A stretch of DNA of 64,000 nt from Caldinitratiruptor microaerophilus (GTDB lineage: Bacteria; Bacillota; Sulfobacillia; Symbiobacteriales; ZC4RG38): NCBI RefSeq assembly GCF_025999835.1, contig NZ_AP025628.1, forward strand, positions 3,410,001-3,474,000, given 5' to 3'. The position numbers and the translations under genes were made by a program. The stretch's first letter is position 1. Every line of letters starts with the position of its first letter. Shown piece by piece: positions 1 to 64,000 of the stretch. The notes under the pieces were generated by a model, which did no database searches, was not told the origin of the DNA, and saw only the letters and a program-made list of their open reading frames with translations.

Positions 1-2
1 CC

Positions 3-299
3 GGCACCCCGCTCGTGGTCTCCGACGTGGGCGGTCTGGCCGAACTCGTCGAGCACGGGGTGGACGGCCGCAAGGCGCTCCCGGGTCACCCCGATTCCCT
101 GGCCGAGCAGATCAAGGCGGCGCTGGCCGACCCCGCCGGTTCCCGGGAGATGGCCCGGCGCGCGCGGGAGAAGGTCGCTGCGCGCTACACCTGGAGCAGC
201 GTGGCCCGGGCAACCGCGGCCATCTACGAGGAGGTACTCCGGGAGTGGCGGCAGAGCCCCTGGGTGGAGCCCCCCCGGGCCGGTCAGCCTGCCGGATGA
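3..299 (+). CDS. Glycosyltransferase family 4, C-terminal end (5' truncated by window)
   Basis: The reading frame is open from the first bases of the window to a TGA at 297-299, so only the last 98 residues are visible. GTPLVVSDVGGLAELVEHG is the typical second-domain motif of GT4 (group 1) retaining glycosyltransferases, where the conserved Glu contacts the nucleotide-sugar donor. It is followed by the usual helical tail with DPAGSREMARRAREKV and an RYTWSSVA segment. The gene lies 16 bp upstream of a sugar-nucleotide transferase in the same direction, which suggests a polysaccharide or glycolipid operon. Donor and acceptor cannot be told from this fragment. Confidence 0.85.
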   Translation, partial: GTPLVVSDVGGLAELVEHGVDGRKALPGHPDSLAEQIKAALADPAGSREMARRAREKVAARYTWSSVARATAAIYEEVLREWRQSPWVEPPRAGQPAG

Positions 300-315
300 C
301 CGAGGGGGGCTGCCG

Positions 316-1995
316 ATGAAGGCGGTCATCATGGCGGGCGGTGAGGGCAACCGGCTCCGACCTCTGACGTGCGACCGCCCGAAGCCGCTCGTTCCCATCT
401 GCAACCGGCCCGTCCTCGGGTATTCCCTGTCCCTGCTCCGCCGCCACGGGTTCGAGGGTGCCGTCGTCACGCTGGGCCACCGGGCCGGCCAGGTCGAGGC
501 CTACCTGGCCGGAGAGCCCGCGTTCCCGCCCGAGCGCGAAGGCCCCTTGCGCCACGTCGTCACGTCGGTCGAGCCGGCGCCTCTGGGCACCGCGGGTAGC
601 GTGGCCGCCGCGTGGCGTGCCGACCCGGTCGGGCTCGGCGGCACGCTGGTGGTGCTGAGCGGGGACGGCCTCACGGACATCGACCTGTCGGCCCTGGTGG
701 CCTTCCACCGGGCGCGCCGGGCCCAGGTCACCCTGGCGGTCACCCGGGTGGCCGACCCGCGCGAGTACGGCGTCGTCGAGATCGCCCCCGACGGGGCGGT
801 GACCCGCTTCCTCGAAAAGCCCGCCCGGGATGAGGCGTTCGCCGACACGGTCAACACGGGCGTGTACGTCCTGGAGGCCGAGGTCCTCGAACTCGTGCCG
901 CCTCACCGGGCGTGGGACTTCAGCCGCGACCTCTTCCCCGCGCTCCTCGCCGGGGGGGCCCGGGTCTACGGCTGGGTGGCCGGTGGGTACTGGTGCGACG
1001 TGGGCGAGCCCAGGGCGTACCGGCAGGCCAACCTGGACCTCCTGGCCGGACGGACGGCGTTCCGGCCGCCCGGGGAGGAGGTCGCCCCCGGGGTGTGGCT
1101 GGAGGAGGCGGCGCGGCTCGACCCGCCGGCCCGGTTGGAGGGACCCGTGCTCCTCGGGCGGGGCGCCCGGGTCGAGGCCGGCGCGATCCTGGCCGGCGGG
1201 GTCGTGGTGGGGCAGGCGGCGCGGGTCGAGGCCGGCGCCCGGCTGTACGCGGCGGTCGTGGGGGAGGGGGCGGTGGTCGGCGCCGGGGCCGCGGTGACGG
1301 AGGCGGTGGTGGCCGCCGGGGCGCGGGTGGGCGCCGGGGCCGCGATCCACCGCGACGCCGTGGTGGGGCCCGGGGCGCGGATCGGCGAGGGCGCGTCCGT
1401 CCACCCCGGCGTGCACGTGTGGGCCGATCGGGGGGTCGCCGCGGCGGCGGAGGTCCGCCGCCACGTGATCTGGTCCGACCATGGCGCCGGGCCGGGCGAT
1501 CTCTTCCGCGGCACCTTCGGCACGGACCTTGACCCCGTGCGGGCGGTGCGGCTCGGCGAGGCGCTGGGGTCCGCACTCGGCCCGGGTCCCGTCGCGGTGG
1601 GCGCCGACCCCCACCCGGCCGCGGCCACCCTCGCCCGGGCGTTCGAGTCAGGCCTCACCTTCGCCGGCCGGCGGGTCGTCACCCTCCCCCCGGCTGGCCC
1701 GGCGCTACTCGCCTGGGCGGTGCGGCGCTGCGGCGCGGCCGGCGGGGTCCACGTGCCCGCGCCCGGGCCGGGGGGAACCGTGGAGCTGACCGTGGTCGGC
1801 CGGGGGGGAGGGAGCCTCACGCGGGACGAGGAGCGCCGCCTGGAGCGAGCCGCGGCCGGGCCGGGGCCTGTGGCCGGCGTGGGGGGCCCGGACGGCGAGC
1901 CGCCGGCTCCGGGCGAGGCGCGGCCGTTCCCCGAGGCGCCGCTCCTGTTCCTGCGGGAGACCGTGCAGCGCGCCGTGAGGGGGGCACCGGGGTGA
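316..1995 (+). CDS. Mannose-1-phosphate guanylyltransferase-like sugar nucleotidyltransferase fused to a degenerate phosphomannomutase-like domain
   Basis: Residues 1-235 form a nucleotidyltransferase domain, with the signature MAGGEGNRLRPLT followed by KPLVPICNRPVLGYSL and a metal-site LSGDGLTDID; it should make an NDP-sugar from a sugar-1-phosphate. Residues 250-375 are left-handed beta-helix hexapeptide repeats (GARVEAGA, GAAVTEAVV). From about residue 385 the sequence matches the first domain of phosphohexomutases (FRGTFGTDLDP, VAVGADPHPAAATLARAFESGL), but it stops at 559 residues where full fusions usually exceed 800. The catalytic-serine loop seen in active mutases (TASHNP-type) reads VPAPGPGG here. 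The mutase part is therefore probably inactive. The ATG follows GAGGGGGG by 7 bases. Nucleotide and sugar specificity are not certain. Confidence 0.85.
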   Translation: MKAVIMAGGEGNRLRPLTCDRPKPLVPICNRPVLGYSLSLLRRHGFEGAVVTLGHRAGQVEAYLAGEPAFPPEREGPLRHVVTSVEPAPLGTAGSVAAAWRADPVGLGGTLVVLSGDGLTDIDLSALVAFHRARRAQVTLAVTRVADPREYGVVEIAPDGAVTRFLEKPARDEAFADTVNTGVYVLEAEVLELVPPHRAWDFSRDLFPALLAGGARVYGWVAGGYWCDVGEPRAYRQANLDLLAGRTAFRPPGEEVAPGVWLEEAARLDPPARLEGPVLLGRGARVEAGAILAGGVVVGQAARVEAGARLYAAVVGEGAVVGAGAAVTEAVVAAGARVGAGAAIHRDAVVGPGARIGEGASVHPGVHVWADRGVAAAAEVRRHVIWSDHGAGPGDLFRGTFGTDLDPVRAVRLGEALGSALGPGPVAVGADPHPAAATLARAFESGLTFAGRRVVTLPPAGPALLAWAVRRCGAAGGVHVPAPGPGGTVELTVVGRGGGSLTRDEERRLERAAAGPGPVAGVGGPDGEPPAPGEARPFPEAPLLFLRETVQRAVRGAPG

Positions 1996-2073
1996 CCCCC
2001 GGCGAAAGCGGCCACCCCGGTGCCCGCTTCGTTCCCGGCGCCGGCTGGCTGCCGCCCCGCGCAGCTTGCCGGT

Positions 2074-2196
2074 TCAGATGAACCAGGGGAACAGGAACGG
2101 GAACGGGAAACCGAACGGCGTGATCCCGAAGCCGGCGGCAGGCACGCCGAACAAGCTGGCACCGCCGAAGCTGAACGGCCAGAAGCCGAAGGGCAT
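2074..2196 (-). CDS. 40-residue Phe/Pro/Gly-rich hydrophobic microprotein
   Basis: A 40-codon ORF runs on the minus strand from ATG at 2196 to TGA at 2074. A near-perfect ribosome binding site GGAGGTGAG (2201-2209) lies 4 bases before the ATG. The peptide starts MPFGFWPFSFGG and ends FPFPFLFPWFI; it has about twelve Phe and eight Pro residues, two Trp and no charged residue. I do not recognise a family. Composition suggests a membrane-inserted or self-assembling peptide, as found among spore-coat-type microproteins, but that is a guess. It sits alone between two convergent genes. The bias could in principle be a codon artefact; the Shine-Dalgarno match is the main support. Confidence 0.6.
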   Translation of the reverse strand: MPFGFWPFSFGGASLFGVPAAGFGITPFGFPFPFLFPWFI

Positions 2197-2334
2197 GTTC
2201 CTCACCTCCGGCACCAGCTTATGTGAACTGCACGGCGCTTGCTCCCGCCGCCGGAGCGGCTGCCGGCCCCGAAGGCCGGAGGCTCCAGCGGCCCGGCGCG
2301 CCGTTCACTCCGGGACCGCCCCCCTGCTCGGACT

Positions 2335-2925
2335 TCACGCGCTTCCCTTCACGGCGTGGAACATGATCCCGTAGTGGTAGGGCCCGACCTCCACCGGGCC
2401 GGCTGCCTCGAACCCGGCGGCGGTCCACTCCCGGATCACGTCGTCAGGAGAGAGGCGCTCGTGCTGGGGAGGGCCCACGGGGGTCGGCTCGGGCCGCCAC
2501 TCGATCAGGAGGCACACGCCGCCCGGGCGCAGGATGCGGCGAACCTCGTTCGCGAAGCTGGAGGTGGGGTCCACCTCGTGGTACACGCTCGCCACGAGCG
2601 CCGCGTCGCAGCTGGAGCTCGGCACCGGGAACTCGTCCTCTTCCTCTGCCAGGACGGGGCGGATGTTGGCCACCGCGCGCTCCTTCGCCCGCTCCATGAG
2701 GCGCTCGAGCATCTTCTCCTCGACGTCGATCGCATACACCAGCCCGTCCGGAGCCACCCTCTCGGCCAGCGGCAGGGTGAACCAGCCGGGACCGCACCCC
2801 ACGTCCGCCACCACCCGGCCGCGACCCAGGTCCAGGTGTGTCAGGACCCGGTCGGGGTCGTACCACGCCTTGCGCGCCGGGTCCAATAGGTGATCGGCCT
2901 TGGCCGGGTCAAAGCGCTCGCCCAC
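2335..2925 (-). CDS. Class I SAM-dependent methyltransferase (UbiE/COQ5-like)
   Basis: The 196-residue protein has the SAM-binding motif I VVADVGCGPGWFTLPLAE near residues 38-55, followed by the acidic motif II YAIDVEEKM. Motif IV-like DAALVASVYHEVD and a post-motif RRILRPGGVCLLIEW complete a Rossmann-fold methyltransferase. The start is GTG at 2925, preceded by GGGGAGGAAGG. The substrate is unknown; small UbiE-like enzymes of this type act on lipids, quinones or metalloid species. It stands as a single gene divergent from htrA. A CATAAT hexamer upstream at 2974-2979 (minus strand) may be its -10 element, but no good -35 is visible. Confidence 0.85.
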   Translation of the reverse strand: MGERFDPAKADHLLDPARKAWYDPDRVLTHLDLGRGRVVADVGCGPGWFTLPLAERVAPDGLVYAIDVEEKMLERLMERAKERAVANIRPVLAEEEDEFPVPSSSCDAALVASVYHEVDPTSSFANEVRRILRPGGVCLLIEWRPEPTPVGPPQHERLSPDDVIREWTAAGFEAAGPVEVGPYHYGIMFHAVKGSA

Positions 2926-3046
2926 GCCGCCCTTCCTCCCCTCGAGTACTCTCTCAGCGGGTCTTTCCCCCGATTATGAGGCAGACGGCCGGCGACCGGC
3001 AACGCCGGTCGCCGCCGCCCCGCGGGTCCGGCCTCAGGGGGGCCGG

Positions 3047-3075
3047 TTGACACCGGCCGCGCCCTGCGCTACCTT
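3047..3075 (+). promoter_or_regulatory. Probable sigma-A promoter for htrA
   Basis: A perfect -35 hexamer TTGACA (3047-3052) is followed after 17 bp by TACCTT (3070-3075), a moderate -10. It lies about 107 bp upstream of the htrA ATG. The -35 and the spacing are good; the -10 is weak, so the call is tentative. Confidence 0.5.
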
Positions 3076-3181
3076 TCTGGCGGACGGGCCGGGGACAGCA
3101 TCGCCACCGGCATCGCCCCACCGGTTGAGCCATCACGTGTGGAGGCACGGGACCCGATGTCGACTCGGGAGGTGAGGGGTC

Positions 3182-4381
3182 ATGGTTCGTTCAGGCCGGC
3201 GCGTGGGCGGACTCCTGCTCTGGGTGGCCGTGGCCGCCCTCGGCGTCGGGGCGATCTCGGGCGGCGCGACCCTGGCCGAGCGGCTGGGCAAGGGCGCGTT
3301 CGGGGCGCCCGGCCGGGCGCTCGCCTCGGAAGGCGCGGTGGCGCAGAGCAGCCCCGAACCGGGAGCGGCTGCCCGCACCCCGGCGACTCCGCCGCTCGTC
3401 GACCCCGATGCGATCGCGGACATCGTGGAGCGCGTGGGACCGGCAGCCGTGCGCATCAACGCCACGGCCGTCCGCCGGGCCCCGGATCCCTTCTTCGGCG
3501 ACCCGTTCTTCCGGCAGTTCTTCGGCGATCTCCTCCCGCAGCAGGAGCAGGTCGAGCACTCGCTCGGGACCGGCGTGATCGTCTCCGCCGACGGGTACGT
3601 CGTCACGAACCAGCACGTCATCGACGGCGCGCAGGAGCTGGAGGTCGAGGTTTGGGGCGAGAAGCAGCCCTACAAGGCCCGCGTCGTGGGGCAGGACCGG
3701 CAGACGGACCTGGCGGTGCTGAAGATCGAGCCGCGGGGGAAGCTCACCGTCGCCACCCTGGGCGACTCGGACCGCGTGCGGGTCGGCGAGTGGGCCATCG
3801 CCATCGGCAACCCGTACGGGTTCGACCACACGGTCTCCGTCGGCGTGATCTCCGCCAAGGGCCGCCCCCTGCGGATCCAGAACCGGGAGTTCACGAACCT
3901 CCTCCAGACTGACGCGGCGATCAACCCGGGCAACAGCGGCGGGCCCCTCCTGAACCTGCGGGGCGAGGTCATCGGCATCAACACGGCCATCCGCGCCGAC
4001 GCCCAGGGGATCGGCTTCGCCATCCCGTCGAACACGGTGAAGGTCATCTACGAGCAGCTGCGCACCCAGGGGCAGGTCCAGCGGGCGTACATGGGCGTGT
4101 CCACCATCGCCGTGAACGAGGCCGTGGCCCGGTACATCGGCCTGCCCGAGGTCCAGGGCGTGCTGGTGATGCGCGTGGCTCCCGACAGCCCCGCCGAGCG
4201 GGCGGGGATCCGCCGGTTCGACGTCATCTTCGAGGTCGACCGCCAGCCCGTGGACACGCCGGAGAAGCTGCAGGCGGTCATCGCCCGGCGCAAGCCCGGC
4301 GACACGGTTCCCGTCCTCCTGTGGCGGGAGGGGCAGCCGACCACCGTGAACGTCCGCCTGGAGCAGCGTCCGGCGGAGTGA
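3182..4381 (+). CDS. htrA: HtrA/DegP-family serine protease with PDZ domain
   Basis: This 399-residue extracytoplasmic quality-control protease has an N-terminal signal anchor (hydrophobic stretch at residues 9-28) and a trypsin-like domain. The catalytic triad is visible as His145 (NQHVID), Asp176 (RQTDLAVL) and Ser252 (GNSGGP). A single PDZ domain follows from about residue 300 (VQGVLVMRVAPDSPAERAGI). One PDZ domain plus an N-terminal anchor is the usual architecture of Gram-positive HtrA proteins. The ATG is preceded by GGGAGGTGAGG. It is monocistronic; glcF converges on it with a 15-bp gap. Confidence 0.95.
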   Translation: MVRSGRRVGGLLLWVAVAALGVGAISGGATLAERLGKGAFGAPGRALASEGAVAQSSPEPGAAARTPATPPLVDPDAIADIVERVGPAAVRINATAVRRAPDPFFGDPFFRQFFGDLLPQQEQVEHSLGTGVIVSADGYVVTNQHVIDGAQELEVEVWGEKQPYKARVVGQDRQTDLAVLKIEPRGKLTVATLGDSDRVRVGEWAIAIGNPYGFDHTVSVGVISAKGRPLRIQNREFTNLLQTDAAINPGNSGGPLLNLRGEVIGINTAIRADAQGIGFAIPSNTVKVIYEQLRTQGQVQRAYMGVSTIAVNEAVARYIGLPEVQGVLVMRVAPDSPAERAGIRRFDVIFEVDRQPVDTPEKLQAVIARRKPGDTVPVLLWREGQPTTVNVRLEQRPAE

Positions 4382-4396
4382 CGGGCGCAGGAAGCG

Positions 4397-5707
4397 TCAG
4401 AGCCCCAGCGTCTCGGCCACCAGGTCGATCAGGTGCATGACCCGCACCTTCCCGCCGAGGCCGTGGCGCTCCACGCCGAGGAGCATCTGCATCTGGCAAC
4501 CCGGGTTGGCGACCACGATGACGTCGGGGTCGACGCCCTTCACGCTCGCCATCTTCCTGTCGAGGATCGCCTGGGACATCTCCGGGTGCGTCACGTTGTA
4601 GATCCCGGCCGAGCCGCAGCACTGGTCGGCACCCGGGAGCTCCACGTACTCGACGCCCGGAAGCCGGCGCAGGATCCTTCGGGGCTCCTGCCACACCCGC
4701 TGCACGTTGCGGAGGTGGCAGGAGTCCTGGTATGTCACGACGATGCGCGGCTTCGTCCCGGCGGCCGTCTCGCCGTCCTGCCAGCGGGGCGGCCCCGGCA
4801 GCTCGAGCAAGAGCTCGGACGCGTCGCGCACCCGGGCGGCGAAGGCCTCCGCCCGCGGCAGCCAGTCGGGCTCGTCCTCGAAGAGGCGGGGGTACTCCTT
4901 CAGGAAGGTCCCGCACCCCCCGGCGTTGTTGACGAGGTACTCGGCGCCGCTCCGCTCGAACGCCTCGATGTTCTGCCGCGCCAGCGCCTTCGCCTGCTCC
5001 CGGTCCCCGGCGTGGCCGTGAAGCGCCCCGCAGCAGCCGAACCCTGCCGCCGGGACAACCCGGGCGCCGAAGTGCTCGAGCACCCGCACCGTGCGGGCGT
5101 TGGTGCCCTCGAAGAGCGCGGCCTGGACGCAGCCGGGGAAGAACGCCACGGTGACCGTCCCGGGGCCCGTCCCCGGGGCGGTCTTGCGCGCGGGCGGCCG
5201 GAGCGCCCGCACCTGCTCGGCCTGGTCGGGAAGCATGGCCTCCAGGTTCCGCAGGCGGGCGGGCAAGAGGCGCCGGACCGCGGGGCGGCGGGCCAGGGCG
5301 CGCAGGCCGAGGGCCTGGTAGGCCCGCACCGCGCCCTTCAGGAGGCGCAGCCGCCGGGGGCGGGCCACGGTCCCCAGGAGGAGCCGCTGCATGCGCGGGT
5401 TGCCCGCCGGCGGGATGCCCGCCCTGTTCAGGAGGAAGCGGGTGTCGGCCAGCACGCGGTCGAACTCGACGCCCGAGGGGCAGGCCACCTCGCACGCCCG
5501 GCAGTCCAGGCAGAGGTACATGTGCTCGGCGACGTAGTCGCTGAGGGGCATCCGGCCGGCCATGACCTCCTCGGCGATGGCCAGCCGCCCCCGCGGAGAG
5601 GCCATCTCGAGCCCCGTCTCCAGGAACGTCGGGCAGGCGGGAAGGCAGAAGCCGCATTTATTGCAGTGGTCCAGCTGGCGAAGGGCGGCCGTGCTATACC
5701 CTTCCAC
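4397..5707 (-). CDS. glcF: Glycolate oxidase iron-sulfur subunit GlcF
   Basis: At 436 residues this is full length for GlcF. Two [4Fe-4S] motifs lie near the N terminus: CNKCGFCLPACP (about residues 15-26) and CLDCRACEVACPSG (about residues 66-79). Two CCG domains follow, recognisable by GFGCCGALHGHAGD and by DQCCGSAGIYN; they bind the additional cluster of heterodisulfide-reductase-like proteins. The subunit passes electrons from the flavin subunits to the quinone pool. It is the last gene of glcDEF, and its ATG at 5707 lies within the end of glcE (14-bp overlap), consistent with translational coupling. Confidence 0.93.
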   Translation of the reverse strand: MEGYSTAALRQLDHCNKCGFCLPACPTFLETGLEMASPRGRLAIAEEVMAGRMPLSDYVAEHMYLCLDCRACEVACPSGVEFDRVLADTRFLLNRAGIPPAGNPRMQRLLLGTVARPRRLRLLKGAVRAYQALGLRALARRPAVRRLLPARLRNLEAMLPDQAEQVRALRPPARKTAPGTGPGTVTVAFFPGCVQAALFEGTNARTVRVLEHFGARVVPAAGFGCCGALHGHAGDREQAKALARQNIEAFERSGAEYLVNNAGGCGTFLKEYPRLFEDEPDWLPRAEAFAARVRDASELLLELPGPPRWQDGETAAGTKPRIVVTYQDSCHLRNVQRVWQEPRRILRRLPGVEYVELPGADQCCGSAGIYNVTHPEMSQAILDRKMASVKGVDPDVIVVANPGCQMQMLLGVERHGLGGKVRVMHLIDLVAETLGL

Positions 5708-7010
5708 CCGCCGACCCTCCCTTCGCGTGGACGGTTTCCGACGCCGCCATGGCGGGCGCCGGCCCCCCGGGCTCCGGCAGCAGGAAGGCGGCCCCGGCCA
5801 GCACCCCGTCCGGGTCGAACACGGCCTTCAGGCGCCGGTGCAGGTGGCCGTCGGGCGAGGGGGCCGTCCAGGGCAGGTCCCCGAGGGATCCCGGTGGGGC
5901 GCCGCGCACCTGGAGGTAGCCGCCGAGGGCTTCCGCCCGCCGGCGCAGCTCCTGCACGGCAGGCACGAGGCCGGCCGGGGCGTCCGGTTCGCCCGCGCCG
6001 CCGGGCGGCTCGCTGCCCGCCGGGATGACGATCTCGAGGACGCCGCCGTAGCCCCGGGCGATCCCGTCCCACGCCCGGCCGGCGAGCACCTCGGCGGCGT
6101 CCGACCAGAGGCGGGGCAGTTCGGACGGGCGGACGCCGGCGCGCAGCCTCAGCACGGCCGGCCCGAACAGCCGCTCCCGGCGGGCGTTCCACAGGGCCGC
6201 GGCGCCATCGCCGCCGGCCAGCTCGACCCCGTCCCCGGTCCCGGGGGCGAGCCCCGCGGCGCGCCGGAGTTCCTGCGCCGCCGCCCCCGACTGGTGCTCG
6301 ACCGCCCGGGTCGGGCCCTCGAACGCCAGCAGCACCTCCACGCCGGGGCCGGCGCGCAGCCACTCGGCGGCGACCAGGGTGCTCGCCTGGCGCCTCAGCG
6401 GCGAGAGCGCCGCCCAGGCGGCCGCGGGCGTCTCGAAGCGGGCCCGCAGGGTGACGTGGCGCTCGGGGCGCGGGGCGATCCGCAGGCTCACCTCGACCAG
6501 CACGGCCAGCATGCCCAGCGATCCCACCAGGACCCGGTGCACGTTGTACCCGGCGACGTTCTTGATCATCTCTCCGCCGGGGCGCACCTCCCTGCCGTCG
6601 GGCAGCACGGCCAGCACGCCCAGGACCCAGTCTCTCGCCGGGCCCAGCCCGGTACGCCGGATCCCGGCCGTCGCGGCGGCCACGTGCCCGCCCACCGTGG
6701 CGGCGCCGCCGTCGCCGGCGTCGACGGGATACCACAGCCCGTGGGGCGCCAGCAGCGCGTCGAGCTGGTGGAGCCGCCACCAGGCCGGCACCGTGACGGT
6801 GAGGTTGGCGGCGCTCAGCCGGGGCTCGGCGGGAAGCGCCCGGAGGTCGAGCCCGACAGCCGGCAGCCGGCCCCACCTCGCCCACTGGCTGCCGGCTCCC
6901 CGCGGAGAGAGTCCCGGACCGCCCCGGGCCTCGCGGAGGAGGCGGGCGAGTTCACCGGCGCTCGCCGGCCGCAACACGGTGTCCGGAGACGCGGTCGGTT
7001 CTTCGGGCAT
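5694..7010 (-). CDS. glcE: Glycolate oxidase FAD-binding subunit GlcE
   Basis: The predicted protein is 438 residues, starting MPEEPTASPDTVLRP at the ATG at 7010. The frame is open for about 1.9 kb upstream of this ATG, but the homologous region begins here, 20 bp after the glcD stop. A PCMH-type FAD-binding domain is shown by GLSPRGAGSQWARWG, TVGGHVAAATAGIRR and the characteristic GGEMIKNVAGYNVHRVLVG segment of GlcE, which lacks the large C-terminal cap of GlcD. It is the second flavin subunit of the three-part glycolate dehydrogenase. The proteins of this family are usually about 350-400 residues. Confidence 0.9.
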   Translation of the reverse strand: MPEEPTASPDTVLRPASAGELARLLREARGGPGLSPRGAGSQWARWGRLPAVGLDLRALPAEPRLSAANLTVTVPAWWRLHQLDALLAPHGLWYPVDAGDGGAATVGGHVAAATAGIRRTGLGPARDWVLGVLAVLPDGREVRPGGEMIKNVAGYNVHRVLVGSLGMLAVLVEVSLRIAPRPERHVTLRARFETPAAAWAALSPLRRQASTLVAAEWLRAGPGVEVLLAFEGPTRAVEHQSGAAAQELRRAAGLAPGTGDGVELAGGDGAAALWNARRERLFGPAVLRLRAGVRPSELPRLWSDAAEVLAGRAWDGIARGYGGVLEIVIPAGSEPPGGAGEPDAPAGLVPAVQELRRRAEALGGYLQVRGAPPGSLGDLPWTAPSPDGHLHRRLKAVFDPDGVLAGAAFLLPEPGGPAPAMAASETVHAKGGSAGGRV

Positions 7011-7030
7011 GGGTCGATGCCTCCCGGGGG

Positions 7031-8488
7031 CTAGACGTTGCGCCTGGGTGCCGCGACCGCCTTGCCGGGGTTCAGGCGCAGGGCGGGGTCGAAGGCCTGC
7101 CGCACGGACCACATGAGGCCGAGGAGGTCGGGGCCGAGCTGCAGCTCGAGGTTCGGCAGCTTGTCGATCCCGATCCCGTGCTCGCCCGAGATCGAACCGC
7201 CCAGGGCGACGCAGGCGGCCAGGATCTCCTGGTCGGCGGCCTTCATGCGGCGGATCTCGTCCGCGTCCTGGGGGTCGTAGGCCACCAGCGGGTGCAGGTT
7301 GCCGTCGCCGGCGTGGGCCACGTTGATGAGGCGGATCCCGTACTTCCGGCCGATCGCCTGGACCGTGCGCAGCATCTCCACGAGGCGGTCCCGGGGCACC
7401 GTCACGTCCTGGGTCCACACGTGGGCGCTCAGGCGGCCCGCGGCCCCGTACGCGGCCCGACGGCCCAGCCAGAGCGCCTCCCGCTCCGCCTCCGTCTTGG
7501 CGACCCGCAATTCCCGCACCCCGTTTCGCCGGCAGACCGCCTCGACCCGGGCGAGTTCGTCGGCCACCGACTCCTCTGGGCCGTCGACCTCGATGAGGAG
7601 GACGGCCTCGGCATCCTCGGGGTAGCCGGCCCGGGCGTAGCGCTCCACCACCTCGATGGTCCCGCGGTCGAGGAGCTCCATCGTGGCGGGGACCACCCGG
7701 GCGGCGATGATGTCGGAGACGGTCTGCATCGCCACCTCGAGGTCGTCGAAGATGGCGAGGAGGGTGCGGACGACCGGCGGCAGCGGCAGGATCCGTACCA
7801 CGAGCTCGGTGATGACCCCGAGCGTGCCCTCGGACCCCACGAGCAGGCTCACCAGATCGTACCCGGGCCGGTCCTGCTCCGGCCCGCCGAGGCGCACCAC
7901 CTCGCCGTCGGCGAGGACCACCGTCAGCCCGAGCACGTGGTTGACCGTGACGCCGTACTTGAGGCAGTGCGGCCCGCCGGCGTTCTCGCCCGCGTTGCCG
8001 CCCACGGTGGAGACCCGGTGGCTCGAGGGGTCGGGGGCGAAGAAGAAGCCGTGCGGCCTGAGCGCCTCCTGGAGCGCCAGGTTGCGCAGCCCCGGCTGGA
8101 CGGTGGCCGTGTGGTTCTCGGTGTCGATCGCCAGGATGCGGTCCATGCGGTTCATGGCCAGGCAGAGCCCGCCCGTGACCGGGATCGTCCCGCCGCTGAT
8201 GTTCGTGCCGCCCCCGCGCGCGATGACCGGGAGCCCGTGGCGGGCCGCGATGCGCACCGCGTCCGCCACGTCCTCGGTGCTCAGGGGGAACACGACGGCG
8301 TCGGGCGGGTACTTTTCGCCGGTGGCGTCGTACGCGTAGGCCATCCGGTCCCGGAAGTCGGTCAGGACCCGGCCCGGGCCGAAGCGCTCCACGAGTTCCC
8401 GGTGCGCCGCCTCCAGCTTGTCCGGCGGCAGCGCGACGGCCCGGGGGAAGCCCTCCGGACCTGGCTGGGGGGCGACGAGGTTCGCCAT
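7031..8488 (-). CDS. glcD: Glycolate/D-lactate oxidase FAD-linked subunit GlcD
   Basis: The predicted protein is 485 residues from ATG at 8488, preceded by GAGGGGAG. The frame stays open far upstream, but recognisable GlcD sequence starts here. FAD-binding PCMH motifs are present: PVIARGGGTNISGG, STVGGNAGENAGGP and LLVGSEGTLGVITE. The C-terminal FAD-oxidase domain carries the HAGDGNLHP and GSISGEHGIG motifs, whose His residues sit at the flavin and metal site. It oxidises glycolate (or D-lactate) to the 2-oxoacid as the catalytic subunit of glcDEF. Substrate preference cannot be read from sequence alone. It is the first gene of the operon and divergent from the ModE-like regulator gene. Confidence 0.92.
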   Translation of the reverse strand: MANLVAPQPGPEGFPRAVALPPDKLEAAHRELVERFGPGRVLTDFRDRMAYAYDATGEKYPPDAVVFPLSTEDVADAVRIAARHGLPVIARGGGTNISGGTIPVTGGLCLAMNRMDRILAIDTENHTATVQPGLRNLALQEALRPHGFFFAPDPSSHRVSTVGGNAGENAGGPHCLKYGVTVNHVLGLTVVLADGEVVRLGGPEQDRPGYDLVSLLVGSEGTLGVITELVVRILPLPPVVRTLLAIFDDLEVAMQTVSDIIAARVVPATMELLDRGTIEVVERYARAGYPEDAEAVLLIEVDGPEESVADELARVEAVCRRNGVRELRVAKTEAEREALWLGRRAAYGAAGRLSAHVWTQDVTVPRDRLVEMLRTVQAIGRKYGIRLINVAHAGDGNLHPLVAYDPQDADEIRRMKAADQEILAACVALGGSISGEHGIGIDKLPNLELQLGPDLLGLMWSVRQAFDPALRLNPGKAVAAPRRNV

Positions 8489-8914
8489 GTTCCGTACTCC
8501 CCTCGCACCTGAGGTGAACGCTGGTGGAGGGTTCGACCCGGCCGGTGGCCTTCCCTGCCGTCGGGACGGCGCTCCGGCGCTGCCTGGTCGAGCGGTCCCT
8601 GCGGAGGGACGACTGCAGATATTGCAGACCGGCTGCGAAGCTTCGTTTGCAAAACCGCGGTTCTCGTGCCCGTGTGGTCTGCTGGGCAACGCGGGGGACC
8701 GCCGAAGCACCTCGCGCGTGCACCCCATCGCGGCGCGGTACGGCTGCACCGGCACCCCGCAGGACGGCGCGCGGGGCCGAGCGTACAGGCCCGCAACCCT
8801 TCGTCCTGCGGGTGTCCGATCGCCCCCCGTGCGGCCGGGCGGAATGGTGCTTCGCGGAACCGAACGATCCCCCGCGACACCCAACTTGACGCCACATCGG
8901 TGGGGGCAGAACCA
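8489..8914. other. 426-bp divergent intergenic region with palindromes
   Basis: This gap separates glcD (minus) from the ModE-TupA fusion gene (plus). No convincing ORF is seen. It holds a short hairpin GTCCCT-gcgg-AGGGAC near 8596-8611, a direct repeat TGCAG.TATTGCAG near 8614-8627, and a perfect 10-bp palindrome CGAAGCTTCG at 8636-8645 followed by TTTGCAAAA. These AT-richer bases (8610-8656) are the likely promoter/operator zone of glcD, but no clean -35/-10 pair stands out. The right half is GC-rich with no signal I can name. Confidence 0.4.
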
Positions 8915-10105
8915 TTGAACCGGGTCCGGGCGCGAACCGGGTCCGATGGGGAGGTGGCCGGCCTGGGCGATCCCGGCTACCGCGTCCTGCTCACCCTGGG
9001 GGACGACGTCCCCGCCGACCGCCTCTTCGCGCTCCTGGAGGCGATCGTCCGCCTCGGGTCGCTGAACCGGGCCGCCGCGGAGCTCGGCATGTCGTACCGC
9101 CACGCGTGGGGCCTGGTCCGGCGCGCCGAGGGGCGCCTGAACGTCCGCCTTCTCGACCGGCGGGTCGGCGGCCCCGAAGGCGGCGGCGCCGACCTCACGC
9201 CGGCCGCACAGGACCTCCTCGCCCGCTACCGGCAGTTCCGGGCGGAGGTGGAGGGGCACGCCGGGGTCCTGGCGGGTCAGGCGCCCGCACCCGGGAGGCC
9301 GGACCGGCGGGAGCGGGCGCTCGTCCTGGCCAGCACGATCGGCCCGGTCGAGGTGGGCCTCGTGCCCGCCCTGGCCGCCGCCTTCCTCCAGGAGACCGGG
9401 ATCGCCGTGCGCCCGGTCGCGGCGGGGAGCGGCCAGGCGCTGGACATGGCCCGGGAGGGCCGGGCCGACCTCGTCCTCAGCCACGCGCCCCGGCAGGAGG
9501 AGGCCTTCGTCGCGGCCGGCCACGGCACGGGGCGGTTCCCCGTGATGTACAACGACTTCGTTTTGGTCGGCCCGCCGGACGACCCGGCCGGGGTCCGGGA
9601 TGCCGGCTCGGCCGTGGACGCGCTCCGGCGCATCGCCCAGTGCCGTGCGCCCTTCCGCAGCCGGGGCGACCGCTCCGGGACGCACGTACGGGAGCTGGAG
9701 CTCTGGCGGGCGGCTGGTGTCCGGCCGGATGCCCCCTGGTATCAAGTGGACCCGCTCGGGGCGATGGGGAGCGTGCAGATGCTGCGGGAGGCCGCCCGAC
9801 TCGGATCCTACACGCTGGCCGACCGGGCGGCGTTTCTCACCGCCGGCGTGGAGGGTCTCGCCGTCCTCCTTGCCGGCGACCCGGCCCTGCGCAACGAGTT
9901 CAGCCTGATCCCCGTCAGCCCGCTCCGGGTCCCGTGGGCCCGGCACGAGGAGGCGGCGGCCTTCGTGCGGTGGGCGACGGGCCCCCGGGGACAGGCGCTG
10001 ATCGCGGGGTTCGGCAAGGACCGCCACGGGGAGCCGCTCTTCTTCCCGGCGACGCCCGCCGGAGGCGCCGGCACGCCTCCGGCCGGGCCGGTGCGCCGGG
10101 CTTGA
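8915..10105 (+). CDS. ModE-type HTH fused to a TupA-like oxyanion-binding domain (one-component regulator)
   Basis: Residues about 15-95 match the ModE/LysR-type winged helix (EAIVRLGSLNRAAAELGMSY, then RLNVRLLDRRVGG and DLTPAAQDLL). The rest is a periplasmic-binding-protein domain without signal peptide, similar to the TupA product downstream; compare SRGDRSGTHVRELELW here with SRGDDSGTHKKEQSLW in TupA. The family's oxyanion motif TTSTQDSGLL is altered to ASTIGPVEVG, so ligand affinity may differ. The likely role is a cytoplasmic tungstate/molybdate sensor controlling tupABC. TTG at 8915 is chosen because GGGGG precedes it; GTG 8954 is an alternative. Length is 396 residues. A perfect pair of ModE-like boxes lies directly downstream. 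Confidence 0.82.
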   Translation: MNRVRARTGSDGEVAGLGDPGYRVLLTLGDDVPADRLFALLEAIVRLGSLNRAAAELGMSYRHAWGLVRRAEGRLNVRLLDRRVGGPEGGGADLTPAAQDLLARYRQFRAEVEGHAGVLAGQAPAPGRPDRRERALVLASTIGPVEVGLVPALAAAFLQETGIAVRPVAAGSGQALDMAREGRADLVLSHAPRQEEAFVAAGHGTGRFPVMYNDFVLVGPPDDPAGVRDAGSAVDALRRIAQCRAPFRSRGDRSGTHVRELELWRAAGVRPDAPWYQVDPLGAMGSVQMLREAARLGSYTLADRAAFLTAGVEGLAVLLAGDPALRNEFSLIPVSPLRVPWARHEEAAAFVRWATGPRGQALIAGFGKDRHGEPLFFPATPAGGAGTPPAGPVRRA

Positions 10106-10131
10106 CTCGTCGGAGATCGCTCGGGTACGTT
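10102..10131 (+). promoter_or_regulatory. Possible sigma-A promoter for tupABC
   Basis: TTGACT (10102-10107) and TACGTT (10126-10131) are separated by 18 bp. The -10 overlaps the first ModE-like operator, which would fit direct repression. The -10 match is weak, and the -35 overlaps the stop region of the upstream gene. Confidence 0.4.
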
Positions 10132-10151
10132 ATGCATGATCAAACATAACG
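10128..10151. promoter_or_regulatory. ModE-type operator 1 upstream of tupA
   Basis: A perfect inverted repeat CGTTATG-N10-CATAACG spans 24 bp. Arm sequence and spacing closely resemble the ModE operator of the enterobacterial modA promoter (established knowledge). It lies 60 bp before the tupA start and overlaps the putative -10. Confidence 0.8.
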
Positions 10152-10165
10152 GCTCGGCGTGGAGC

Positions 10166-10189
10166 CGCTATGTTCTGGCGTACATAACG
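10166..10189. promoter_or_regulatory. ModE-type operator 2 upstream of tupA
   Basis: CGCTATG-N10-CATAACG repeats operator 1 with one arm mismatch and exactly the same 24-bp architecture. The two centres are 38 bp apart, so this site lies downstream of the presumed transcription start and could act as a second repressor site. Confidence 0.78.
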
Positions 10190-10210
10190 ACTCGCCAGGG
10201 GGCGTCGCGG

Positions 10211-11137
10211 TTGGAGGGCAGGCGGGTACGTGCAGCTGTACTGGTTGCGTTCCTGGCAGGGGTCCTGGCGGCGACGGCTTGCGGAAGGCGGCCGGCGACC
10301 ACGGAGGCGGGCGCAGGGCAAGAGCGGGGGGAGACCACGGCGCAAGAAGCGCCGAAGCCTGCCACCCCGGACGTGATCCTGGCCACCACCACCAGCACGC
10401 AGGACAGCGGGCTCCTGGACGTGCTGGTGCCGATGTTCGAGCAGAAGACGGGCTACCGGGTGAAGACCATCGCCGTCGGCACCGGACAGGCGCTGGCGAT
10501 GGCCGAGCGCGGCGAGGCGGACGTTGTCCTGGTTCACGCACCGGATGCGGAGAAGGCGGTGGTGGAGAAGGGGGCGGTGGTGGACCGCCGGCTCGTCATG
10601 CACAACGACTTCGTCCTCGTGGGTCCGCCGGACGACCCGGCGCGGGTGCGGGGCACCGGCACCGCCGTGGAGGCCTTCAAGAGGATCGCCGCGGCGGGGG
10701 CGCTCTTCGTGTCCCGGGGCGACGACTCGGGCACGCACAAGAAGGAGCAGTCCCTCTGGAAAGCCGCCGGCATCACGCCGCAGGGCACCTGGTACCAGGA
10801 GTCCGGCTCCGGGATGGGCCAGACCCTGAACATCGCCTCGGAGAAAGGCGGCTACACCCTGACCGACCGGGCCACGTACCTCGCCCTCAGGAAGAACCTG
10901 CGCCTCGCCATCGTCCTGGAGGGCGACGCGCCCCTTCTCAACGTCTACCACGTCATGCGGGTGAACCCGCAGAAGTTCAGCAAGGTCAACGCGGAGGGGG
11001 GCAAGGCGTTCGTGGAATTCCTGGTCGCCCCCGAGACCCAGGCGCTCATCGGCAAGTTCGGGGTGGACAAGTTCGGACAGCCCCTGTTCTTCCCGGACGC
11101 CGGCAAGCGCGAAGACGAACTCGGCGCGAAGAGCTGA
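10211..11137 (+). CDS. tupA: Tungstate-binding lipoprotein TupA
   Basis: This is the substrate-binding protein of a TupABC tungstate importer, 308 residues from TTG at 10211. That start is chosen because CAGGGGGCG precedes it and the leader then reads LEGRRVRAAVLVAFLAGVLA with a lipobox-like ATAC; the upstream ATG at 10136 would lie inside the ModE operators. After the lipidated Cys comes a Thr/Glu linker, then the oxyanion motif TTTSTQDSGLLDVLVP typical of TupA. The conserved SRGDDSGTHKKEQ and YTLTDRATYL segments line the binding site. Tungstate rather than molybdate is inferred from the TupA family resemblance. Confidence 0.9.
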   Translation: MEGRRVRAAVLVAFLAGVLAATACGRRPATTEAGAGQERGETTAQEAPKPATPDVILATTTSTQDSGLLDVLVPMFEQKTGYRVKTIAVGTGQALAMAERGEADVVLVHAPDAEKAVVEKGAVVDRRLVMHNDFVLVGPPDDPARVRGTGTAVEAFKRIAAAGALFVSRGDDSGTHKKEQSLWKAAGITPQGTWYQESGSGMGQTLNIASEKGGYTLTDRATYLALRKNLRLAIVLEGDAPLLNVYHVMRVNPQKFSKVNAEGGKAFVEFLVAPETQALIGKFGVDKFGQPLFFPDAGKREDELGAKS

Positions 11138-11143
11138 GCCGAG

Positions 11144-11842
11144 ATGGACCTCGTGTGGCAGGGGCTCGTCAGGGCATTCGAGATGTTGCTTGCCGGAGAC
11201 CCGGAACTGGGCCGCATCACGTGGCTCACGCTCCGGGTCTCCGGCACCGCCACGCTCGTCAGCGTCGTCCTCGGGGTGCCGACCGGGGTGCTCCTGGCGC
11301 TGGGCCGCTTCCCCGGCCGGCGGCTCCTCATCAGCCTCGTGAACACCGGCATGGGTCTGCCGCCGGTGGTGGTGGGGCTGTGGGTGAGCCTTCTCCTGTG
11401 GCGTTACGGTCCCCTGGGCTTCCTGAATCTCATGTACACCCCGGCCGCCATGGTGATCGCCCAGTCGGTCATCGCGACCCCGGTGGTGGCCGCCTTCACG
11501 GTGGCGGGGGTGGGGCAGCTGAATCCCCGCCTGGCCCTGCAGATCACGGCCATGGGCGCCTCCCGCTGGCAACTTTACTGGCTCCTGGTGCGTGAAGCCC
11601 GCCTCTCGATCCTGGCGGCGGTCATCGCCGGCTTCGGTTCGGTCGTCTCCGAGGTCGGGGCGTCCATGATGGTTGGCGGGAACGTGCTGGGCCAGACCCG
11701 GGTCCTGACGACCGCAACGGTCATGGAGGTGTCCAAGGGGAACTTCGACGTGGCGCTGGCCCTCAGCGTGATCCTCCTGGCCCTGACCTACGGCGTCACG
11801 GCGGTGCTCACGCTGGTCCAGCAGAGGAGGCGACCGGCGTGA
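11144..11842 (+). CDS. tupB: Tungstate ABC transporter permease TupB
   Basis: The 232-residue membrane protein has about five to six transmembrane helices (first at about 30-52, LRVSGTATLVSVVLGVPTGV). The binding-protein-dependent permease EAA loop is visible at about residues 135-155 (ITAMGASRWQLYWLLVREAR). It starts 6 bp after tupA and its last codons overlap tupC by 4 bp, so the three genes form one translationally coupled operon. GNVLGQTRVLTTA near the C terminus is shared with TupB-type permeases. It forms the channel for tungstate passed on by TupA. Confidence 0.9.
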   Translation: MDLVWQGLVRAFEMLLAGDPELGRITWLTLRVSGTATLVSVVLGVPTGVLLALGRFPGRRLLISLVNTGMGLPPVVVGLWVSLLLWRYGPLGFLNLMYTPAAMVIAQSVIATPVVAAFTVAGVGQLNPRLALQITAMGASRWQLYWLLVREARLSILAAVIAGFGSVVSEVGASMMVGGNVLGQTRVLTTATVMEVSKGNFDVALALSVILLALTYGVTAVLTLVQQRRRPA

Positions 11843-12624
11843 CCCCGCCCATCCTCGCGGCGTACGGCCTGCGCCTGGTGCGCGAGGGCCGGGCCGTCCT
11901 CGACATCCCCAGCCTGGAGGTGCGGGAGGGGGAGGTCCTGGCGGTGATCGGGCCCAACGGCGCGGGCAAGACGAGCCTGCTCCTGAGCCTGGCCCTGCTG
12001 CTCCCGGCCGAGATGGACTACCGCTTCGGCGGGCGCCCGGTCCGGCTGCCCCAGGAGAGCCTGGCGCTCCGGCGGCAGATGGCCGTCGTCTTCCAGGAGC
12101 CGCTCCTCCTGGACACGACCGTGCTGGAGAACGTGGTGTTGCCCCAGCGGCTGCGCGGGGTGCCGCGGGCCGAAGCCCGGTCCCGGGCAGAGGAGTGGCT
12201 CGAGCGCCTCGGTGTCTCCCACCTGGCGCGGCGGCACGCGCACGGGCTCTCCGGCGGAGAAGCGCAGCGCGTGAGCCTGGCCCGGGCCCTGGTGACCCGG
12301 CCGCGGGTCCTCTTCCTGGACGAACCCTTCGCCTCCCTCGACGTCGTCACCCGGGGCGACCTCCTCCGGGACCTGCCTGCCCTCCTGAGGGCGGTGGGTG
12401 CAACGGCGCTCTTCGTCACCCACGACTTCACGGAGATCCCGCCGATCGCCGATCGGGTCGCTGTACTGAGCGGCGGGCGACTCGTGCAGATCGGCACGCC
12501 CCGGGAGGTGTTCACCCGCCCGGCAGGAGAGCTGGTGTCACGCCTCGTGCGCCATGCGGCGGATCTCGTCCGGGCGCTCGGCGGCGATCCCGCCCACGGG
12601 AGCGGCGCGGCGGAGGTGCACTGA
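11839..12624 (+). CDS. tupC: Tungstate ABC transporter ATP-binding protein TupC
   Basis: This 261-residue ATPase has Walker [10 protein letters not shown] (residues 38-46), signature LSGGEAQRVSLARAL (about 137-151), Walker B VLFLDEP and the switch His in TALFVTHD. It overlaps tupB by the GTGA of its start codon. The C-terminal extension is short and no TOBE/molybdate-binding domain is evident, which separates it from ModC. It energises tungstate uptake, presumably to supply tungsto- or molybdoenzymes elsewhere in the genome. A terminator-like hairpin follows. Confidence 0.9.
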   Translation: MTPPILAAYGLRLVREGRAVLDIPSLEVREGEVLAVIGPNGAGKTSLLLSLALLLPAEMDYRFGGRPVRLPQESLALRRQMAVVFQEPLLLDTTVLENVVLPQRLRGVPRAEARSRAEEWLERLGVSHLARRHAHGLSGGEAQRVSLARALVTRPRVLFLDEPFASLDVVTRGDLLRDLPALLRAVGATALFVTHDFTEIPPIADRVAVLSGGRLVQIGTPREVFTRPAGELVSRLVRHAADLVRALGGDPAHGSGAAEVH

Positions 12625-12652
12625 GCCACCGACTTCCACAGCGGCTGCGGAA

Positions 12653-12683
12653 GGTGCCGGGCCCTGCGGCACCCAACTTTTTT
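12653..12683 (+). terminator. Rho-independent terminator after tupC
   Basis: Stem GGTGCCG (12653-12659) pairs with CGGCACC (12667-12673) over a 7-base loop and is followed by CAAC and a run of six T (12678-12683). It sits 29 bp after the tupC stop. Confidence 0.65.
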
Positions 12684-12730
12684 CCCGTCAATCGGGTATA
12701 AGGGAATGGGTCCGATCAGGTGGGTGCTCC

Positions 12731-13303
12731 ATGGACGAGGCGACGCTCATCCGGCAGGCGCGCCGGGGCGACCGGCAGGCGTTCGGCGAACTGTTCCGGC
12801 TGCACGTCGGTGACGCCGTGCGCGCGGCGTATGCGGTGACGCGGGACTGGGAGGCCGCGGAGGACGCCGTGCAGGAGGCGTTCATCCGCGCGTTCGCCGC
12901 TCTGCCTTCCTTCGACCCGGAGCGGCCCTTCCGGCCCTGGCTCTTCCGCATCGTCGTCCGCGAGGCGCGGCGCGCCGCCGGCCGGCTGCGCCGCACGGTG
13001 CCCGTGCCCGAGGCCGGACTGCCCCAGCCGGTCCGCACGGCGGCTTCCGCCGAGGCCGAGGTCCTGCGCCGTGACCGCGCCCGCGCCCTCGGCGAGGCGA
13101 TCCGCATGCTGGGTCCGCGCCGGGCCGTCGCCGTCGTCCTGAAGTACCTCCTGGGCTTCAAGGAGGAGGAGATCGCCGGCCTCCTCGGCGTGCCGCGGTC
13201 GACGGTGAAGTCGCGCCTTCACGAGGCACGCCGGGACCTCGGGCGTCTCCTCGGTCCCGACTTGGGGGATGAGTCGGAATGGATCCCTGGGAGCGCCGGC
13301 TAG
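12731..13303 (+). CDS. ECF-family RNA polymerase sigma factor
   Basis: The protein is 190 residues from ATG at 12731, preceded by AGGTGGG. Sigma region 2 covers about residues 10-80 (RGDRQAFGELFRLHVGDAV, then WEAAEDAVQEAFIRAFAAL with the DAVQEAF core-binding signature). Region 4 covers about 125-178 (AVAVVLKYLLGFKEEEIAGL and GVPRSTVKSRLHEARRDLG helix-turn-helix). There is no region 3, as expected for ECF sigma factors. It overlaps the next gene by 25 bp, a common sigma/anti-sigma arrangement. TATAAG at about 12697-12702 upstream may be a -10 element. Target promoters were not identified. Confidence 0.92.
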   Translation: MDEATLIRQARRGDRQAFGELFRLHVGDAVRAAYAVTRDWEAAEDAVQEAFIRAFAALPSFDPERPFRPWLFRIVVREARRAAGRLRRTVPVPEAGLPQPVRTAASAEAEVLRRDRARALGEAIRMLGPRRAVAVVLKYLLGFKEEEIAGLLGVPRSTVKSRLHEARRDLGRLLGPDLGDESEWIPGSAG

Positions 13304-14250
13304 CGGACGCCCTTCGCGACGTTCCGGAGTGGCCCGGCGACCCCGAGCAGCTGTGGGCGCGGGTCGAGCCCCGGCTCCGACGGCCGCTCTGGCGCCGCCT
13401 GGTCGCGCGCGCCGGGCTGGTGCCGGCTGCCGCCCTGGCAGCTGCCCTCGTCCTGCTCTGGCGACCGGCTCCCACCGGCATTCCCGGCGCGGAGCCGGCC
13501 GCCGGCGCCGGCGGGGCGGACCCGGCGGCGGGAATCCGCGCCTCGGCCGGCGTCCTCGACCCGCCCGAGGCGGGCCGGCCGCTGCGCTTCGCCGTCGTCG
13601 TGGGCACGGCGGGCGGGCGCCCGGTCCAGGTCGACGGAGGGGTGCTGGAGGTGCGCGCCGGCACCGGGGCACTGGTCTGGCAGGCCCCCCTGCCGGAGCT
13701 CGCGCTGCGGGAGCTCCGGGGCCCCGAGGCCGTGCGGACGCACATCGTCTGGCCCGGCGGACCCGAGCCCGGCCACTACCGCGCTGAGGTGAGCGTCCGC
13801 CCGGCGGGGATGGCCGGCGGGGCCGGCGTCGGCGTGGGGTTCACGGAGTTCTTCGTCCCGTTCCCGCCCGGCAGCCGGCGGGTGGGCGAGGTGCCCCTGG
13901 GCGGGCCCCAGACCCGCGCCGGGGTCACGGCGGTGCCCGAGCGCCTGCGCCTGACCCCGGACCTCACCCGCCTGCACTTCGTCCTGCAGGGCGAGCGGCT
14001 GGCGGGCGGCTTCCAGTGGACCCTGCGCACCCCCGACGGCACGGAGTCCCAGGCGTTCCGCTCCGAGTACCGCCTCGTGGACGGGCGCCTGGAGGGCATC
14101 GCCGACTTCGAGCCCACCCCGGCGTGGACCCGCCGGCTCATCCTCCGGCTGCACCGGGTGGGGGTGCACGCCTCACCGTCGCTCCGGACGGTGGAGGAGC
14201 TCCCCCACACCTGGGAGTGGGAGGTGAGCCTCGACCCGGCGAAAGCCTGA
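13279..14250 (+). CDS. Single-pass membrane protein, probable anti-sigma factor or ECF-associated sensor
   Basis: The 323-residue protein has a short cytoplasmic N terminus of about 40 residues, one transmembrane helix (about residues 45-64, LVPAAALAAALVLLW) and a large extracytoplasmic part. The exterior looks beta-rich with repeated Gly/Pro turns and resembles no family I can name. Position and topology (start inside the sigma gene, short N-terminal domain, single helix) match membrane anti-sigma factors, but a zinc-type HxxxCxxC motif is absent. Role is inferred from context: it may hold the ECF sigma factor until an envelope signal arrives. Confidence 0.7.
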   Translation: MDPWERRLADALRDVPEWPGDPEQLWARVEPRLRRPLWRRLVARAGLVPAAALAAALVLLWRPAPTGIPGAEPAAGAGGADPAAGIRASAGVLDPPEAGRPLRFAVVVGTAGGRPVQVDGGVLEVRAGTGALVWQAPLPELALRELRGPEAVRTHIVWPGGPEPGHYRAEVSVRPAGMAGGAGVGVGFTEFFVPFPPGSRRVGEVPLGGPQTRAGVTAVPERLRLTPDLTRLHFVLQGERLAGGFQWTLRTPDGTESQAFRSEYRLVDGRLEGIADFEPTPAWTRRLILRLHRVGVHASPSLRTVEELPHTWEWEVSLDPAKA

Positions 14251-14292
14251 GCCCGTTCTGGCCGATATTCGAAGGAGGAGGGGGATCGACCC

Positions 14293-15477
14293 ATGCGATT
14301 TGTCCCGTACCGGCTCCGCCAGGGGGCGCACGCCGCCCTGCTGGCCCTGGCGGTGACCGTGGCCGCCGGCGCCGCGGCGCCGGGCCGGGCCGCTGCGGCC
14401 ATCGGCCTTTCGACCCGCTTCCCCGGGGTGAGCGTCAAGCCCGGCCAGCGGGTGGACTTTTCGCTTGACGTGACGAACATCGGCCAGCCCGGCGGCCCGG
14501 TCGACCTCGCGGTGACCGAGGTCCCCAAGGGCTGGGAGACGCCCACCTTCCAGGGCGGCGGCTTCCGCGTCAACCAGGTGTACGTCGCCTCGGGCAAGAG
14601 CGAGTCGGTGAACCTGGCCGTGCGGGTGCCGGACAGCGTCCAGCCCGGCACGTACCGGGTCGTCGTCCAGGCCCGGGGCGGCGGCTCCGTGGCCACGCTT
14701 CCCCTGCAGCTCGTGATCAGCCAGGCCCGGGCGGCCGAGGCCCGGCTCACCACGGAGTACCCGGCGCTCGAGGGGCCCGCCGGGGCCACGTACCGGTTCC
14801 GGGTGGACCTCCGGAACGACGGCGACGCCAAGCAGCTCTTCAACCTGGCGGCCAAGGCGCCGGAGGGCTGGCAGGTCGTCTTCAAGCCTGCCTTCGACGA
14901 CAAGCGCATCGCCAACGTGCCTGTCGAGGGCGGCAGCTCCCAGGGGATCGACGTCGAGGTGCAGGCGCCGCAGCAGGTGGCGGCCGGGACGTACCCGATC
15001 ACCGTGTCGGCGTCCGCCGGCGGCGTGACCGCCACGCTCGACCTGTCCGTGAACATCGTCGGGAGCATGGAGATGGAGCTCACCACCCCGTCGGGCCGGC
15101 TGAACGCTGAGGCCACGGCCGGCCGCGAGGCCCGCGTGGCGCTCCTGGTGAAGAACACGGGCACGGCGCCCCTGGAGAACATCAGCTTCTCCTCGTCCGC
15201 GCCGCCCAACTGGTCGGTGAAGTTCGACCCGGAGACCCTGGTGTCGGTCCCCCCGGGCGAGTCCCGACAGGTGACGGCCATCATCCGAACGGATAGCCGG
15301 GCGATCGCCGGCGACTACGTGGTCTCCCTGACCGCCTCGACCCGGGGCGCGTCGGACACCGTCGACCTGCGCACGACCGTCCTGACCTCCACGGCCTGGG
15401 GGGTCACGGGCGCCGGGATCATCGTGCTGGTGGCGCTCGGGGTGAGCTGGGTCTTCAAGAAGTACGGCCGGAGGTAG
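14293..15477 (+). CDS. Secreted membrane-anchored protein with three NEW3 (NPCBM-associated) domains
   Basis: The 394-residue protein starts with a signal peptide (residues about 10-37, ending RAAAA). Three Ig-like repeats follow, each with a PGQ/EAR-type start, a NxG turn (DVTNIGQPGG, DLRNDGDAKQ, LVKNTGTAPL) and a central GW/NW (PKGWETP, PEGWQVV, PPNWSVKF). These are features of NEW3/CARDB-type domains. A C-terminal helix (about 370-389) plus KKYGRR anchors it with the repeats outside. The ATG follows GGAGGAGGGG. ABC transporter genes follow after 6 bp, an arrangement seen for NEW3 proteins in other Bacillota. Confidence 0.85.
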   Translation: MRFVPYRLRQGAHAALLALAVTVAAGAAAPGRAAAAIGLSTRFPGVSVKPGQRVDFSLDVTNIGQPGGPVDLAVTEVPKGWETPTFQGGGFRVNQVYVASGKSESVNLAVRVPDSVQPGTYRVVVQARGGGSVATLPLQLVISQARAAEARLTTEYPALEGPAGATYRFRVDLRNDGDAKQLFNLAAKAPEGWQVVFKPAFDDKRIANVPVEGGSSQGIDVEVQAPQQVAAGTYPITVSASAGGVTATLDLSVNIVGSMEMELTTPSGRLNAEATAGREARVALLVKNTGTAPLENISFSSSAPPNWSVKFDPETLVSVPPGESRQVTAIIRTDSRAIAGDYVVSLTASTRGASDTVDLRTTVLTSTAWGVTGAGIIVLVALGVSWVFKKYGRR

Positions 15478-15483
15478 GGAGCC

Positions 15484-16473
15484 ATGCCGGACGCGGTGAT
15501 CGAGGCCCGTGGCCTCACCAAGCGGTACGGCGACCTCACGGCCGTCAGCGACCTGAACCTGGAGATCCGCGAGGGCGAGGTCTTCGGCCTGCTGGGCCCC
15601 AACGGAGCCGGCAAGACCACGACGATCCTCATGCTGCTGGGCCTGACCGAACCGACCGCCGGCACGGCCCGGGTGGCGGGGTTCGATCCGACCCGGCAGC
15701 CGCTGGAGGTCAAGCGGGTCACGGGGTACCTGCCGGACAACGTGGGCTTCTACGACGACATGACCGGCCGCCAGAACCTGCTCTACACGGCGGCGCTGAA
15801 CGGCCTGCCCCGCGGCGAGGCGGAGAGCCGCATCGAGCGCCTGCTGGAGCGGGTCGGGCTCGCGGAGGCGGCGGACCGGCGGGTCGGTACCTACTCCCGG
15901 GGCATGCGCCAGCGCCTCGGGCTGGCGGACGTGCTGCTGAAGGAGCCCCGGGTGGTCATCCTCGACGAGCCCACGCTCGGTCTGGACCCGAAGGGCGCCC
16001 AGGAGTTCCTCGTCCTCATCCGCACCCTGGCGACGGAGGAGCGCCGGACCGTGCTCCTCTCCTCCCACCTGCTGTACCAGGTTCAGCAGATCTGCGACCG
16101 GGTCGGGATCTTCGTCCGGGGGCGGATGCTGGCAGAGGGGCCCATCGAGGAGCTGGCGGACCGCATCCTCGGCCACGAGCCGCTCCTGGTCGAGATGGAG
16201 CTGCAGCCTGCCCCGGCCGCGGCCGTTGACGCCATCCGCTCCGTGGCGGGCGTCGAGTCCGTCGAGGAGGACGGGCGGCTGCTCCTGGTGCGGGCCGGCC
16301 GGGACGTCCGGGCCGACCTGGTCCGGGCGGCCACGGCCGCCGGCGCCGGCGTGGTGCACCTGCGCCAGAGGGGCCGGACCCTCGACGAGGTTTACCGCCG
16401 TTACTTCCAGGCGGATGGGGGTGAGTACGGCCATGACGACGCCCGTTCGCCGCTGGCCGCTAAGGGCGCTTGA
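15484..16473 (+). CDS. ABC-2-type exporter ATP-binding protein
   Basis: The 329-residue ATPase has Walker [11 protein letters not shown] (about residues 38-47), Q-loop region [13 protein letters not shown], signature [16 protein letters not shown] and Walker [16 protein letters not shown]-terminal extension of about 100 residues resembles the substrate or interaction domain of NatA/CcmA-type exporters. It starts 6 bp after the NEW3 gene and its end overlaps the permease gene by 41 bp. It is expected to drive export of an unknown substrate or to act on the envelope together with the NEW3 protein. Confidence 0.9.
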
Positions 16474-17512
16474 CCGCCTCCGGGCGATCGGCCAGGCCGG
16501 CGGGACCGGCCGGGCCGGCGCGGGGGCGGTCCCCCGGGCCGAGGCCCGCGAGGAGCCGGCCCGGCGTCTCCCCGCCGGGCTCTGGGCGGTGTTCCTGAAG
16601 GAGCTGGGCGACCACGTCACGAGCTGGCGCTTCATCATCTTGACCGGGCTCGTGGCGGTCGCCGGGCTGGCGGCGACCTACGTGGCCTCGCTCACCATCC
16701 GTGGGGCGGTGGCGGGCTCCGGCACGCCCGACTTCGTCTTCCTTCGCCTCTTCACAGCGTCCGACGGGCGGCTGCCGCCCTTCACCGCTTTCGTCGGCTT
16801 CCTGGCGCCGCTGTTCGGGCTGGCGCTCGGGTTCGACGCCATCTCCGGCGAATTCAACCGGCGGACGCTCAGCCGGCTGCTCGCCCAGCCGATCCACCGC
16901 GACGCGGTCATCCACGGGAAGTTCCTGGCCGGCGTGGCCACCGTCGGCGCCATGCTGCTCGCCCTGTGGCTGGTGGTGGCCGGCCTGGGGCTGTCGATGA
17001 TCGGGGTGCCGCCGACCGGCGAGGAGGTCCTCCGCCTCCTCATCTTCCTGGCCGTCACCGTGGTCTACGTGGCCTTCTGGCTCGCCCTGGCGATCCTGTT
17101 CTCGATCGTGTTCCGGCAGTCGGCCACCTCCGCCCTGGCGGGGATCGCCGTGTGGCTCTTCTTCGCCGTCTTCGGCTCGCTCCTGGCCGGCCTGGTGGCC
17201 GACTCCCTGGTGCCGATGCCCCAGGACGCGCCCGCCGAGGTGGTCCTGCGCCACGAGCAGGTCCGGCAGGCGCTCGGCCGCCTGTCGCCCGTGACGCTGT
17301 ACGACGAGGCGGTCGTCACCCTGCTGACGCCCTCGGTGCGGACGCTGGGGCCGGTGCTGCTCGAGCAGGTCGTCGGGGCGATCCAGGGCAACCTGCCGCT
17401 CGGCCAGAGCGTGCTACTGATCTGGCCCCACCTGACCGGGCTCGTGGCGGCGACGATGATCTGCTTCGCCCTGTCCTACGTGCTGTTCATGCGGCGCGAG
17501 ATCCGGGCGTAG
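16433..17512 (+). CDS. ABC-2-type exporter permease
   Basis: The protein is 359 residues from ATG at 16433, chosen because GGGGGTGAG precedes it; an in-frame ATG at 16415 lies further upstream. A cytoplasmic N terminus of about 60 residues leads into six hydrophobic helices, the first at about 65-90 ([20 protein letters not shown]). [20 protein letters not shown] is the typical ABC-2 permease motif that precedes helix 3. It is the last gene of the sigma/NEW3/ABC cassette. The substrate is unknown. Confidence 0.88.
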
Positions 17513-17732
17513 GTCGGGCGTCCGGCCGTCGCCTGGCCACGCCCCGGGGTGCAGCCCCTCGGCACCCGTGGGCACCCGTCCGCGATCCCGGGGGGCTCTC
17601 TTCGCTGGCGGCCGCCGCCCGGGTGCCGGGGGCGGCCGTTCCAGCTCCGCAGGGGAGCCGCTCCCGCAGGCGAAGGGAGAGAGGAAAACCTCGCGCCCGC
17701 CCCTGCGGGACGCGAAAGGGAGGCCCAGGTCG

Positions 17733-18509
17733 ATGGAGACCAACCGGGTGAAGCGGCAGCTGCAGGTGGGGACCCCGAGCATCGGCACCTGGCTGACGGT
17801 GCCCAGCCCCTTCGTGGCGGAAACGCTGGCCGCGGCCGGCTTCGACTGGCTCACCGTGGACATGGAGCACTCGCCCTTCGACTGGCACACCGCTGCGCTC
17901 ATGTTCATGGCGGTGCGGTCGCAGGGCGGCGTCCCCCTCGTCCGCATCCCCTGGAACACGGGGGAGAACATCAAGCGGGCGCTGGATTACGGCGCCTGGG
18001 GGATCGTCGTGCCGATGGTGAACTCCCGCGAGGAGGCGGAGGCGGCCGTGGCCGGCGCGAAGTACCCGCCCCAGGGGATCCGGAGCGTCGGCGGGGCGCG
18101 CCACGCCCTGAGCTTCGCCGCCAAGCCGGCCGAGTACTTCGCCCGGGCGAACGACGAGATCCTGGTCGTCCTGCAGATCGAACACATCCGGGCCGTCGAG
18201 AACGTCGACGCCATCGTCTCGGTGCCCGGCGTCGACGCCGTGTTCATCGGCCCGAACGACCTCGCCGCCTCCATGGGGCTGCCGCCCGGGTACGAGCGGG
18301 ACGAACCGCAGGTCGTCCAGGCGATCCGGCACGTGCGGGAGCGGGCCGCCGCGCACGGTGTGGCGGCCGGGATCCACTGCAGCGACGGGGCTGCGGTCGC
18401 CCGACGGGTGGAGGAGGGGTTCCGGCTCCTGGCGCTGGGGAGCGACGGCCGCCTCCTGACCCAGGCCGCCGTCGAGCAACTCCGGCGGGCGCGGCGGGAG
18501 CCCGTTTGA
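17733..18509 (+). CDS. HpcH/HpaI-family aldolase
   Basis: The protein is 258 residues from ATG at 17733, with AAAGGGAGG upstream. It is a class II pyruvate-type aldolase fold: GTWLTVPSPFVAETLAAAG at the start, the metal-binding segment GFDWLTVDMEHSPFD, VPLVRIP, GAWGIVVPMVNSREEAE and FIGPNDLAASMG. Family members cleave 2-keto-3-deoxy or 4-hydroxy-2-oxo acids to pyruvate and an aldehyde. The substrate is not predictable. It stands alone; 220 bp separate it from the ABC permease and no neighbour clarifies its pathway. Confidence 0.88.
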   Translation: METNRVKRQLQVGTPSIGTWLTVPSPFVAETLAAAGFDWLTVDMEHSPFDWHTAALMFMAVRSQGGVPLVRIPWNTGENIKRALDYGAWGIVVPMVNSREEAEAAVAGAKYPPQGIRSVGGARHALSFAAKPAEYFARANDEILVVLQIEHIRAVENVDAIVSVPGVDAVFIGPNDLAASMGLPPGYERDEPQVVQAIRHVRERAAAHGVAAGIHCSDGAAVARRVEEGFRLLALGSDGRLLTQAAVEQLRRARREPV

Positions 18510-18528
18510 GCGCCCGGCCACACGGCCC

Positions 18529-18810
18529 TTACTCCACCCGGTCCACGCGGACCCGGTGCCCGCGCGCCTGCCGGAGCGCCGCCGGGTCGCCATCGAGCCG
18601 GCCGAACACCGCCACCGGGCTCGCCGGGCGGATCTCGCCGGGGCCGCTCACGGGGGTCGGTCCGTAGAAGCGGCACACCGCCCGGCCGGGAGGCCCGTAG
18701 CCCACGTCCCCGGCGTCGACGGTCTCCTGGGTCTTCCCGGGTTCGACGTTCACCTCCGCCGGTGTTATCGTCGGATCGCCATCTCCGATAATAGCCGTGG
18801 GCAGACCCAT
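18529..18810 (-). CDS. Cyclophilin-like fold protein (TM1367/DUF369-like), apparently N-terminally short
   Basis: The C-terminal half is clearly this family: AGDVGYGPPGRAVCRFYGPT followed by EIRPASPVAVFGRLDGDP and a VRVDRVE ending. The family usually has about 120 residues. From ATG at 18810 only 93 codons are available, and the first strand and helix of the fold (the stretch ending in WGDEIYF) are poorly recognisable. An extended frame to 18867 exists but does not resemble the family and overlaps corA. No good ribosome binding site precedes 18810. It could be a live short version or a decaying gene. Confidence 0.5.
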   Translation of the reverse strand: MGLPTAIIGDGDPTITPAEVNVEPGKTQETVDAGDVGYGPPGRAVCRFYGPTPVSGPGEIRPASPVAVFGRLDGDPAALRQARGHRVRVDRVE

Positions 18811-18854
18811 ACCGACCGTGGACCGCCAACGACGCTCACGACGGGGGGTCGGGC

Positions 18855-19985
18855 ATGATCCGGGCACTCATGGCAGGACCGGAGGGCGTGCGGGAGGTGG
18901 AGCCCGCCTCGCTGGGGGAGGTCCTGCGGCAGCTCGCCGGGGACCAGCCTCTGGGGCGGGGCGGGACCGGCGGCCCCTTTCTCTGGGTCGACCTGGACGC
19001 TCCCACGGGCGAGGAATGGGAACTCCTGACCGGCGTGTTCCGCTTCCACCCCCTGGCTGTCGAGGACTGCCAGAGCTTCACGGAGCTGCCCAAGCTCGAC
19101 GTGTACCCGGACTACCTCTTCATCGTGCTGCACCAGGTCGAGCCGGCCGGGACGAGGCGGGTGCGGCGGGACGAGCTGGACGTGTTCCTCGGCCCGCGCT
19201 ACCTCGTGACGGTCCACGTCGACCCGGTGGAGGTGGTCGGCAAGCAGTGGGAGCGGGAGCGCCAGGGGAAGGGCGCGCTCGCCCAGGGAGCCGACATGCT
19301 GTTCCACGCCCTCGCCGACGCCCTCGTCGACCAGTACATCCCGGTGCTCGAGGGGCTGCAGGACCGCCTGGAGGAGATGATCACGGGCCTTCTCGACGAG
19401 TCCCCGCACCCCCGGCTGCCCCGGGTCACCCTGGCCATCCGCCGCCAGCTGCTGCGCCTGCGCCACAGCCTGGAGCCGCAGCGGGAGGTGTTCGCCCGGC
19501 TGGCCCAGCGGTCGACCCCCTTCGTCTCCGAGCGCGCCCGGGAGTACCTGCGGGACGTCCACGACCACTCGGACCGCCTCGTGGGGCTCCTGGCGCTCAA
19601 CCGGGAGCTCGTGACCTATGCCGTCGACCTGTACCTGGCCCTCGGCAACAACCGGATGAACGCGATCGTCCAGCGCCTCACCATCGTCACCACGATCTTC
19701 ATGCCGCTGACACTCATCACCGGCATCTACGGGATGAACTTCCGCTTCATGCCCGAACTCGAGCATCCGTACGGTTACCCGGCGGTGCTCGCCCTCATCG
19801 CAGCGCTCGGCATCGGTCTCTACCTGTACTTCTGGCGCAGGGGCTGGTTGGAGCCCGTACCGATCCCCCCTAGGCGAAGACGGCCGGATCGAGGTCCGGA
19901 AAGCAGGCATCCTCCTCTTCCACCTGGCGAAGCCAGTCGGGGTCGGGCCGGCGGCCCGCCGTCAGGTCCTCGTACAGACGGGTGA
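18855..19985 (+). CDS. corA: CorA-family magnesium/divalent cation channel
   Basis: A large cytoplasmic N-terminal domain leads to two C-terminal helices. The selectivity motif YGMNF lies at the end of helix 1 (VTTIFMPLTLITGIYGMNF) and is followed by a short MPELEHPYG loop. The second helix is VLALIAALGIGLYLYFWRRG. After it the frame runs on for about 40 Arg/Pro-rich residues and overlaps the convergent GH57 gene by 116 bp; the native protein normally ends soon after helix 2, so this tail is unusual. ATG at 18855 is used. CorA pentamers mediate Mg2+ (or Co2+/Ni2+) uptake. Confidence 0.9.
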   Translation: MIRALMAGPEGVREVEPASLGEVLRQLAGDQPLGRGGTGGPFLWVDLDAPTGEEWELLTGVFRFHPLAVEDCQSFTELPKLDVYPDYLFIVLHQVEPAGTRRVRRDELDVFLGPRYLVTVHVDPVEVVGKQWERERQGKGALAQGADMLFHALADALVDQYIPVLEGLQDRLEEMITGLLDESPHPRLPRVTLAIRRQLLRLRHSLEPQREVFARLAQRSTPFVSERAREYLRDVHDHSDRLVGLLALNRELVTYAVDLYLALGNNRMNAIVQRLTIVTTIFMPLTLITGIYGMNFRFMPELEHPYGYPAVLALIAALGIGLYLYFWRRGWLEPVPIPPRRRRPDRGPESRHPPLPPGEASRGRAGGPPSGPRTDG

Positions 19986-21480
19986 ACCGCCCCAGGTGAA
20001 GGTGGAGCCGCCGGCGCGCGTACTCCACCTGGGTGCCGCTGCGCAGGATGAACGGCCAGTCGCTGGCCTGCGCCAGGAGTACCTCCCGGCCGGCCTGCCG
20101 CAGGGCCCGGTGCAGGAGCGCGTCCCGCGGCGCACGCGCGTGGCGCCTCACCAGTTCCGCCATCCGGGCACTCGTGTGGTGGAGATGGCGCCACACCCAG
20201 TGGTTGGGGCCGGAGAGCCAGAAGTCGCAGTACCCGCCGTAACCCCAGCTGGACAGGGGCGGCTCAACCCGCTCGACCGGCGGGTGGGCGGCAAGGTACG
20301 CGCCCGGGGTGGTGAAACCCCACACGGACTGCTCACAGGCCGCCCTGCGGGCCACGTGCTCCAGCCACACGGGGCCCTCGAACCACCAGTGCCCGAACAG
20401 CTCCGCGTCGTAGGGCGCGACGATCAGGGGCGGCCGGTGAAGGCGCGCGGCGAGGTACTCGACCTGGCGTTCCCGGCACCAGACGAAGTGGCCGGCGTGG
20501 CGGACTGCGGTCTGGTGGGCCGCCCCCGGATCGTAGATCGCCTTGTGGTCAGTCGGGCCGGTGATGCGGAAGTACTTGATCCCCGTCGCCACCCGGTGTC
20601 CGTCCGGGTGGACGTACGGCCGGACGTACTCGAGGTCGAGGTCGAACCCCACGTCGCGGTAGTACTCCCGGTAGGCGTAGTCGCCCGGATAGCCCTCCCG
20701 GGCCGACCAGACCTGCCGCGAGGTCTCCGGGTCGCGCCCCAGGGCCGCGACCCCGTCGCCGATCCACACCGGGGCGTACGCGCCGGCGCTCGGAGCCGGC
20801 CGGGCGCCGGTGAGGCCGTGGGTCTCGAGCACGACGTACCGGACGCCCTCCGCCGCCAGCACGGTCTCCAGGCCCGGGTAGTAGCCGCACTCGGGCAGCC
20901 AGAAGCCGGCCGGGGGGTGGCCGAAGAACCGCCGGAACTCGGCCACCGCGACCGCCACCTGGGCCCGGACGGCCTCCGGCCGCACGGCGAGGAGCGGCAG
21001 GAACCCGTGCGTGGCCGCGCAGGTGAGGAGCTCGATCCGGCCGGCGCCGGCCAGGTCCCGCAGCGCCCCGGTCAGGTCCCCGCCCAGGCGCCGCCACTGC
21101 CGGCGGCGGCGCCGCAGCAGGTGCTGGTACATCTGCGCCACGGCGTGGATCTCGCCGTCGCCGGCGGTGCGGGCCACCTCGCGGTCGGCGAGCTCGATCA
21201 GGGCATCGAGGTGCGCCTCGTAGCGCCGGCGCAGGAGCGGGTCGGCGAGCATGTTGAGCAGGGTGGGGCTGACCGACAGCGTGAGCACGAACGGCACCCC
21301 GTCCGCCCCGAGGTGCTCCAGCACCTCCAGGAGCGGCAGGTAGCACTCCGTGATGCCGTCGTAGAGCCACCGCAGCTCCAGGGCGTGCGGGTCCTCCGGG
21401 TGGCGCATGTACGGAAGGTGGGCGTGGAGGATCAGGGCCACGTACCCCTGGCGGTCCGGGGGAGGAGTCAACGCGTTCAC
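19870..21480 (-). CDS. GH57 glycoside hydrolase, 1,4-alpha-glucan branching enzyme type
   Basis: The protein is 536 residues from GTG at 21480, which overlaps the stop of the upstream DUF4912 gene (GTGA). Family GH57 signatures are HAHLPYMRHPE near the N terminus, FWLPECGYYPG with the probable nucleophile Glu197, and APYDAELFGHWWFEGP with probable acid/base Asp358. The length and the C-terminal helical domain with SSWGYGGYCDFWL fit branching enzymes of about 520-560 residues. It probably forms alpha-1,6 branches in glycogen-like glucan. No glycogen synthase gene lies in the window. Confidence 0.88.
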   Translation of the reverse strand: MNALTPPPDRQGYVALILHAHLPYMRHPEDPHALELRWLYDGITECYLPLLEVLEHLGADGVPFVLTLSVSPTLLNMLADPLLRRRYEAHLDALIELADREVARTAGDGEIHAVAQMYQHLLRRRRRQWRRLGGDLTGALRDLAGAGRIELLTCAATHGFLPLLAVRPEAVRAQVAVAVAEFRRFFGHPPAGFWLPECGYYPGLETVLAAEGVRYVVLETHGLTGARPAPSAGAYAPVWIGDGVAALGRDPETSRQVWSAREGYPGDYAYREYYRDVGFDLDLEYVRPYVHPDGHRVATGIKYFRITGPTDHKAIYDPGAAHQTAVRHAGHFVWCRERQVEYLAARLHRPPLIVAPYDAELFGHWWFEGPVWLEHVARRAACEQSVWGFTTPGAYLAAHPPVERVEPPLSSWGYGGYCDFWLSGPNHWVWRHLHHTSARMAELVRRHARAPRDALLHRALRQAGREVLLAQASDWPFILRSGTQVEYARRRLHLHLGRFTRLYEDLTAGRRPDPDWLRQVEEEDACFPDLDPAVFA

Positions 21481-22130
21481 GAGCGGGCCCCCCGCTGCCC
21501 CCACGGCGACCCCGGGGCCGGACCCGGGGACCAGACCGCGTGCAGGCCGCCGGCCCCGGGCCACGCGGCGGCAGCGGCCGGCTGACCGGCCGCTGCCGCG
21601 GGCGTCCACGCCGGGGCCGAGGGGAGCTCCGGCGTGCGAACCACCTCCGACCGGGCGAGTGGGTACCAGGCGCCGCCGGGGCCGGCGCGCCCGACCTCGA
21701 CGGCGTACCGCCGGCCGGGGCGGGCTTCGACCCACCAGTGGTCGTGCGTGTCCTCGAGAGCGAATTCCTGGACGATGCCGCTGTCCACGTCGTGGATTCG
21801 CAACACCCGCCGGGTTGCACCGAACCCGGGTCCCAGCCGGGCTGCCAGGGCGGGTTCGGCTCCACCGGTGAGTTCCCAGTAAGCGTACAGCTGGAACGGG
21901 TCCTTGACCATCGCCACGACCTCGTCGACGCCGTAGCGCGAGGGAAGGGGGGCAGGCTCCGCCGCCACCTCCAGCCGCGTCGCCCGGGCCTCCCGGAGGG
22001 CGGCCTCGGGGGGCCGCCCCGCGCTCGCCGCGGCCTTCCCGGCGTGCGCCGGCGGTCGCCGGCGGGTCCCGGCGAAGAGGCACAGCGCCAGCGCGGCGGC
22101 CAGTGCGAAGAGCAGGAGAAGCCACGGCAC
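21477..22130 (-). CDS. DUF4912 domain protein with N-terminal membrane helix
   Basis: From GTG at 22130 the protein is 217 residues; GGGGGGGACC precedes it. A longer frame to 22286 lacks this support. It begins with a transmembrane helix (VPWLLLLFALAAALALCLFA), then a linker, then YGVDEVVAMVKDPFQLYAYWEL, the hallmark of DUF4912. HDHWWVEARPGRRYAVEVG completes the domain. Overlap with the GH57 start implies joint translation. DUF4912 proteins are often encoded beside GH57 branching enzymes (established association), and a carbohydrate-binding or scaffolding role is plausible but unproven. Confidence 0.8.
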   Translation of the reverse strand: MPWLLLLFALAAALALCLFAGTRRRPPAHAGKAAASAGRPPEAALREARATRLEVAAEPAPLPSRYGVDEVVAMVKDPFQLYAYWELTGGAEPALAARLGPGFGATRRVLRIHDVDSGIVQEFALEDTHDHWWVEARPGRRYAVEVGRAGPGGAWYPLARSEVVRTPELPSAPAWTPAAAAGQPAAAAAWPGAGGLHAVWSPGPAPGSPWGQRGARS

Positions 22131-22359
22131 GTTCGGTCCCCCCCGACACACGACCGTATAGTCTGCCTCTTGCCGCTGCGTCCATGCGGCGCCCGCGCGA
22201 ACGGCCGGCGGGGGCGCGCCCAGGAGGGGTGCGCCCGCGCGGCTCGAACTCTCCATCAAGGACGCGACACCCGGGACCGTCTCCATCCCCCGCGACCGGG
22301 CGCTGCCTCCGGCCGCCGGGCGCTACACGAAAGCGTACACGTACACGGAGGTAGGGACC

Positions 22360-23928
22360 GTGGGGACGTGCGCACTCTTCATCGATTATGAAAACGTCTG
22401 GAAGAGCCTGCGCGGGCTCAACCTCCCCCTCGGCCACCGGGAACTGGCAGAGCTGTTCCGGTCCGAGGCGGCCCGGTACGGCGAACTGGTCTATGCCCGG
22501 GCCTACGCCCCCTGGGACCTCTTCCCGGAGGCCATGGCGATCCTGGACCGGCACGACATCAAGCCCGAGTACGTCGAGGGAGGCCGCAAGGACAACGCCG
22601 ACCTGGTCATGAGCCTGGCCATCCAGGAGTTCCTGCGGGTGCCCGGCCGGGACGCCGGCACGTTCATCCTGGTGACCGGGGACGGGGACTTCGTGCATGT
22701 GATCCGGCTGCTGCAGCAGGAGCGCAAGCGGGTCGTCGTGTGGGGCGTGGAGGGGTCGATCTCCGCGCGCCTCGTCCACCGGGTGGCCGAGGTGGCCCGG
22801 CTCCAGGACCTGCTGCAGCGGCGGGGCCTCCTGCCCGGCGCATCACCGGGCGGCGAGCGTGACCGGAGCTTCGAGAGCCAGTGGGAGCTGGCCACACGGG
22901 CCCTCGTGCTGCGGGCCGAGGCGGTGATGCTGCGCAAGGGCTGGGTTCAGGTTCCGTTCCTGACGCTGCTGCACGAGATGTCGGTCAGCACCGTGTTCGG
23001 TCGCGACAGCGAGGAGCGCCGCCTCCTCATCGTCCGGTGTCTGGAGGCCGGCATCCTGGAGACCAAGAAGCAGCCCAACCCGAAGCGCCCGGGGACCGAG
23101 ACGACCTTCATCCTCCTGAAGAAGGACCACCCGCTCGTGGCCTCGACGCTGCGCTGTACGCACCGGATCATCGGCCATCTGCGGGAGATCCTGGCCAAGA
23201 GCGCCGGCGTGCGCGCCGTTCCCCTGGGGATGCTGCGCGAGCGCGTCGCCGGCGATCCGGAGCTCGCCGCGGGCGCGGACGGGAAGGACCGCCTCCGGGC
23301 GCTCCTGGACGTGTGTGCCGCGGAGGGAATCCTGCGGGTCGAGGAAGCGGACGGCGCCGAGCCGCGGCTTCTCCTGGCACCCGACCACCCCCTCGTCGAG
23401 GAGGTCGTGCCCGGCGAGGACCTGACCCCGGTCCTGCGCCGCCTGGCGCTGATCATCGACCACTACCTCACCCGCACGGGCTACCTCTGGATGTCGATGG
23501 GGCTCCTGCGCCAGGGGCTCGCGGTGGTCGGCCAGGAGACGATGGAGCGGGCGATCCGGCTGGCGGCGGAGACCGGGGTGATCGTGGTCCGCCAGCAGCC
23601 GAACCACTTCGGCTCCCGGCCGACCACCGGCGCCTACCTGCGGTACGACCACCCGCTGGTCGGGGAGACCCTGGAGGCCCGGGACCGCCTCCTGCAGGTT
23701 CTGGCGGAGCTGTTCGAACACCGGGACGTGGTTCCGGCCGAGGTCCTGGAGCGCCGTCTCCGGGAGGCCGACCTGCCGTCGGCCGCGGGCGACCCCGCCG
23801 GCATGTGGCTGGACGTGTTCCTGGCGCACCAGATCCTCGTGCGTAGCCCCGGGCCCGCCGGGGAACCGGGGTACGCCGTGCAGCGGCAGCATCCCGTGCT
23901 GGTGAAACACCTGCGGAGCCAGGTCTGA
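22360..23928 (+). CDS. NYN (LabA/DUF88-like) PIN-fold nuclease domain with four C-terminal repeat modules
   Basis: GTG at 22360 follows GGAGGTAGG. Residues 1-150 form a NYN domain: FIDYENV (Asp9, Asn12), KDNADLVMSLA (Asp78, Asp81) and TGDGDFVHVIRLLQ (Asp108, Asp110), the acidic residues expected for a metal-dependent ribonuclease site. The remaining 370 residues contain four modules of about 80-88 residues, each ending in a DHPLV-like motif (His257, His343, His431, His511). Each module looks like a winged helix with a hydrophobic wing strand (TTFILLKK, PRLLLAP, GAYLRY, GYAVQ). These may bind nucleic acid, as OST-HTH/LOTUS domains do in eukaryotic NYN proteins. Total length is 522 residues; function unknown. 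Confidence 0.85.
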   Translation: MGTCALFIDYENVWKSLRGLNLPLGHRELAELFRSEAARYGELVYARAYAPWDLFPEAMAILDRHDIKPEYVEGGRKDNADLVMSLAIQEFLRVPGRDAGTFILVTGDGDFVHVIRLLQQERKRVVVWGVEGSISARLVHRVAEVARLQDLLQRRGLLPGASPGGERDRSFESQWELATRALVLRAEAVMLRKGWVQVPFLTLLHEMSVSTVFGRDSEERRLLIVRCLEAGILETKKQPNPKRPGTETTFILLKKDHPLVASTLRCTHRIIGHLREILAKSAGVRAVPLGMLRERVAGDPELAAGADGKDRLRALLDVCAAEGILRVEEADGAEPRLLLAPDHPLVEEVVPGEDLTPVLRRLALIIDHYLTRTGYLWMSMGLLRQGLAVVGQETMERAIRLAAETGVIVVRQQPNHFGSRPTTGAYLRYDHPLVGETLEARDRLLQVLAELFEHRDVVPAEVLERRLREADLPSAAGDPAGMWLDVFLAHQILVRSPGPAGEPGYAVQRQHPVLVKHLRSQV

Positions 23929-23959
23929 CCGGGACCCGGCGATTCCCCCGAAGGATGGA

Positions 23960-23982
23960 CCCGCCCGTCGTTGACGGGCGGG
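23960..23982 (+). terminator. Strong hairpin after the NYN gene
   Basis: A perfect 10-bp stem CCCGCCCGTC / GACGGGCGGG closes a 3-base GTT loop, 31 bp after the stop codon. It lacks a T-run (CACAACATTATG follows), so termination efficiency is uncertain. Confidence 0.5.
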
Positions 23983-24042
23983 CACAACATTATGCCATGG
24001 ACGGTGGCGAACCGCCAGCAAGTCACGATGAAATGCAGTAAG

Positions 24043-24072
24043 TTGACCATGAATCGACAACCTGTCTATAAT
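24043..24072 (+). promoter_or_regulatory. Sigma-A promoter of pdhABCD
   Basis: TTGACC (24043-24048) and a perfect TATAAT (24067-24072) are separated by 18 bp. It is among the best housekeeping promoters in the window. The resulting leader would be about 155 nt before pdhA. Confidence 0.82.
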
Positions 24073-24085
24073 GAGTCCAGTCTGG

Positions 24086-24098
24086 AACGATACTCGTT
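24086..24098. promoter_or_regulatory. Palindromic operator-like element in the pdh promoter
   Basis: AACGATACTCGTT is an inverted repeat (AACGA-TAC-TCGTT) starting 13 bp after the -10. Its reverse complement shares the 11-mer AACGAGTATCG with the perR promoter at 31348-31358, suggesting a common regulator. It does not match the classical Fur or PerR box. Confidence 0.5.
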
Positions 24099-24234
24099 AT
24101 CAAAGTCTCCCAACCCGTTCCCTCGCGTCCCGGCGGCCGGACGGCGGGCCGTGTGCGGCGACTCGCACCGTGCTGGCACCTCCGATCGCCGGGAATGCTA
24201 ACCGGAGGGGCCTTCCCGCAAGGAGGGACGCGCC

Positions 24235-25338
24235 ATGCTGACCCTGGACGAACAGGCCCTGGCTCCGTACACCACCGTCCGCCGCGTGCTGGCGCCGGAC
24301 GGGACGCCGGTGGGTCCCGAGCCGGAGCTCACGTCCGATCAGCTTCTCACGATATACCGGTGGCTGGTCTTCCTGCGCACCCACGACCAGCGCCTGCTGA
24401 CCCTGCAGCGCCAGGGCCGCCTCGGCACGTTCGCGCCCCTGAGCGGCCAGGAAGCGAGCCAGGTCGGCAGCGCCTTCGCCCTCGAGCCCCAGGACTGGCT
24501 CTTCCCCACCTACCGGGACCACGGGGCGATGATGGTGCACGGCGTGCCCGAGGTGAACGTCATCCGCTACTTCATGGGCGACGAGTGGGGCGGCCGGGCG
24601 CCGGACGGCGTGCGCGTGTTCCCCATCTCCATCCCCATCGCCACCCAGCTCCTGCACGCCGCGGGAGCCGCCTGGGCGGGGAAGATCAAGGGCGAGCGGT
24701 GGGTCGCCATCGGGTACGCCGGGGATGGCGGCACGTCCCCCGGGGACTTCCACGAGGCCCTCAACATCGCCTCGGTGTTCGAGCTGCCGGTCGTCTTCTT
24801 CATCCAGAACAACCGCTACGCCATCAGCGTGCCCCTGGCCCGGCAGATGAAGTCCCGGACCATCGCCCAGCGGGCGGTCGCCTACGACATCCCCGGCGTC
24901 CGGGTCGACGGCCAGGACGTGCTGGCGGTGTACAGCGTGGTCCAGGAGGCCGTGGACCGGGCTCGCTCGGGGGGCGGCCCCACGCTCATCGAGTCCCTGA
25001 CCTATCGCTACGGCCCGCACACCACCTCGGACGACCCGAAGCGCTACCGCCCCGAGGCCGAGGTGAGCGAGTGGCAGCAGCTCGACCCCATCGAGCGGAT
25101 GCGGCGCTACCTCGTCCTGCGGGGCCTGTGGGACGAGGGCCGGGAGGAGGAGCTGCAGAACCAGGTCCGGGAGCAGGTGGCCGCCGCGGTGGCCGAGGCC
25201 GAGGCGATGGGTCGCCCGGATCCGGCCGCCATCTTCGACTACGTCTACGAGAAGCCCACCCCGCGGCTGGAGGCCCAGAAGGCGCAGCTCCTCGAGCGCC
25301 TGGCCCGCCGGCAGAAGGAGGCGGCCGCCCGTGCCTAA
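24235..25338 (+). CDS. pdhA: Pyruvate dehydrogenase E1 component, alpha subunit
   Basis: The 367-residue E1-alpha begins at ATG 24235 after AAGGAGGG. The thiamine diphosphate motif starts GYAGDGGTSPGDFHEA and ends in QNNRYAISVP (about residues 160-200). LSGQEASQVGSAFALEPQDW and PTYRDHGAMMVHGVP are typical of Bacillus-type PdhA, and YRYGPHTTSDDP is the phosphorylation-loop region. With E1-beta it decarboxylates pyruvate and acetylates the E2 lipoyl group. Branched-chain 2-oxo acid activity cannot be excluded. First gene of pdhABCD. Confidence 0.92.
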   Translation: MLTLDEQALAPYTTVRRVLAPDGTPVGPEPELTSDQLLTIYRWLVFLRTHDQRLLTLQRQGRLGTFAPLSGQEASQVGSAFALEPQDWLFPTYRDHGAMMVHGVPEVNVIRYFMGDEWGGRAPDGVRVFPISIPIATQLLHAAGAAWAGKIKGERWVAIGYAGDGGTSPGDFHEALNIASVFELPVVFFIQNNRYAISVPLARQMKSRTIAQRAVAYDIPGVRVDGQDVLAVYSVVQEAVDRARSGGGPTLIESLTYRYGPHTTSDDPKRYRPEAEVSEWQQLDPIERMRRYLVLRGLWDEGREEELQNQVREQVAAAVAEAEAMGRPDPAAIFDYVYEKPTPRLEAQKAQLLERLARRQKEAAARA

Positions 25339-26308
25339 GTGGAACATGGTCCAGGCCCTGCAGAACGCCCTCCGGGTGGCGATGCAGCGCGACCCCGCCG
25401 TGGTGGTCCTGGGCGAGGACGTGGGGGTCAACGGCGGCGTCTTCCGGGTCACCGACGGCCTCTACCAGGAGTTCGGGCCGGAGCGCGTGATCGACACGCC
25501 GCTCGCCGAGGCGGCGATCCTCGGCACGGCCATGGGCATGGCCGTCGCCGGCCTCAAGCCGGTGGCCGAGATCCAGTTCGACGGCTTCGTCGCCCCCGCG
25601 CACGAGCACCTGGTGAACCACATCGCCCGGGTGCGGTGGCGCAGCCGCGGCCGGTTCTCGGCCCCGATGGTCATCCGTGTCCCCTCCTTCGGCGGCATCC
25701 GGGCGCTCGAGCACCATTCCGAGAGCATCGAGGCGTGGTACGTGCACACGCCGGGGCTCAAGGTGGTCGTCCCCTCGACGCCGTACGACGCCAAGGGCCT
25801 GCTCCTGGCGGCCATCGAGGACCCGGACCCGGTGCTGTTCCTCGAGCCCAAGCGCCTCTACCGGGCCTTCCGGGAGGAGGTCCCGGAGGAGTACTACACG
25901 GTGCCGATCGGCCCGGCCCGGGTGGTGCGCGAAGGCCGCCACGTGTCCCTCTTCACGTACGGCTCCATGGTACCGGTGGCGATCGAGGCGGCCGACCGGG
26001 CACGTGAGCAGGGGGTGGAGGTGGAGGTCATCGACCTCCGCACCCTCAGCCCGCTGGACGAGGAGACGATCACGGCCTCCGTGCGGAAGACGGGCCGGGC
26101 GGTCGTGCTGAACGAGGCCCCCCGGCAGGCCGGCCTGGCCGCCGAGATCGCCGCCACCATCAACGACCGGGCGCTCCTGTACCTGGAGGCGCCGGTCGAG
26201 CGGGTCACGGGCTACGACACCCCCATGCCGTACCTGCTGAACGAGGACCTGTACCTGCCCGATGCCGACCGGGTCCTGGAAGCGATCACGGCCGTCCACG
26301 CATACTAG
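25331..26308 (+). CDS. pdhB: Pyruvate dehydrogenase E1 component, beta subunit
   Basis: The 325-residue transketolase-like subunit starts at GTG 25331, overlapping pdhA by 8 bp. Typical E1-beta motifs are VVVLGEDVGVNGGVFRVTDG, TPLAEAAILGTAMGMAVAG, GLKVVVPSTPYDAKGLLLAA and EVIDLRTLSPLDEETI. It completes the thiamine diphosphate site at the heterotetramer interface. The order alpha-beta-E2-E3 is the standard arrangement of Gram-positive PDH operons. Confidence 0.93.
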   Translation: MPKWNMVQALQNALRVAMQRDPAVVVLGEDVGVNGGVFRVTDGLYQEFGPERVIDTPLAEAAILGTAMGMAVAGLKPVAEIQFDGFVAPAHEHLVNHIARVRWRSRGRFSAPMVIRVPSFGGIRALEHHSESIEAWYVHTPGLKVVVPSTPYDAKGLLLAAIEDPDPVLFLEPKRLYRAFREEVPEEYYTVPIGPARVVREGRHVSLFTYGSMVPVAIEAADRAREQGVEVEVIDLRTLSPLDEETITASVRKTGRAVVLNEAPRQAGLAAEIAATINDRALLYLEAPVERVTGYDTPMPYLLNEDLYLPDADRVLEAITAVHAY

Positions 26309-26332
26309 GCCACAGTCCGGGAGGCAGGCGTC

Positions 26333-27676
26333 ATGGCATACGAGTTCCGCCTCCCCGACGTCGGGGAGGGCCTGCACGAGGCCGAGATCGTGCGCTGGCT
26401 CGTGAAGGAGGGGGACATGGTCGCGGAAGACCAGCCCCTCGTCGAGGTGCAGACGGACAAGGTCACCACGGAGATCCCGTCGCCCGTGGCCGGCCGCGTG
26501 GTCCGGCTCGCGGGCCAGCCCGGCGACGTGGTCGAGGTCGGCAGCGTCATCGTCGTGCTGGAACCGGTGGGGGCCGCCGCGCCCGCGGCCGAGCCGGCAC
26601 CCGGGGCCGCTGCCGTGGCACCGGTGAACGGCGCGGCGGCCGCCCCGCGGGACGGTGAGCCGCTCTCGCCCCCGGCTCCGTCGGTCCCCGGTGCCGTCCC
26701 GGCGGGCCGTCCCATCGCCACCCCGGCCATCCGGCGGCGGGCGCGGGAGATGGGCATCGACCTGCGCCAGGTGCGCGGCACGGGACCCGCCGGGCGGATC
26801 ACCGCGGCCGACCTGGAGGCCGTCGCCGCCGGGCGGGGGGTCGCCGCGGCGGCACCGGCCGCTCCAGCCCTGGTTGCCACTGCCCCGGAAGCACCGGCCG
26901 TTCAGACCCCCGCCGCCCCCGCCGCGGCGGCCCCCGCCGGCGAAGCCCAGGCCCCTGCTGCCGGCCCTCGGCCCGGTCAGCGGCTGCCGCTGCGGGGCGT
27001 CCGCCGGGTGATCGCCGAGGCGATGGTGCGTTCCAAGCACACGGCGCCGCACGTCACCGTGATGGACGAGGTCGAGGTGAGCGCCCTCGTCGCCCTCCGG
27101 GAGGAGGCCCGCCGGCTGGCGGAGGCCCGGGGCGTGAAGCTCACCTACCTGCCCTTCGTCGTCAAGGCGGCCGTAGCGGCGCTGAGGGAGTTTCCCTACC
27201 TGAACGCCAGCCTCGACGACGAGCGGCAGGAGATCGTCCTCCACGACCACTACCACATCGGCATCGCCACCGACACCGACGGGGGCCTGATGGTGCCGGT
27301 CGTCAAGGATGCCGACCGCAAGCGGCTCATCGACCTGGCGGCGGAGATCGCCGGCCTGGCCGGGCGGGCCCGGGCGGGCAAGCTCAGCCTGGACGAGCTG
27401 AAGGGCAGCACGTTCACCATCAGCAACATCGGCACGGTGGGCGCGGGGGTCGTCTTCACCCCGGTGATCAATCACCCCGAGGTGGCCATCCTCGGGGTGG
27501 GGACGCTTGCCGAGAAGCCCGTCGTGAAGGACGGCGCCCTGGCCGTGGGCAAGGTCCTGCACCTGAGCCTGTCCTTCGACCACCGGGTGGTCGACGGCGC
27601 CATGGCCGGCCGGTTCCTGCGCCGGGTCATGGACCTCCTGGCCAACCCCACGATGCTCCTCCTGGAGATGATGTAG
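26333..27676 (+). CDS. pdhC: Dihydrolipoamide acetyltransferase (E2) of the pyruvate dehydrogenase complex
   Basis: The 447-residue protein has one N-terminal lipoyl domain (residues 1-80, with the lipoylated Lys in VQTDKVTTEIPSP). An Ala/Pro-rich linker leads to an E3/E1-binding domain at about 122-158 (ATPAIRRRAREMGIDLRQV) and a second linker. The catalytic domain carries SLSFDHRVVDGAMAGRFL with the HRxxDG active-site motif. The linkers are swivelling arms typical for E2. It transfers acetyl groups to CoA and forms the complex core. ATG 26333 lies 24 bp after pdhB. Confidence 0.93.
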   Translation: MAYEFRLPDVGEGLHEAEIVRWLVKEGDMVAEDQPLVEVQTDKVTTEIPSPVAGRVVRLAGQPGDVVEVGSVIVVLEPVGAAAPAAEPAPGAAAVAPVNGAAAAPRDGEPLSPPAPSVPGAVPAGRPIATPAIRRRAREMGIDLRQVRGTGPAGRITAADLEAVAAGRGVAAAAPAAPALVATAPEAPAVQTPAAPAAAAPAGEAQAPAAGPRPGQRLPLRGVRRVIAEAMVRSKHTAPHVTVMDEVEVSALVALREEARRLAEARGVKLTYLPFVVKAAVAALREFPYLNASLDDERQEIVLHDHYHIGIATDTDGGLMVPVVKDADRKRLIDLAAEIAGLAGRARAGKLSLDELKGSTFTISNIGTVGAGVVFTPVINHPEVAILGVGTLAEKPVVKDGALAVGKVLHLSLSFDHRVVDGAMAGRFLRRVMDLLANPTMLLLEMM

Positions 27677-27679
27677 GCC

Positions 27680-29104
27680 GTGGTCATGGGGAGTCTGCGC
27701 ACCCGCACGGAGGTGCTCATCATCGGCGGCGGGACCGGGGGGTACATCGCCGCCGAACACGCGGCCAAGCTGGGCAAGGAGGTCACGCTCGTCGAGGCGG
27801 ACAAGCTGGGTGGCACCTGCCTGCACCACGGCTGCATCCCCTCGAAGGCGCTCATCAGCTCGGCCGACCTCGTGCACCGGTTGCGGGCGGCCGAAGACCG
27901 GGGCATCGTGGCCGCAGAGATCCGGGTCGACGGCCGGAAGCTGCAGGAGTGGAAGCAGAAGGTCCTGAACCGCCTGGAGAGCGGCATCAAGACCCTCATG
28001 AAGGGCGCCGACGTGAACGTCGTCCACGGCCGCGCCCGCCTCACAGGCCCCCGGGAGGCCGTGGTGGAGGGTCCGGACGGGGTGCAGACCTTCACCTTCG
28101 AGCAGTGCATCGTCGCGACCGGGTCGGTGGCGGCCGGGCTGCCGCACCTCCCCTTCGACGGGGAGAGGGTGCTCGACGCCGCCGCGGCCCTTGACCTCGC
28201 CGAACCGCCGGGGCGCCTGGTGGTGGTCGGCGGCGGGTACATCGGGCTGGAGCTCGGTATCCTCTACCGCAAGCTCGGCTCCGAGGTCACGGTGGTCGAG
28301 GCCACCGGCCAGCTCCTCCCCGGTACGGACCCCGACCTGGTGAACGTGCTGATGCGCAAGCTCCGCCGGCTCGGGGTGACGGTGCATCGGAACGCGCGGG
28401 CGGGGACCCTCACCGACGCCGGCCTCGAGGTGCAGCTCGAGGACGGGCGCGCCGAGGTGCTCCCCGCCGACAAGGTGCTGGTCGCCGTGGGGCGGCGGCC
28501 CAACACGGAGGGCCTCGGGCTCGAGGCGGCCGGGGTCGCGCTGGACGAGCGCGGCTTCGTCCGGGTCGACGAGCAGTGCCGCACCCGCGTGCCGCACATC
28601 TTCGCGATCGGCGACGTCGCCGGCGGGCCCCTCCTGGCCCACAAGGCCGGGCACCAGGGACGGGTGGCCGCCGAGGTCATCGCCGGCCGGCCCTCCGCTT
28701 GCGACTGGGCCGCCGTGCCGGCGGTGGTCTTCACCGATCCGGAGATCGCCTGGGCCGGGCTGAGCGAGTCGGAGGCCCGGGAGCGCGGGTACGAGGTGGC
28801 GGTCGGGAAGTTCCTGTACACGGCGTCCGGCCGGGCACTCACGCTCGGCGAGACGGACGGGCTGGTCAAGGTCGTCGCCGACCGGAACACCGGTCTCGTC
28901 CTGGGCATCCACCTCTGCGGCCCCGAGGTGTCCGAGCTGGCCGCCGAGGCCACCCTTGCCCTGGAGATGGGCGCGGTGGTGGAGGACCTGGCGTCGACCA
29001 TCCACCCCCATCCCACTCTCTCCGAAGGGATCGCCGAGGCCTCCCTGGCGCTCGCCCGGGAGGCGATGGCCGCCGCCGCCCGGGAGGTCGCCCGGGCGCG
29101 GTAG
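27680..29104 (+). CDS. pdhD: Dihydrolipoamide dehydrogenase (E3)
   Basis: The protein is 474 residues from GTG 27680 (ATG 27686 is an alternative), 3 bp after pdhC. An FAD-binding GGGTGGYIAAEHAAKLG is followed by the redox-active disulfide GGTCLHHGCIPSKALI. The NAD site is VVGGGYIGLELG, and the C-terminal HPHPTLSEGIAEA carries the catalytic His/Glu pair. The disulfide spacing is CxxxxC as usual for E3, with Leu-His-His-Gly between the cysteines. It reoxidises the lipoyl groups of E2 with NAD+. Confidence 0.93.
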   Translation: MVMGSLRTRTEVLIIGGGTGGYIAAEHAAKLGKEVTLVEADKLGGTCLHHGCIPSKALISSADLVHRLRAAEDRGIVAAEIRVDGRKLQEWKQKVLNRLESGIKTLMKGADVNVVHGRARLTGPREAVVEGPDGVQTFTFEQCIVATGSVAAGLPHLPFDGERVLDAAAALDLAEPPGRLVVVGGGYIGLELGILYRKLGSEVTVVEATGQLLPGTDPDLVNVLMRKLRRLGVTVHRNARAGTLTDAGLEVQLEDGRAEVLPADKVLVAVGRRPNTEGLGLEAAGVALDERGFVRVDEQCRTRVPHIFAIGDVAGGPLLAHKAGHQGRVAAEVIAGRPSACDWAAVPAVVFTDPEIAWAGLSESEARERGYEVAVGKFLYTASGRALTLGETDGLVKVVADRNTGLVLGIHLCGPEVSELAAEATLALEMGAVVEDLASTIHPHPTLSEGIAEASLALAREAMAAAAREVARAR

Positions 29105-29124
29105 CTGGGGTCCGGGAAGCGCGA

Positions 29125-29202
29125 GGCGACGGGACTTCGCGGCGGGCCAGGAGCGTTCGCCCTCAGGGCGGATTCCCGGCCCGGACGCCTTGTCCCGTCG
29201 CC
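29125..29202. other. Three-tier self-complementary structure after pdhD
   Basis: An 11-bp outer stem GGCGACGGGAC (29125-29135) / GTCCCGTCGCC (29192-29202) encloses CGGGCC (29143-29148) / GGCCCG (29178-29183) and an inner hairpin CGCCC-TCA-GGGCG (29158-29170). It begins 20 bp after the pdhD stop. There is no T-run. It may stabilise or end the pdh transcript, or be a small structured RNA. Confidence 0.5.
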
Positions 29203-29303
29203 ATTCATCAGGATGCCCGTGTGCCGCCGGGGTCATACGCGCGACCTGGCCTTCCCGCCGCCCACCTGCCTCCCGTACCGCCCAGCGGTGCCCGGCCGAA
29301 ATG

Positions 29304-29321
29304 AATACCCCTATAGGTATT
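29304..29321. promoter_or_regulatory. CsoR/CstR-like operator upstream of the sulfide:quinone oxidoreductase
   Basis: AATACCCCTATAGGTATT has AATACC/GGTATT arms around a 6-bp centre. ATACC...GGTAT palindromes with a C/G-rich core are typical of CsoR-family (copper or persulfide sensor) operators. CstR controlling sulfide oxidation genes is established in other Bacillota; the assignment here is inference. A TACAAT -10-like hexamer lies at 29354-29359. Confidence 0.5.
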
Positions 29322-29427
29322 TTGGGCGATGGCGGTCTAGGCCGTTCGACCAGTACAATCGGCTCGAACGATACCCCGCATGCATACGCACAGTGGGCGT
29401 CAGAACCGCCAGGGAGGAAGGACGACG

Positions 29428-30567
29428 ATGCCCAGGCTGCTTGTGATCGGAGCAGGGACCGGCGGGCTCATGGTGGCCAACCACGTGGCACGCGCGCTGG
29501 AGCGAGAGCTGGCGGACGGGCGGGTCGCGATCACGGTCCTGTCCGACCGGGACACGTATTTCTACCAGCCCGGCCTGCTCTACGTGCCCTTCGACCTGAT
29601 GCGCCCCTCGGAGCTCACGCGGCCCGTGCGGAGCCTGCTGCACCGGGGGATCCGCTTCGTGCACGACCGGGCGGAGCGGATCGACGCGGCGGCCCGTCGG
29701 GTGCAGACCCGGAGCGGCGCGACCCTGGACTATGACTTCCTGGTGCTCGCCACGGGCTCGGACGTCGACGTCGACAGCGTCCCGGGGCTCGCTGCCGGCG
29801 GGCACTGGTTCTACACGCTCGACGGCGCCCTGCGGCTGCGCGAGGCGTTGCGCCGGTTCCAGGGCGGCCGCCTGGTGATGGCCGTCGGGCTGCCCCACAA
29901 GTGTCCGGTGGCGCCCCTGGAGTTCACCTTCATGTTCGACGAGTGGACGCGGCGCCGCGGCATCCGGGACAAGACGGAGATCGTCTACACGTTCCCGATC
30001 AACCGGGCGCACAGCATCGAGGCCGTGGGCATCTGGGCGGCCGAGGAGTTCGAGCGGCGCGGGATTCAGCTCGAAACCTTCTTCAACCTGGAGGAGGTCG
30101 ACCCCGACGCCCGGGAGGTGCGCAGCCTCGAGGGCACGTCCTTCCGGTACGACCTGCTGGTGGCCATTCCGCCCCACAAGGGCGACCGGGTGCACAAGGA
30201 GTCCGGGCTGGGCGAGCAGGGCAACTGGCTGCCCACGGACCGCCACACCCTCAACCTCAAGGACCACCCGGAGATCTTCGTGGTCGGCGACGCCACGAAC
30301 CTGCCGGTGTCCAAGGCGGGGTCGGTCGCCCACTTCGAGGCCGAGGTCGTGGCGGAGAACCTCATCAACCTCCTCACCGGCGAGCCGCCGTCGCACCTCT
30401 ACGACGGCAAGGTGTTCTGCTTCCTCGAGGCCGGGCTGGACAAGGCCACCTTCATCCAGTTCGACTACGACCACCCGCCGGTCGTCGCCCCGCCCACCCA
30501 GGCGGTTCACTGGTTCAAGCAGACATACAACCGGGTGCACTGGCTGAACCTGCAGGCCATCGTCTAG
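29428..30567 (+). CDS. Sulfide:quinone oxidoreductase-like FAD/NAD(P) oxidoreductase
   Basis: The protein is 379 residues from ATG 29428, behind AGGGAGGAAGG. It is a two-dinucleotide-fold flavoprotein with an N-terminal FAD motif GAGTGGLMVANHVA. Features of the SQR group are the cysteine in GLPHKCPVAPLEF (Cys159), the C-terminal FCFLEAG (Cys331) and VVGDATNLPVSKAGSVAHFE near the FAD. Cys159 and Cys331 correspond to the pair that carries polysulfide in SQR. It should oxidise sulfide to persulfide or polysulfide at the membrane and feed the quinone pool. The DUF1641 neighbour is the usual partner. Confidence 0.88.
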   Translation: MPRLLVIGAGTGGLMVANHVARALERELADGRVAITVLSDRDTYFYQPGLLYVPFDLMRPSELTRPVRSLLHRGIRFVHDRAERIDAAARRVQTRSGATLDYDFLVLATGSDVDVDSVPGLAAGGHWFYTLDGALRLREALRRFQGGRLVMAVGLPHKCPVAPLEFTFMFDEWTRRRGIRDKTEIVYTFPINRAHSIEAVGIWAAEEFERRGIQLETFFNLEEVDPDAREVRSLEGTSFRYDLLVAIPPHKGDRVHKESGLGEQGNWLPTDRHTLNLKDHPEIFVVGDATNLPVSKAGSVAHFEAEVVAENLINLLTGEPPSHLYDGKVFCFLEAGLDKATFIQFDYDHPPVVAPPTQAVHWFKQTYNRVHWLNLQAIV

Positions 30568-30614
30568 GTCAGGCGATCTCCGCCGGGCCGGCACCCCAGG
30601 GAGGCGCACGCCCC

Positions 30615-31181
30615 ATGGAAGAGCGCGAAGTGCAATCGACCCCGACCGGGCTGGCCGCCGAGCTGGCGACGGTCGCCGAAGCCGCCCGGGCCGCCGCCAC
30701 CCCGGCGATGGTGGACCGGCTCGCGGTGATGGCGGAGCGGGCCGTCACCGCCCTCGACGTCCTGGCGAGCCCGGAGGTCCTCGATCTCCTGGTGCAGCTC
30801 AAGGCCGCGGCCCCGGCCCTGAACCGGGCGCTGGGGCGCCTGGTGCCCCTGATCGAGTCGGGCGGGCTGGACGACCTCCTGGACCTCGTCGAGGTCTTGC
30901 GGGCGGTCAAGGCCTCCGCGACCGATGGGATGATCGCCCGGGCCGGGGACAAGATCAACCGGGGCCTGGAGCTCCTCGACGCGATCATGCAGCTCAAGAT
31001 CACCCACCGGCTGCCGGAGCTCCTGGCCGCCATCGACGACGCCGCCCGGGATGCGGAGCAGAACCAGGAGTTCCTCAGCCCGCTGGCCGTGCTGGCGGCG
31101 CCGCGGGAGAAGGAGATCCAGCACGTCATGCGGTTCATGCTGGCCCTCGCTCGCCGCCTGCCGGCCGCGTTGCAGTCGTAG
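30615..31181 (+). CDS. DUF1641 domain protein, SQR-associated
   Basis: The protein is 188 residues from ATG 30615. It is almost wholly alpha-helical and Leu/Ala-rich, with two helical repeats (LASPEVLDLLVQLKAAAPALN, then GLDDLLDLVEVLRAVKASATD), matching DUF1641. Such proteins are regularly encoded beside sulfide:quinone oxidoreductases and formate dehydrogenase subunits; a membrane-docking or chaperone role is presumed but unproved. It follows the SQR gene by 47 bp in the same direction. Confidence 0.8.
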   Translation: MEEREVQSTPTGLAAELATVAEAARAAATPAMVDRLAVMAERAVTALDVLASPEVLDLLVQLKAAAPALNRALGRLVPLIESGGLDDLLDLVEVLRAVKASATDGMIARAGDKINRGLELLDAIMQLKITHRLPELLAAIDDAARDAEQNQEFLSPLAVLAAPREKEIQHVMRFMLALARRLPAALQS

Positions 31182-31232
31182 GGAGGGCCGGGCCTGTTCC
31201 GAGCCTGCCGGCTGGGGCCCGGATGAGCCATT

Positions 31233-31266
31233 CGGTGCGCGGCAACGCCTGCGTTGCCGCGCACCG
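31233..31266. terminator. 15-bp perfect hairpin between DUF1641 and perR genes
   Basis: CGGTGCGCGGCAACG (31233-31247) pairs perfectly with CGTTGCCGCGCACCG (31252-31266) around CCTG. An outer pair GTTCCGA (31196-31202) / TCGGAAC (31272-31278) extends the structure. No T-run follows, so a terminator role is likely but not certain. Confidence 0.5.
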
Positions 31267-31337
31267 GCGCTTCGGAACACAGGACCGCCGCCGTACGGGG
31301 GGTCGGTATGGGGATGGCACGAAGCGGCCGGACCGAG

Positions 31338-31358
31338 TATAATTGAGAACGAGTATCG
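31338..31358 (+). promoter_or_regulatory. perR promoter -10 with overlapping operator-like element
   Basis: A perfect TATAAT (31338-31343) is followed after 4 bp by AACGAGTATCG (31348-31358), the 11-mer shared with the pdh promoter. No strong -35 is visible (TGGCAC at 31315-31320 would give 17-bp spacing). The position suggests autoregulation. Confidence 0.55.
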
Positions 31359-31398
31359 GGGCTGAAAGACATGCTCACCGGAGGGGAGGTGTGGCACG

Positions 31399-32046
31399 TT
31401 GGCGCGCCCCAGCCGCGAGGAGCGCTACCAGGAGCTCTGCGACGCCCTGGAGGCAGCGGGCCTGAAGCTGACCAATCAGCGCCGGGCCATCTGCGCCGCA
31501 CTCGCCAGCATGACCACCCACCCCACCGTGTATGAGGTCCACGAGTACCTGCGCACGTACCACCCCACCGTCAGCCGGGCCACCGTCTACAACACCCTGA
31601 CGGCCCTGCGGGACCTCGGGCTGGTGGCGGAGATCGGGCCGGCCGGGGACGGGGCGATGCACTACGAGCTCAATCCGGACCCGCACCTGAACCTGGTCTG
31701 CGTGCGCTGCCACCGCATCGTCGACCTGCCGGGGAGCCAGCTCCAGCTCGACTCCCTGGTCCGCAACTCCGGCTTCCGCGTCACCGGCGCGCGCCTGGCG
31801 CTGTACGGCTACTGTCCGTCGTGCCAGCGGCAGCTGGGGTGGGCGGTGGAGCAGGCGTCGCCGGCAGCCGACCCCTTCGCGGCCGAGCCTGCCGGTCACC
31901 CGCCTGCCGGCGCGAACGGCCAGGGCAGCCCGAACGGTCCCGGGGCAGGCGGCAAGCCCGCCCACCGCGTGCCGGCGCAGGTGCTCCTCCGGGCGGCGGC
32001 CCGCAGGAGCCCGATCAAGCTCCGGATGCGCTCCCGGCCGTCGTGA
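31399..32046 (+). CDS. perR: PerR/Fur-family metalloregulator with unusual C-terminal tail
   Basis: TTG at 31399 follows GGAGGGGAGGTG. Residues 1-145 are a Fur-family repressor: winged helix GLKLTNQRRAICAALAS and SRATVYNTLTALRDLGLV, regulatory segment MHYELNPDPHLNLVC, and two CxxC pairs (CVRC, CPSC) for structural zinc. The Asp in HRIVDLPG replaces the Glu of classical Fur, a PerR-like trait. The last 60-70 residues are a Pro/Gly/Ala-rich, Arg-ending tail; the family normally ends near residue 150. The window contains a PerR-type 7-1-7 box in front of the metal ATPase. PerR is inferred over Fur. Confidence 0.82.
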   Translation: MARPSREERYQELCDALEAAGLKLTNQRRAICAALASMTTHPTVYEVHEYLRTYHPTVSRATVYNTLTALRDLGLVAEIGPAGDGAMHYELNPDPHLNLVCVRCHRIVDLPGSQLQLDSLVRNSGFRVTGARLALYGYCPSCQRQLGWAVEQASPAADPFAAEPAGHPPAGANGQGSPNGPGAGGKPAHRVPAQVLLRAAARRSPIKLRMRSRPS

Positions 32047-32085
32047 TCCCGAAGCTTCACCGAAGTGCCGCACATACGGCTCTGT

Positions 32086-32112
32086 AACGGCCGCCCCACG
32101 CGGGCGGCCGTT
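32086..32112. terminator. Bidirectional hairpin between convergent perR and M32 genes
   Basis: AACGGCCGCCC (32086-32096) and GGGCGGCCGTT (32102-32112) form a perfect 11-bp stem with a 5-base loop, 39 bp after perR and 43 bp after the end of the peptidase gene. There is no T-run on either strand. Confidence 0.55.
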
Positions 32113-32155
32113 GACGCGCACGGGACCCCGGCCCCGGGCCGGCGCGGCCGCGCCA

Positions 32156-33673
32156 CTACAGCTCGTACAGCTCGCCGTACTTGTGGCGGAGGTAGAGGAG
32201 GTAAGGCTCGGGGTCGAGGTGCTGCCCGGTGGCCCGCTGGACAAGCTCGTCCGGGGTGAACTTCGCCCCGTGGGCGTGCACGTGCTCCCGCAGCCAGCCG
32301 AGGAGCGTGCCGAAGTCGCCCCGGCGCACCTGATCGGGGATCTCCGGGTGGGCCGCCCGCGCCGCATCCCACAGCTGCGCGCTGATCACGTTGCCGAGGG
32401 TGTAGCTCGGGAAGGTGGCGAAGCCCCCCCACGCCCAGTGGATGTCCTGCAGCGCGCCCTCGAGGTCGTCGGCGGGGGTGAGCCCCAGGTATGCCCGCAT
32501 CTTCTCGGCCCAGGCACCGGGTACCTCGGCGGCCGGGAGGTCGCCGTCCAGGAGGGCGCGCTCGATCTCGAACCGCAGGATGATGTGCAGGTTGTACGTG
32601 ACCTCGTCGGCATCCGTCCGGATGAGGCTGGGGCCTGCGGCGTTCACGAGCCGGTACGCCTCCTCCGGGCGGAGTTCGGCGAGAGCGGGGAAGTGCTGCC
32701 GGGCCCGGGGCAGGTAGTACTCCCAGAATTCCCGGGACCGCCCGACGAGGTTCTCCCAGAGGCGAGACTGCGACTCGTGGACCCCGCCGGAGGCGCCACC
32801 TGCCAGGGGGGTGCCCTCGAACTCGGCCGGGATGCCCTGGTTGTACAGGGCGTGGCCGCCTTCGTGCAGCACGGTGAATACCGTGTTGTGGAGGTTCAGG
32901 CCGTTCGGCCGCACGGTCAGGCGAACGTCGCCGACGGAGAACATCGTGGTGAACGGGTGGACCGACCGGTCGAGGCGGCCGCGGCGGAAGTCGAACCCGA
33001 TGTCCCGGAGGAGGCTCTGGCACATCTCCCAGATGGCCCCTTCCGACCCGGCCGGCGCGACCACGCCTTCCGGACCCGGCCGGCGAGGCTTCTCCGCGAT
33101 GGCCTGCACGAGCGGTACCTGCACTTCCCGCAGGCGGCCGAAGAGGCGCTCCAGCGCCCTTGTGGTCACCCCCGGCTCGCTCTGGTCGAGCAAGGCGTCG
33201 TAGCGCGTCTCCGCGTACCCGAGAGCCTCGGTGAGCTCGACTTCCAGGGCGACCAGGTCGGCGAAGGGGCCGGCGAAGGTGGCGAACCGGCGCTCCTCCC
33301 GGGCCTGGAGCCACGCGTCGAAGGCCCGGGTCCTGGCCCGGGAGAGGCGATGGACCAGGTCCTGCGGCACGCGCCGCGCCCGGTCGTACTCCCGGCGGGT
33401 CACCCGGATGAGGCTGGCCTCCGCGCTGCCCTGCTCGAGGCCCTTTGCCCAGCCGTCCAGCCGGTCCAGGAGTTCGCCGATGTCCGGGCGTGTGAAGCGC
33501 TCGTGCGCCACGCGTTCGAGGGTGGCCAGCTGCTCGCCCCGGGCGCTTGCGCCCCCCGGCGGCATGTAGCACTGCTGGTCCCACGAAAGCACCGCCGCGG
33601 CCCGCTGGAGATCGTCCACCTCCCGGAGGATCTCCAGCAATTTCCCGTACGCTTCCGGATGGCCTTGCGACAC
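32156..33673 (-). CDS. Carboxypeptidase Taq (M32 metallocarboxypeptidase)
   Basis: This 505-residue cytoplasmic zinc carboxypeptidase has the HEGGH metal-binding motif at His270-Glu271-His274 inside LHEGGHALYNQG. The family-specific LSWDQQCYMPPGGASARGEQ lies near the N terminus, with VHPFTTMFSVGDVRLT and ESQSRLWENLVGRS further on. Length equals the usual 490-510. ATG at 33673. Members release C-terminal residues other than Pro and are frequent in thermophiles. Single gene, divergent from the P1B ATPase. Confidence 0.94.
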   Translation of the reverse strand: MSQGHPEAYGKLLEILREVDDLQRAAAVLSWDQQCYMPPGGASARGEQLATLERVAHERFTRPDIGELLDRLDGWAKGLEQGSAEASLIRVTRREYDRARRVPQDLVHRLSRARTRAFDAWLQAREERRFATFAGPFADLVALEVELTEALGYAETRYDALLDQSEPGVTTRALERLFGRLREVQVPLVQAIAEKPRRPGPEGVVAPAGSEGAIWEMCQSLLRDIGFDFRRGRLDRSVHPFTTMFSVGDVRLTVRPNGLNLHNTVFTVLHEGGHALYNQGIPAEFEGTPLAGGASGGVHESQSRLWENLVGRSREFWEYYLPRARQHFPALAELRPEEAYRLVNAAGPSLIRTDADEVTYNLHIILRFEIERALLDGDLPAAEVPGAWAEKMRAYLGLTPADDLEGALQDIHWAWGGFATFPSYTLGNVISAQLWDAARAAHPEIPDQVRRGDFGTLLGWLREHVHAHGAKFTPDELVQRATGQHLDPEPYLLYLRHKYGELYEL

Positions 33674-33918
33674 GTTCCCGCACTCCTTCTCTCTGTGCTG
33701 CGGGCCACGCGGCGCCGGCCCCCCCGAGGCGCGGCGCCGCGGTTGCCATGTCTAAGGTTCCTCGCCGGGCCCGCCCGTACCTTCCCGCGACCGCGGAGGT
33801 GCGTGCCCCATCCCGGCCGGCCCGCCTCAGGCAGGACGGCCCGGGAGCATCTGCTTTACGTGGCAATGAAAAATTGGGGCTTCCATTCTTCGGCGGAACC
33901 GCTTAGAATGGATCCAGG

Positions 33919-33933
33919 TTAGAACCGTTCTAA
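33919..33933. promoter_or_regulatory. PerR-type 7-1-7 operator upstream of the P1B-4 ATPase
   Basis: TTAGAAC-C-GTTCTAA is a perfect palindrome with the 7-1-7 geometry of the PerR box (TTATAAT-N-ATTATAA). It lies 10 bp after a TAGAAT -10-like hexamer (33904-33909), with TTCCAT at 33881-33886 as a weak -35 at 17-bp spacing, and 16 bp before the ATG. Confidence 0.72.
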
Positions 33934-33949
33934 GACAGGGGAGACCTGG

Positions 33950-36004
33950 ATGATCGATCGTTTGCCGGCCGCCATGGCCGCTCAGCCGGAGGCGAGCGGC
34001 GCCGAGGTCGTCGGGAAGCCGGGTGTGGCCGGACCGTGTTGCGTTCCGGCCGCACGAGAGTCCGCGAGGGCGGAGGAGCCGAGCGCGGCGCTGAGGCTCG
34101 CCGCCGCCACGGCCATCTCGGCGCTCTTCCTGGTGGCCGGGTGGGCGGTCCAGCGCTGGGCGCCGGGGACGCCGGCCTTCGTGGCGATCGTCCTGTACAG
34201 CCTGTCCTACGTCGCGGGCGGCTACTTCCGCGTCCTCGAGGGCCTGCAGGCCTTGAGGCAGGGGACGCTCGACATCAACTTCCTGATGGTCGCGGGCAGC
34301 CTCGGGGCCGCCGTGCTGGGGCGGTGGGAGGAGGGCGCCGTCCTCATCTTCCTCTTCTCGCTGTCCTCGGCGCTGGAGGCGTTCGCCGTGGGGCGGACAC
34401 GGGACGCCATCCGCCGGCTCATGGCCCTGAGCCCGGAGGACGCCCTCGTCCGCCGCGACGGGGCCCTTGTCCGCGTCCCGGCGGCGCACCTGCAGCCGGG
34501 CGACCTGGTGATCGTCCGGCCGGGCGAGCGCATCCCGGCCGACGGGGTGGTGGAGCGCGGCGAGTCGGCGGTCGACGAGGCGACGATCACCGGCGAGTCC
34601 GTCCCCGTCGACAAGGGCCCGGGCCACCCCGTGTACGCCGGCACCATCAACGGCCAGGGGTCGCTGGAGTTCCGCGTGACCCGGCCGGCCGGGGAGACGA
34701 CGCTGGCGCGGATCATCCGCTACGTGGAGGAGGCGCAGGCCTCCAAGGCGGCGACGCAGCGGCTCATCGACTGGGTGGACCGCTACTACACCCTTCTCGT
34801 CGTGGGCACCGCCCTCCTGGCGTTCCTGATTCCGCCCCTGGCCGGCCTGGACACGTGGGCGTCGAGCTTCTACCGCGCCATGATGCTCCTCGTCGTGGCC
34901 TCCCCGTGCGCCCTCGTCATCTCCACCCCGGCGGCGATCCTGTCCGGCATCGCCCGGGGCGCCCGGGCCGGGGTGCTCTTCAAGGGTGGGCGGCACCTGG
35001 AGGACCTGGCCCGCGTCCGGGTCGTGGCCTTCGACAAGACGGGCACCCTGACGGCCGGCCGGCCGGAGGTGGTCGGGGTGTTCCCCGAGGCGGGCGAGTC
35101 CGCCGAATCCCTGCTGCGCCTGGCGGCGGCGGCCGAGGCGCGGTCGGAGCACCCGCTGGCGGAAGCCATCGTCGATCACGCGCGGCGCCTGGGCATCGCC
35201 CTCCCCGAGGCCGAGGACTTCCAGGCGACGTCTGGCGTGGGGGCGCGAGCCCGTGTGGGCGGACAGGAGGTCTGGGTCGGGAGCGTCCGGCTCCTCGACG
35301 AGTTCGCCGTGCCGGCGGACCACCCCGTGCGGGCGCAGGCCCGTCGCCTGGCCGACGGCGGGCGTACCACCGTGGTCGTCCTGGCGGACGGGCGGCCGCG
35401 GGGCATCATCGCCCTGGCCGACACCCCCCGGGTCGCCGCCCGGGAGGCCATCGCCGAGCTGAAGGCGATGGGCGTGGAGCGGATCGTCATGCTGACCGGC
35501 GACCACGTCCGGGCGGCGGAGGCGATCGCCCGGGAAGTGGGGGTCGACGACGTTCGCGCCGAGCTCCTCCCCCAGGACAAGCTGGCCGTCATCCGCGAGC
35601 TGCGGGAGCGCTACGGGCCCGTGGCCATGGTCGGCGACGGGGTGAACGACGCCCCGGCCCTGGCGGCGGCGGACGTGGGCATCGCCATGGGCGGCATCGG
35701 TACGGACGTGGCGCTGGAGACGGCCGACGTCGTGCTCATGGCGGACGACCTCCACAAGGTGGCGGAGGCGATCGACCTCAGCCGCCGGACCCGGAAGGTC
35801 CTCATCCAGAACCTCAGCTTCGCGGTGGGCGTCATCGTCCTGCTGGTGACGGTGACCTTCGTGGGCGGGCTGACCCTCCCCCTGGCGGTGGTGGGGCACG
35901 AGGGCAGCACGATCGTGGTGGCGCTCAGCGGGCTCCGGCTGCTCGCCAGCCGGCTGGGACGAAGGGCCCGGCCCGGTGCCCGCACAGCCGTCGCCGCGGC
36001 GTGA
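33950..36004 (+). CDS. P1B-4-type heavy-metal-transporting ATPase (PfeT/ZosA-like)
   Basis: The 684-residue P-type ATPase has TITGES in the actuator domain, SPC in a membrane helix (Ser318-Pro319-Cys320, VASPCALVIS), the phosphorylated Asp362 in DKTGTL and the hinge GDGVNDAPALA. HEGST (from His650) near the C terminus together with SPC is the signature of subgroup P1B-4, whose members export Fe2+, Co2+ or Zn2+. There is no N-terminal CxxC metal-binding domain; only CC at residues 28-29 of the leader. ATG follows AGGGGAG. With a PerR-like box in front, ferrous iron efflux as in B. subtilis PfeT is the best guess. Confidence 0.92.
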   Translation: MIDRLPAAMAAQPEASGAEVVGKPGVAGPCCVPAARESARAEEPSAALRLAAATAISALFLVAGWAVQRWAPGTPAFVAIVLYSLSYVAGGYFRVLEGLQALRQGTLDINFLMVAGSLGAAVLGRWEEGAVLIFLFSLSSALEAFAVGRTRDAIRRLMALSPEDALVRRDGALVRVPAAHLQPGDLVIVRPGERIPADGVVERGESAVDEATITGESVPVDKGPGHPVYAGTINGQGSLEFRVTRPAGETTLARIIRYVEEAQASKAATQRLIDWVDRYYTLLVVGTALLAFLIPPLAGLDTWASSFYRAMMLLVVASPCALVISTPAAILSGIARGARAGVLFKGGRHLEDLARVRVVAFDKTGTLTAGRPEVVGVFPEAGESAESLLRLAAAAEARSEHPLAEAIVDHARRLGIALPEAEDFQATSGVGARARVGGQEVWVGSVRLLDEFAVPADHPVRAQARRLADGGRTTVVVLADGRPRGIIALADTPRVAAREAIAELKAMGVERIVMLTGDHVRAAEAIAREVGVDDVRAELLPQDKLAVIRELRERYGPVAMVGDGVNDAPALAAADVGIAMGGIGTDVALETADVVLMADDLHKVAEAIDLSRRTRKVLIQNLSFAVGVIVLLVTVTFVGGLTLPLAVVGHEGSTIVVALSGLRLLASRLGRRARPGARTAVAAA

Positions 36005-36079
36005 TCCGCCCGGCGAAAGCGGTCGCCGGAGCTGCTGCGAACCTGCCGGCGGCCTTCCCCGGTCTAGTACGGGGAGGCG

Positions 36080-36415
36080 ATGGCGGTGGGCGGCAGCTCC
36101 GGCGCGCTCGGGTGCCTCGGGTTCATCCTGGTACTGTTCGGGGTCCTTCTCTTCCTGAAAGTGGCCCTGGCGGGTGGGGCCGCTTTCCTGGCGCTGGCGG
36201 TCGGGCTGGGCGCCGCATACTATGTGGGAGCGGCTGGACGCTGGGCGCTGTGGACCGCGTCCGTGCTCGTGGTGCTGGCCATCCCGTGGCTCGTGCTCCA
36301 GAGCCTGGGGATCGCCCTCGGGTTTCTCGGGCTTGCGATCGGGCTGGCCGCCCACCTCCTGCCCCTGGCGCTCCTGGCCTTCGGCGTGTATCTCATTGTC
36401 AGGGCCCTGCGCTGA
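36080..36415 (+). CDS. Small polytopic membrane protein of unknown function
   Basis: 111 residues, nearly all hydrophobic: about four helices separated by short turns (CLGFILVLFGVLLFLKVAL, ALWTASVLVVLAIPWLVLQ, LGIALGFLGLAIGLAAHLLP). I recognise no family. GGGGAGG lies only 2 bases before ATG 36080, so GTG 36086 (spacing 8) may be the real start. It is followed after 13 bp by another membrane protein in the same direction, so the two probably form an operon, perhaps with the P1B ATPase 75 bp upstream. Confidence 0.7.
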   Translation: MAVGGSSGALGCLGFILVLFGVLLFLKVALAGGAAFLALAVGLGAAYYVGAAGRWALWTASVLVVLAIPWLVLQSLGIALGFLGLAIGLAAHLLPLALLAFGVYLIVRALR

Positions 36416-36428
36416 GGAGGGGCGGACC

Positions 36429-36908
36429 GTGCGGGTGTACGAGTATTCCGGGCGCCCGTGGCTGGCCCTGCTGATGCTGGGCCTCGGCCTGTGGCTCCTG
36501 GTGCGAGAGGTGTTCGGGCTGGGTCCGTGGTTCGGACCCGCGACGCTGGGCGCCCTCGCGGCGTACTTCGCCTTCCTGTACATACGCAGGGAGCGGCGGC
36601 TCGAATGGCTGGTGGCCGCCTGGCTCCTCGGGATGTGGGCACTGTACCTGGCGCTCGGGATCGTGCTCGGCGGTCCCCTCCCGTTCGCGTTCTTCTTCGT
36701 GCTCCTCGGTCTCGGCTTCATGGGCGTGTACGCGACCGGCACCCGCCCTGCCACGTGGCCGGTCATGGCCGCGTCGGCGCTGTTCGCCCTCGGGACGATC
36801 GTCTGGGTTCTCGGCATCGGCCTGGCGCTGCTCCCCTACGTGCTGCCCCTGGTGCTCATCGGGTACGGCATCTGGCTCCTGCGCCGCGAGAACCGGCAGC
36901 GGTGGTGA
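36429..36908 (+). CDS. Polytopic membrane protein, loosely LiaI/LiaF N-terminus-like
   Basis: 159 residues from GTG 36429, with GGAGGGG upstream. Six hydrophobic segments are present, the first WLALLMLGLGLWLLVREVFG and then PATLGALAAYFAFLYIRRERR; the pattern of a short GLGLW helix followed by FGLGPWFGPA recalls the membrane part of LiaF/DUF5668 proteins, but the soluble LiaF C-terminal domain is missing. A LiaRS-like two-component system lies 1.1 kb away on the other strand. Function is not established; the Lia link is a weak inference. Confidence 0.68.
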   Translation: MRVYEYSGRPWLALLMLGLGLWLLVREVFGLGPWFGPATLGALAAYFAFLYIRRERRLEWLVAAWLLGMWALYLALGIVLGGPLPFAFFFVLLGLGFMGVYATGTRPATWPVMAASALFALGTIVWVLGIGLALLPYVLPLVLIGYGIWLLRRENRQRW

Positions 36909-36935
36909 GCGGGCCCGGACGGGCCGTCCGGACCC

Positions 36936-37949
36936 TCAATTCGTCAGCCCCAGCGCCTTGTACGTCTCCCACCGCACGATGCCCGTGGGCTTCAGGCCGC
37001 GGGCCTTCTGCAGCGCGCGCACGGCCGCGGCGGTGCCGGGGCCGAAGCGGCCGTCGATGGGCCCGGTGTAGAACCCGAGCTCCCTGAGCCGCATCTGGAC
37101 CTCGACGACGTCGGCCCCGGTGTGTCCCTGCACCAGGGTCCGCCGGCTCAGGACGGGCTGGCCGAAGATGACGACCCGGGTGCCCCGGGGCACGATCTCG
37201 TACAGCTCCTCGACGTGGCGGTTGAGCATGCGGATGCAGCCATGGCTGGCCCGGCGGCCGATGGAGCCGGGCTGGTTCGTTCCGTGGATGCCGTAGATGC
37301 CCCAGGGAACGTCAAGGCCGAGCCATCGGGTGCCGAACCCGCCGCCCCAGTTCTTCGCCTTGTGGATGACCCGCCACTCGCCCACCGGCGAGGGCGTGCG
37401 GCCCGTGCCGATCCCGACCGGGTAGCTCCGGTAGGGATACCCGTTCACGAGGACGGTGAGGCGGAACCGGCTCAGGTCGATGGCGACCTCCAATGTCCCC
37501 GGGACCGGGGTATCGTAAGGCGCGCGAGGCAGGACCCTCAGGGCCTCGGTGAGGGCGCTCCACGTTCGCGGGCCCGCCGCACCGTCGGCCACCAGGTGGT
37601 GGTCCTCCTGGAGACGCCGCACGGCCGCGGCCGTGCGGGGGCCGAAGATGCCGTCGGCTGGCCCCGGGTCGTAGCCCAGGTCGCCCAGGACGTGCTGCAG
37701 CGCCTGAACTCCCTCGCCCGTGGCAGGCGGATCTCGCAGGGCCAGGAGCGCTCCCGCGCCGCACGGGATACCGGCCGGACCGGCCGGCCGCGGCCCGGCA
37801 GCGGGTGAAGTCGTTGCGGCTTCTTCGTGCGCCTTTGTGCTTCCGGAAGGGCCCACGGGCACGAGCAGCGCGCCCGCCAGGAGCGCCGAAGCGAGCCGCC
37901 GCACCCACCGACCTGGAACGCGCGCCGTCACGTGCGACACCCCCGTCAC
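36936..37949 (-). CDS. L,D-transpeptidase (YkuD) flanked by two peptidoglycan-binding domains
   Basis: The 337-residue exported protein has a signal peptide (LASALLAGALLVPVG). The first PG_binding_1 domain is at about 75-130 (GVQALQHVLGDLGYDPGPAD). The YkuD domain at about 148-265 has IGIHGTNQPGSIGRRA-type and SHGCIRM motifs with the catalytic Cys; the visible text reads YGIHGTNQPGSIG and ASHGCIRMLN. A second PG_binding_1 domain (EVQMRLRELGFYTGPIDGRF) ends the protein. It cross-links or anchors to peptidoglycan. A binding domain on both sides is less common than one N-terminal copy. Confidence 0.93.
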   Translation of the reverse strand: MTGVSHVTARVPGRWVRRLASALLAGALLVPVGPSGSTKAHEEAATTSPAAGPRPAGPAGIPCGAGALLALRDPPATGEGVQALQHVLGDLGYDPGPADGIFGPRTAAAVRRLQEDHHLVADGAAGPRTWSALTEALRVLPRAPYDTPVPGTLEVAIDLSRFRLTVLVNGYPYRSYPVGIGTGRTPSPVGEWRVIHKAKNWGGGFGTRWLGLDVPWGIYGIHGTNQPGSIGRRASHGCIRMLNRHVEELYEIVPRGTRVVIFGQPVLSRRTLVQGHTGADVVEVQMRLRELGFYTGPIDGRFGPGTAAAVRALQKARGLKPTGIVRWETYKALGLTN

Positions 37950-38012
37950 GAGCCCGGCTCTGGCACCCCCGCAGGTAGTATGCCACGGGCGGTCGGCACG
38001 GGGGTGTTCTTT

Positions 38013-38693
38013 TCAGCCTCCTGGGCTCCGGCCGGCGGTACCACCCGGCGTGCGCCGGAGCCAACCGTGCTGGTAGGCGTAGGCGACGAGCTCGGTGCGG
38101 TTGCGGAGGTGCAGCTTGGTGAGGATGTTGCGGAGGTGGTTCTTCACCGTGGTCTCGGCGATGTGGAGGCGCTGACCGATCTCCCGGTTGCTGAGGCCGC
38201 TTGCCACCGCCTCCAGGACCTCCCGCTCGCGGGCGGTGAGTTCGCCCGCCGCCTCGCCCTCGGCGGCCGACTGGGCGAACTCCCGCAGGATGTGGGAGGC
38301 CACGCTGCGCGACACCCGCACGTCGCCGTTCATGACGGCGCGGAGGTACTCGAGCCACTGCTCGGGATGCATGTCCTTGAGCAGGTAGCCCTGCGCCCCG
38401 TACTTGATCGCCTCGAAGAAGTCCTGCACGTCCTCGGACACGCTGAGGATCACGATCGTGACGTAGGGGAGCACGGCCTTGATCCGCTTCGTGGCCTCGA
38501 GGCCGTCCATGCGGGGCATCCGGATGTCCATGAGCACCAGGTCCGGCATCAGGACCTGCGCCTTCTCGACGGCCTCCATCCCGTCGGCGGCCTCTCCGAC
38601 CACCTCGAAGGAGGGGTCCTCGCCGAGCACGGCGGCGATGCCCCGCCGGGACAGCGGGCTGTCATCGACGATCAGGGTGCGCACCGTCTGCAT
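38013..38693 (-). CDS. NarL/FixJ-family response regulator (LiaR-like)
   Basis: 226 residues. The receiver domain (1-120) contains the phosphoacceptor Asp in PDLVLMDIRMPRMDG and the acidic pair in LIVDDSPLSRRG. The LuxR-type helix-turn-helix (about 150-212) reads LTAREREVLEAVASGLSNRE and IAETTVKNHLRNILTKL. Its start lies inside the end of the histidine kinase gene (32-bp overlap), so the two proteins are translated together. Targets are unknown; relatives in Bacillota (LiaR, DegU) respond to envelope stress. Confidence 0.92.
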   Translation of the reverse strand: MQTVRTLIVDDSPLSRRGIAAVLGEDPSFEVVGEAADGMEAVEKAQVLMPDLVLMDIRMPRMDGLEATKRIKAVLPYVTIVILSVSEDVQDFFEAIKYGAQGYLLKDMHPEQWLEYLRAVMNGDVRVSRSVASHILREFAQSAAEGEAAGELTAREREVLEAVASGLSNREIGQRLHIAETTVKNHLRNILTKLHLRNRTELVAYAYQHGWLRRTPGGTAGRSPGG

Positions 38694-39549
38694 GTCCTCG
38701 TACCCCTCCGGCGAGCGGAACGCGGAGGCGGACCTCCGTCCCCCGGCCCGGCTCCGAGGCGACCTCCAGGGTGCCGCCGAGCAGGGATGCCCGCTCCTTC
38801 ATGGTCTGGATGCCAAAGCCCGGTTTCACCCGGGACGGGTCGAAGCCGGCGCCGTCGTCCTTCAGGACCAGGTGCAGGTGCCCGTCCCGGCTCTCCAGCA
38901 CCACGGTCACCCGGCTGGCTCCGGCGTGCTTGCGCACGTTCCACAGGGTTTCCCGCACGATCCGCAGCACCTCGCCCAGGGTACCCCTGGGGAGCGGGAC
39001 GGGGTCCTTGCCCTCGAGGCTTGAGGCGATCCCGGTCTGCCGGGAGAACTCGGCGAGGAGCGCTTCGAGCGTGGGCCTTAGCGGTGCCGTGTCGCCTGGG
39101 GACGCGGTCTCCGGCATGAGCCGCAGGTCGAAGATGGTGTGCCGCACCTGCTCGTACGCCGAGGCAATCCCGCTCCGCACTTCCTCGGCGGCGCGCCGGG
39201 CCCGGTCGAGGTCTTTCGCCTCCAGGTGGCGCTGGAGGCTCTGGAGTTCGACGTTGCAGAAGAAGAGCGCCTGGGAGATGCTGTCGTGGAGGTCTCGGGC
39301 GATCCGCTCCCGCTCGCGGAGAACCTGCTCCCGCGCCCGCTGTGCCTGAACCTCCGCCTGCAGGCGCTCGATGAGGGTCCAGGTCGCCTTGTAGTACAGG
39401 ATGGAGCCGGCGACGGCCATCCCCGCGGCCAGGCTGTTGCCGATCCACTGCGGCATGAAGTCGTACAGCGTGTGCCGCCACCACTCGAAGGCCCCCACCA
39501 TGAAGGCCGGGAGCAGTGCCAGGATCCACCGTACCGCTCGCAGGTTCAC
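38662..39549 (-). CDS. HisKA_3-type sensor histidine kinase (LiaS-like)
   Basis: 295 residues from GTG 39549 (GTG 39603 would add 18). Two closely spaced helices, LALLPAFMVGAFEWWRHTLY and SLAAGMAVAGSILYYKAT, with almost no external loop make it an intramembrane-sensing kinase. A coiled coil leads to the dimerisation/phosphorylation box RERIARDLHDSISQALF with its His, and the ATPase domain has VRETLWNVRKHA, DDGAGFDP and GFGIQTMKERA. Partner of the overlapping LuxR-type regulator. Confidence 0.9.
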   Translation of the reverse strand: MNLRAVRWILALLPAFMVGAFEWWRHTLYDFMPQWIGNSLAAGMAVAGSILYYKATWTLIERLQAEVQAQRAREQVLRERERIARDLHDSISQALFFCNVELQSLQRHLEAKDLDRARRAAEEVRSGIASAYEQVRHTIFDLRLMPETASPGDTAPLRPTLEALLAEFSRQTGIASSLEGKDPVPLPRGTLGEVLRIVRETLWNVRKHAGASRVTVVLESRDGHLHLVLKDDGAGFDPSRVKPGFGIQTMKERASLLGGTLEVASEPGRGTEVRLRVPLAGGVRGHADGAHPDRR

Positions 39550-39823
39550 TGCCGCCGACCGCCCCCCTGATACGAGTGTACCGGAGATACGGGTGGGGGG
39601 CACCTGTCCGGAAGGACTATTCGCGTCCTGCCCGGGCGAATCCTACCGAGGCCCGCGGCGTTCTTGCCCCCGCGCCCGGCCCCGGCTGGCCGCCGCCGCG
39701 GCCCCGCTCGCCGCAGCGCTCACCATTGGGTCCACCCAGCCCGTGGGCAACCAAACTCGCTGTCGCCGCCGTACGGTCAGGGGTTCCGTCTGCCGGTACA
39801 GTTCCCCGCCGGTCGGAACGAAA

Positions 39824-39870
39824 CGCAGATCCTGACACACAAGCTGCTGGCTTGAGTATCAACTCTTGCG
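39824..39870. repeat. 47-bp palindromic element, copy A
   Basis: Architecture CGCA-N5-TGACACACAAG-N7-CTTGAGTATCA-N5-TGCG. The 11-base arms pair with two mismatches. Copy B, 160 bp further on, has exactly the same geometry. It lies in an intergenic stretch. Confidence 0.75.
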
Positions 39871-39983
39871 TTGCCCTCCTCCGCGAGTGGCATGTACTCG
39901 ACATAATCCGGACATTCTGTCACGAGCGATGCCGTCTGCCAGCACCTGAAACCCTGGCGGGCCCTCGCGAGCGGGGGGAGACA

Positions 39984-40030
39984 CGCAAACCCTGATACGC
40001 AAGCCACCGACTTGCGTATCAACTTCTGCG
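39984..40030. repeat. 47-bp palindromic element, copy B
   Basis: Architecture CGCA-N5-TGATACGCAAG-N7-CTTGCGTATCA-N5-TGCG with perfect 11-bp arms. The N7 centre (CCACCGA) differs from copy A (CTGCTGG), while arms and flanks are conserved. The shared 9-mer CCGTCTGCC lies upstream of both copies (39789-39797 region and 39932-39940). Confidence 0.8.
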
Positions 40031-40210
40031 GGACGTTCCGTACGACGGTACGTACACGCCCCTGCACCTCCCCTCCCCACCGGTGCAGCCTGCCGCCGGC
40101 TCGTCCGTCACCCGGAGCAGGGGATCGGGGGCCGGCTCGGGAATGCCCTCTATGACTTCGTCGCGGCTTCAAGCAACCCGAGGTTGCCCCGCAAGCCGGC
40201 CAACAGATGA

Positions 40211-40408
40211 ACGCCTGGAGGTTACCCCGCGCACCCGTCCGAGCGGTGGGAAGATATTACCTACCTCGCCGCCGGCAACGAGCGGCAGCGCAGGGCACAC
40301 GACGTCATCGCCCGACTTGGCCCCTTCGAGCGCCTGAAGCTGTCCGGGCCGGTCCCGGTCGGAACGATTGCGCTCGGGGTGGACATCCCCGAGAGCGAGG
40401 CAGGCTAA
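40211..40408 (+). pseudogene. N-terminal remnant of a DUF4269-family gene
   Basis: From 40241 the frame reads ERWEDITYLAAGNERQRRA, then the segment ending VGTIALGVDIPESE, and stops at TAA 40406-40408. This matches the start of DUF4269 (nucleotidyltransferase-like) proteins, which continue with SDLDIICE after the VDI segment. Here the frame ends just at that point, the family's remaining 100 or more residues are absent downstream, and no ATG, GTG or TTG lies in frame between the upstream TGA (40208-40210) and the homologous part. It is best read as a decayed gene left beside the paired palindromes. Confidence 0.62.
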
Positions 40409-40478
40409 GAGAACGTTCACTGACCCCGTCCGGCTCAGCGCATACGCCCTCCAGACCGCCTGCCAGGAGGTCTCGCCC

Positions 40479-41423
40479 TTGCCGCCGACCATCCTTCGCG
40501 GCTCCCTCGCCGTACTTCTCGCCGCCGCCCTGTTCGGCATCTCCGGCGCCGTGGCCCGGCTCGTGTTCCGGGATGCCGCCCTGCCGCCCATGGTCCTCGT
40601 CGCCCTCCGGATGACGCTGAGCTTCGCCGGCCTCCTGCCGGCACTGGCCCTGGCGAACCGGAACCTGCTCCGGGTCCCGCGGGGCCAGTGGCTCCCCCTG
40701 CTGCTCTGGGGCGCCGGCCCGATGCTGCTGGTGCAGTACACGTACTTCCTGGCGATCGCCGAGACGAACGTGGCCACGGCGATCTTCCTGGAGTATCTCG
40801 CCCCGGTCCTGAGCGCCCTGTACGGCTGGGCGTTCCGGCAGGAGCGGCCGGGCCCCGCCCTGCTGGCGGGGATCGTGCTGTCCGTGGGGGGCGCCGGGTT
40901 GCTGGTGCTCGGCGGAGAGCAGGGGATGACGCTATCGCCCCTCGGTCTGGCCTACGGCATCGGCGCGGCCTTCGCGATGGCCTGGTACAGCGTCTGGGGC
41001 GGCCGGTTCGAGGGGCGGGTCGGCCCGTGGGCGCAGCTCGTGTGGGGCATGGGGGGCGCGGCGCTGGCCGCCCAGTTCGTGACACCTCCCTGGGTGCTCG
41101 CGCCCTACCTGGCCGACCGATCCCTGTGGCCGTTCTACGCCTTTCTTGCGGTGCTGGCCTCCTCGGTGCCGTTCGGCCTTTACATCTACGGCGTGCGCGC
41201 CCTGCCGGCCACGGTGGCGATGATCATCGCTACCGCCGAGCCGGTCGTCGCCGCCGTGGTGGCGTGGTTCCTCCTGGGAGAAGGGCTCAGGTGGCTTCAA
41301 CTGGTCGGGGCGGGGGCCATCGTGGCCGCCGTGATCACGGTACAGGTCTCCGCGGCGCGCCGGAACCAGGAGCACCCAGGGCGAGCGGAAGCCGGCCCCG
41401 TCGAGGCGCGGCCGGCCCGGTGA
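40479..41423 (+). CDS. EamA/DMT-family transporter
   Basis: 314 residues from TTG 40479, chosen because AGGAGGT lies 7 bases before it; the longer frame upstream has no support. Ten hydrophobic helices form two EamA repeats: the first ends near LALYGWAFRQERPGP-like text (here VLSALYGWAFRQERPG), the second has the conserved EPVVAAVVAWFLLGEGLRW. Members export amino acids, nucleobases or other metabolites. The substrate is unknown. Single gene. Confidence 0.88.
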   Translation: MPPTILRGSLAVLLAAALFGISGAVARLVFRDAALPPMVLVALRMTLSFAGLLPALALANRNLLRVPRGQWLPLLLWGAGPMLLVQYTYFLAIAETNVATAIFLEYLAPVLSALYGWAFRQERPGPALLAGIVLSVGGAGLLVLGGEQGMTLSPLGLAYGIGAAFAMAWYSVWGGRFEGRVGPWAQLVWGMGGAALAAQFVTPPWVLAPYLADRSLWPFYAFLAVLASSVPFGLYIYGVRALPATVAMIIATAEPVVAAVVAWFLLGEGLRWLQLVGAGAIVAAVITVQVSAARRNQEHPGRAEAGPVEARPAR

Positions 41424-41518
41424 CATGACGCTGGCCTCAGGGAGCGGTACGGTGTGTCGGGCCTGGTCGGCGCGGCCGCCATCGCCGGGTGATCGGGTTC
41501 GCGCTCGTGCGGTGAAAA

Positions 41519-42721
41519 CTAGGCGATCCGCTCGACCACCGTGGCGATCCCCTGCCCGACCCCGATGCACATCGTGGCCAGGCCGTACCGGCCCCGGCGG
41601 CGGCCGAGTTCGTGCACGAGGGTCGTCAGGATGCGGGCGCCGCTGCAGCCGAGCGGGTGCCCCAGGGCGATGGCGCCGCCGTTCACGTTCACCTTGTCCA
41701 GGTCGAGCTCCAGGTCCCGCACGCAGGCCAGGACCTGGGCGGCGAAGGCCTCGTTCAGCTCCACGAGGTCCAGGTCGGCCACGGTGAGCCCCGCCCGGGC
41801 GAGGGCCTTGCGGGTCGCGGGCACGGGCCCCACGCCCATGTAGGCCGGGTCGACGCCCGCAACAGCGGTGGCCACCACCCGCGCCCTCGGCCGCAGGCCG
41901 AGGGCGCGGGCCTTCTCCTCGGACATCAGGAGCAGGGCGGCCGCCCCGTCGTTGATCCCGCTCGAGTTCCCGGCCGTGACCGTGCCGCCCTCCCGGAAGG
42001 CCGGCTTCAGGCGGGCCAGCTTCTCCAGGGTGGTGTCGGGCCGGGGGTGCTCGTCGGCCTCGACCAGGACGGTCTCGCCCTTCGGGCCGGGCACCGGCAC
42101 GGGGACGATCTCGTCCCGGAACTTCCCCTCCCGGACGGCGGCCGCGCAGCGCTGCTGGCTGAGGAGCGCGTAGCGGTCCTGCTCCTCCCGGGTGATCCCC
42201 CACTTCTCTGCCACGTTCTCGGCCGTCTCGCCCATGCTGTACGGGTGGTACATGGCGGCGAGGCGCGGGTTCACGAAGCGCCAGCCGATCGTCGTGTCGT
42301 AGATCTCCGTCTGGCGGGCGAAGGCCGCCGGCGCCTTCGGCAGGACGAAGGGGGCCCGGGTCATGGACTCGACCCCGCCGGCGATGAAGATCTCGCCCTC
42401 TCCGGCCCGGATCGCCCGCACTGCGTCGTTCACGGCCTCGAGGCCCGAGCCGCAAAGGCGGTTGACGGTCGCGCCGGCCACCGTGACCGGCAGCCCCGCC
42501 AGGAGGAGCGCCATCCGGGCGACGTTCCGGTTGTCCTCCCCCGCCTGGTTGGCGCAACCCAGGTAGACGTCCTCGATCTCCTCGGGCCGCACGGCCGGGT
42601 TGCGGTCCAGCAGTGCCCGGATGACGACGGCCGCCAGGTCATCGGGCCGCACGTCCTTGAGCGCCCCGCCGTACCGGCCGATCGGCGTCCGCACGGCGTC
42701 GACGATCACGGCTTCAGGCAT
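41519..42721 (-). CDS. Acyl-CoA thiolase, beta-ketoadipyl/3-oxoacyl-CoA type (PaaJ/PcaF-like)
   Basis: 400 residues from ATG 42721 with AAGGAGGGG upstream. The acyl-enzyme Cys is in [18 protein letters not shown], the second Cys in [12 protein letters not shown], and the catalytic His in [37 protein letters not shown] resembles PaaJ/PcaF more than biosynthetic acetyl-CoA acetyltransferases. Its start overlaps the end of the hydroxyacyl-CoA dehydrogenase gene by 8 bp. It probably performs the last thiolytic step after PaaG- and PaaH-like enzymes; a general fatty-acid role is possible. Confidence 0.9.
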
Positions 42722-44537
42722 CGCGAGCCCCTCCTTCCGGTGTGGGTCGGACGATCGGCATCCCGCCGGCCGCCGCCCAGCGCCGCAGGAGCGGAGCGGG
42801 GCGGTAGCGGTCGGGGCCGAGGTCGGCGGCCAGGTGCTCGAGCACGGCCACCACCCGGGAGGGGCCCAGCCGCCGGGCGAGCGCCAGCGGACCCTCCGGC
42901 CAGTTCGCACCCAGGCGCATCGCCAGGTCCATGGCCCCGGCGGATGCCACCCCCTCCGCCAGGGCGAAGGCCGCCTCGTTGGCCAGGCAGGCGAGGATGC
43001 GGGCCGTCACGCCGGCGGCGCCGTCGGCCACGAAGACGGCCCGGTAGCCCAGGCGTTCCGCCAGGGCAGCCGCCCTCAGGGCGGCCGGGGGCAGGTCGGG
43101 GGCCGGCGCCGGACTTCCGGCCTCCCCCGGAGGGGCGTCCGCCGCCCACGGCAGCCCCGCCGGCTCGCCCGGCGGCGGCCAGGTGCCGGCCTGGACCGGC
43201 AGGATCAGCTCCAGCGCGTCCCCGGCGCCGTACGGAGGGAACCCGCCGAGGCCGGCGACCCGCCCGGGGTCGCGGCAGGCCGCGGCGATCTCGGTGGCCG
43301 TGACCGTCGCCGCCGCGGCCACCAGCGGGGCCTCCGGGGGCAGCAGGCGGTCGAGGGCCGCCGCCAGCGCCCGCCGCGCCCGCAAATCGAGCCACGTGAG
43401 GTCGAAGGCGGCCCCGGCCGTGCGGGCGACTGCCTCTGCCTGTCCGCTCAGCAGGAGGTCGGGCGGGGTCTCGGGACCGGGCGGGGCCACGACCTCGACG
43501 TGAAGGGCGTACCCCGCCCGTCCGGCCGCCCGGGCGAGGGGTTCGGCGTCGGCGGGGTCGGTGGCCAGGACGAGGAGGGGACCGGAGGGGCCTGGCCGGG
43601 CGGGGTCCGGATCGGGTGCGGCCGGCGCGGACCGGGCCGCGCCGGCATCGGGTCGGGGGGTGCCGCGTACCCCCTCGTAGCGGTAGAAGCCCGCCCCCGT
43701 CTTGCGGCCGAGGCGGCCGGCGTGGATCATCGCCGCCTGGATCGGGTGGGGGCGCAGGCGGGGCTCGCCGTGGAGCTGGTCATGGACGGACCGGCTCACG
43801 GCGTAGTTCACGTCGATCCCGATGAGGTCCATGAGCTCGAAGGGGCCCATGCGGAAGCCGGCCGCCCGGATCAGGCGGTCGATGTCCGCGGGGGCGGCCA
43901 CCCCCTCGCCGGCGAGGCGGAGCGCCTCCAGGTAGAAGGGGCGGGCCAGCCGGTTGACGATGAACCCCGGCCCGTCCCGGGCGATCACCGGCGTCTTCCC
44001 CAGGGCCCGCGCCAGGGCGAGGGCACGGGACAGGGTACGCGGGGACGTGTCCGGACCGGGGATGACCTCCACGAGCCGCATGGCCGGCACGGGGTTGAAG
44101 AAGTGGAGGCCCAGCGCGCGATCGGGCCGGCCGGTGGCCGCAGCCAGCCGGGCGATGGGGAGGGAGGAGGTGTTGCTGGCCACCACGGCGTCCGGGGAGA
44201 GTACGCCGCTCAGGTCGCGGAAGAAGCGCTCCTTCACGTCCGGGTCCTCCGGCACCGCCTCGACGACGAACGTGGCCGCGGCCAGCGCGCCCACCGTCCG
44301 GGCCGACTGCAACCGTGCCAGGGCCGCCCCGGGTTCCTCTCGCAGCAGGCCAGAAGCGGCGGCACGCCGCAGACCGTCGGCGATGCGCGCGGCCGCCCGC
44401 TCCAGGGCCCCGGGGGCGGGGTCGTGGAGGATCACCTGCAGCCCGGCCGCAAGCGCCACCTGGGCGATGCCGGCGCCCATCGTGCCGGCGCCGGCGACGC
44501 CCAGGACCTCGGCTGGGCGGGCATCGCTACGGACCAC
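42714..44537 (-). CDS. 3-hydroxyacyl-CoA dehydrogenase (PaaH-like), long form
   Basis: 607 residues from GTG 44537, chosen because GGGAG lies 10 bases upstream; TTG 44564 is an alternative. NAD-binding motif [20 protein letters not shown], then [15 protein letters not shown] with the catalytic His and [20 protein letters not shown] at the start of the first C-terminal domain (to about residue 290). About 200 Ala/Pro-rich residues follow, then a second dehydrogenase C-terminal-like domain at about 495-595 ([20 protein letters not shown]). Typical PaaH-like enzymes with two such domains have about 500 residues, so the linker is long. Overlaps the PaaG-like gene by 11 bp. Confidence 0.88.
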
Positions 44538-45297
44538 GGAACCGGGGCTCCCGCTTCTCGACAAATGCCCGGACCCCCTCCTGACCGTCGGCGGAACCGG
44601 CCGCCAGCCCCTGGAACCAGGCCTCGTGCTCCAGCTGCTCCTCTAGGGTGGCGTGCGCGGACCGCGCCAGGAGCTGCTTCATGTATCCGAGCGCCGCCGG
44701 GCCGCGGGCGAGGCGCTCGGCCCATTCTCGCCAGGCAGCGGGGAACTCGCCCTCCGGCGCCACCCGGTTGACCAGGCCGAGCGCCAGCGCCTGGTGGGCG
44801 TCGATCCGCTCGCTCAGGAAGAGCAGCTCGGCTGCCTTCCCGCTGCCGACCAGCCGGGGCAGGAAGAAGCTCATGCCGCTGTCCGCCACCAGTCCCACAC
44901 GCACGAAGGCCGTGGTGAAGCTCGCCCGCTCGGAGGCGACCCGCAGGTCGCACGCCAGGGCCAGGCTCATGCCCGCACCGGCGGCCACGCCGTTCACGGC
45001 GGCCAGCACCGGCTTGTCCAGGCGGCGGATGGCGAGGATCAGGGGGTTGTACCGCTCGCGCACCAGGTCGCCCACGGGGCCCTGCCCGATCTCCTCCAGG
45101 TCCTGCCCGGCGCAGAACGCCCGCCCGGCGCCGGTGAGGACCACCGTGCGCACGGCGGGGTCGTCGGCGGCCGCCTGCAGGGCGGCGCGGAGGTCGGCGT
45201 GCATCTGCCGGGTGAACCCGTTCAGGCGGTCCGGCCGGTTGAGGGTGATCACCGCGACGCCGCCGGATACTTCGTAGAGAACGGTCTCGTAGGTCAC
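44527..45297 (-). CDS. paaG: Enoyl-CoA hydratase/isomerase, PaaG-type
   Basis: 256-residue crotonase-fold enzyme. AFCAGQDLEEIGQG provides the first oxyanion-hole segment, and KPVLAAVNGVAAGAGMSLAL the second. FTTAFVRVGLVADSGMSFFL closely follows PaaG, with Asp in LVADSG taking the catalytic position. PaaG isomerises 1,2-epoxyphenylacetyl-CoA to oxepin-CoA in the phenylacetate pathway; no paaABCDE oxygenase genes lie in the window, so the assignment rests on similarity and on the adjacent PaaH- and PaaJ-like genes. Confidence 0.85.
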   Translation of the reverse strand: MTYETVLYEVSGGVAVITLNRPDRLNGFTRQMHADLRAALQAAADDPAVRTVVLTGAGRAFCAGQDLEEIGQGPVGDLVRERYNPLILAIRRLDKPVLAAVNGVAAGAGMSLALACDLRVASERASFTTAFVRVGLVADSGMSFFLPRLVGSGKAAELLFLSERIDAHQALALGLVNRVAPEGEFPAAWREWAERLARGPAALGYMKQLLARSAHATLEEQLEHEAWFQGLAAGSADGQEGVRAFVEKREPRFRGP

Positions 45298-45345
45298 GGG
45301 CGCTCTTCCCTCCGTCGGGCGGTGGGGTGTCCTGTCCGGCGGGGA

Positions 45346-45663
45346 TCAGCCGGCTGCCGCCGGCGGCCGCGCTCCGGGGCGCCGCCGGACGAGCATCCGC
45401 AGCGTGGCGACGGCGACCGTCTCGCCCCGCGGGTTCACGATCCGCTGCCCCACCACCCCGATGTCGTCGCCGGGGCCCCGCTCCTCCAGCCCCTCCGCCT
45501 CCAGTTCCCGGTGGATCGTGTCGCCGATGAAGACGGGCGCGGTGAACCGCACCCGGTCCATGCCGTAGAAGGCGACGAGCCGGTCGGGGGCGATGTGGAG
45601 GAGCCCGGTTCCTGCAACCCATCGCTCGCCCACGGCGTACTCCTCGAAGTACCGGTCCGGCAC
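45346..45663 (-). CDS. MaoC-like hotdog protein with an apparent internal deletion
   Basis: Only 105 residues against about 140-150 for the family. The N terminus MPDRYFEEYAVGERWVAGTG is the standard MaoC start. It then jumps to LLHIAPDRLVAFYGMDRVRF and TAPVFIGDTIHRELE, which belong to the second half of the domain. The missing middle normally carries the hydratase Asp/His motif (the GD..P.H region) and the hot-dog helix. The frame is intact and clustered with PaaG-like, PaaH-like and thiolase genes, so it may be a non-catalytic variant or an early pseudogene. ATG at 45663. Confidence 0.72.
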   Translation of the reverse strand: MPDRYFEEYAVGERWVAGTGLLHIAPDRLVAFYGMDRVRFTAPVFIGDTIHRELEAEGLEERGPGDDIGVVGQRIVNPRGETVAVATLRMLVRRRPGARPPAAAG

Positions 45664-45830
45664 GGCGCGCTCTTCCTTCTCCGGAGGCAGTCTATACTCT
45701 AGTTACACTCGTGAACGTACGGCACCTTCTCGGTCAGGACCGGTTGGCCAGGCGGTTCGAGCCGGGTGGCGCGGGTGCCCGCGTTCCGGGCATCCTACGG
45801 GACGGAAAGCCGGACGGGAGGTGATTTCCC

Positions 45831-46109
45831 GTGCCCGATCGGTTTTCTCCCGCCGACCTGGCGGGTCCCGGGGCCGCCGCGACGGATGCCCTCGGCTGGG
45901 GCGCGGCCACGGGCGCCGGTTACCGGCAGGGACCGGACGCCGACGGCGATCTGGCCCCGCTGCGGGAGGGCCTGCCACGGCCGGAGAGCTTCACCCACGA
46001 GGTGGCGCGCGAGATCGGGGTCGACCTGACCACCGCCGCCCGCCGGCTCCCGGCTGTCCGGCAGGCCGAGGCGGTGACCCACGGCCGCCGGTCCCGCCGC
46101 GACCGCTAG
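45831..46109 (+). CDS. Small hypothetical protein, possibly alpha/beta SASP-like
   Basis: 92 residues from GTG 45831 with a strong GGGAGGTGA site 7 bases upstream. The N-terminal half is Gly/Ala/Asp-rich; the second half reads SFTHEVAREIGVDLTTAARR, which resembles the KYEVASELGV motif at the start of alpha/beta-type small acid-soluble spore proteins. The second SASP motif (GGxMTKRMVxxAE) is not clear. The protein ends in Arg-rich HGRRSRRDR. If the relationship holds it would support an endospore former; on its own it is weak evidence. Confidence 0.55.
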   Translation: MPDRFSPADLAGPGAAATDALGWGAATGAGYRQGPDADGDLAPLREGLPRPESFTHEVAREIGVDLTTAARRLPAVRQAEAVTHGRRSRRDR

Positions 46110-46197
46110 GGCCGCCCCCGGGGGCCCGAAATGCAGGAAGGCTGCGCCCCCGCGGCGCAGCCTCCACATTCCTTCGCACTCCCTTCACAGTTTCCTG

Positions 46198-47550
46198 CTA
46201 CGCTGTGGGTGCTCCATGCGCGCCCGCCGCCGGTAGAACGAGCGTGAACTCCGCCCCCTCGCCCGGGCGGCTCCGAACCTCGATCCGGCCTCCGTGCGCC
46301 TCGGCGAGGGCGCGGGCGATGGCCAGCCCGAGTCCGGCGCCGCCCTCCTGACCTTCGCCCCGGGCGGCCTTGCCCCGGTACAGCCGCTCGAAGAGGTGCG
46401 GCAGGTCTTCCGGGGCGATGCCCGGGCCGGTGTCCCGCACGGCGATCCGGGCCTCGCCGGCCTGCTGCCGGGCTTCGAGCCACACCGTACCGCCCGCCGG
46501 CGTGTAGCGCTGGGCGTTGGCGAGGAGGTTGACGAGGATCTGGGTGGCGCGGTCGGGGTCGACCCGGACCCACAGCGCCTCAAGTGGGGGCCTGTAGTGG
46601 AAGGCGATCCCCTTCTGACCGAAGAGCGGCTCGTACCCGGCTGCCAGGGGGTCGAGGAGGGAGCGCAACGGGATCTCCTCGAGGCGGAGGTGCAGCGCCT
46701 CGCCCTCGGCTTCGGCCAGGGCGCCGAGCTGATCGACCAGCCCCACCAGGCGCATCACCTCGCGGTGGACGAGGCCGAGCCGCTCCGGGGTCGGTTCCCA
46801 CACCCCGTCCTGGAGCGCCTCCAGGTGGCTGCGGACGACGGCGAGGGGCGTGCGCAGCTCGTGGGCGACGTCCCGGGTCATCCGGCGGAGGTACGCCTCG
46901 TGGCGCTCCAGAGATCCGGCCAGGGCGTTCAGGGCCTGGCCGAGCGCGTCCAGCTCGGCGACGGCCTGCGGGGGCACCCGGGTATCCCAGCTTCCCGCCT
47001 GCATGCGCCGCGCCACCCGGGTCATGGCCGCCAGGGGCCGGCCCAGTTCCCGGCCGACGAAGAGCGTCACTCCCAGGGCGATCCCCGCGCCGACCAGCAG
47101 GGCGCCCAGGAGCGCCTGCCGGACGCCCTGCCGCAGGTGCGCCTCCCGCTCGGTGGCGATGCCCCCAGGCGGCACGGCGGCGACCAGGGTGGCGACCGTC
47201 CGTCCGCCGGCCACGACAGGCACCTCCACGGTCTCTGCCGGGGCCGCGACCGCCGGTCCCTGCTGCCACAGGACATCGCCCGCCGGGGACCGGATCGCCA
47301 GCGTGAGCCCCTCCGACAGGCCCCACGAGCCCAGGGCGCCCATGAGCTCCGCCGGCCACCCGGTCCCGGGCCGGTAGCCGGCGGCGAGGACCGCCGCCAT
47401 GCGGCCGGCGCGGTCCCGCAGGGTGTCGGCGAGGTAAAGGGCGATGTGGCGTTCGAGGAGAAGCCCGCTCAGGACCCCGGCAGCGATCAGCGCCCCGGCG
47501 GCCGGCAGGGCGAAGGCCAGGGCCAGCCGGGACCGTAGACTACGAAGCAC
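46198..47550 (-). CDS. Sensor histidine kinase, HAMP/HisKA type
   Basis: 450 residues from GTG 47550. Two helices (about residues 10-32 and 150-172) enclose an extracytoplasmic sensor of about 115 residues. A HAMP domain (GRPLAAMTRVARRMQAGSWD) leads to the H-box MTRDVAHELRTPLAVVRSHL. The ATPase domain has N-box LVNLLANAQRYTPAGG, DTGPGIAPEDLPHLFERLYR and GAGLGLAIARAL. BaeS/PhoR-type architecture; the signal is unknown. The start overlaps the response regulator gene by 11 bp. Confidence 0.92.
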   Translation of the reverse strand: MLRSLRSRLALAFALPAAGALIAAGVLSGLLLERHIALYLADTLRDRAGRMAAVLAAGYRPGTGWPAELMGALGSWGLSEGLTLAIRSPAGDVLWQQGPAVAAPAETVEVPVVAGGRTVATLVAAVPPGGIATEREAHLRQGVRQALLGALLVGAGIALGVTLFVGRELGRPLAAMTRVARRMQAGSWDTRVPPQAVAELDALGQALNALAGSLERHEAYLRRMTRDVAHELRTPLAVVRSHLEALQDGVWEPTPERLGLVHREVMRLVGLVDQLGALAEAEGEALHLRLEEIPLRSLLDPLAAGYEPLFGQKGIAFHYRPPLEALWVRVDPDRATQILVNLLANAQRYTPAGGTVWLEARQQAGEARIAVRDTGPGIAPEDLPHLFERLYRGKAARGEGQEGGAGLGLAIARALAEAHGGRIEVRSRPGEGAEFTLVLPAAGAHGAPTA

Positions 47551-48247
47551 CGGGCGTGCCCCCGAACTTGTAGCCCGTGCCCCAGACGGTCAGGATGAAC
47601 TCCGGCGACTTCGGGTCCGCCTCGATCTTGGCCCGTAGCTTGCGGATGTGGGCGTCGATCGTCCGCTCGTCGCCCGTGTAGTCGAGCCCCCGCAAGCGGG
47701 CGATGAGGTCCTCCCGGGTCCAGACCCGTCCCGGATGCCGGGCCAGCGTGACCAGCAGGTCCATCTCGGTGCGGGTGAGCGCCACCGGCTCGCCGCGGAC
47801 CGTGACCTCCCGGCGAACCGTGTCGATCACCAGGGCGCCGCCGCCGAAGCTCATCCGGTCGACGAGGGGCGCGGCCCCTCCCTGCGCCCGACGCAGGATC
47901 GCCCGGACCCGGGCCGCCAGCTCCCGCGGGCTGAAGGGCTTGGTGACGTAGTCGTCGGCGCCCAGGGCGAGACCCTCGACGATCTCGTCCTGCCCCGTCC
48001 GGGCGGTGAGCATCAGGATCGGGACGTCGCTCTGGCGGCGCAGCTCCTTGCAGACCTCCTCCCCGGCGATGTCCGGGAGCATGAGGTCCAGGATCACCAG
48101 GTCCGGCTTCCAGCGGGCGAACGTGATGAGCGCCTGGCTGCCGCTCGGGGCGGTTTCCACGGCAAACCCCTCGCGCTCGAGGTAGGCCCGGACCACGTCG
48201 AGGATGGCAGGCTCGTCGTCGACGACCAGGATCCGCTTCCCCTGCAC
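47540..48247 (-). CDS. OmpR/PhoB-family response regulator
   Basis: 235 residues from GTG 48247, after GGAAGGGAG. Receiver domain (ILVVDDEPAILDVVRAYLER, phosphoacceptor Asp in PDLVILDLMLPD, Lys in YVTKPFSPRE) followed by a winged-helix DNA-binding domain (LTRTEMDLLVTLARHPGRVW, ERTIDAHIRKLRAKIE, VWGTGYKF). A longer frame upstream to 48505 has no domain content. Forms a two-component system with the overlapping kinase. It is divergent from the PCYCGC gene, which it may control. Confidence 0.92.
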   Translation of the reverse strand: MQGKRILVVDDEPAILDVVRAYLEREGFAVETAPSGSQALITFARWKPDLVILDLMLPDIAGEEVCKELRRQSDVPILMLTARTGQDEIVEGLALGADDYVTKPFSPRELAARVRAILRRAQGGAAPLVDRMSFGGGALVIDTVRREVTVRGEPVALTRTEMDLLVTLARHPGRVWTREDLIARLRGLDYTGDERTIDAHIRKLRAKIEADPKSPEFILTVWGTGYKFGGTPGAS

Positions 48248-48444
48248 CAACGCCGGCTCCCTTCCGGACGCCGGCCCCGGCCTGCCGGCCGGGCATGGGC
48301 GGCGTCCCCCCATGAATGTACGCGCCCGGGCCAGGGCCTGTCCACCCGGGCAGGGTACCGAGTCAAAGGGAGGAGGTTCTCCGCGGCCGGACGAAGCGTT
48401 CTGCCGGCGTGGCGCCCCCGGGACGCGGGGAGGGAGGAGCTCGA

Positions 48445-48993
48445 ATGCGCAGCAGGACGAGGGACGGAAGGAACCGGGCGGGACGGCTCCGCCCGGGTAC
48501 GGCACGGATCGCCGGCGGTCTGGCAGCGGCGGCGCTGATCGCGCTCGGAGCGGCTGTCGCGCGGGGTCGCGTGGGCGGTGGGAATCCGGGCACTCCGACC
48601 GGTGCGGCCGGCGCGGCCGGTCCGGGACGCGCCGCCGTTTCCGTGCCGCCGGAGCCGGCGTGGCTCGCCCAGGTGCCGGACTCCATCCGGGTGCTGTACC
48701 GTTGGGCGCTCGCCAACCGGGACACGCTCCAGTACATCCCCTGCTACTGCGGCTGCGGTGACCGGCAGCACGGCTACCACAAGAGCAACGCGGACTGCTA
48801 CGGTCAGGTGCGGGGAGGCCGGTTCGTCCACGACCCGCACGCCGCCGGCTGCGGGGTGTGCCTGAACATCACGGCGCAGACCATCCGCATGCAGGCGGAG
48901 GGACGGTCCCTGGCCGAGATCCGCAGGGCCATCGACGAGCAGTACGCCGGCGGCGGCGTCCCGCCGACGCCCACGCCGCTGCCGCCGGCCTGA
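48445..48993 (+). CDS. PCYCGC-motif protein (membrane-anchored)
   Basis: 182 residues from ATG 48445, preceded by GGGAGGAG. A signal-anchor (IAGGLAAAALIALGAAVARG) is followed by a Gly/Ala linker and the family motif YIPCYCGCGDRQHGYHKSNADC, shortened here as IPCYCGCGDRQHGYHK. Downstream AGCGVCLNITAQTIRM gives two further cysteines. This is the PF13798 (PCYCGC) family, found mostly in Bacillota as lipoproteins or anchored proteins; the five or six cysteines and His could bind metal or heme, but function is unproven. No lipobox Cys is visible here. A Pro-rich tail ends the protein. Confidence 0.85.
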   Translation: MRSRTRDGRNRAGRLRPGTARIAGGLAAAALIALGAAVARGRVGGGNPGTPTGAAGAAGPGRAAVSVPPEPAWLAQVPDSIRVLYRWALANRDTLQYIPCYCGCGDRQHGYHKSNADCYGQVRGGRFVHDPHAAGCGVCLNITAQTIRMQAEGRSLAEIRRAIDEQYAGGGVPPTPTPLPPA

Positions 48994-49000
48994 TCCGGCC

Positions 49001-50236
49001 CTACACCTTCGGCCGCGGCCGCACCAGCCGGGCGATCGCCTCCCGGGCCCAGGTGACGAAGGCCGGCTCGGCGGCGCCGGCCGCCACGCTGGGGGGAGCG
49101 GCCGCGGCAGGTACCTGCACCGGCCGGCGCTGCAGCGTCATCACCAGCACCCAGGTCATCACGACGGCAGCCAGCAGCAGGCCGCCCGCGAACAGGAGGA
49201 AGGGGCCTGTCTGGAAGGCGACCGGCAGGGTCTCGACCTCCAGGATTCCAGCCAGGGCCGCTTCCCGCAGCCAGAGGCGCTGGACCGCGGTCAGGGCGAG
49301 GGCCGGGACCAATAGGGCCAGCGCCCCGAGCCCGGCAGGGAGGGGGTCGGGCCCTAGCTGGGCCACGACCAGCAGCACGGCGGCCAGCACGGTGAGCGCC
49401 AGCCACACCCGGAGCACGACTCCCCACGGGCCGGACAGCCCGATGGCGGCGATCCCCGCGTCCAGGCCCGGCGCCGCTCCACCGGCGCCCAGGAGCGCGA
49501 GGAGCCGTGCGCCGGCGAGCACCTGCCCGGCGAGGCCGGCCAGCCCCCAGCGGCCGCCGTACCGTGCCGCCGCGGCGGTGAACTCCCGCCCGGCCTCGCC
49601 CCACCGGCGCTGGTAGCCCGCCAGGAGGACCACCAGCACGCCGGCCAGGCCCAGGGCGCCAGTGAAGAAGTACAGGAAGCGCAGGACGGTGGCGGCGTCC
49701 CGTCCCAGGTAGAAGCTCTGCCGCGCCGGGCTGCCGGCGATCGCCGGCCACAGCGCCGGCTGTTCGATCAGCCGCACGTGGCTGGTGAACTGGTACCCCA
49801 CCCAGCCGATGAGAAGGAAGCTCCCCAGGCCGATCGCCAGCCGCCACCGGCCGATCCGGTCCCCCCACAGCGCGTTCGCGTACAGGCCGTAGTACGCGAG
49901 GAGCAGGGCCGGGATCACGGAGAGCCACGGCCAGGCCACGAGGACCGACGTGGCGAAGAACGCCTGCCCGTACAGCACCTGCAGGAACAGGAGCGGCACG
50001 ATCCCGAAGGTGATCGCCACGCCCATGACGCCGGGGAGAACGGACCACAGGCGCCGGGCCAGGCGCGCGTGGAACTCGCTCCGTCTCCCCAGCGCCTCCG
50101 TGACGATCGTGATGAGGGAGCCCCCCAGGAGGCCGTACATCGGCAGGGCGTGGAGGAACCAGCCCAGGACCAGGAGGAACTGCAGGAGCCCGACGGGCCC
50201 CGGCAACGGAATCGGGTCGGGGGCGGGGATGATCAC
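49001..50236 (-). CDS. Polytopic membrane partner of the cytochrome bd-like subunit
   Basis: 411 residues from GTG 50236, overlapping the upstream gene by 4 bp (GTGA). About nine to ten transmembrane helices, beginning VGLLQFLLVLGWFLHALPMY. Histidines at the ends of helices 1 and in FTSHVRLIEQPALWPAIAGS could be heme ligands. The N-terminal helix pattern resembles a CydA-like subunit rather than classical CydB. No CxxCH. I cannot assign a named family with confidence; operon position and joint translation argue that it forms a complex with the cytochrome c-fused protein. Confidence 0.75.
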   Translation of the reverse strand: MIIPAPDPIPLPGPVGLLQFLLVLGWFLHALPMYGLLGGSLITIVTEALGRRSEFHARLARRLWSVLPGVMGVAITFGIVPLLFLQVLYGQAFFATSVLVAWPWLSVIPALLLAYYGLYANALWGDRIGRWRLAIGLGSFLLIGWVGYQFTSHVRLIEQPALWPAIAGSPARQSFYLGRDAATVLRFLYFFTGALGLAGVLVVLLAGYQRRWGEAGREFTAAAARYGGRWGLAGLAGQVLAGARLLALLGAGGAAPGLDAGIAAIGLSGPWGVVLRVWLALTVLAAVLLVVAQLGPDPLPAGLGALALLVPALALTAVQRLWLREAALAGILEVETLPVAFQTGPFLLFAGGLLLAAVVMTWVLVMTLQRRPVQVPAAAAPPSVAAGAAEPAFVTWAREAIARLVRPRPKV

Positions 50237-51630
50237 TGCGGCAACAGCCTCCTCATGTTCGGGGATACGGCCGCCGGGGCATCCGCCCCGCTGTGGGGCG
50301 CAGCCGCTGCCGGGCGGGCCTCGGGGGACGACGGCGCCCAGGGCGGGCGCGGGTTCAGGCTCGCCAGCCAGGCGGCCAGGGCGCGCCGCTCCTCGTCGGT
50401 GCCGGCGAAGGGCGGCATGAAGCCCTTCAGCCGGTTCAGGTGGCGGAGCTGGAACTCGGTGAACTCCGGGGTCCAGCCGCGCACGAGCGCCCGGACCCCG
50501 TTGTACCCGTCGACGGTGTGGCAGGCCATGCACTGCAGCCGGAAGACTTCCTGGCCGCGGGCCAGCACGGCGTCGGGGGACGGCCCCGCCGGCACCGGCC
50601 GCGCCCACCGGGCGTAGCGCAGGATGCCGCGGCGGTCGATCTCGGCGACCTCCGCGGGCCGGATCCCGTTCACGTACATGTAGTCGTAGATGACGTAGGG
50701 CTTGCGGATCGCTTCCCGGACCCATTCCGAGGTGCCGGTGACCAGGAGGCCCAGGGTCACGAAGAGGAGGGCCAGGGGAAACGACACCCGGCCCGGCTCC
50801 CGGTACGGGCCCCAGTACGTGAAGAGCAGGATGAGCACGGACAGGACCAGGCTGGCCGCCATGAAGATCGTCACGGCGGCGGCGCCGCCCAGGAACTGTG
50901 CCCGGGCGGGCTCGGGCACCCGACTGAAGTACCACAGCCCCCCGAGCGGAAGGCCGATGAACGCCGGCCAGAGCCACATCGCCGAGTAGCGGACCACGCG
51001 GCGCCGGAGGCCGTCGTCCTTCAGGCGGGTCCCGGTCAGGAGCCCGAACAGCCCGGCCAGGGCCAGGGCCACCGAGGTCCGCATCACGAGCGAGGGCAGG
51101 GTCCCGGGGTTCCACCAGGCGTGCCAGACGTTGCCCGTGCGGGGCCAGGCCCCCGGCGTGAGCATGAAGGCGAGGATGCCGTTGATGAAGACGAGGCTGG
51201 AGTACGCCGCCACCGTGTAGAGCCAGCCCACGAGGAGGTGCATCCGGGGGCTCAGCCGGTCCCAGCCGTAGTAGTAGACCAGGGCGGTGGTGATCTCGAC
51301 GAAGAACGGCACGTACTCCATCGCCCAGATCCAGACGAAGAGGTGGATGAGCGAGGAGGTCGCCGGCGGCGTCACCGTGCCGACGGTGAACCAGATCCCG
51401 ACCCCGGTCACGGCTCCGAAGACGACCGTGAGCAGCACGAAGACGCGCGAAAAGCCCCGGACGAAGTCCAGGAGCGCCTGGTCACCTTCCCGGTAGGCCT
51501 TCCCCTCGGTGAGCACGAGGTACAGCCCGCCGCCCACCGCGAAGTGCGCGGTGTACACGTGCAGGATCGAGATGATCGCGATCAGCAGGCCGCCGCCGAG
51601 GACCGGCACTTCCAGGACCGGGTAGTTCAA
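50233..51630 (-). CDS. Cytochrome bd-superfamily-like membrane subunit fused to a C-terminal cytochrome c domain
   Basis: 465 residues from TTG 51630 behind AGGGGGGAG. Eight or nine helices. The first has His24 and His29 (ISILHVYTAHFAVGGGLYL), and helix 3 holds WIWAMEYVPFFVEIT with Glu residues like the CydA proton path. EWVREAIRKPYVIYDYMYV recalls the GRQPWxVY segment of CydA, although the canonical motif and Q-loop are missing. Residues 355-430 are a class I cytochrome c domain (C367-M-A-C370-H371, later GFMPPFAG with a possible Met ligand). It might accept electrons from a c-type cytochrome rather than quinol. Confidence 0.8.
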   Translation of the reverse strand: MNYPVLEVPVLGGGLLIAIISILHVYTAHFAVGGGLYLVLTEGKAYREGDQALLDFVRGFSRVFVLLTVVFGAVTGVGIWFTVGTVTPPATSSLIHLFVWIWAMEYVPFFVEITTALVYYYGWDRLSPRMHLLVGWLYTVAAYSSLVFINGILAFMLTPGAWPRTGNVWHAWWNPGTLPSLVMRTSVALALAGLFGLLTGTRLKDDGLRRRVVRYSAMWLWPAFIGLPLGGLWYFSRVPEPARAQFLGGAAAVTIFMAASLVLSVLILLFTYWGPYREPGRVSFPLALLFVTLGLLVTGTSEWVREAIRKPYVIYDYMYVNGIRPAEVAEIDRRGILRYARWARPVPAGPSPDAVLARGQEVFRLQCMACHTVDGYNGVRALVRGWTPEFTEFQLRHLNRLKGFMPPFAGTDEERRALAAWLASLNPRPPWAPSSPEARPAAAAPHSGADAPAAVSPNMRRLLPQ

Positions 51631-51695
51631 CCGGGGCTCCCCCCTGGCCGCCCGTAAGGGCTTCTCACCCCTACGATGCCAGGGAGGTTCACCCG

Positions 51696-53138
51696 TTATG
51701 CGCGCACGAACGCCAGCGCGGCCTCCGCCGCGCCCTCACCCGACCGGATGCAGTCCGGGATGCCGATGCCGTGGTACGCGCCGCCGGCCAGGAAGAGCCC
51801 GGGCAGCCGGGCGAGGGCGCCCTCGATCGCCGCCACCCGCTCGAGGTGCCCCAGCGTGTACTGGTGGATGCCATGCTCCCAGCGGTAGACGCGGGCGAAG
51901 ATGGGCTCCGCCGCGATCCCGGCGATCTCCTTCAGCTCCTGGCGGACGATCCGCACGACGTGGGCGTCGGGGGCCTGGACCAGGCCCCGGTCGCGGGGGC
52001 CGCCGAGGAAAGCGCGCAGGAGGAAGTGCTTGCCGTCGGGAGCCCGCCCCTCCCACTTGACCGAGCTGTACGTGACGCCCATGAGCCGGCGCCGCTCGAC
52101 CGCCGGCACGAGGAAGCCGAACCCCTCCAGGCCCGGCGGGAGATCGGCCCGGCGCCAGGCGAGCGACACCGTGATGGCCGGGGCCATGGGGATCTGGCCG
52201 ACCAGGCCGGCGATCTCCGGGTCGACCCCCTCCAGGAGGCGTGCCGTGTCCACCGACGGCGTCGCCAGGATCACCGCGTCCGCCTCCAGCCGCCCGCCAC
52301 CCTCGAGGAAGACGGCGTACGGCGCCCCGTCCCGGCCCGGGGCGATCTCCGACACGCCCCGGCCGAGGACCACCCGGCCGGGGTCGAGGCGCGCCGCCAC
52401 GCTGGCGGTGAGGTCGCCCATGCCGCCGCGAAAGCTCATGAAGTACGTGCGCGGCACCGGGAGGTCGCCGGCGCCGCCCCCCGGCGCTGCGGCCGCCGCC
52501 CGCCGCCGGGCCGCCAGCGCGGCCCGGATGAGGCTGCCGTGCTCCTCCTCCATCCTCACGAACCGTGGGAAGCTCGCCCGCACGCTCATGCGGGAAGGCT
52601 CGGAGGCGTGGATGCCGGCGACGAGCGGCTCGGCGATGCGTTCCAGGGCTTCCCGGCCCAGCCGGCGGACGACGAAGCTCTCCAGGCTCTCGTCCGCCCG
52701 GTCGCGCCGCGGCGGGATGAAGAGGTCCATCGCCATCCGCAGCTTGCCGGGCCAGGAGAGCAGGCCGGTGGCGACCATGGGCCAGAGGCGGGTCGGGACC
52801 ATCATGAGGAGCCCGTCCGGGAGCCGGTGAAGCCTCCCCCGGGAGTAGATGAACGTCCCCCGCTCGGATTCGTTGGTCGGCAGCAGCCGGCCGGCCGCCC
52901 CGACCCGGCGGGCCAGGTCGATCACCCCCGGCTTCTCGGACAGGAAGCTGTCCGGCCCCCCGTCGACGATGAAGTCGTCGACGACCTCCGTGACGATCTT
53001 CCCGCCCAGGCGGCTCTCGCGCTCGACCAGGGTCCAGTCGACGGCCAGGCCCGCCTCCCGGGCCCGCTCCTGCAGGCGGTAGGCGGCGGCGAGCCCCGTG
53101 ATCCCGCCGCCGACGACCACCACGTGCTTGCGACGCAC
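51696..53138 (-). CDS. hemY: Coproporphyrinogen/protoporphyrinogen oxidase HemY (CgoX)
   Basis: 480-residue FAD enzyme. N-terminal VVVGGGITGLAAAYRLQERA binds FAD, with GGKIVTEVVDDFIVDGGPDSFL characteristic of HemY (written here in two parts: GGKIVTEVV and DGGPDSFLSEKPG). C-terminal LPGLFLAGGAYHGIGIPDCI contacts the flavin. In Gram-positive bacteria this enzyme oxidises coproporphyrinogen III to coproporphyrin III. Starts immediately after the hemH stop codon, in the order hemE-hemH-hemY. Confidence 0.93.
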   Translation of the reverse strand: MRRKHVVVVGGGITGLAAAYRLQERAREAGLAVDWTLVERESRLGGKIVTEVVDDFIVDGGPDSFLSEKPGVIDLARRVGAAGRLLPTNESERGTFIYSRGRLHRLPDGLLMMVPTRLWPMVATGLLSWPGKLRMAMDLFIPPRRDRADESLESFVVRRLGREALERIAEPLVAGIHASEPSRMSVRASFPRFVRMEEEHGSLIRAALAARRRAAAAAPGGGAGDLPVPRTYFMSFRGGMGDLTASVAARLDPGRVVLGRGVSEIAPGRDGAPYAVFLEGGGRLEADAVILATPSVDTARLLEGVDPEIAGLVGQIPMAPAITVSLAWRRADLPPGLEGFGFLVPAVERRRLMGVTYSSVKWEGRAPDGKHFLLRAFLGGPRDRGLVQAPDAHVVRIVRQELKEIAGIAAEPIFARVYRWEHGIHQYTLGHLERVAAIEGALARLPGLFLAGGAYHGIGIPDCIRSGEGAAEAALAFVRA

Positions 53139-54074
53139 TTACCGCTTGCCCCCGAGAGCCGCCTCGGCCAGGTCCGCCAGGGCGGCGATGAACGTGGGCC
53201 GCGTGTTCGGGCAGGCCGTGCGGATGAACCGGAGCCCCAGCTCCTCGGCCTTGCGGCGGTGCACGACGTCGTTGTCGTACAGGGTCTCGAGGTGGTCCAC
53301 GGTGAAGCCGATGGGGTCGACCACCACCGTCCGCGCGCCGGCCCGGGCGAACTCCTCGAGGACCTCCTCGACCTCCGGGCCCAGCCACTCGCCCCCCGGC
53401 CCGCTCTTGCTCTGGTACGCCAGCCGCCAGTGATCGAGGCCGAGCCGCTCCGCCAGCGCGAGGGCCGTCGCCTCGAACTGCTGCGGGTAGGGGTCGCCCT
53501 TCTCGACGTACTCGACGGGAAGGCTGTGGGCAGAGAAGATCACGGGCACGCGGTCCCGCTCCTCCGCCGCCACCTGCGCCAGCGACTCCCGGAGGAGCTC
53601 CTCCAGGGCATCCAGGTAGCGGGGGTGGAGGTACCAGTCGGGGGCAAACACGATCTCCGCGCCCGCCCCCTGCTCCTCCACCGCCTTGCGCACCGTCGTC
53701 TCGTAGGCCGCGGTGCTGTGCTGCGAGCGGTACGGCGCCATCGTGATCGCCGCGATCCGGTGCGCGCCGCCGGCGATCAGGTCCCGCACCACCGCGGCGA
53801 GGTCGGGGTCGCTGAACTGGAACCCCGCCCGCACCGGAACGGGCCGGTTCCGGCGGGCGAGCTCGGCCTCGAGGGCTCTCGCCTGGGCCCGGGTCGTCTC
53901 GGGCAGGGGGGAACGGCCGCCGACCAGGCGGTAGCGGTCCACCACCGCCGCCAGCGCCGGTGGCGGGAGCTTGCGCCCGGTGAGGCGGGTGACGAAGCCC
54001 GGGACTTCGTCGAGCGACTCCGGGCCCCCGAAGGCCATGAGGAGCACCGCTTCCTGCGCGACCTGCTGCGGCAT
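53139..54074 (-). CDS. hemH: Ferrochelatase HemH (coproporphyrin ferrochelatase CpfC)
   Basis: 311 residues from ATG 54074 with GAGGAGG 6 bases upstream. VLLMAFGGPESLDEVPGFV at the N terminus, VPVIFSAHSLPVEYVEKGDP with the metal-coordinating His, and TVVVDPIGFTVDHLETLYD with the conserved Glu-containing segment are diagnostic. It inserts Fe2+ into coproporphyrin III in the Gram-positive pathway. No [2Fe-2S]-type C-terminal cysteine cluster is visible. Confidence 0.94.
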   Translation of the reverse strand: MPQQVAQEAVLLMAFGGPESLDEVPGFVTRLTGRKLPPPALAAVVDRYRLVGGRSPLPETTRAQARALEAELARRNRPVPVRAGFQFSDPDLAAVVRDLIAGGAHRIAAITMAPYRSQHSTAAYETTVRKAVEEQGAGAEIVFAPDWYLHPRYLDALEELLRESLAQVAAEERDRVPVIFSAHSLPVEYVEKGDPYPQQFEATALALAERLGLDHWRLAYQSKSGPGGEWLGPEVEEVLEEFARAGARTVVVDPIGFTVDHLETLYDNDVVHRRKAEELGLRFIRTACPNTRPTFIAALADLAEAALGGKR

Positions 54075-54132
54075 CCTGTGTCCTCCTCGTCGATCGCCGT
54101 TCTGCTCCGCTCCCGCCCGGGCCGGCGCGCGG

Positions 54133-55179
54133 TCAGGCCTCCCCGGCGGGCGCGCGGCTCAGCCGGTGGACGGCGTCCACTAGCACCTGCACGTGTTCCA
54201 CGGGTGTCTCCCTGTGGATCCCGTGCCCCAGGTTGAAGATGTGCCCCGGCCACCGTCCGGCGGCGTCCAGGATCCGCCGGACCCGGTCCTCGATCACCGC
54301 CGGGGGGGCGAAGAGGGTCATCGGGTCGAGGTTGCCCTGCACGGCGAACGCCGGCCCCAGGATCTGCCGGGCCTCGCCGATGTCGATCCGCCAGTCGAGC
54401 CCGATCACGTCCCCGCCCGCCTGGCGGATGAGCGGCAGCAGGGTCGACGCCCCGTGGGCGAAGTGGATCACCGGCACCCCTGCCGGCCGGAGGGCCTCGA
54501 TCACCCGCCGGGTGTGGGGCAGCACGAACTCCCGGTAGTCGTCGGGGCCGAGCGCCCCCGCCCAGGAGTCGAAGAGCTGCACCGCCTGCGCGCCGGCCCG
54601 GATCTGGGCCGTCAGGTAGCGGATCGTCACCTCGGCCAGCTTGGCCAGGAGCGCGTGCCACGTGGCGGGGTCAGACCACATGAGTGCCTTGGTGAGGCGG
54701 AACTCCCGGGAGCTGCCGCCCTCGATCATGTAGCTCGCCAGCGTGAACGGCGCCCCGGCGAAGCCGATGAGCGGCACCCGTCCGGCAAGCTCGGCCCGCA
54801 CGAGGCGGATCGCCTCCAGGACGTAGGGCACGTCCGCCTCCGGCTCGATCACCCGCAGCCGCGACACGTCCCCCGCCGAGCGGATCGGGCTGCGGATCAC
54901 CGGCCCGTCCCCCTCGCCGAAGGCGAGGTCGATCCCCATCCCCTCCAGCGGCAGCAGGATGTCCGCGAAGAGGATGGCGGCGTCGACCTCGAACCGCTCC
55001 ACCGGCTGCAGCGTGACCCGGGCCGCCAGCTCCGGGGTCTTGCACAGCGTCAGGAACGGGTACCTGGCCCGCAGCTGCCGGTACTCTTCCATGTACCGGC
55101 CCGCCTGGCGCATGAGCCAGACCGGCGTGGCATCCACCGGCTCCCGCCGGCAGGCCTTGAGAAAGCGGTCGCTGCGCAT
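54133..55179 (-). CDS. hemE: Uroporphyrinogen decarboxylase HemE
   Basis: 348 residues from ATG 55179, preceded by GAGGTCAGG; the frame upstream to 55230 is not needed. TPVWLMRQAGRYMEEYRQLR holds the conserved Arg pair, then AAILFADILLPLEGMGIDL with the catalytic Asp, and GHIFNLGHGIHRETPVEHVQ near the end. It decarboxylates uroporphyrinogen III to coproporphyrinogen III. First gene of the heme operon; a TAAGAT hexamer upstream on the minus strand may be its -10. Confidence 0.95.
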   Translation of the reverse strand: MRSDRFLKACRREPVDATPVWLMRQAGRYMEEYRQLRARYPFLTLCKTPELAARVTLQPVERFEVDAAILFADILLPLEGMGIDLAFGEGDGPVIRSPIRSAGDVSRLRVIEPEADVPYVLEAIRLVRAELAGRVPLIGFAGAPFTLASYMIEGGSSREFRLTKALMWSDPATWHALLAKLAEVTIRYLTAQIRAGAQAVQLFDSWAGALGPDDYREFVLPHTRRVIEALRPAGVPVIHFAHGASTLLPLIRQAGGDVIGLDWRIDIGEARQILGPAFAVQGNLDPMTLFAPPAVIEDRVRRILDAAGRWPGHIFNLGHGIHRETPVEHVQVLVDAVHRLSRAPAGEA

Positions 55180-55256
55180 CGCCTGACCTCGCTTGGCCAC
55201 CCCCGCGGGGAGGAGTAGCCTGTCCCTCATCCAACCATCTTACCATGTTGAGGGCC

Positions 55257-55295
55257 GTCCGGCCGGTGCGATGTGACGGGGCGCACCGGCCGGAC
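55257..55295. repeat. 14-bp inverted repeat between hemE and ldh
   Basis: GTCCGGCCGGTGCG (55257-55270) and CGCACCGGCCGGAC (55282-55295) are perfectly complementary with an 11-base spacer. The right arm ends 3 bp before the GGGGAGG ribosome binding site of ldh. It may be an operator for both divergent genes or a leader hairpin of ldh. Confidence 0.7.
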
Positions 55296-55313
55296 CACGG
55301 GGAGGTCGATCGC

Positions 55314-56279
55314 ATGGGGGACCAGCGGCACCGGATCGTCATCGTCGGCACGGGGCTGGTGGGCTCGACCTTCGCCTATACGCTCCTCCTCCGGGAGCTG
55401 GCCGAGGAGATCGTCCTGATCGACAAGAACCGGGCCAAGGCCGAGGGCGACGCCCTCGACCTGAACCACGGCATCCCTCTGGCCCGGCCGGCCCGCATCT
55501 GGGCCGGCGACTACCCCGACTGCGCCGGGGCGGACATCGTCGTCATCGCCGCCGGGGTGGCGCAGCGGCCCGGAGAGACGCGGATCGACCTCCTGCGCCG
55601 CAACGTCGACGTGCTCCGGGAGGTCCTCGGCCACGTCGTGCGCCACACCGAGCGGGCGATCCTGCTGGTGGCGACCAACCCCGTCGACGTCCTCAGCTAC
55701 GCCGCCTGGAAGCTCTCCGGCTTCCCGCCTGAGCGGGTGATCGGCTCAGGGACGCTCCTCGACTCGGCCCGCTTCCGGTACATGATCGGCACCCGCCTGG
55801 GGGTCGACCCCCGCAGCGTGCACGCGTACATCGTGGGCGAGCACGGGGACACCGAGGTGCCCGTGTGGAGCCTTGCCACCGTGGGCGGGGTGCCGGTGGC
55901 GGCGCAGACGGCCCGCGACGGTACCGCCGGCCTCCCGGGCGGCGGCCTCGGCCCGGAGGAACGGGAGGCCGTCTTCGTCTCCGTGCGGGACGCCGCCTAC
56001 CACATCATCGCGGCGAAGGGCGCGACCTACTACGCCATCGCCCTGGCCCTGGAGCGCATCTGCCGGTCGATCCTCCGGGACGAGCGCTCCGTCCTCACCG
56101 TCTCGACCCTTGTGCGGGGCGAGTACGGCATCGACGACGTGTACCTCGGCCTCCCGGCGATCGTCGGCCGGGCCGGGGTGGAGGGACGGGTCCACCTGCC
56201 GCTCGCCGAGGACGAGGTGGCGGCCCTGCGGCGCTCCGCCGAGACCCTGAAGGGGCTCATCCGCTCGCTGGCGCTATGA
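55314..56279 (+). CDS. ldh: L-lactate dehydrogenase
   Basis: 321 residues from ATG 55314 with GGGGAGGT 8 bases upstream. NAD motif IVGTGLVGSTFAYTLLLREL, substrate loop Gln-Arg in GVAQRPGETR (Gln/Arg favour pyruvate/lactate over malate), VATNPVDVLSY and the catalytic His177 in VGEHGDTEVPVWS. Converts pyruvate and NADH to lactate. Divergent from hemE; the intergenic inverted repeat could link its expression to respiration, but no Rex-type site was seen. Confidence 0.94.
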   Translation: MGDQRHRIVIVGTGLVGSTFAYTLLLRELAEEIVLIDKNRAKAEGDALDLNHGIPLARPARIWAGDYPDCAGADIVVIAAGVAQRPGETRIDLLRRNVDVLREVLGHVVRHTERAILLVATNPVDVLSYAAWKLSGFPPERVIGSGTLLDSARFRYMIGTRLGVDPRSVHAYIVGEHGDTEVPVWSLATVGGVPVAAQTARDGTAGLPGGGLGPEEREAVFVSVRDAAYHIIAAKGATYYAIALALERICRSILRDERSVLTVSTLVRGEYGIDDVYLGLPAIVGRAGVEGRVHLPLAEDEVAALRRSAETLKGLIRSLAL

Positions 56280-56453
56280 GGGCGCCCAGGCGCCGGGCCG
56301 GCGCGGGTCTGAATGCACTTTGGCCGGAGCGGCCGAACTCTGGCTGCCACGCGGCCAGGAAAGAGCGGCGTTCGTAATTCCTTCACATTCGTCGGTTACA
56401 ATGCGACGTTACATGCAGCATGGGGGGCACCCACCCCCCGGAGGTGACGACCG

Positions 56454-57242
56454 ATGCGCCCCATCCTCTTCACGATCGGCGACTTCCCCGTCCGCTCGTA
56501 CGGGGTTTCCATCGCGGCGGCCGCCCTGATCGCCCTGTGGATCGCCGGTCGGATCGCCCGCTGGCGCGGCCGGCCGTGGGCTCACCAGATCGAGGATTTC
56601 TTCCTGTACGCCCTCGTCGCCGGCGTCGCCGGCGCGAGGCTGTGGGAGGTGGCCTTCAGCTGGGAGAACTACCGCGGCGATCCCGCCGAGATGCTGGCAC
56701 TCTGGCACGGCGGCCTGTCGATCCAGGGCGCGGTCCTGGGCGGGGTCCTGGCGGCCGTGTGGTTCACGCGGACGCGGCGGATCGACCTGTGGGACTTCCT
56801 CGACACGGTGGCGCCGGCGGCGGTGCTGGCCCAGGGTCTCGGCCGGCTCACCGCCTGCGTCCTGAACGGTGACGCCTACGGGCGGCCGACCGGCACGTGG
56901 TTCGGCATCGTCTACCCGCCCGGGACCCCGGCCTACGCAGCGTTCGGCGCCCAGCCGCTCTGGCCGGCGGAGATCTTCGAGGGCCTCTGGGACCTGGCGA
57001 TCTTCGCGGTGCTCGTGCGGCTGCTGGACCGCCCCCTGCCCCGGGGCACGGTGGTGCTCCTGTACGCGATCCTGTACTCTGCCGGCCGGTTCAGCCTCGA
57101 GTTCCTGCGGGGCGACAGCCTGATGATCGGCGGCTTCAAGGCGGCCCAGCTCGCCAGCCTCGCCACGATCGCGGTCGCCGGCACGATCCTGGCGGTCCGG
57201 ACGCGGCAGGCCCGGCGGCTCACGACCGGGCAGTCGGCGTGA
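56454..57242 (+). CDS. lgt: Prolipoprotein diacylglyceryl transferase Lgt
   Basis: 262 residues, seven helices. RSYGVSIAAAALIALWIAGR begins the protein; WHGGLSIQGAVLGG carries the conserved His, and GQGLGRLTACVLNGDAYGRP-like text (here LAQGLGRLTACVLNGDAYG) is a variant of the Lgt signature, normally GRIGNFINGE.YG. RFSLEFLRGDS carries the C-terminal essential Arg. It transfers diacylglycerol to lipobox cysteines such as that of TupA. ATG follows GGAGGTGACG. A TACAAT hexamer at 56397-56402 could be a -10. Confidence 0.93.
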   Translation: MRPILFTIGDFPVRSYGVSIAAAALIALWIAGRIARWRGRPWAHQIEDFFLYALVAGVAGARLWEVAFSWENYRGDPAEMLALWHGGLSIQGAVLGGVLAAVWFTRTRRIDLWDFLDTVAPAAVLAQGLGRLTACVLNGDAYGRPTGTWFGIVYPPGTPAYAAFGAQPLWPAEIFEGLWDLAIFAVLVRLLDRPLPRGTVVLLYAILYSAGRFSLEFLRGDSLMIGGFKAAQLASLATIAVAGTILAVRTRQARRLTTGQSA

Positions 57243-57375
57243 GACTGGCCGGACGGCGCGCCCGGATACTCGCTGCTCCGGCTTCCCTCCTCCCGGAGAT
57301 GCGGTACACTTGAGCCGTGCCGGAGCGTTGGGGCTGCTGAGGGTCCCACCTCGGGCGCGAAAGGGGAGGGGACTC

Positions 57376-57816
57376 GTGGGCGAACCGGAGCTCCCGCAGG
57401 TATTCCTGCCGGAAGGCGGCCTGAGCGTCCGGGCCCCCGACGGCCGGTCGCTCGTCTTCCTGCGCGTGCCCCAGCTCGAGGTGGAGCTCAAGCAGGTCCT
57501 CGCCGGGCAGCCCGACGAGTTCACCTACCGGTGGGCCTACCACCCCGGCTACCGCCTGCACGTGCTCTTCGTGTACTGGCCGGTCCAGGGCGGCATCCAG
57601 ATCGGCGTCGGCATCCCGGAAGGCCCGGGCGACGGCATCCTGGCGGCGATGGAAGGCGAGTCGGACATCTACCTTACCCTCGAACCCCTGCCGGAGCACC
57701 AGGAGACGTTCGAAGGGGAGGACCTGGGGAAAGTCGTCGCCGGGATGACCGTGCCGCTGGCAGGGGTGCGATTCAGCCGGAGGTTCGGCGGTTCCGCCGG
57801 CGGGGAAAGTTCCTGA
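57376..57816 (+). CDS. Hypothetical protein, 146 residues
   Basis: GTG 57376 follows AAGGGGAGGGGA. The protein is soluble, acidic and mostly beta-strand in character (LEVELKQVLAGQPDEFTYRW, then YHPGYRLHVLFVYWPVQGG and IQIGVGIPEGPGDGILAAM). No family or catalytic motif is recognised. A strong terminator follows, so it is either monocistronic or the end of an lgt operon 133 bp upstream. Confidence 0.75.
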   Translation: MGEPELPQVFLPEGGLSVRAPDGRSLVFLRVPQLEVELKQVLAGQPDEFTYRWAYHPGYRLHVLFVYWPVQGGIQIGVGIPEGPGDGILAAMEGESDIYLTLEPLPEHQETFEGEDLGKVVAGMTVPLAGVRFSRRFGGSAGGESS

Positions 57817-57835
57817 ACCCTGTGGCGAGGAGAGG

Positions 57836-57872
57836 ACCCGGCACCTGTCCCGAAGACAGGTGCCGGGTTTTT
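57836..57872 (+). terminator. Rho-independent terminator
   Basis: A perfect 14-bp stem ACCCGGCACCTGTC (57836-57849) / GACAGGTGCCGGGT (57855-57868) with a CCGAA loop runs into five T (57868-57872). The clearest intrinsic terminator of the window; it ends the plus-strand transcript and faces the convergent atoE gene. Confidence 0.9.
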
Positions 57873-57916
57873 CACCCTTCCACCGACGCGGGAACTGCTT
57901 CCCCCGCTGCGGGCCG

Positions 57917-59317
57917 TCACCGGAAGAACAGCGGCGCGGCCAAGAATGCTACGGACGTGAGCACCGCGTAGACCAGGAAGATCACCACCGCGAAGCCCAT
58001 GATGTCCCGGAACCGGAGTTTGGCCACGCTGAGAAGCGGAATCGCCCAGAAGGGCTGGATGATGTCGGTCATCATGTCTCCCCACGCGTAGGACAGGACG
58101 GTCAGGGCGTTGGGGACGCCGAGCTGGGCGCCTGCCTTCATGATGTAAGGCGCCTCGATCGCCCACTTGGATCCACCCGACGGCACGATGTAGTTCAGCA
58201 GTCCGCTGTACCAGTAGACGATCGCCGGATACGTCTCCTTCGTCGCGAACGACACAAACCAGTTGCCGATTTGGTCGGACAGGCCCGAGTATTGAACGAT
58301 GCCAAAGATTCCGGCATAGAAGGGGAACTGCAAGACGACCCCCCACACGTACCTCCCGGCTTCCTCCGCCGCCTTCAGGAGCGATGCAGGCCGTGAGTGC
58401 AGCAGGATCCCCAGCGTCAAGAAGATGAAGTTGACCACGTTGATGTTGATGGCTGCCAGGCCCTTGCCCCGGAAGTAGAGCAGCAGATAGGCGATGCCTG
58501 CCAGTCCGATGAGCCAGTTCACGAGCGGGCTGTACTCGAGGGCTGTGGCCGGGGTGTATTCGGTTCTCGCAGGCGGCGTGAACTCCTCCATCTCCGCCAA
58601 AACGGCCGGATCGACGGTGACCGTCTCGTCGCGGCCGGGATGGAGCGCGGGCGTGAGCAGCGCCATCGCCACGATGACGATGAGGACCAGGACGAGGTTG
58701 AACGGGTGGAAGATGGTCTGCGTCACGGGGATGATGCCGATGTCTTTCTCCAGGAAGTGCTTGGGCGTCGCGACGAGGAGGGGGGCGGACGCTGACAGAC
58801 CGGCGTGCCACGTGGTCCCGAGGCCCAGGTACGCGGCGGCGACCAGGAGCCGATAGTCCACGTTTCGCACCCGCTTCGCAAGGAAGCGGACGAACACGGC
58901 CGAGCCGACGATCGAGAACCCCCAGTTGACGAGGCCGAGGGCCATCGACACGACGGCCATGAGCGCGACCGCCCCTCGGGGAGTGCGGGCGAGTGCCGCG
59001 AGCCGGTCCAGCAAACGCGAGACCGGCGGCGCCACGGCGACCACGTACCCGGTGAAGATGATGAGCGACATCTGCATCGAGAAGCTGAGGAGTTCCCAGA
59101 ACCCCCGGCCCCAGAACTCCACCAGTTGCGGGAGCGTGGAGGGGGTGAACGTGAGCGCAAGGACCGAGGCCAGCACGGTCAGTAGAATCGCCAGCACGTA
59201 CGCGTCCGGTACCCATCGTGTGGACCAGCGGGTTGCCGCCGTCGCCAGGGTCGCCACGAAGGGAATCCGCTCCGGCTGCGCGGCGGCCGTCCATCCGGCG
59301 TGACGCTCTTCCTGCAT
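57917..59317 (-). CDS. atoE: Short-chain fatty acid transporter AtoE-like
   Basis: 466 residues with about twelve helices. GFWELLSFSMQMSLIIFTGY, LVNWGFSIVGSAVFVRFLAK, GTTWHAGLSASAPLLVATP and LLNYIVPSGGSKWAIEAPYI are the strongly conserved blocks of the AtoE (short-chain fatty acid permease) family, length 440-470. It should import acetoacetate, butyrate or similar acids. It follows the acyl-CoA synthetase gene by 44 bp in the same direction, and the AtoSC-like regulators lie just upstream. Confidence 0.93.
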   Translation of the reverse strand: MQEERHAGWTAAAQPERIPFVATLATAATRWSTRWVPDAYVLAILLTVLASVLALTFTPSTLPQLVEFWGRGFWELLSFSMQMSLIIFTGYVVAVAPPVSRLLDRLAALARTPRGAVALMAVVSMALGLVNWGFSIVGSAVFVRFLAKRVRNVDYRLLVAAAYLGLGTTWHAGLSASAPLLVATPKHFLEKDIGIIPVTQTIFHPFNLVLVLIVIVAMALLTPALHPGRDETVTVDPAVLAEMEEFTPPARTEYTPATALEYSPLVNWLIGLAGIAYLLLYFRGKGLAAININVVNFIFLTLGILLHSRPASLLKAAEEAGRYVWGVVLQFPFYAGIFGIVQYSGLSDQIGNWFVSFATKETYPAIVYWYSGLLNYIVPSGGSKWAIEAPYIMKAGAQLGVPNALTVLSYAWGDMMTDIIQPFWAIPLLSVAKLRFRDIMGFAVVIFLVYAVLTSVAFLAAPLFFR

Positions 59318-59361
59318 TCCAGCCAGCGCCTCCTTTTACTCGAGAGTGGCCTCCACCGGGC

Positions 59362-61320
59362 TCAGCGCGCCCGGCCGATCTCCTCCACGGCCTCCGGGTT
59401 TTCCAGCGCGGAGAGGTCCCCGGGACTCTGGCCCAGGTAGCGGGCACGGATGACCCGGCGCATGATCTTCGCGTTCCGGGTCTTGGGGAGCTGGGTCACG
59501 AACTTCACGTCTTCCGGACGCAGGGCCTTGCCCAGCTGGGCCGCGACCTGCTCCTTGAGCGCCTGGCGCAGCTCCTCGGAGGGCTCGTGCCCCGGCCGCA
59601 GGATGACGAAGGCCACCACCCCCTCGCCCTTGACGGGGTGCGGCACCCCGATCGCCGCCGCCTCGGCCACGGCCGGGTGGGCCACCAGGGCGGACTCGAT
59701 CTCCGCCGGGCCGACCCGCTTCCCGGCGATCTTGATGGTGTCATCCGAGCGGCCATGGATGTACCAGAAGCCGTCCTCATCGATCGAGGCCCAGTCCCCG
59801 TGCACCCAGACGTCCGGCCAGCGGGACCAGTACGTCTGCAGGTACCGGCCGGGGTCCCGCCAGAAGCCCCGGGTCATGCCCGGCCACGGCTTGCGGATCA
59901 CGAGTTCGCCCACCCGCCCCCGGACCGGGCGGCCTTCGTCGTCCACGACGTCCGCCGCCATGCCCGGGATCGGCCCGGTGAAGGAGGTGGGCTTGAGCGG
60001 CTGCAGCACCGTGGCGCCCACGATGCCGCCGGAGATCTCCGTCCCGCCGGAGTAGTTGATGATGGGGCACCGCCCGCCTCCTACGTGGCGGAAGTACCAC
60101 ATGTACGGATCCGGGTTCCAGGGCTCGCCCGTCGACCCCAGGACCCGCAGCGAGCTCAGGTCGTGGCGGCGGACCGGTGCCTCCCCGTGGGCCATCAGGG
60201 CGCGGATCACCGTGGGCGACAGCCCGAGGTGCGTCACCCCGTGCCGCTCCACCAGGGACCACAGCCGGTCGGGGCCGGGGTGGTCGGGCGCGCCGTCGTA
60301 GAGCAGCATCGTGCTGCCGAGCATGAGGGTGCCGAAGATGAGCCACGGCCCCATCATCCAGCCGATGTCCGTGAACCAGAAGAGGATGTCCGGCTCCTTC
60401 AGGTCGAAGGCGTGGGCGATGTCCTGAGTGGCCTTCAGCGGAAAGCCGGCGTGGACGTGCACGGCCCCCTTGGGCTTCCCGGTGGTGCCCGAGGTGTAGA
60501 TGAGCATGAAGGGATCCTCGGCGTCCATCCAGGCGGTGGGGTACTCGCCGGGCTGACCGGCCACGAGCTCGTCCCAGGCGACGTCCCGCCCCTCGTGCCA
60601 CGGGACGGAGATGCCCAGCCGGCGGACCACCAGGACGTGCTCGACGCTGGGGGACGCCGCCGCGGCCTCGTCCGCCGCCTCCTTCATGGCGACGGGCTGG
60701 CCGCGCCGGTAGAAGCCGTCGGCGGTGATGAGGAGGCGGGCCTCGCTGTCTTGGAGCCGGGTGGTGACGGCCTGGGGGGCGAAGCCCGAGAAGATCGGGG
60801 TGAAGATGGCCCCCACCTTCGCCACGGCGAGGATGGCGATCACCGTCTCGGGGATCATCGGCAGGAGGAGGCCGACGCGGTCGCCCCGGCCGATCCCGAG
60901 GCGGCGCAGGCCGTGCGCCAGGCGGTTCGACTCGACGTACAGGTCCCGGTAGGTCAGCTTGCGGACGGCCCCTTCTTCGCCCTCCCAGATCACCGCCACC
61001 TGGTTCCGCCGGCGCGTGCCGACGTGCTTGTCGACGCAGTCGTTGGCCAGGTTGAGCTGTCCGCCCACGAACCAGCGGGCCCACGGGATGCCCCGCGACG
61101 TATCCAGCACGCGCTCGTAGGGCCGGTACCAGGCGATGCCCAGATCCCGCACCACCGCGTCCCAGAACCACTCGATGTCATCGACGGAGCGGCGCAGGAG
61201 CTCGTCGTACGTGGCGATGCCGTGGCGGGCCATGAAGCGGTAGAGATTGGACGACAGGATCTGTTCGGGGGTGGGTCTCCACACGACGTCCCCGGGGGCA
61301 GCGCTGTCGAAGTCGGGCAA
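59362..61320 (-). CDS. Acetyl/acyl-CoA synthetase (AMP-forming)
   Basis: 652 residues from TTG 61320 (GGGAG about 10 bases upstream). ATG 61383 is rejected because it lies inside the sigma-54 promoter. Adenylation motif MLIYTSGTTGKPKGAVHVH, then YSGGTEISGGIV, DWASIDEDGFWYIHGRSDDT and the C-terminal PKTRNAKIMRRVIRARYLG with the catalytic, acetylation-sensitive Lys. VVWRPTPEQILSSNLYRFMA is an Acs-type N terminus. Together with AtoE it would take up and activate a short-chain acid; the chain length preference is not determinable here. Confidence 0.9.
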   Translation of the reverse strand: MPDFDSAAPGDVVWRPTPEQILSSNLYRFMARHGIATYDELLRRSVDDIEWFWDAVVRDLGIAWYRPYERVLDTSRGIPWARWFVGGQLNLANDCVDKHVGTRRRNQVAVIWEGEEGAVRKLTYRDLYVESNRLAHGLRRLGIGRGDRVGLLLPMIPETVIAILAVAKVGAIFTPIFSGFAPQAVTTRLQDSEARLLITADGFYRRGQPVAMKEAADEAAAASPSVEHVLVVRRLGISVPWHEGRDVAWDELVAGQPGEYPTAWMDAEDPFMLIYTSGTTGKPKGAVHVHAGFPLKATQDIAHAFDLKEPDILFWFTDIGWMMGPWLIFGTLMLGSTMLLYDGAPDHPGPDRLWSLVERHGVTHLGLSPTVIRALMAHGEAPVRRHDLSSLRVLGSTGEPWNPDPYMWYFRHVGGGRCPIINYSGGTEISGGIVGATVLQPLKPTSFTGPIPGMAADVVDDEGRPVRGRVGELVIRKPWPGMTRGFWRDPGRYLQTYWSRWPDVWVHGDWASIDEDGFWYIHGRSDDTIKIAGKRVGPAEIESALVAHPAVAEAAAIGVPHPVKGEGVVAFVILRPGHEPSEELRQALKEQVAAQLGKALRPEDVKFVTQLPKTRNAKIMRRVIRARYLGQSPGDLSALENPEAVEEIGRAR

Positions 61321-61371
61321 CCGGCGGTCACGCTCCCTTCTGCAGTGGTCTGGCCGTCCAATTCCACAGGT

Positions 61372-61387
61372 TGCAATTTGCATGCCA
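61372..61387 (-). promoter_or_regulatory. Sigma-54 (-24/-12) promoter of the acyl-CoA synthetase/atoE operon
   Basis: On the minus strand TGGCATGCAAATTGCA matches the consensus TGGCAC-N5-TTGCA, with the GG and GC pairs exactly 10 bases apart. Transcription would start near 61360, about 40 nt before the TTG start. The upstream gene encodes a sigma-54 activator. Confidence 0.8.
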
Positions 61388-61390
61388 AAT

Positions 61391-61431
61391 GGCCCCGCAG
61401 AGCGGGGCCGTTGCCGGCCCCGTCTCGGGGC
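61391..61431. promoter_or_regulatory. Two GGCCCCG-type dyads upstream of the -24 element
   Basis: GGCCCCGC-AGA-GCGGGGCC (61391-61409) and GCCCCG-TCT-CGGGGC (61417-61431) have the same half-site and N3 spacer, with centres 24 bp apart. They could be activator sites for the AtoC-like protein; the first is very close to the -24 box and might instead end the atoC transcript. Confidence 0.4.
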
Positions 61432-61516
61432 GCCACTGGAGCGGTCCTCACGTTCCGTTCCTCGCAGGCAGCACCGGCTGGGCGCGAAGACTCCTTCGCG
61501 CTCCCGTGCACAGGTG

Positions 61517-62917
<1,401 letters not shown>

Positions 62918-62920
62918 GGC

Positions 62921-64000
62921 TCACGCCACCCCCCTGCTGCCGGGACCCGGCCGCGCCGCCAGAGGAAGGCGGATCGTGAAGACCGCCCCGCTGCCCGGGC
63001 TCGACTCGACGTCCACGTACCCGCCGTGCTGGTCCACGATCCGCTGGACCAGCGGAAGGCCGAGGCCGGTGCCTCCGGGCTTCGTCGTGAAGAAGACGTC
63101 CCAGATCTTCGGGAGCACGTCTGCAGGGATGCCGGGGCCGTTGTCGGCCACCTGGACGCGGGCCGTGGCGTCGGGCTCCGACCGCAGGGTGACGCGCAGC
63201 TTGCCGCCGGCCCCTGTGCCGGCCAGCGCCTGGATGCTGTTGAGCAGCAGGTTCACAACTGCCTGTTGCAGGTGGTCGGCGTCGCCCGTCACAAGCACGC
63301 CCTGCTCGAGGTCGCTCTCGACCCGCACGCCGTGGCGCTCCCCGTACCACCGGACCAGGTCGGTGGCCCGGCGGACGACCTCGGTGAGGTCCAAGGCCTC
63401 GGCGCGGGGGGACGAGTAGTGAGCGAAGCTGACCAGCCCGTCGATGATACGGCTGACCCGGCGCAATTCCTCGGTGGCCACCCTCACCACCTGCCGGATG
63501 AAACCGGGCTCCTCGGCCCGTTCCGGTAGGAGCTCGAGGGAACCGAGCACCACGGTGAGCGGGTTCCGCACCTCGTGGGCGATCACCGCCGCCAGTTCCC
63601 CCGCCGCGGCCAGCCGGTTGGCGCGCTGGAGGTACTCGTCGAGTTCCCTGGCCCGGCGGAATTCCTCCAGGTAAAAGGCGTACCCGGCCTTGCCGGCGCC
63701 AGCGGCGCCGGCAGGCGCGCCGATCCCCACCACGGCCAGGTCGACCTCCGGCAGTCCCTGGCTTCCTGTCGCCACCAGCGGGCCGAAACGCCGGAGCTCC
63801 CCCGGCTGGGGCAACTCATCGGGGTCGGCCCGCCAGCCCGGCAGGAGTTGCTGGAGGACGCGGAACCAGGATGTACCCCGTCCGGGAGCCTGCGCCATGC
63901 CCAGCATCCGCATGGCCGTGCGGTTCAGATACAGGAGGGCGCCCGCGTGGTCCGTGATGGCGATGCCGATGTCGAGGCTCCCGAGGAAGAGATCGAGATA
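62921..64000 (-). CDS. atoS: PAS-containing sensor histidine kinase (AtoS-like), 5' end outside window
   Basis: The frame is open to the window edge: before the first visible Met (63913) it reads LDIGIAITDHAGALLYLNRT, a PAS-domain motif, so the true start lies beyond 64000. H-box AAVIAHEVRNPLTVVLGSLE, N-box VVNLLLNSIQALAGTGAGG, DNGPGIPADVLPKIWDVFFT and GGTGLGLPLVQRIVDQHGG define an NtrB/AtoS-type kinase. It pairs with the response regulator encoded 3 bp downstream. No transmembrane segment is visible in the part seen. Confidence 0.9.
   Translation of the reverse strand, partial: YLDLFLGSLDIGIAITDHAGALLYLNRTAMRMLGMAQAPGRGTSWFRVLQQLLPGWRADPDELPQPGELRRFGPLVATGSQGLPEVDLAVVGIGAPAGAAGAGKAGYAFYLEEFRRARELDEYLQRANRLAAAGELAAVIAHEVRNPLTVVLGSLELLPERAEEPGFIRQVVRVATEELRRVSRIIDGLVSFAHYSSPRAEALDLTEVVRRATDLVRWYGERHGVRVESDLEQGVLVTGDADHLQQAVVNLLLNSIQALAGTGAGGKLRVTLRSEPDATARVQVADNGPGIPADVLPKIWDVFFTTKPGGTGLGLPLVQRIVDQHGGYVDVESSPGSGAVFTIRLPLAARPGPGSRGVA

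Follow-up and report, generated by a model that had tools for sequence, protein, structure and literature searches.

In the 64,000-nucleotide stretch of the Caldinitratiruptor microaerophilus genome analyzed here (the window), the gene upstream of the tungstate importer operon tupABC encodes a ModE-type winged helix joined to a TupA-type oxyanion-binding domain, and, judged from the sequences, this fusion protein probably acts as a cytoplasmic one-component sensor of tungstate, perhaps of molybdate, that controls tupABC, probably as its repressor. In the proposed mechanism, a dimer of the winged helices would bind one or both of the CGTTATG-N10-CATAACG palindromes that precede tupABC, while the TupA-type domain would hold an oxyanion, most likely tungstate and perhaps also molybdate. 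When tungstate is ample, the loaded form would most likely repress tupABC; by analogy with the action of ModE on modABC, repression at sufficiency is likelier than activation.

The regulator gene, provisionally named tupR, occupies positions 8915..10105 of the plus strand of the window and encodes 396 amino acids. It starts at TTG 8915, preceded by a plausible ribosome site (gtgggggcag), and ends with a stop codon at 10103-10105. The ModE-type winged helix and the long linker helix that follows it (residues 36-120; 9020..9274, plus strand) match the NCBIfam profile ModE_repress (TIGR00637) over positions 5-89 of 100 with E 5.4e-18 and 64.9 bits, a score below the curated whole-protein cut-off of 98.5 bits, as are those of the free-standing HTH relatives. 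In a sequence match to known structures, the HTH is aligned with ModE (PDB 1b9m, E 2.2e-6). The sensor domain (residues 134-378; 9314..10048, plus strand) matches the TupA profile NF041772 with E 8.2e-40, also under the curated whole-protein cut-off, and superimposes on TupA of Desulfovibrio alaskensis (5my5) with Z 30.2 and an rmsd of 1.9 over 243 residues. Neither a signal peptide nor a lipobox is present in the fusion protein, the HTH beginning right at the N terminus, and no match to a TOBE domain is found anywhere in it, the C terminus being TupA-like. In the AlphaFold2 model (58 sequences, mean pLDDT 87.5), a long helix comprising residues 96-119 connects the HTH with the sensor, and residues 1-19 are unreliable; the true start of the gene may lie further downstream than TTG 8915. 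The fusion of a ModE-type winged helix with a signal-less TupA-like domain, which the first-pass annotation had proposed, is thus borne out by the NCBIfam profiles and by the structural match with 5my5.

Two ModE-type palindromes are located within the 105-bp gap between the fusion gene and tupABC. Box 1 (CGTTATGCATGATCAAACATAACG, 10128..10151) reads CGTTATG-N10-CATAACG and has the 24-bp geometry known from E. coli modA; box 2 (CGCTATGTTCTGGCGTACATAACG, 10166..10189) reads CGCTATG-N10-CATAACG and lies 38 bp from box 1. In E. coli, the modA promoter region contains CGTTATATTGTCGCCTACATAACG (CGTTATA-N10-CATAACG), an established ModE site of identical geometry that shows one difference. Across the 3.6-Mb genome of C. 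microaerophilus, the exact pattern CGYTATG-N10-CATAACG is found at these two places only, and at up to two mismatches at five others, which is the level of a reversed-pattern control. When the gap was shuffled 20,000 times (dinucleotide shuffles), a single shuffle contained a site at no more than one mismatch and none contained two sites. The sequence and the genome scan confirm the earlier description of two boxes with identical geometry, 38 bp apart, directly before tupA, with one small correction: the tupA reading frame opens at ATG 10136, inside box 1, and the likely start is TTG 10211.

That TTG is probably the true start, as suggested by the lipobox LAATAC of the resulting protein and by AGGGGG upstream of the codon, and both boxes would then be wholly intergenic. 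So delimited, tupA (10211..11137, plus strand; NF041772, E 2.1e-70) encodes the tungstate-binding lipoprotein, its lipobox being read from the sequence, and is followed on the same strand by the permease gene tupB (11144..11842; NF041773 TupB, E 1.8e-42) and the ATPase gene tupC (11839..12624), assigned by its position after tupB, with the tungstate ATPase WtpC as the best NCBIfam match (E 3.9e-50). On the minus strand, divergent from the regulator, lies what appears to be a glycolate-oxidase-type set (glcD, glcE, and glcF; 4397-8499), recognized by reading only. A sigma-70 promoter scan of 8480-10260 yielded no clear promoter, so the position of the operator relative to the promoter cannot tell repression from activation; by inspection only, TTGACT (10102-10107) and TACGTT (10126-10131), taken as the -35 and -10 elements, would place box 1 on the -10 element. 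An Rfam search of 8300-12700 returned chance-level matches only, with no Moco/Tuco riboswitch among them.

About 45 genomes, mostly of Bacillota, contain the fusion, and in them it usually adjoins tupABC. About eleven of 299 genomes of the phylum carry it, and a scan of named genomes, overlapping in part with that set, gave about 43 fusion loci, chiefly in Bacillota. The hosts comprise Dethiobacter, Syntrophomonadaceae, Clostridiaceae, Thermoanaerobacteraceae, one Spirochaetaceae, and a Symbiobacteriaceae MAG, the last of which carries the closest relative of the window fusion (57% over the query). In most fusion loci tupABC is adjacent, in the same or the divergent direction, and the box precedes the unit containing tupA; in L076 and L090, the fusion and a box are found directly before tupB-tupC, with no tupA there. 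The aligned boxes are best conserved in TATG(C)A ... CATA and weaker in the outer bases. The spacing of exactly 38 bp is seen a second time in locus L085, where two ModE-type boxes (positions 2207 and 2245) precede tupA.

Since the box consensus was taken from the window, the relatives constitute an independent test of it. Boxes were sought up to 700 bp upstream of tupA, with mismatches counted over the 14 fixed bases and the expectation taken from dinucleotide shuffles. At up to three mismatches, a box is present in 29 of 34 fusion loci (0.4 expected), and at up to four in 33 (5.1 expected); in L099, the one locus left over, a perfect box stands ahead of the fusion, which there heads its tup operon. 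Loss of the box in relatives that keep the fusion and tupABC, which the first-pass annotation had named as the finding that would speak against it, was looked for, and the outcome was in its favor. Over all tup loci, a box at up to three mismatches accompanies 42 of the 50 with any ModE-type HTH vs. 9 of the 44 without one (nominal p 5e-10). These counts overstate the independent support, because the loci are related by descent, and the p-values here are nominal. Non-fusion tup loci with a free-standing ModE-type HTH (~110 residues) have a box at up to two mismatches in 13 of 17 cases; these 17 include L189 and L195, which lack the box, L094, which is a frameshifted fusion, and L048, which was counted twice. 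Such free-standing domains, with neither TOBE nor sensor, precede tupABC with the same box in, for example, L048 (5809-6135), L150 (769-1098), L151 (6356-6691), L152 (7764-8090), and L082 (5965-6303). Where no ModE HTH is nearby, a box is found in 6 of 44 tup loci, and every one of the six HTH-less loci whose box has no more than one mismatch belongs to a genome with a ModE HTH at another place, compared with 8 of 37 other genomes (~5e-4, calculated by hand). The pairing of a ModE-type HTH and a TupA-type sensor with canonical ModE boxes before tupABC, as first suggested, is supported. The presence of a bare HTH with the same box beside many tup operons means, at the same time, that the box can do without a fused sensor, which counts against the preferred explanation.

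The likely ligand residues of TupA are the TTTS loop (residues 9-12), His59, Arg118, Thr124, and Asp170 (PMC5517513). The last four are invariant in all 46 distinct fusions, whereas the TTTS loop, kept in essentially all transporter TupAs, is intact in none of them: 44 retain Thr10, all have Met, Leu, or Ile in place of Thr11, and Ser12 has given way to Glu in 41 and to Gly in five, the window fusion being one of the five. In the window fusion, STIG takes the position of TTTS, within the remodeled loop ASTIGPVEVG (9329..9358, plus strand). The contrast between this loop and TTSTQDSGLL of the neighboring TupA, pointed out at first pass, is real; it is not peculiar to this genome, the altered motif being constant throughout the fusion family.

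These replacements at positions 11 and 12 are one ground for supposing that the protein acts on the same DNA target and operon while its sensor reads something else, be it another oxyanion, a polyoxo form, a metabolite, or a protein partner. The glutamate at position 12 in 41 of the 46 fusions is unfavorable to an anion, counts against the tungstate reading, and could be a sign of a different ligand; in addition, secreted paralogues with an ASTIGP loop stand beside TupA in several genomes, making a second specificity within tup loci conceivable. With the four other pocket residues invariant in every fusion and a neighborhood consisting mostly of tupABC, such a ligand seems unlikely. If the sensor instead reads tungstate, as we prefer, a cytoplasmic protein that bound as tightly as TupA, with sub-nanomolar affinity, would never be empty; weakened binding is therefore to be expected, and the changed TTTS loop presumably brings the affinity down into the intracellular range. 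ModE differs from importer proteins in the same sense, as it binds more weakly (about 0.8 uM) than ModA (2-27 nM) or TupA (about 0.5 nM) (PMC11980592).

The sensor domains of the fusions form one side of a well-supported branch (99/96), apart from all transporter TupAs, including that of this genome, as well as from the five secreted paralogues with the ASTIGP loop. The HTHs of the fusions also lie on one side of a branch (97/92), apart from the free-standing HTHs, in a tree based on few columns and with long outgroup branches. One single joining event fits both trees, whose root is not fixed. The HTHs that come closest are TOBE-less ModE-type domains standing on their own, and many of them adjoin tupABC and have the same box. 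It is therefore likelier that a bare ModE HTH gained a sensor than that TOBE domains were swapped for one, as had been assumed at first. Nor did the accompanying idea that the sensor is the domain of the transporter itself survive, the fusion sensors being a clade of their own, separate from every transporter TupA. We can speculate that a single ancient joining of a bare ModE helix with a TupA relative led to a family whose re-cut pocket (Ser12 to Glu or Gly) responds to another state of cellular tungsten than the one read by TupA, for example to something else than free tungstate, and in which the glutamate would hold Arg118 while the pocket is unloaded, but this appears doubtful. Secreted paralogues of TupA, their loop reading ASTIGPIDAG, are found in L045 (2856-3602), L046 (8077-8823), L047 (7904-8701), L048 (7178-8029), and L049 (6624-7370); in four of these loci an ordinary TupA stands in tandem with them, and the paralogues, a clade to themselves, may differ in specificity.

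The arrangement of a winged helix, a long helix, and a type II binding domain is common to LysR-type regulators such as CysB, and Foldseek aligns LysR proteins with the fusion over most of its length. Together with the Pfam label of the HTH (HTH_1) and the two boxes 38 bp apart in the window and in L085, this would agree with a LysR-like mode, in which a tetramer always bound to DNA across the two boxes would activate tupABC upon binding of a ligand or in its absence. That mode is nevertheless improbable, since both the HTH and the sensor families differ by their profile scores. The HTH fits ModE far better than any LysR equivalog (E 5e-18 vs. 1.5e-3), and the sensor is of the TupA type (Z 30), scoring 24.9 bits against LysR_substrate (PF03466), under the cut-off of 28, and 85 bits against PBP_like_2. 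The sites, moreover, are separate ModE palindromes, of which most relatives have only one.

It is very improbable that the boxes serve another regulator and that the fusion gene is degenerate or only a bystander, for although boxes are also present in loci without a fusion, those loci have a free-standing ModE HTH near tupA or elsewhere (six of six near-perfect cases), the genome studied here has no ModE-type HTH other than that of the fusion, and the reading frame and pocket of the latter are conserved. A second TIGR00637 match in this genome was rejected as a ModE-type HTH, being an ordinary LysR gene. The sole TOBE domain of the genome is part of a sugar-type ATPase, no TOBE regulator was found, and its modA has no box within two mismatches. 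Five genes of the AOR family (aldehyde ferredoxin oxidoreductase-type), at 779, 1779, 2224, 167, and 293 kb (G000:C1; L141-L145), make a need of the organism for tungsten likely; a box-like site with two mismatches lies ~4 kb from an AOR gene, and no obvious operon begins there.

ModE of E. coli senses molybdate via two C-terminal TOBE domains. It shares with the fusion the winged-helix family, the 24-bp geometry of the box, and the position of the latter before an oxyanion importer, and differs in having the TOBE pair where the fusion has a TupA-type domain. TunR of sulfate reducers is a tungstate-responsive regulator with a ModE-type HTH, but its sensing is of the TOBE type and its site is different. 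Variants of ModE are said to have been discussed in a 2008 survey of molybdoproteomes. TupA (5my5, 3lr1) resembles the entire sensor domain (about 40% identity, Z 30, four pocket residues), yet it is secreted and has the TTTS loop, whereas the fusion sensor lacks a signal peptide, has the loop (S/T)T(M/L/I)(E/G), and belongs to a separate clade. TaoR, cited as the regulator of a tungsten enzyme (PMC11980592), and the XRE-HTH/PBP_like (COG1910-type) regulators likewise consist of an HTH joined to a periplasmic-binding-protein-like domain; their HTH is HTH_17 or HTH_3, in contrast to the ModE-type HTH of the fusion, and the XRE-PBP_like protein adjoining modABC in L064 has a PF12727 domain, unlike the TupA-type PF12849 of the fusion.

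A literature search covering few subscription papers found no published description of a ModE-HTH/TupA fusion, so an earlier mention is possible. The parts and the principle are already known (ModE, TupA, the LysR layout, and HTH-PBP regulators such as TaoR), and the combination is very probably unstudied, as far as can be checked. For tungsten uptake, very few regulatory systems are known, and the fusion, its site, and the importer make up a recurring, testable set across anaerobic Bacillota. The uptake of a transporter-type binding domain would represent a second route by which ModE-type DNA-binding domains read an oxyanion. Because the sensor and the importer protein are homologous and encoded in one locus, the differences between their pockets lend themselves to a natural comparison of what determines tungstate affinity and selectivity. 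In L064 (1852-3975), L057 (7192-8448), and L041 (7899), modABC is preceded by a variant box, CGTTATAC-N8-GTATAACG or close to it; the neighbor of this box is an XRE-HTH/PBP_like protein in L064 and a divergent free-standing ModE HTH in L057 and L041.
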